22,793 nucleotides of DNA from Spirogloea muscicola (Eukaryota > Streptophyta > Zygnematophyceae > Spirogloeales > Spirogloeaceae), in the NCBI GenBank assembly GCA_009602725.1, contig WELB01000036.1, forward strand, positions 803,162 to 825,954, in the 5' to 3' direction. Numbering within the stretch: the stretch's first letter is position 1; each line of letters begins with the position of its first letter. A model generated the notes under the pieces. That model was given only the letters and a program-made list of their open reading frames with translations, was not told the DNA's origin and searched no databases. Shown piece after piece: positions 1 through 22,793 of the stretch. The translations under genes and the position numbers were made by a program.

Positions 1-3000
1 GACGCCGCCGTCGGAGGAGCCGCCGGCGGCAGAGGCAGCGCCGCAGGCGGCGGCGGCGGCGGCGCCGGGAGCGCTCATCGCCGAGGGCTCCACCGTGCTC
101 GTCGACATCAACGGGGAGCGGCAGTCCTTCGTCACCGTCCGGCGCGGCGGGTCTGGCCCCCGCCACCCGCGCCGCACATCCCGCCGCAATTTCCGGCGTG
201 TATCCCGCATCCCCATGCTAAACCCTATTCTTGACATCAAGCAGATTCCGGCTCACTCAATGGCCAGATTGCCAACCTCTGACACGGTGTGAACCCTCGT
301 TAGCTGAGTCTCATTCTGATGGGTGAGCGCCGACGGCTGCAGGAAGCTGAGGGTGGGCAAGGCGTCGTGCGACCTCGTGGAGCTCGTCGGGTGCCCCTTC
401 GGCGCCACCTTTGAGCTGCGCACTGCCGACAGCAACCGCGACGGCAGAGCCCACTTGGTGAAGCTCGACGGTGCGTCACCTTTCCTGTCCTTGCGGTACT
501 GAACCCGGCAGGCCATGCCGGCTGGAGGCAAAGCGGGCTGCCATGACATAATGCCGCCGGTTTGATGGAGACCACCAGTTAAAAGCAAGTAGTCGGCTTC
601 CCCAAGTTCTCGAGGCAGCCACCGCTGTGCCTTAGCTTTGAGGGATCGGTTCTCCGCCACTGCAGCTCCCAAATAGAACACGAGTTGTGCGCCACCAGGG
701 CTCATGTCTGGGGCTTAAGCTGAGTTATTTGGGCGAGTTGTGGCTGAATGCTGAGGGGATTGTCCCTCGCACCGTGTCCCCTGGTCACTCTGATGGGGTT
801 TAGGGTCTAGGATGTAGAGTTTAGGATTTCAGGGTTTAGGGACTTAGTTTAATAGGCCTGCTTGCATGACATGTCCAATGCAACTCTTTCCCTTGCATTC
901 CGAATCTATTCACATACTAATTCCAGATGTTCACTCTGAGTCGCTTAGTAGATCTCCTCCTGCCAATTTGCATTGACTCAGAGCTATTCCGGGTGCCCAC
1001 GTGCTGAGGGTCGTCTTTACTCGTCGTGCAAATTGCTTTCAGGGAGCAGCGGCAGCAACCAGGCCCCAAAGGGCGCAGGCGTCACTGCCGCAGCCAACGC
1101 GGATATGCAGGACAAGGACAACCGATCCCTCTCTGATACCAACACGGCTCAGGCGCTGACAGAGGATGACATCTTGCGCATGCGGAGGTGAAGCACGCCA
1201 CAGCCTGCAGTTGGGATGTGCTTGGCTGCAGCTATCCAAAGCTCTCACATGATGTACGAGCCTGGCTCATGCCATACGCGTCTCTGCTGTCATTGGTAGG
1301 CTTTACAGTCTGTTTATTCAGATACAGGCCTTACGGAATTTGGTATACTGGTATTAGGCTTATTGCACTGTTGGATAGGCACTTGCGGATGGTGCCTTGC
1401 TGGAAGCCTCATCGTCTAGCCGATTAGGACGCCTGGCCTCAGTTGCGGAGACTGACTGATGCTTGTACCAGCAGCGCAGGGAGGGCGCAACCGGAGGTGA
1501 GATCGTGCAGGCGCTTGTGGAGAATAGTGCCACTTTCAATGCAAAGACTGAGTACTCTCAGGTCAAGCCGGCTGCAGAGAGTCCACTACCTTTCTCTTCT
1601 GGTGGTCTGGCCCTGAATATGCGCATCAGGTTTTGGATTGGGAAGTCTGAGTTTCACTGATATCTAGAGCTCTCTGTTGATGTGCTTACAGTGGTACAGT
1701 CAGCTATTCTTATGCACATGACCTCTGCAGCTTGTGCTTGACAGACCCATAGCAACAAGGCCGCAACTTGTAGCATGGAGTCCAATGGTCCTAGCTGGCC
1801 TTAGCCTAGCCGAACACTCATTTTAAGCAACCCTGCCTGTTGTCAATCCTGCAGGAGAAGTACCGGGTGCGGAAGCAGAAGAAATATGCACCACGGATTA
1901 CAGTGCGGCGGCCTACAGCCAACAGGTAAGCTTTCTTGGTGGAAGCAGGGAGCTTCATGTGGGCCTTGGGACAGCCTGTCCTGGTGTTGGCAATTGGATC
2001 ACATCCTTGAGATGACTATGCATTGTAGTTATAATGATCAGCCTGAGAATAGTAACAACAAGGCCATGATCAAATTGCTTCTTATTCTGGGTGCTTAGTG
2101 AGAAAACTGGCCATGACGACAGTTGCATGGTGTCTACACCCTCGCAATGCAGCTGCCGAGATGACTGCCTGACATCCCCCTTCACCCCTTGTGGCCTGCT
2201 GCCAGCTTGTGTGAGGCATACTTCCTCAAGGCGCCTTCAAAGACTGGGTAGGTTGTCTATTGACTGTCTGGACCATTGAGTAGACAAGCATTTAGCTCTG
2301 GACTGCACCTGACGATGCTGCGACAGCCTCATTGAGTGCCCTGCATTCAGTAGCGTCCGTGTCAGCTATCAGAAGCATGATCTTATCGAGGAGCAGTGTT
2401 CTCCTGTCACAGACTGGTCGCACAGGCACTGTGACGGGTCGCACAGGCACGGATACGGACATTGGGTTTTGTTGCAGATACTGAAGCAGAGAGAATTGAC
2501 CTGCTGCAGTGTTTTCAATCTCTGCGGCAGATTTCTGCGAGTTGACAGCTTGGCGCTCCTCCTCAATCTTGCGAACGTGGGTGCTCACGCTGAGGTGCTT
2601 GTAGTGGACGGCTGCGGAGGCCTCCTGACCGCAGCAGTCGCTGAGCGCCTTGGAGGTGCTCACTCCCCCAGGCCCATTGGCAGCCCACTGGTATGCCAAG
2701 TTGCAAGGTCAAGGTGTTCCATCTTCGATGTGCCTTTGTGGTTTGTATACTGTTTCAGATTATTTTCCTAATCTGGTCACAAACCACTGCCTGAGATATG
2801 CATCAATTTCCAAAACAAGCCAATATGACGGGGTTTTGAGAACACAATACTGAACCTGTGTTCACAGCATTATCCTAATGTTATTACCAAATCTGAACAT
2901 GGCCAACTATGGAGCTCCTCTTCATTCTGATTGCAGTCTCGCACTGTGCACAGGGTTTGGGTCAGTTTGCAGCGCCTACTGGGGGACGAGGCCTGCCTCC

Positions 3001-4705
3001 ATTGACATCGTGCGCCTCTTCAACCTCGATCCAAGCTCTGCCAGCTGGTAAGGTGGTCCTTCTGCACAGTCTGCAGGACAACAGAGCCCTTGACATCCTG
3101 CATTTGTATTACTTCCAGATAACAGTTGAATGCTCTCAAGCCTGTTGATGTGCTTGAGAGCTCATCTGCCAGAATACATGTGGCCATACTGGGAGTGTGG
3201 TTGCTAGACATATTGCCGGACTGGTGTTCTTGCTATGTAGCTAGAATTCCTTGAGCATGCTGATATCTGCGACAGCATCACATTTCTTCATCTCGTTCAT
3301 CAGGGACAAGTAGTGAGAACCCATTTGTCCCGTCAATGCGCAGCATAACGAGATCTTCTATCACAGAGTTGATCGCTGCTAGACAGTCTGCTGCATTGTA
3401 TCCCAAGGTTGATCAGCAAGCGGCTGTGCCAATGGCATCACCTTCGGCAGCCGGGCAGTGCGATGAGGACAGCATGGCAGCGGGCATTGAGCAAGGCGAG
3501 AGAGCTGCTATTGAGGAGATGCCCACCGAGGCTGATGGAGAAGGAGGAGGTCGGTTGCCTGCGGTGCCTGTTGCCACGGGCGAAGCTGAGATGTCAGCAA
3601 GCATGGTGGCTGGTGCAGCTCCGGCAGTGCAAGAGGAGATCAGGGAGGAGGACAGATCTGAGAGCCATCTACTGGCCCAAGAGGTCCCCGAGGCAGCCTC
3701 TGGGAGCGGTCGGGCAGAGCTCCAAGAGGGCAAGGCTGGCAAGGCGGGGCGGCGAGCTCCTCCGGAGAAGCTACAGTGGTGGGCCCAGCGGGGCTTCACA
3801 AGGTACCAGCTGAATCCAGAGCGCAGCATCTTCAGCAGACAGCGAGATTTCAATGTCTAGAGAGACTGTGTGATGCAGCGATAGGCGTTCAGACCGGTTT
3901 TGCCAGCATGATGGCATAGCACTGAGGATGCTGCAATTCTGCGCGCTGCATGTGGGCCTGCTTCTTACATCAATTGCTAGTGTGACCTGCAGCCTCATTG
4001 TGGCTGCACCAAGCCTGCAGCCTCTCGCCGTTGTCGAGCCCCTCCTCCTGCTGCTACAATTGTCGGGCCCATTTGCCATATACCACACACATCTTCAGGT
4101 GAGTGCCGCTTGGTGGCCATACTGGGCGACTGCTACATTGCTCTGTTCTGTGGAAGATGACGATGGCAAGCTCGTATTGTATAAGCAAGACTTATTGCGT
4201 ATGCCATCTCGTTTGTGGATGGCCTGCTGTCGGTGAGAAGCCCTTGGCAGACTGCATGCACTGGCTCCAAAGCAGCAAGCACGCCGTGGCCCTCCAGCTG
4301 GCAGAGCCTTGGCTTCGTGAGTACCAGGTGTGATGATACCTCGCCCTGTGCTTCGTCCCCACACTACATCAGTGATCGAAGCACCCCCGCTTTTTCTTAA
4401 TGATGTGTAGATGATCAACATCTATTACAGGAACAGTAGATGATCACGTGGCTCATTTCCTAATACGAGCATGTGGCATTGCGTGGCAGATCCTGCCCGC
4501 AAGAAGCCACCCACACATGCTAATGAGCGGCAGCGGGGGCTATGTGCTGAGTGGCATCCGGGTGGCTCCTCGCAGTATGGCCAAGAAGGCCGCTGGGCAA
4601 GCATGGGCTGCCAAGGAGCCGAGTGAAGCAGGCTTGGGCTTGGGCTCACCCGGTGCAGCCACTGATAACAACAGTTTTGCGGTCAAGCGCTTGAAACAGT
4701 CCTGA
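1..4705 (+). CDS. TRM6: tRNA (adenine-58-N1)-methyltransferase non-catalytic subunit TRM6 (5' partial)
   Basis: TRM6 (Gcd10 family) pairs with catalytic TRM61 to make m1A58 in the tRNA T-loop, mainly in the nucleus; it binds tRNA and does not itself catalyse. Exons by phase and homology: 1-150 (open from base 2, so the Met lies off the left edge), 343-470, 1043-1187, 1480-1561, 1855-1925, 2206-2247, 2531-2655, 2954-3047, 3344-3802, 3993-4098, 4241-4327, 4490-4705. They join in one frame to a TGA at 4703-4705, giving about 567 visible residues. Family landmarks in order are FGATFEL, GEIVQALVENSATF, KTEYSQEKY, CEAYFLKAPSKTG, ANVGAHAEVLVVDGCGG, GSVCSAYWG, SIDIVRLFNL, LIVAAPSLQPL, PFAIYHTHLQPLADCM, LAEPWLREYQ and MSGSGGYVLSG. 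An Ala/Glu-rich spacer fills about residues 300-425 (exon 9). The first exon encodes an Ala/Pro-rich N-terminal stretch. The gene is convergent with the dead retroelement downstream. Identity is strong; the 3344 acceptor is the least certain junction. Confidence 0.9.
45..64. repeat. GCG trinucleotide run in TRM6 exon 1
   Basis: A short run of GGC/GCG triplets encodes six consecutive alanines in the visible N-terminal part of TRM6. It lies ahead of the conserved ALIAEG start of the domain, so length variation here should be tolerated. Confidence 0.7.
795..847 (+). repeat. Degenerate interstitial TTTAGGG telomere-like tract
   Basis: The stretch contains two exact GGGTTTAGGG motifs (about 797-806 and 832-841). 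Between them are decayed relatives such as TCTAGGA and TTTAGGA. TTTAGGG is the telomere repeat of land plants and many trebouxiophyte algae. The tract lies inside intron 2 of TRM6 (471-1042), in the G-rich orientation on the plus strand. Confidence 0.6.
2416..2457. repeat. 21-bp tandem duplication in TRM6 intron 6
   Basis: Two adjacent 21-base copies (2416-2436 and 2437-2457) share an identical first 14 bases (GGTCGCACAGGCAC) and differ slightly at their 3' ends. They lie in the intron between exons 2206-2247 and 2531-2655. I see no function; this is probably a simple replication slippage product. Confidence 0.7.
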
Positions 4706-5193
4706 CGTACCTGGCGCAGAATGCGGCAGAGAAGCACCACGCAAGCTCCTACATTTAGGTGGAGAAGCAGAGCGCATGTTGCTTCTGGGATTGGAGATCA
4801 TTCAGGTAGTAGGGGTAGGGGTTGGCTTGCAAGGTGGAGGCCGTTGGCAGCTGGATGCTATCTAATGGCACGGCCTGGCTTACATTGGTTGGATTGAGGC
4901 AGGAGGGCTCTTTGTATAATATGCCGTGGTCGACTTCTATGATTTTTGCTTGCAAGGTGGCGTCTTTGTTGGGTAAGACGGCTCCATCTTGTTTCACTCT
5001 ATTCATAGTTGGCAATTACGTACCTGCTCTATATGCTGGTCAGGGCAAACCTCCTCCTGCACGCTCCCCAAGCATTGGTGGAGCGAAGCAGATGGCCTCA
5101 CCTTCTTGCACCGTTGCACGCTTTCCAAATGGCAAGCGGGTAAAAGTACTGACCATTACAAGTGGCTATTACAAATGGGGACTAAACTTTCAC
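4706..5193. other. Intergenic region between TRM6 and the RT remnant
   Basis: This stretch holds the 3' flank of TRM6 and the flank of the retroelement remnant. Open frames here are short and show no family resemblance. No clear polyadenylation signal of the TGTAA type used by some green algae was found close to the stop codon. I see nothing else in it. Confidence 0.5.
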
Positions 5194-6590
5194 TTACATG
5201 ACTCCAACGAGGCAGGGGGGGAGGAGGCCCAGAAGCCGGTGGGCCGCCGTCCTGTAGACTGCGTCAGGCATGGTGAGGGCCGCGTAGATGGGGAGCGCGG
5301 AAACCCACGCCGCCGCCCCGGGGGAGGAGGCTGAGAGGAGTGGGGTGCGCCCTCGAGTGTCTTGCGGCGGAAGGAGCTCCACCACCCGGTCATAGGCCGC
5401 TTTGTCCACAAGCGCAGAGTAGCGGGCCTGGGCCCGCAGGTCGGGGGTGTGCGCGAGGTGGATGAACAGAACAACCTGCTTCGACATGTCGGGGTGGGCT
5501 GCCAGGAACCCGTCGCGGGCAGCGCGGAGAGCAGCCTGGAAGGGCAGCGAGCCGTTCTCCACCTCAGCCACCACCGGCTCCAAGGTGCGGATGCCGTGAG
5601 CTTGGAACCGCCGGCTGATGGGTGCGGCGACCTGCGCCCAGCTGCCCAGGTAGGCGGCCTCGCAGGCGCTGGCGACTGGGCGGCAGCCCAGACCGCCGCG
5701 ACTGACAGGCAGGCTAGCCTGGAGCAGCGCGGCTGGCGTGGTGAGGAAGCCGGGGTGCTGGAGGAGAGGGGCAGCGCTCGCCAGAATGCCAGAGTCAAAA
5801 GCCGCGTACGCCGCCTTCACCGCCGGGAAGGGAGGGAGGACGCAGGCCAAGTAGTGCGGACGCTGGGCAATGCACCTGGTCAGCATTTTGGTCGCCAGCT
5901 GCATGTCTTGCAGCGTGTGAAGGCGGTCCGCCGGCCGGAGGTGCTCCAGCAGTCGTGCCTGACCTGCTCCACCACAAAGGCTGGGGAGCCTATGGGGGCG
6001 CCGAGGAGGGTGAAGCCCCCAGCTGGTGTCTGGCAGCCCGAGGGCAAGCGCAGGTGGGCTGGGAGGCCCTGGGGAGACCAAGAACTGCATTTGGCTGCGC
6101 GGATGCCCAAGCCGATCGCGCCTAGCTGCACCTCGAGGGTGCCGAAGGCTGCCACGACGTCGTCTGGCGGCCCCACCAGCGTTGTGTCATCGGCATACGT
6201 GGTGGTGTGGACCCTGGGGTGAGCCGCGACCGTGGCCAGCAGCGCACGGTTGTGGGCCAGCGCGTAGTACAGCCCAGCCAGCGGATCCCCTTGGGGCGCG
6301 CCTGTGGAGGAATGGACGACCTCCACCACCCCATGCCCAGTCTGCCACAGCAAGTCGCTTGGCTGACCATAGCCCAGCCTGAAGAAGGGTAGGAGGCTGG
6401 GGAAGGCCGCCCTCGGCTCCTCTGCGATGACATCCCGGTCTGCGCTATTGTATGCACTCCGAACATCCACCGCCAAGGCCATCCAGCCGGGGTGCAGGTC
6501 CACGGGGGGGCCCATACGCCATGCACGACCACCTCGCCGCCGCTCCGCAGCCCCGCGCCGAACTGGTGGGGCGCCAGGTGTCGAAAGTGT
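5194..6590 (-). pseudogene. LINE-type reverse transcriptase remnant (frameshifted, truncated)
   Basis: The minus strand encodes a non-LTR retrotransposon reverse transcriptase spread over three frames. The first frame (about 6580 to 6505) has LAPHQFGAGLRSGGEVVVH, a typical LINE entry motif. The second (about 6510 to 5965) has MALAVDVRSAYNS, GAPQGDPLAGLYYAL and the catalytic TTYADDT box, then GFTLLGAPIGS. The third (about 5970 to 5194) has LLEHLRPADRLHTLQD, LPVSRGGLG and the C-terminal LPIYAALTMPDA region, ending at a stop. One frame change sits at a seven-G run (6504-6510), the other near 5945-5975. The endonuclease domain is missing upstream, and the usual Cys-rich tail is missing downstream. 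The block is far richer in GC than its flanks. It therefore reads as a dead, doubly truncated copy. No target-site duplication was identified. Confidence 0.85.
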
Positions 6591-6997
6591 CTTTACTCCT
6601 ATGTATTCATTCCAGCCTTTCAATGCAAGAACCGTCTTCTTTTTCTGGGAATATTGAGTCGCCGTGTGCTTGAGGGCTTTTCTGGCCACTTCGAAGCTGT
6701 TTGTTCGTTTGTCTAGGCTGGCCAATCAAATCCATCGGCCAATACTGGGAAAGCCTTTCTCTCTTTACCGCTTTTCTGCAAGGGTCAGCCAGGCAAGCTG
6801 CCCCGGCTTCAACGCTGCCGGCTCGCTTGCGCAGATCTTCGCTGCTGCTCTGGCTCTGGCCAGGGCACCCACTTTCAGGAGGCTAGCATCTCTGATCTGC
6901 GGCTGCTCAGCAGGGGTTACTGAGTGACTCGTAGCTGCTTTGTTTCTTTGTGTGCTTGTTTTTTGTAGCGCTTCCCCTAGCCCCCTTCTCGTACTCT

Positions 6998-7047
6998 GTT
7001 CATTCTTTTTTGGGCTGGCTTTTCCAGCCCCTATCCTCAATGGGCGA
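6998..7047 (+). repeat. Hairpin-containing repeat motif, copy 1
   Basis: The copy reads CATTCTTTTTTGGGCTGG, then a short palindromic loop to CCAGCCCC, and closes with TGGGCGAG. It is a close relative of 7230-7282 on the same strand and of 7831-7881 on the opposite strand. Confidence 0.7.
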
Positions 7048-7229
7048 GCACTCTCTTCCGCATGCGGCTGTCGGTCTCTTTCCAGCTGGCACACGCAGTC
7101 TCACTCGCGAGCAGGCCGCGCTAGTTTATGGCTGCTGCATCTGGGTCTAGACGGGGTGCCGCTTTAGCTACTCCGTACCTGGCTTTTGCGCCATCCGGCT
7201 CCTTCAGACGTTGACTGTCCATTCCTATT

Positions 7230-7282
7230 TTGTCCATTCTTTTTTGGCTGGCTTCTGCCAGCCCCTCTCTTCTATGGGCGAG
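7230..7282 (+). repeat. Hairpin-containing repeat motif, copy 2
   Basis: Same motif as 6998-7047. It opens with TTGTCCATTCTTTTTTGGC, has an internal GGCTGGC...GCCAGCC hairpin and ends TATGGGCGAG. It is the left partner of the inverted pair with 7831-7881. Confidence 0.7.
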
Positions 7283-7290
7283 CTCATCTT

Positions 7291-7414
7291 CTTATGGGCT
7301 GGCTTCTTCACAGCCAAGTTGGAAGCGCTGTTGTGTTTCTAGCTTGCACTTTCTGCATTCCCTGCCTGAACAATGTATTGGCTTGAATTGGCCTCGCTTT
7401 CATTTCATGCGCAC
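7291..7414 (+). repeat. Direct repeat of about 120 bp, copy 1
   Basis: This block begins CTTATGGGCTGGC and ends CATGCGCAC. It recurs with few differences at 7689-7809. Shared internal strings include TTGGAAGCGCT, GCACTTTCTGCATT and GGCTTGAATTGGCCTCGC. Confidence 0.85.
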
Positions 7415-7688
7415 GGTGTGCCTTCTCTTTGGCCATCTCGATGCAGCGGTCCCTTGCCTTCATTCACTTGCGCGCAGGCCGAGCTTTGGCGGCGGCCTCC
7501 GGCTTCCGTCAGGGCGACGTCTTTCCGCCGGCTAGCTACTCAGACTTGCATCTCCTGACTAGAGGTTACTGAGCGTTCCCTGGTTGATGTCTTAGTCCTA
7601 CTCCTTCGCACTCCGGCTCCTTCAGACCTTGTCCATTCCTTTGGGCTGGCCTTTCCCAGCCACCAGTCAATCTGGCCGCGCTTCTTCG

Positions 7689-7809
7689 CTTATGGGCTGG
7701 CCTCTTCACAGCCAATTTGGAAGCGCTTTTGTGTTTCTTTGCACTTTCTGCATTTTCTGCCTTAGCAATGTACTGGCTTGAATTGGCCTCGCTTTCATTC
7801 CATGCGCAC
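7689..7809 (+). repeat. Direct repeat of about 120 bp, copy 2
   Basis: Second copy of the block at 7291-7414, differing by scattered substitutions and small gaps. The two copies lie about 400 bp apart in the same orientation, which suggests tandem duplication of a larger unit. Confidence 0.85.
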
Positions 7810-7830
7810 CGCGCGCCTTCGAAGAAGGTG

Positions 7831-7881
7831 CTCGCCCATTGAGAAGAGGGGCTGGCAAAGCCAACCCAAAAAGAATGGACA
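7831..7881 (-). repeat. Hairpin-containing repeat motif, inverted copy 3
   Basis: The reverse complement of this stretch matches 7230-7282 almost throughout: TTGTCCATTCTTTTTGGG, then a GGCTTTGCC loop region, CAGCCCCTCTTCT and ATGGGCGAG. It closes the repeat cluster on the right, so the 7230-7881 interval is flanked by imperfect inverted repeats of about 50 bp. Confidence 0.75.
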
Positions 7882-8074
7882 ATGTTCAAAGCCAAAGAAA
7901 GAGGTGCTGAAAATGGACTACACTACGCGCCTTCTCTCTTTCTAGCTACACACACACTGAGTTCCGGACTGGGCTTCGCGGCGCGGCGGCGCCTCGCTCG
8001 GAGCAAGGGGCGCCGCAGCCGTCGCCGAAGAACGTGGCGCACCCCGCGCGCCGGCGGCCGACCCCACAGGCCTG

Positions 8075-8272
8075 CACGTGGCGGCCTGGCCCCGGGTGGG
8101 TCCCATTCACACCGGCTGTAGGCCTTGACGCGGCCGCTCCTGCTGGTCAGGGCCCCGTTCCCACCCACTATTCCAGCACACGTGGCAGGGCCCAGTCCAC
8201 GTCGGCGCCGCGCCCGCGCCCCCGCGAGGGGGTCCGCCCCAGTGGGGCCGGCGCCGACACCCGCCACGTGGC
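8075..8272 (+). promoter_or_regulatory. Cluster of three CACGTGGC (G-box/ABRE-like) elements
   Basis: Identical CACGTGGC octamers occur at 8075-8082, 8179-8186 and 8265-8272, and a related CCACGTC core lies near 8197-8203. All lie upstream of the TATA-like box and start codon of the SBP-like gene. In plants such G-boxes bind bZIP or bHLH factors and mediate light, stress or ABA responses. Whether algal factors use them here is inference. Confidence 0.55.
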
Positions 8273-8352
8273 ATGTTTCCGCGAAGCCCGCCGCCCCTTC
8301 CCCGGTGGCGGCCCCAACCCCCTGGCTGGGCTGCAGGCCGCTGGCCAGCCGC

Positions 8353-8360
8353 CATAAAAG
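8353..8360 (+). promoter_or_regulatory. TATA-like box of the SBP-like gene
   Basis: CATAAAAG stands about 65-70 bases before the ATG at 8425. It is followed by an 11-C run (8362-8372) and a pyrimidine-rich leader containing one ambiguous base (n at 8382). The spacing suits a short 5' leader. The start codon lies in GCCGCCATGG (8419-8428), a near-ideal eukaryotic initiation context. Confidence 0.55.
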
Positions 8361-8424
8361 GCCCCCCCCCCCTCCCTCCCGNTCCCTCCTCCTTCCGGCT
8401 CCCCGGCTCCTCCGCCTTGCCGCC

Positions 8425-10919
8425 ATGGCGGCGTTCGCAGCGGCCGCGCTCATCGCTCTCGCCGCTTTCGCGGGCCTCACCGGCGCCATCCAGAACAATG
8501 CCCCCGGCCACTACCTCTACATCTGGGCCGGTGAGCCCACCTCCAATCCCCTTCCTCGCCCGCGCCCAGCTGCTCCTCCTGGCGTGGTTGCTGAGCAGGT
8601 CGAGCTGCAGTGGGTAATGCACGTCGTTAGATGTGCTGGCCGTTGTACTCGGCCGCTTCTTTGGCCTCCATTCCCTCAATACGCAGTGCTTCTCCTGGCG
8701 GCCTACGCGTGCCGAGCCCCTGAGCTCGCCGCGCTGCGCGCCCGTCCGGGCTGCAGGCGAGGCAAACAAGACTCTCGGGGACACCATGTTTGTTATCGGC
8801 TGGAACAACGCGCTCGTCGGCGGCCACCCCACGGCACCATCATCACCTACAACGTGCTCAACAGCCCCACCGGCAACGAGGTCAGAGCGCGCTTCTCGAA
8901 CTCATGAGTGGGTCGGGCTAGCCTCAGATTTCCGCATGGCTTCAGCTTCTGATCACTCGGATCCTCGCTAGCTGAAGGCCCTGCGGCTGCCCCTTGTGCC
9001 CATGACTGAGGATGGATTTCTCCTCGAATGCTTGCCTGGCTGCGCAGCCGGGCTCGATGTCGCTGGCCAACTTCAACTACCTGATGGCGGGCGCGGGCAG
9101 CCTGAGCTTCTACACTGGGCAGCAGAAGAAGCCCAACAACGAGGTCTTCTTCTGGAACATGACAGATGCCAAGAACATCAAGCCGCTGGCGCCCAAGAAC
9201 CCGCCCTTCTCTGCCTCGCCCCAGGACTTCTACCCCCTCGCCAACGGCGGCTTCCTTGTCACCATGCTCGCCGATCCTTACGGTACGGGGTCTTAGTGCG
9301 AAACTATACATGATGCCGATCCTTTCGCAATGCTGCAGAGGCTTCAGGAAGGTGTTCTCGAAGTATGTAGCTTGAAGTATATAAGATGGAAGAAGTTGCA
9401 TTGAGGGGTTGTTAGCTCACCCTGCACATGCCTGTCAGGTGGCGAGGGTGGTCGGCTTGCCGAGTTCGATAACGCCACCAACGTGATCGCCGAGTACCCC
9501 GACGTTCCGCCTCCGGGCTTCTGTCCAAAGGGCATCGCCGTCCACACCCAGACTGGTTTCATGCTCACCACCGACTACTACGTCCTCAACTCCACCTTCA
9601 ATTACCCCACTCCTTCCAGCGGTGAGCACCAGGCATCACACTAAGTCATACCAAGTCTGCTTAGATAGTGCTCTGCTGTGCCTGCCGGTGGCCATATTGT
9701 CGTCTGCGCCTGACCCGAGAGCGATGCCCCTTGTTGCAGGTGTCGTTGCCTTCAGCACCATTCGTGTGTGGAACTTCACAACCCGCACGATCTTGAGCAC
9801 AGTCACAGTTCCTGACGCTGGTGCCGGTCTGCTGCAAGTCAAGTTCCTGCCGGGGGACAGCCAAGCCAAGGCCCTCGTTGTTGGTGAGTGCCACTTACGC
9901 TGTTTCACTTGAGGAAAAGTTGTGCACATATCGTAAGCTTGGTCGTTGCGCGCATGTGTGGGAGTAGCCACTGCCAATGCTGAGATTTCCCACCTGTTCT
10001 CCTTTCAGGCCGCTTTTCAGGCAAGATCTACTATCTTGCAACGAAGACGGGCGTGGTGTCCGTGGCCCTTGACCTGAACACGCTGCCGGGCGTTGGCCCT
10101 GGCTCCAAGCCTGGCCAAATGGAGCTTCTCACTGGCCGCTATTTCAACCAGACCGCTGTCCTGTACAAGCTTGGGTTCCTCACGCTGACCGGAACCGGAC
10201 AGGTACTCATCTCTTGCATTACCTCAAGCATCCACTACAGCAGCAACTAGTCGGCCTCTTTGGGGCAAAAGCAGTGTTTGACCTTCACAGTAGCCTCCAC
10301 TGGCCCTTAACGCTGACTATAACTTCCGCCTGCTCGTCTCAGGTAGTGTACTTCGACTGGACGAACCCCGCCAGTCTGGTCGTCAAGCAGGTGTTCACCC
10401 TCCCGGTGCTCGAGGGCAGGGCCCCTCCTGCGCCCAACAGCGTGAGGGTGGACCTCTGCTGCGGTACACAGGGCACAGGGTCGCCAGACTCTCACCGTGT
10501 CATCATCACCGATTACTCTCTCGACGAGACATACTCCGGTTGGCACCCTGGCCTGCCTTTATCCACCGCCGACATCCCGTCCATGCTTTCTGCATCAATT
10601 GTCCTGTAAGGACATTAATTGAGAAGCCATAATGTCAAGGATATGTCTACTTGCACGTCTCCCCCCCACTAACAGCTGCGTCCTTGTCGCTCTCTCAGGC
10701 CCCAAGCCGGTGGCCAATGGCAACCTGGCACCCCTGCCCCAGCCATACGGCATTGTTCAAGAAGCTGGCACCAAGCAGATACACGTTATCATTTTCAACG
10801 CGACCTCTGTATACCTCGACCCGCGCTTCAAGTTGGATCTTGCCACTCGTTTCCCTGACAAGGTCTACAACCCCCGTGGCATTACTGTCTTCCCCACCAC
10901 CAATGGAGGGGGCAGTTAG
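8425..10919 (+). CDS. Secreted selenium-binding-protein (SBP56)-like beta-propeller protein, with a probable frameshift in exon 2
   Basis: Exons: 8425-8530, 8757-8880, 9048-9282, 9439-9621, 9740-9883, 10009-10202, 10343-10538, 10699-10919, about 467 residues. The N terminus is a hydrophobic signal peptide (MAAFAAAALIALAAFAG). Family-like segments in order are HYLYIWAG, GTIITYNV, VFFWNMTDA, PLANGGFLVTML, GGRLAEFDN, PPGFCPKGIAVHT, IRVWNFTTRTI, LLQVKFLPGD, VVYFDWTNPASL, SHRVIITDYSL, LDPRFKLDLATRF and NPRGITVF. These fit the SBP56/methanethiol-oxidase-type propeller. Seven N-X-S/T sequons (NKT, NMT, NAT, NST, NFT, NQT, NAT) support passage through the secretory pathway. Exon 2 begins in one frame (GEANKTLGDTMFVIG) and ends in another (HGTIITYNVLNSPTGNE), and the exon sum is one base short of a multiple of three. 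Histidines expected in the family appear substituted, so oxidase activity is doubtful. The substrate is unknown. Alternative: another secreted six- or seven-bladed propeller. Confidence 0.7.
8822..8838 (+). other. Probable 1-base deletion (frameshift) in exon 2 of the SBP-like gene
   Basis: Upstream of this point the family-like reading frame has codons beginning at 8759+3n. Downstream it has codons beginning at 8833+3n. The shift lies at or near the four-C run 8827-8830. No GT-AG intron fits between the two halves, and loss of one C would explain it. The setting is a GC-rich stretch with an undetermined base at 8382, so a base-calling error is as likely as a mutation. Confidence 0.65.
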
Positions 10920-12376
10920 GCTTTCACGCGCAATTTTGCCATGTTACTTTCTCTATGTGAGATCATCCAAGGCTAGCGTACACCTTGTATTATAATGCAA
11001 AAACGATAAGGCCGCATTCCCCGACTCTGCGCTTATGGCCGAACGCCCTAATCTTGAACTCGCGCCTTCCTCTAGGGAAATCCAGATAAGTTCGACAAGT
11101 CAGCTCAAGCAGAGCCAGTGCCAGTGCCAGCTTGCCCTAGGCCGCATGAGGCTCCACAGATAGGCCACATGGTGAAGCATGTGCCCCAAGTAAAAGGTCA
11201 CTGCTAGCCCCAAGAAAGAGCTGCAAAGGACTTGCTTACCAGTTGCGAAGCACACTTCAGATTACTGGCAGGGACAAACAGATCTGCAATCAGATTCATT
11301 CATTACAACGGCCATGCTGGCAAGTTGTTATGATTATTCATCAGAGTCAAATATTTGATTTCTCTTGACTGTGATGAATGATAATAATCATTCCCATGTT
11401 GCCCACGTTGCCCATGTCATGTACTTAGTCAGCTTCTCTACATGTGTGCTTATACTGATGCTCGTAATATTGTGGTGGGGCTCTTCTGTGGGATTTCGGA
11501 TCACAATATCCTCACCTCCTGTTGGATTGCCATACGATGCTATGATGAAGACAGCCAAAGCATCAGTTACTAAGGCTGACTGACTTACTTGGTACTTGCA
11601 TATGCTATTATTGTTTGCAACACCTGCAAACTTTGGCCTACACCAGCTCGCAGTTTATCAGTGACCTCAACTCTGGGGGCTAACCACCTTGTTGCTAGTG
11701 GTTGATGAATAGGAAAGTTGCAGCAGCCTGGCACAATGCATACCAGGCATACTAGCACAATGAAGAGGCATTGTAATGGCTAGTAGAAGGGAATTTTAAT
11801 TAATATGGGTGTCAGGGTTAGCAGAAAAAGTACCAACAATGAAGGGGGGGGCAATGAGCTGAACAAATCGCTCTCTGCGAGGCTTTAGCCCATGTAGTGA
11901 GCAGCAAGCCCATGGATCGTGCATGGGTTGGCCCGCATCCAGGTCCATGGCACTGTGATATCTTGTTCTCAGACCAAAGGTTCGAACAGAAGTGGGCACT
12001 TCTTGACTGCAGCGAAGTGAAGTTGTTGTTCAGCATCAGCAGTTGCTCGTCCATATGCGAAGCTGGGACGCAACATGCGGATCTAGTGCGCGGCCTAGAA
12101 TTGGCTCTGCTTCATCGAGTCTGATATGTGCTGCTGGGCAATGCAATAACCTTTGCCATCAAGCTACCCATTTCTGGCCTTCTAGTATTCGCATTCTCTA
12201 TTGCAAATAGTCAAGATACGCGGACCCAAAATGCAGCTGGGTTCACTCAGACTAGCTTGAAGCCCCAGCAAATCAAAATAAGTGGCTGAATGTGGCCGTA
12301 ATCTCAAAGAATAGCCTGATAAAATCAGGAGACACTGTCAATCTGTACATGAAGCTCTGTAATGGGAGCCGATTAT
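10920..12376. other. Convergent intergenic region (3' flanks of the SBP-like gene and NOV)
   Basis: The plus-strand gene ends at 10919 and the minus-strand NOV gene ends at 12377, so this AT-richer stretch should hold both 3' UTRs. Short direct repeats such as TTGCCCA near 11400-11415 and AGTGCCAGTGCCAG near 11115-11130 are present. No open frame resembles a known family, and no RNA gene was recognised. Confidence 0.5.
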
Positions 12377-15300
12377 CTACAAGGCAATGCAAAGCCTGAG
12401 TATGCGCTGAGCCCACAGGCTGGCAGGGTCAGGCAGTGCCACCATGGTGGCCTTGCCCTCGCTCCCTTGCCCGGCATTGTAAACGCGCATGATGTGGTAC
12501 CGGTCCTTCTGAGTCCTCGCAAACTCCCATTCCTTTGGCGAGATCTCAAACCATTCTTTATCGTTCGAGCTTGTCGACTTCACCTCAACGTACTGCAACG
12601 CTCCCCCGCCCTCTGGCTTCAAGATGAGGTCGAAGCAAGTCCCGCTTTCCACTTGCTCGTTCATCCACTGCACATTCTCGGGGCCATGCTTGGCGACCAG
12701 CTGCCTGTATACGAACTCCTCACCCCATCTTCCAATGGCTTTCCTTTGCTTCTCATCCATCTCATTTATAAAGCTAGGCAACCTCAGCTTCTTACTCTGC
12801 AGAAGCTGCTCAATTGCTGCAACCTTCTTGAACTGAGTTCTATGGTCAACCTCAAGCAGCAGCTCTTGACAGCCAACTTGGCATAGTTGACCTGCATGAC
12901 AGCACAGACACCTCAATCAAGCACAACATGTAACTAAGAAGCAGGTTTCATCAAGCTACCATCAGCTTGGACAGGAAATGCTAGCAGTCCCTACCTCTAA
13001 CCCTCAGGCAAGCATTTCTTACTACCTAAGCCAGCTTCAATATCTGTTGTCCAGGTCGCTGGCAACACTAGAGCATCATGCCTTCTAAGACAAGTTTAGA
13101 AAGACCAGCGATGCCTCTAACAGGAAACAGAACGTGCTATAGTAACATGGCACGACTTACTGAATCTGACGCAGAGCTTGGTGGAGGACACACCTCTGAG
13201 AGTCCCAGCAATGGCATCCTTCAATGGACCCGAGTATGATGCACACCATGCAGCATCGTGAGTGGTCAAAGCATCGACTTTCGACCTTTTCTCCACAGTA
13301 GAGTCCCAAACCAAAGATTGCCCATGAAGCTCATCTTCGACACATGCCGGAAGCTGCCTGACCTCTGCTGCTCGGCAGAGATCGGCTGCCCGCTGCCCAT
13401 TAGATGTTGGCCAACAATTAGTAGGACTGGAGTTCAGCAAAGGATCTGTGACTGGATGGCCACCCTTCACTTCTGTACTTTGCCAATTGTGCAGGCCAAG
13501 CTTTGCTGTGCTCGCTGGCAAAGTCCAAAGCAGGTCCAACAGAAGAGGTATGCCTTGGTCGAGGGATAAAAAGGTCTCCAAGTCCTCCGATGAGGACAGA
13601 GCAGAGAAGCACTGCAGATGGAGGAGCCTGAGGAAGTTGACTAGCTGCCGGCGGTCCTGGTGGTCTGGGAGAAATAGCTTGGTAAACTCCATCCATATTG
13701 CAGCATTGTCATCCTTAGAATGCTCACTTATATACAGCGCACTACCCTGCAGACAGAGCCAGGCTTAAGTATGCTCTTCTGGACAAATCATAGTAAAGAA
13801 AAATTGTATAATGACACTTGCCCAAGCGATGCACTCAGCAGGTGGGGGAGCTCACATGCAAAAGTACGCTGTGGCTAACGGGCTCCTTGGCTTGAACCAG
13901 CCCAGCAGCTGTGGGAATTGCCATTGAGATGTACAGTCCTTCGACCAAGATGCAGTGGAGGTCATCCAGCTTCGTCTGCACACCAGTACCACTCTGGCAT
14001 TCACAATAGCGGGTGGGATGATGGAATGCCATGTAGCGCTGCAGCATGGGGAGCGTCCATGCCAGGAGCTCCATAGTGACAGAGTCTCTACTCTTGCCGC
14101 CATAGGTGAGTACCTCCTTATGCACCACCTGCAAAGCTTAGTCGAGCAGTTAGCCGGCGTGAACCCTCAGTATCAGTAAATGAAAAGGTTTAGACATATC
14201 AGACTGATGTCAACAATACTGATCAGGCAATTGCATCAGCATCACAAGCAGTATAAGGGAGCCTATCAGTAGCCATACTTTGGAAAGGAGGGGCACTTGC
14301 AGTTGCTCCAAGAAAGCAAGCACTGCAGCTTCCGGCTGCTTCTTCCCAGCGCCAAAAATTTGCAGGAGCGTGACTCCAGGCAGTAAACCAAAAGTGGCTG
14401 CTATATCAGCATCATCACATGCGCATATCTCTTCAGGCTTCAGTACTCTTAGAGAAGTCCAACGACCATCTGTAGTCGGGAATATCTTGCAGTGCTCCTC
14501 AGCGAGAATGGCCCTCCTTCGTCGGAGCTCTTCTTGGCACATTGGGAGTTCTGATGCCCACTTTCCAAGCACAGACAGAACCTGCTCACAACACTGAGAT
14601 ACCATGGTCATATCTGCATCTAAGCAAGGCATCAGCAGAGTAGTGAAAGCATCTACATAGCTGATATTGACCCCTGTAGAGCAAGTTATCAATGGCAGTA
14701 AGTTTTGTAGTAAGGTTTTCACTTGTGGTAAGGCATCGTCGGGGGCCTGCAGTGAGGAGAGACACTGCAACATTGCCACACACTGCTCGAAGCTCGGGCC
14801 CTCACTGACGTGTGCTTCTGTCAAGAAAAAGGACTGGAGATCTGGATAAACATCCGCAAGTTCCACCAAGCACTCTCCTTCCTCTACTTCGTTGTCATTA
14901 CACCACTTGTCTTTCAAGACCCTCCTCAGTTTGTCTGAAAGCCCCGTAGCATCCTTCCAGAACACAGACGTACTTGGAAGCAGACGACCACACTGAAGGA
15001 GGCCACGGTCGACTAACATGCTACTTGCACTAGGCAAGAAGATGAACGGCCTTGCTTCCATGAACTCCTTGATCACCCTTCTGCAATTGTCATCGGTGAT
15101 GCTTCTTTGAAGCGTTTGGTATAGATGGCTCATCTGCTCAAGCCTGCAGAGCTCCAACAACAGCATTGAACTCAAACTTACGTGGATGTGGCGAATCTGC
15201 CATGAAGCTTCTCATTGTCTTGGAAAATTTACTGACATGTGGGCAATGATTCTTCCAATTAGGAACAGTATATAAGCAGATACACTTCAACCAGGACCTC

Positions 15301-18300
15301 CGTAACATTAACATTAAGTCGAACAATCAACTGACTATTTTGCAGCACTGACAAGAGAACACGGACCCAAGTCCAGCACTGACCTGGCCCCTTTTGATGA
15401 TCTTGACTCCAGGTTCCTTAAAGTGCTGAGAGCAGTAGGAACTGTTACCTGCTCCTGCAGTCCAAGACACGCAGCAAACTTGGTGCTTGAAATCTGTAAA
15501 TTGACAAGCACAGACAGGATCAATCACCCCCCTCTAAGTATGCCACAACATCATGGCATGTCACTTGAGATTCATGTGTCAATCTTCAACAAATCCTAGG
15601 CTCTTGAATACAGTACCTTGCAAGTAACATATGAAGCATGCGGGCCAAGGACGTGCTCTACTGCCGGGCTGCGCACCACCAAATGCACGGGCCTGCAAAG
15701 AGCTCCATCAATCGTGCAAGGCAGCCAGCACGAGTTCTGAAGGGTCTGCAGAAAGGTGGTCGGCTCTTCCGGCATCAACTTCACATTGGGGTCTCTAGCT
15801 GCCTTGTAGGCATACTTGACGTAACACTGGTCCCACAGGCAGTCAAGTGCCTCTGCCAGCCTAGCATATGAGCTGCTTGAGGCTTTGGCAAAAGCTAAGC
15901 TTTCCAAAGTCTCATCCAGCTCTCTGCTTGTCCAGTCCAAGACCCGTGCATCAGGCTGATCATAACCCTCTTGCACTTGGACGAAATCGGTCACTCCAAT
16001 GCTGATGAAGAATGCCCGCCAAGACGTAACACCTCCGAGGGGGAGTGACTGAGCCCGCCACCCGACATTCGTCGGGCTAGCAGCACCGCTGTTCGTGTCA
16101 ACAGCAGCAACACCAAGCCGTAAATACCGGTCATCAACCTCCAACCAATCGAAGCCAATAGTCGCAATCACCTCCTTGAATATAAGACGTGCATCAAGCG
16201 GATTCCGCCATGCCCTTGGAAAGTGGACAGGCTGCTGGCTGGGCCTCGCCAGACCGCCAGTGGTCACGAGTACAATGGCCTTTCCCAACTGCACGTGCAT
16301 TGTAGGTCTTGCAGGGTTCGCCTGGCTGCAGCTGAGGCAAGCTGACTCGAAGTGTCGCTTGCAGAATGCAGCCTGCTCCAACAGGCTGTCCTCGCTCTGG
16401 CTCAAGCCTTGCCCTGACGCCATGCCCGGCAGAATGTGGAGCTCTAGGATGTCGTGGTCCATGAGCTTGCGAACTCCAAGCTTCTTGAGCATGTCGGCTA
16501 CAATAGATAGATCACTCTCATGCCTCACGTGAGCAACCTCGTTTCCGCCTGCATAATGATCTGCCTGTATCAGTCCAGGACTGATGAAGATGGGACAACC
16601 ATCTGCCAAGCGACAAGCTTCCAGGAGCTGCGGATGTATAAGTCGAAGCTGCGCCAACAAAGCTGGGAACTGCTGCAGGTTCTCCAGAGCGTCGCCATCC
16701 ATATACCAAAGAGGTGCATCGCCTGAGGCAGCAAATGAATCATCTGCCAATGGGAGAAATTGGAGCTTGGTCAGCCTTGCCAATGGCGTGAGGCTCGTCG
16801 ACGAGCTTGCTTGCAGGCTGCTGTGTAGGAGAGCCATCCAGTGGGAAACCCAGTGGCGGCCTAGTGCCTGCAGGTGCACGAGTGGTGGCGGGCCGGTGCA
16901 CAGGGCCTCCATGAGCACCACGAGCGTCGCGGCGCTGAAGCTCAGGATGCCCAGACCAGCAGAGACGGCCTCGGAGACCTGGATGCGGTGGTCCAGGAAA
17001 TCGAGCCCCAGGTGCTGCTGGAGAAGCTGGGGTGTGACGACGGAGGACTGCGGCCGCCTCGGCCTGGGCCTTTGGCAAAGCAACCAGCTGGCACGGCAGC
17101 TTGAAGCTGCCACCTTCAGCTGGGAGGCGTAGTATGGTGCTAAGCTGGGAGGAGATCATCCGCGGCAGGGGCGCAAAGAACCCCAGGCCCTCGCCCTCCG
17201 CAGGCAGATATTGCAGGTACTCGCTCAGGCCTCCATAAGCACCCCTGAATCATTGAGTAATTTCTATATTTGTTAAGTGCTTCCTATTACACTCAAGATC
17301 GTAGTTGCAAAGAGCAGTGGATTTAGGCTGTTGATAGAGACGTATCTTTCACCTGACTTTTGGCAGTGCTCGAAAAGTGGTGACTGCATCCACGAACGCG
17401 TCAGCAACTTGCTGCCGCAGCCACTGGTTCCAGGGATTGTCGCGGTCCACATCCTCCCGTGAAGAAGGCAGGGCGAAGTCCGCCTGCACCACAAACTTGA
17501 GGCCATACGACCGCACTGGAAGGAAAACAAAGACCTGCTGCCTGGCGGGCGCTGCTTCCAATAGCCCATCTGGGGTTTCCCTCATAGGAAATGCCAGAGA
17601 AACTTTTGTTGACCCCCTTGATGCCTGGAGGCCATTACTAGCCCATGCAGAGTTCACAGTGATGGTGCGATGGTGCAAAAGGTAGAGAAGGTGCCTTTGG
17701 CTGTCAAACACCTGGACCAGACCGTTGCCGAGCTCTTGGCGTGCCATTGAGAGATGGCTGCCTGTCACGGTATCCGCCACGTGAATACGCCGCAAGCGAC
17801 GCAGAAACAGCAGCAAGGAGGGGTGCAGGTCTGCAAGCTTGGCCGCCAGAGCGCATGCCTTGGCGCCTCATAGGCTTGGCTTGAGCGGAAGCTTCATGTG
17901 CATCCGCCATGTCACACCTTTGGAAGGTATGCTACTCAACATATTTCCAGTGGATGATGACAGCGTGCCATAATCATCTATCCAGAATGGAAGGATGTAT
18001 CCCAGGGGTCCAATGGAAAGATCAAAGCGAACATGGAAGCCACCGGAGTGTATCTCAGGTGCATCTGTGACCTGCAACAGGGTATGATCTCGTTCAGGTC
18101 ACAGATGCACCTGAAGTCATAGCCTTTGCCAAGAGTAATCGAAACATAGTGTGCAACACATTGAGACTTTTGCTTAGGATGTTGCGATCACTGCTTACCC
18201 TGAATACAGATTTGAAGCCAATACCCTTCTGCCCAGTATAATGGTCATGCAAATCTCCAACTTTTGTGGACGTGCCCACATCGCACAGGGCTTGCAGATT

Positions 18301-21300
18301 GGCAAAGGTGAACCCACGCTCATTGTTGAGGACGGTTATTTGATCCTTGTCAAGAAGAAAGGCGACCTCCGGCACTTCTCCATCCACATAGCAGTTGTCG
18401 TCTGCATTTTGCACCTGAGCAGAGGAGATGGATGAGAGTCCCGCCAACGAGTTTCTGAACGGCAGGATCGTCAAGTTGTTGGGTACAGGGCTTACAAGCT
18501 CAAGGACAAAGTGGGTGTCGGACGAGTACAAGTCCAGCGAGAGGCGCTGCAAGGCGCGGCCCATGCGCGCATGCTGCCTCTCAAGGAGGCCATTGAGCTG
18601 CTGATCGTCGCTGTCAATGCCAAACTCCTCCTTCCGAATCCTTGAGACGAGGTGCTTTGCATCAGACTCGATGACACCACTGTCTACAGTGCACAAATCA
18701 AGCACCATGTAAGCTTCAGATGCAAGGATCCAGGAGAACCAAGATTCAGATTCAAATATTACGGGAAATCTCTAAGAATCTCAAGCGCGAGTAAGGTCAA
18801 GAAGAGCTGAGGCTTACCAGCTACAGTCGCCGGCACTAGATTGCACTTAGAGTTACAGGCCTTTCCTCCATTGCTCAGCTCATTATCCATGTGGCTGCTG
18901 TTCTGTCGATTTACATCAGCAGCTTGCTCAGGAATGCCAATCATGGCCCCATGTGACTTATCCTCTTCGGCCGGCCAGTCAGCAGCGTCAATGTCTGACC
19001 CAGACTGCTGCATAACCTGCTTGTAGTGTGCGATCCACAGCTCAATCCCGAACTCAAGGCCCAGGGCATGTAGCATGGACACGCGGGACTTCAATGCAAG
19101 CTCTGCTCTATCTGCCGCAACTGCTGCTTCTAAGAGGTGCTGGTGGGCTGTGGGAGTGATCGAGGCGAAGCCAGGCACAAGGACCTGCATCCCCAGCGTC
19201 CGACACTCCCTCGGCAGATGCCAAAGGACTCCGAGCACAAAGTTCGCTGCTCTGCGCCTCCCGTCGACCAACTCACTGCCTGGTCTCTTGTTGGGTTCCA
19301 CAAATGCAGCTGCTTGACGCGGCCGCTTGTTTGATCGTACATCGTGCTCACTGCCAACGTCAGTATTCGTTCTCCTCTTTGCCTCCTCATAGACCAGATC
19401 AGCAGAAGAGCTACTCAAGTCGACCTGCAAACGTGCCACTGCTGCATTGGCAATATCTGTTGTGTTGTCAAGTGCCACGGGGATGAAGCTTGCCAGAAGG
19501 ATGGACAAGCCACGAGCAGCATGGGCACGGAGAAGGGCCAGCGGAGAGCGGAGGGGGCCTCCGAGGTTGGCAACGGCAGACACCAGGTGCAGAGCAGCGA
19601 GCACTGCGTCCATCAGCATGCAGGCCCTCAGGAAGTCCTCCGCCGTGGATGACTTGCAGACCTTGAACACCGCCCCGTCAGCCGCGACGCAGAGGCGCGG
19701 AAGCTTTCGGCCGTGTGCCTGATGCAGGCTCCGCACCCACTTTGGCAGAGGGCCAAGCGACGGCTCAAAGACTTGCCGCCAGCAGGACCAGGCCCCCAAG
19801 TCCACCAGAGCCGGGGCCGCTTCCAAGCGTCGCAACGCCTCCCCATCCTTGACTTGTCCCAGGAAGCCCACATCCTTGCTTGTCTCAGCCATGACGGCTG
19901 TCAGGTAGACAACATGGCCTGACTGGAAGTCCTCCAATCTCAAGCTGTCTTCATCTTCCAGCTGCTTGAGCATGTCAGCGAGGCTGCCCAATCTGAGGGC
20001 ATCTGCACAGTCTGCTCCAAATTGCCTGCAGGCCTGGCGCTGCACCTCTTCAAGAACTTGCTTATTGTCAGCCAGGTTGTGGTTGAGCTCGAGCCCTTTG
20101 GCCAACAGCAGCTGCCGCAAGAATGCCAGCACGGGGCCCCTCGCTGAAACCTGGATGGGTGCTGCCTCTGCTGGCACGCCGGCTGGGCTTGTGACCAAGG
20201 ACCTGAGGGCATTGAGGGCAGCGAGACGAGGGCTGCCGCACAAGAAGGTGGAGAAGCTACGCTCTTCGAGCTTCTTGCGTTTCTCGCCTCCCTGCACTTG
20301 ACAGGCTATCTGTTGGCACGTAGCCGTCCACTCTGACAGCATGGCCAGTGCTTCATGTGGTGCACTCCAGTCCAAGGGTACTGCATGAAGGCTGCGCTCC
20401 AGCGCTTCTGCCACACACTCTTCCAGCATCATCACCCCTACACACAACGCCAGCAAACACATTCTTGTCAGCAACATGGCTATCCCAGCTTGCATGCTGC
20501 TATGAATCGAAGTCCCTCTGATGAATACCGTAAGAGCAGTGCTCGCTGCAAGCACTCTGTGTATGTAAAGTAGCAAATCAAAAAAATAGACCTGAAGCTG
20601 TTCTGGATATGGGAGCCATTGCAGCGTCATCGGCCGTCCTTTGCACCACACCCTTCATCTCCTCGGTGGTAACCATAGAAGCGGGTGCTCTGGCCTCGGC
20701 GGCATTGGGAACTGGGCCCCAGTGGCCCAGTCTCATGGACATGACCTGCTCAAGACGGTTGACGGGGGCAAGTGAGTCCACCGAACAAGTAAGATCTCAC
20801 ATTCTAACAAACACTGCATTTGCAACACAAGGACATTCATAGTATGAGCACTCATTTTGGCCGCGGCAACTGAATAAGCTTACAGCAATGTTCAGAATGC
20901 CGCGGGCAGGCATCTCCTGCAGGGCCTGTGTCAGCAGCTCCTGCCTCCTGCACGCCTTCTTCTTGAGCTTCTTATGGGAGTGCCCGAGGACGCCCAATCT
21001 CTTAAGGACCTATTTGTGCACCAAGCGCTTAGTTAGTACTCTCATGGACTCTTCTGAGGCCTGTGCTTTGCAGCTTGGATGATAGAAGGGCTCTGCTATT
21101 TCACTTGCGACACGAGGTGGCAGCCAACTTAGTCCAAATCCACGCTGATCATGTCAGACAAGTGAATGATGACGACCATAACAGGTATAGATGAAAGTGG
21201 TGCCAAAGCAGGCTACAGCGAGAGATTTTGTAGCCTTGCCAGAGATCGTGAGACTGGACTGCGCGGGCTTACTCCATGTAGCGAAGTTGTGGAGCAGCAG

Positions 21301-22793
21301 ATCTCCGTCCAGGCCGACGCAAGCTCCCGCGTCTCCGCCTCCGCCATCTCCCAAGGTAACCCAAGCTCGCCTGCCTCCAAGTCATGCTTGCAAGCTGCTT
21401 TCCGTTTCGAGCGTGAAGTCTCGCCCGGCCTCTGAGACCCCTTGCGCGCCTGTAGCCGGCGCTTCTCCTCCACCTCCGACGGATAGAAGCCCGGCCGGCG
21501 TGCCGCCGCAGCAAGAGCAGGCGCCGTCTCACGATGGCAATCCAGCTCTGCATCGTTTTCTGAAGAGCTTGAAGCGGAGTCGGACAGGCCGTTGACCTTC
21601 CGCTTCGGCCTCACGACCTCGACAGGCCCTGTGGACAGCTCCTGCTGCTGGCCTTCGTGATCTGCGGCCTCGATGCCGGCGAGGAATTCCTTCGCACGCT
21701 GCAGGACGTCTGGCTCCTGTCTTGCAAGCACCCCACCACTGGCCCCCTTCTCCCACTCTGCCACCAGCCGCTGCTCCTCGCGCCTTGCTCGGGTGATTGC
21801 TGCGATGTACAGACTGCAACAAATTCTGGGTGGTATAAGAATCATATGGCGCAGCACTTGCCATGCCAGGAGCCAGGCAGCAGACCTAGTGCTGCAATGT
21901 GAAGAGGAGAAATGTGTAGGTGATGGACTTCAAGTGGTGGAAGCAAAATCAAGTCTCTGAATGAACGACTCTTCCACAAGAGGGCGATGGCTGCTGGGAT
22001 TGGCCAGCTCTTAAGCTCCACGATCGATTCCAACTAGATTAAAACAGCATGGCTTCATCGTTTATGGTTTATGGTTAATGGTCTTTGACTCATGCTGGGG
22101 CTCTGCAGCGGTGAGCTCAGGGTCACGACATTGAGATCACCCAAGGCTCTGGACGCGCACGCAGAGATGGCTGGCACTTGGCAGGCCGTGCTGGCGGGCC
22201 ATGTGGGCGAGGAACTGCTCAGCCTCGACCTTCTTGCAGCGGCCGAGCATTCCCATGTAGTCCGCCAGAGACCGAACCACGTCGCCGGCGGTTATCACAG
22301 GAGGGACTGCCAGCACCGAAGCTGGAGCGAAGTACTCAATGGCAAGGCCATACGAGACGAGCGGCCCGAGGCCGAGGTCCGCAAAGGCAGGGACGCCCTC
22401 CAGGCGGGACAGCTCCATGCCCAAGTCGTGCAGCGTGGCGATCTTACGCGTAGCCACGAAGCTATCAATGGACGCGTTCACCTTCACAAGCGAGAGAGTG
22501 CGCAGCACTCATCGAATGTTCACTCTACGTTATTTTTATTTGAACGTACTGTGAGCAATACATATTAGATTCATTGTTGTGTCATAGGCTTGGGGGATCA
22601 CGAGGCAGCTGCCATGGCAGCCAGCGGCGGGCCGGCAGCGTCGCCAGCAGACCTTGGCCTCCAGCGCCGCAGCGTGGCGCAGCGTGGGCACGTCCTGCGC
22701 ACGGCAGCCCAGGTCCGCGAAGGACGGGACCCCGAGCGCCTGCAGCGTGGCGGCCTCCAGCGCCGCCAGCGGCGAGCCGCCGTGCGCGGCGGC
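12377..22793 (-). CDS. NOV: NO VEIN (NOV) homologue: GHKL/HSP90-type ATPase plus DUF3883 protein (5' partial)
   Basis: Arabidopsis NOV is a large nuclear protein needed for vascular and auxin-linked development; its biochemistry is unknown. Exons, 5' to 3' on the minus strand: 22793(edge)-22653, 22481-22141, 21813-21273, 21009-20884, 20745-20592, 20437-18818, 18683-18496, 18414-18199, 18071-17353, 17244-15617, 15493-15384, 15143-14279, 14128-13856, 13746-13161, 12891-12377 (stop TAG 12379-12377). About 2,670 residues are visible, close to plant NOV. The ATPase domain starts near residue 1030 with the N-box FVLELVQNADDN, then ITVLNNERGF and GQKGIGFKSVF. The C-terminal DUF3883 (about 2555-2650) carries GRWGEEFVYRQL, TCFDLIL, LQYVEVKS and EWEFARTQKDRYHIMRVYNAG. 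Basic patches (RPKRK, RSKRK, NKRPRQ) could serve nuclear import. Two breaks are present: an in-frame TGA at 17868-17870 and a frameshift near 17036-17070. The promoter and Met lie beyond the right edge. Confidence 0.88.
17036..17070 (-). other. Probable frameshift (1-base insertion) in NOV exon 10
   Basis: The exon enters in the frame giving FFAPLPRMISSQ, FKLPCQLVALPKAQAEAAA and leaves in the frame giving VVTPQLLQQHLGLDFLDH. The second frame then stays open for over 1,400 bases. The exon total for the gene is one base over a multiple of three, as a single extra base here would produce. No intron of normal size can be placed; a GC-AG excision of 22 bases is conceivable but improbable. Confidence 0.65.
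17868..17870 (-). other. In-frame TGA within NOV exon 9
   Basis: The codons before it (VTWRMHMKLPLKPSL) and after it (GAKACALAAKLADLHPSLLL) are in the same frame, and both resemble NOV, so a single TGA interrupts an otherwise continuous exon. Read literally, it ends the protein after about 1,176 visible residues, just past the ATPase domain, and removes DUF3883. A CGA-to-TGA change, a base-calling error or an allele are the simple explanations. Confidence 0.75.
18055..18114. repeat. Perfect 20-bp inverted repeat with 20-base spacer across a NOV 3' splice site
   Basis: Arm 18055-18074 is the exact reverse complement of arm 18095-18114; the spacer is 18075-18094. On the NOV (minus) strand the first arm met (18114-18095) is intronic. 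The second arm holds the CAG of the acceptor (18074-18072) and the first codons of exon 9, from 18071. The pre-mRNA could form a 20-bp hairpin enclosing the splice acceptor. Confidence 0.95.

Follow-up and report, generated by a model that had tools for sequence, protein, structure and literature searches.

A perfect 20-nt inverted repeat over a 3' splice site of a NO VEIN-type gene in Spirogloea muscicola, probably left by a template switch

Introduction

The closest described counterparts of the feature reported here are RNA hairpins attributed to template-switch mutation. Monttinen and Loytynoja (2022, PMC8794818) infer that a template switch can produce a perfect stem in one event, and they do so for stems of microRNAs and rRNAs. 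Those hairpins and ours have in common a perfect reverse-complement copy, tens of bases from its source, which yields a stem in a single step. Unlike the hairpins described in that account, ours would have an exon start as its source and the branch-site region of an intron as its target. Published stems also occur in the same part of introns, so that the location is common to both. For those stems, a role in aiding splicing or in concealing cryptic sites has been proposed, and structure is depleted at canonical sites in that region, whereas here the canonical acceptor itself is covered in the predicted fold.

A second comparison is with stwintrons, in which an inner intron interrupts the donor, the branch-point element, or the acceptor (PMC8469720). 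In stwintrons, as in the reading proposed here, an insertion interrupts a splicing signal; what has been inserted differs, being an intron in stwintrons and a 20-nt copy in our case. Eukaryotic introns carry inverted repeats at a higher density than exons do, according to PMC13155455, and an intronic inverted repeat as such is therefore unremarkable. A literature search pairing template switch mutation with intron and splice site found no paper, although its wording was narrow and absence is thus unproven.

We analyzed a 22,793-nt stretch of the S. muscicola genome (the window), in which a sequence-only reading had pointed to an exact inverted repeat at the acceptor of one intron. Below, we describe the repeat, its host gene, the likely direction of copying, the site of insertion, and the predicted fold, and we weigh the explanations for its origin.

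Results

A perfect inverted repeat at an acceptor

Recomputation reproduced the coordinates, arm length, perfect complementarity, and 20-nt spacer given by the sequence-only reading, as well as the make-up of the exon-side arm on the minus strand, i.e., the terminal CAG of the intron plus 17 coding bases (Table 1). The two arms are complementary at 20 of 20 positions and, among perfect inverted repeats with spacers of up to 300 nt, form the longest of the window; the runner-up has arms of 11 nt. In a control set of 100 first-order Markov sequences matched to the window in length, the longest perfect arms averaged 11.5 nt and never exceeded 15 nt. Six further pairs of 14 to 20 nt are present in the window, all of them imperfect (78 to 87% complementarity). 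With up to 3 mismatches allowed, the arm sequence matches nothing in the window beyond its own two copies, and 100 shuffles gave 0. Chance does not account for perfect arms of 20 nt; the feature is real and non-random.

Table 1. Coordinates of the hairpin, its host intron, and associated features in the window
Feature	Position	Strand	Description
Exon-side arm	18055..18074	-	Intron-terminal CAG (18074-18072) plus the 17 first exon bases, encoding VTDAP and two bases of E; presumed source
Spacer/loop	18075..18094	-	20 nt; begins with AAC, the putative 3' half of the split branch site
Intronic arm	18095..18114	-	Exact inverted copy; presumed template-switch product
GACT	18115..18118	-	5' half of presumed ancestral branch site GACT/AAC, inferred from the joined flanks
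Retention TGA	18094..18096	-	Spans the arm/spacer border, with two bases from the intronic arm and one from the spacer; would end the frame in a retained intron
Host intron	18072..18198	-	GTAAGC...TGCAG, 127 nt; shortens to 107 nt if the intronic arm is left out
In-frame TGA	17868..17870	-	In the exon starting at the hairpin, ~200 nt downstream of the acceptor, between PLKPSL and GAKACAL
NO VEIN-type gene, approximate span	12377..20651	-	NOV_C domain at one end (12377-12916); exons on either side of the hairpin intron encode the sacsin-like ATPase domain

The host gene is of the NO VEIN type

The host intron sits between codons. An open reading frame (ORF) at 12377-12916 on the minus strand matches NOV_C in Pfam (E 2.3e-20), while the joined exons flanking the hairpin intron encode a sacsin-like ATPase domain (Pfam SACS, 8.2e-13; NCBIfam NF047352, 1.1e-20). 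A sacsin-like ATPase domain together with a C-terminal NOV_C on one gene, the continuity of which we infer from splice-compatible exons, identifies a NO VEIN-type protein and supports the assignment to NOV made from the sequence alone. The span of the gene is approximate at its upstream limit.

An in-frame TGA interrupts the exon whose start lies in the hairpin, which points either to damage in the gene or to an error in the sequence. Namely, it may be a sequencing error, the sign of a damaged allele or pseudogene, or an unrecognized splice or missed intron; the alignment on conservation around it is heavily gapped. Farther downstream, at about 16990-17244 (minus strand), the reading frame of the gene shifts and a clear intron is absent. 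The suspected frameshift near 17040 is not called a lesion because 18 stop-free GT-AG pairs (40 to 150 nt) could bridge it.

The exon arm is the presumed source

In seven prokaryotic DUF3883/sacsin-like relatives, the alignment runs gap-free through the exon junction between FR and VTDAPE, in support of the exon start as modeled; they are 7 of 35 records, made up of 34 plasmid records (20 listed) and 1 phage record, and all seven are plasmids. Sacsin chains of solved structures also align gap-free across this junction in the three alignments shown. A count by eye over 8 aligned rows, one of which is the window's own, shows partial conservation of residues within the arm: T or S in all 8, D in 4, and P in 7. 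The gap-free alignment with the seven relatives indicates that the exon arm is old coding sequence and that the intronic arm is the copy. We thus presume, from these comparisons, that the exon arm is ancestral, in agreement with the earlier suggestion that the coding arm is family-like (VTDAPE) and the intronic arm probably the copy. The prokaryotic homologs lack this intron, whose state before the insertion is thus a presumed one. Protein-guided scans of viral contigs and genome contigs gave some pattern matches, none of them confirmed as a relative, and when viral contigs were scanned for the exact arm there was no hit.

The copy may have split a branch site

The present intron contains no yUnAy motif throughout. 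When the intronic arm is left out, the flanks join as GACTAAC, which holds a CTAAC that looks like a canonical branch site; its A lies 21 nt ahead of the final base of the intron. This CTAAC is the sole yUnAy of the shortened (107-nt) intron. The copy therefore probably landed inside a branch site, GACT/AAC (the slash marks the insertion point), a suggestive addition to the sequence-only reading, which missed it.

For comparison, we used 10 introns on the same strand, which were modeled manually and solely on the basis of reading frames and GT-AG ends. Introns 21272-21010 and 20883-20746 are located upstream of the last long ORF and are possibly outside this gene. A yUnAy occurs at 12 to 50 nt in 9 of the 10. 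CTAAC is found in two, at 21 nt in intron 14278-14129 and at 23 nt in the upstream intron 21272-21010. Since one comparison intron (15383-15144) also has no yUnAy at 12 to 50 nt, the missing motif is no proof of damage; among shuffles of the host intron, 6% contained none.

Simulated junctions created CTAAC in 0.3%, CTRAY in 1.6%, and yUnAy in 8.4% of cases. The corresponding counts for 20-nt deletions were 3, 6, and 28 of 280 across the 10 comparison introns and 2, 4, and 7 of 48 within the host intron, where 48 is the scan range; deletions of 15 to 30 nt within the host intron gave 5, 16, and 76 of 728. The branch-site hypothesis was formed and tested on the same sequence. Given these chance-level controls, the evidence for a split branch site is suggestive only.

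The acceptor is buried in the predicted fold

The 60-nt hairpin has a predicted free energy of -41.4 kcal/mol, against a shuffle mean of -14.7 (z of -9.3), and the fold of 231 nt of the pre-mRNA gives a z of -4.3. Five pairs beyond the 20 are predicted in the loop; three of these join AAC, at the start of the spacer, with GUU near its opposite end and adjoin a bulged G. In the pre-mRNA fold, the mean unpaired probability is 0.00 for the acceptor AG and 0.00 to 0.01 for the CTG of the makeshift branch site, CTGAAC. Both are paired because they face each other in the stem. When the host intron is folded without the arm, the values are 0.14 for the AG and 0.26 for the joined CTAAC. The stem covering the acceptor, as originally proposed, is thus present in the predicted folds, and structure lies over a splice signal there, as it would in a regulatory splice-site hairpin.

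The comparison introns change how this pairing is read. Their mean unpaired probability at the AG is 0.00 and 0.01 in two cases and below 0.15 in 8 of 10. A paired AG being common in other introns, pairing alone is neither evidence of regulation nor distinctive, and the functional interpretation once placed on it is not supported. What singles out this acceptor is the unbroken 20-bp helix, which is unusual. Judging from these models, the hairpin could hinder splicing, and nothing in the analysis points to a role for it.

Discussion

Origin by a single template switch

The best explanation for this locus, and one that we hold to be probable, is a single template-switch mutation that inserted a copy into a branch site, made splicing slower or leaky, and left a neutral or mildly harmful relic. 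During replication, the polymerase would have switched briefly to the nearby exon start as a template and inserted its reverse complement, 20 nt long, at an intronic site 20 nt upstream, most likely within GACT/AAC. An exact reverse-complement copy next to its source, as found here, is what characterizes template-switch hairpins. Against this origin, in-register microhomology is absent at the switch points; by eye, only AAC/GTT can be matched, with a one-base slip. Fold-back priming through AAC/GTT is possible but needs that slip, and we give it little weight.

Once transcribed, the arms would pair along all 20 bp as a perfect helix, to which the loop adds some weaker pairs. This helix would bury the CAG of the 3' splice site, pairing it with the CTG of the makeshift CTGAAC left by the insertion. 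The likely outcome is that this intron is spliced slowly or leakily, and the frame of a retained copy would end at a TGA at the inner end of the intronic arm (Table 1). At the foot of the stem, an alternative AG at +18 is largely paired (unpaired probability 0.17); splicing to it would drop VTDAPE and keep the frame.

Should a branch site indeed have been split, this locus offers a clean natural case of a template switch striking a splicing signal, with source, target, and product within 60 bases. It would also make it possible to test directly what becomes of an acceptor locked in a perfect 20-bp stem, as well as how one mutation can start intron regulation or gene decay.

Alternative explanations

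Rather than having been selected as a device, the hairpin probably persists as a relic that is neutral or mildly harmful. A selected hairpin would act as a conditional switch, hiding branch site and acceptor until a helicase or other protein opens the stem. Its exact symmetry, high stability, location over the acceptor, and the stop codon upon retention all fit such a device, and masking of a splice site by a hairpin has been published for tau exon 10, there at the 5' splice site (PMC9198270). Yet perfect pairing is equally expected of a young neutral copy, and paired AGs are common among the other modeled introns. If real, the downstream in-frame TGA suggests that constraint on the gene may be relaxed, a situation more in keeping with a relic than with a selected device. 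We regard a selected regulatory hairpin as quite improbable. The original argument that symmetry this exact implies recent origin or selection is retained in its first half, a recent template-switch insertion being the best reading, and not in its second, for which we find no support. A related possibility, in which we place similarly slight confidence, is that the one-step switch that split the branch site produced a self-locking acceptor: the new branch site would pair with the 3' AG, and splicing would become conditional on the opening of the hairpin. If so, a regulated intron can arise from one replication error. The stem might instead feed Dicer or other double-stranded RNA enzymes as a young proto-microRNA. 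Its perfect 20 bp and five loop pairs are in line with this idea, as is the template-switch origin inferred for microRNA loci in PMC8794818. On the other side, the window has no Rfam match at gathering thresholds (a tRNA scan of it was likewise empty). By the standard of typical plant-type precursors, the stem is also short, and we consider a proto-microRNA very improbable.

The remaining explanations place the repeat outside the normal history of the gene. An assembly or amplification artefact is unlikely, although somewhat less so than the alternatives above: the single N in the window, at position 8382, and the in-frame TGA at 17870-17868 are possible signs of draft quality. However, an artefact would require two switches within 60 bases, a return to the correct template, and retention of the product in the consensus, and no other perfect inverted repeat in the window (spacer of up to 300 nt) exceeds the 11 nt mentioned above. 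A mobile element with terminal inverted repeats, such as an introner or a MITE remnant, would fit the layout of the repeat, a unit of 60 bp located at an intron and bounded by inverted ends of 20 nt. Against this, one of the ends is coding sequence that aligns with relatives, so that the two ends do not both belong to an element; no further copies turn up in the window when up to 3 mismatches are allowed; and no target-site duplication is seen by eye in the flanks (GACT and GATA). Of all the explanations considered, this is the one to which we give the least credence.

Another feature of the window

An ORF at 5880-6725 (minus strand) is reverse transcriptase-like; its match to RVT_1 (E 7.7e-07) scores 29.5 bits against a cut-off of 29.6. 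It is probably a retroelement remnant.
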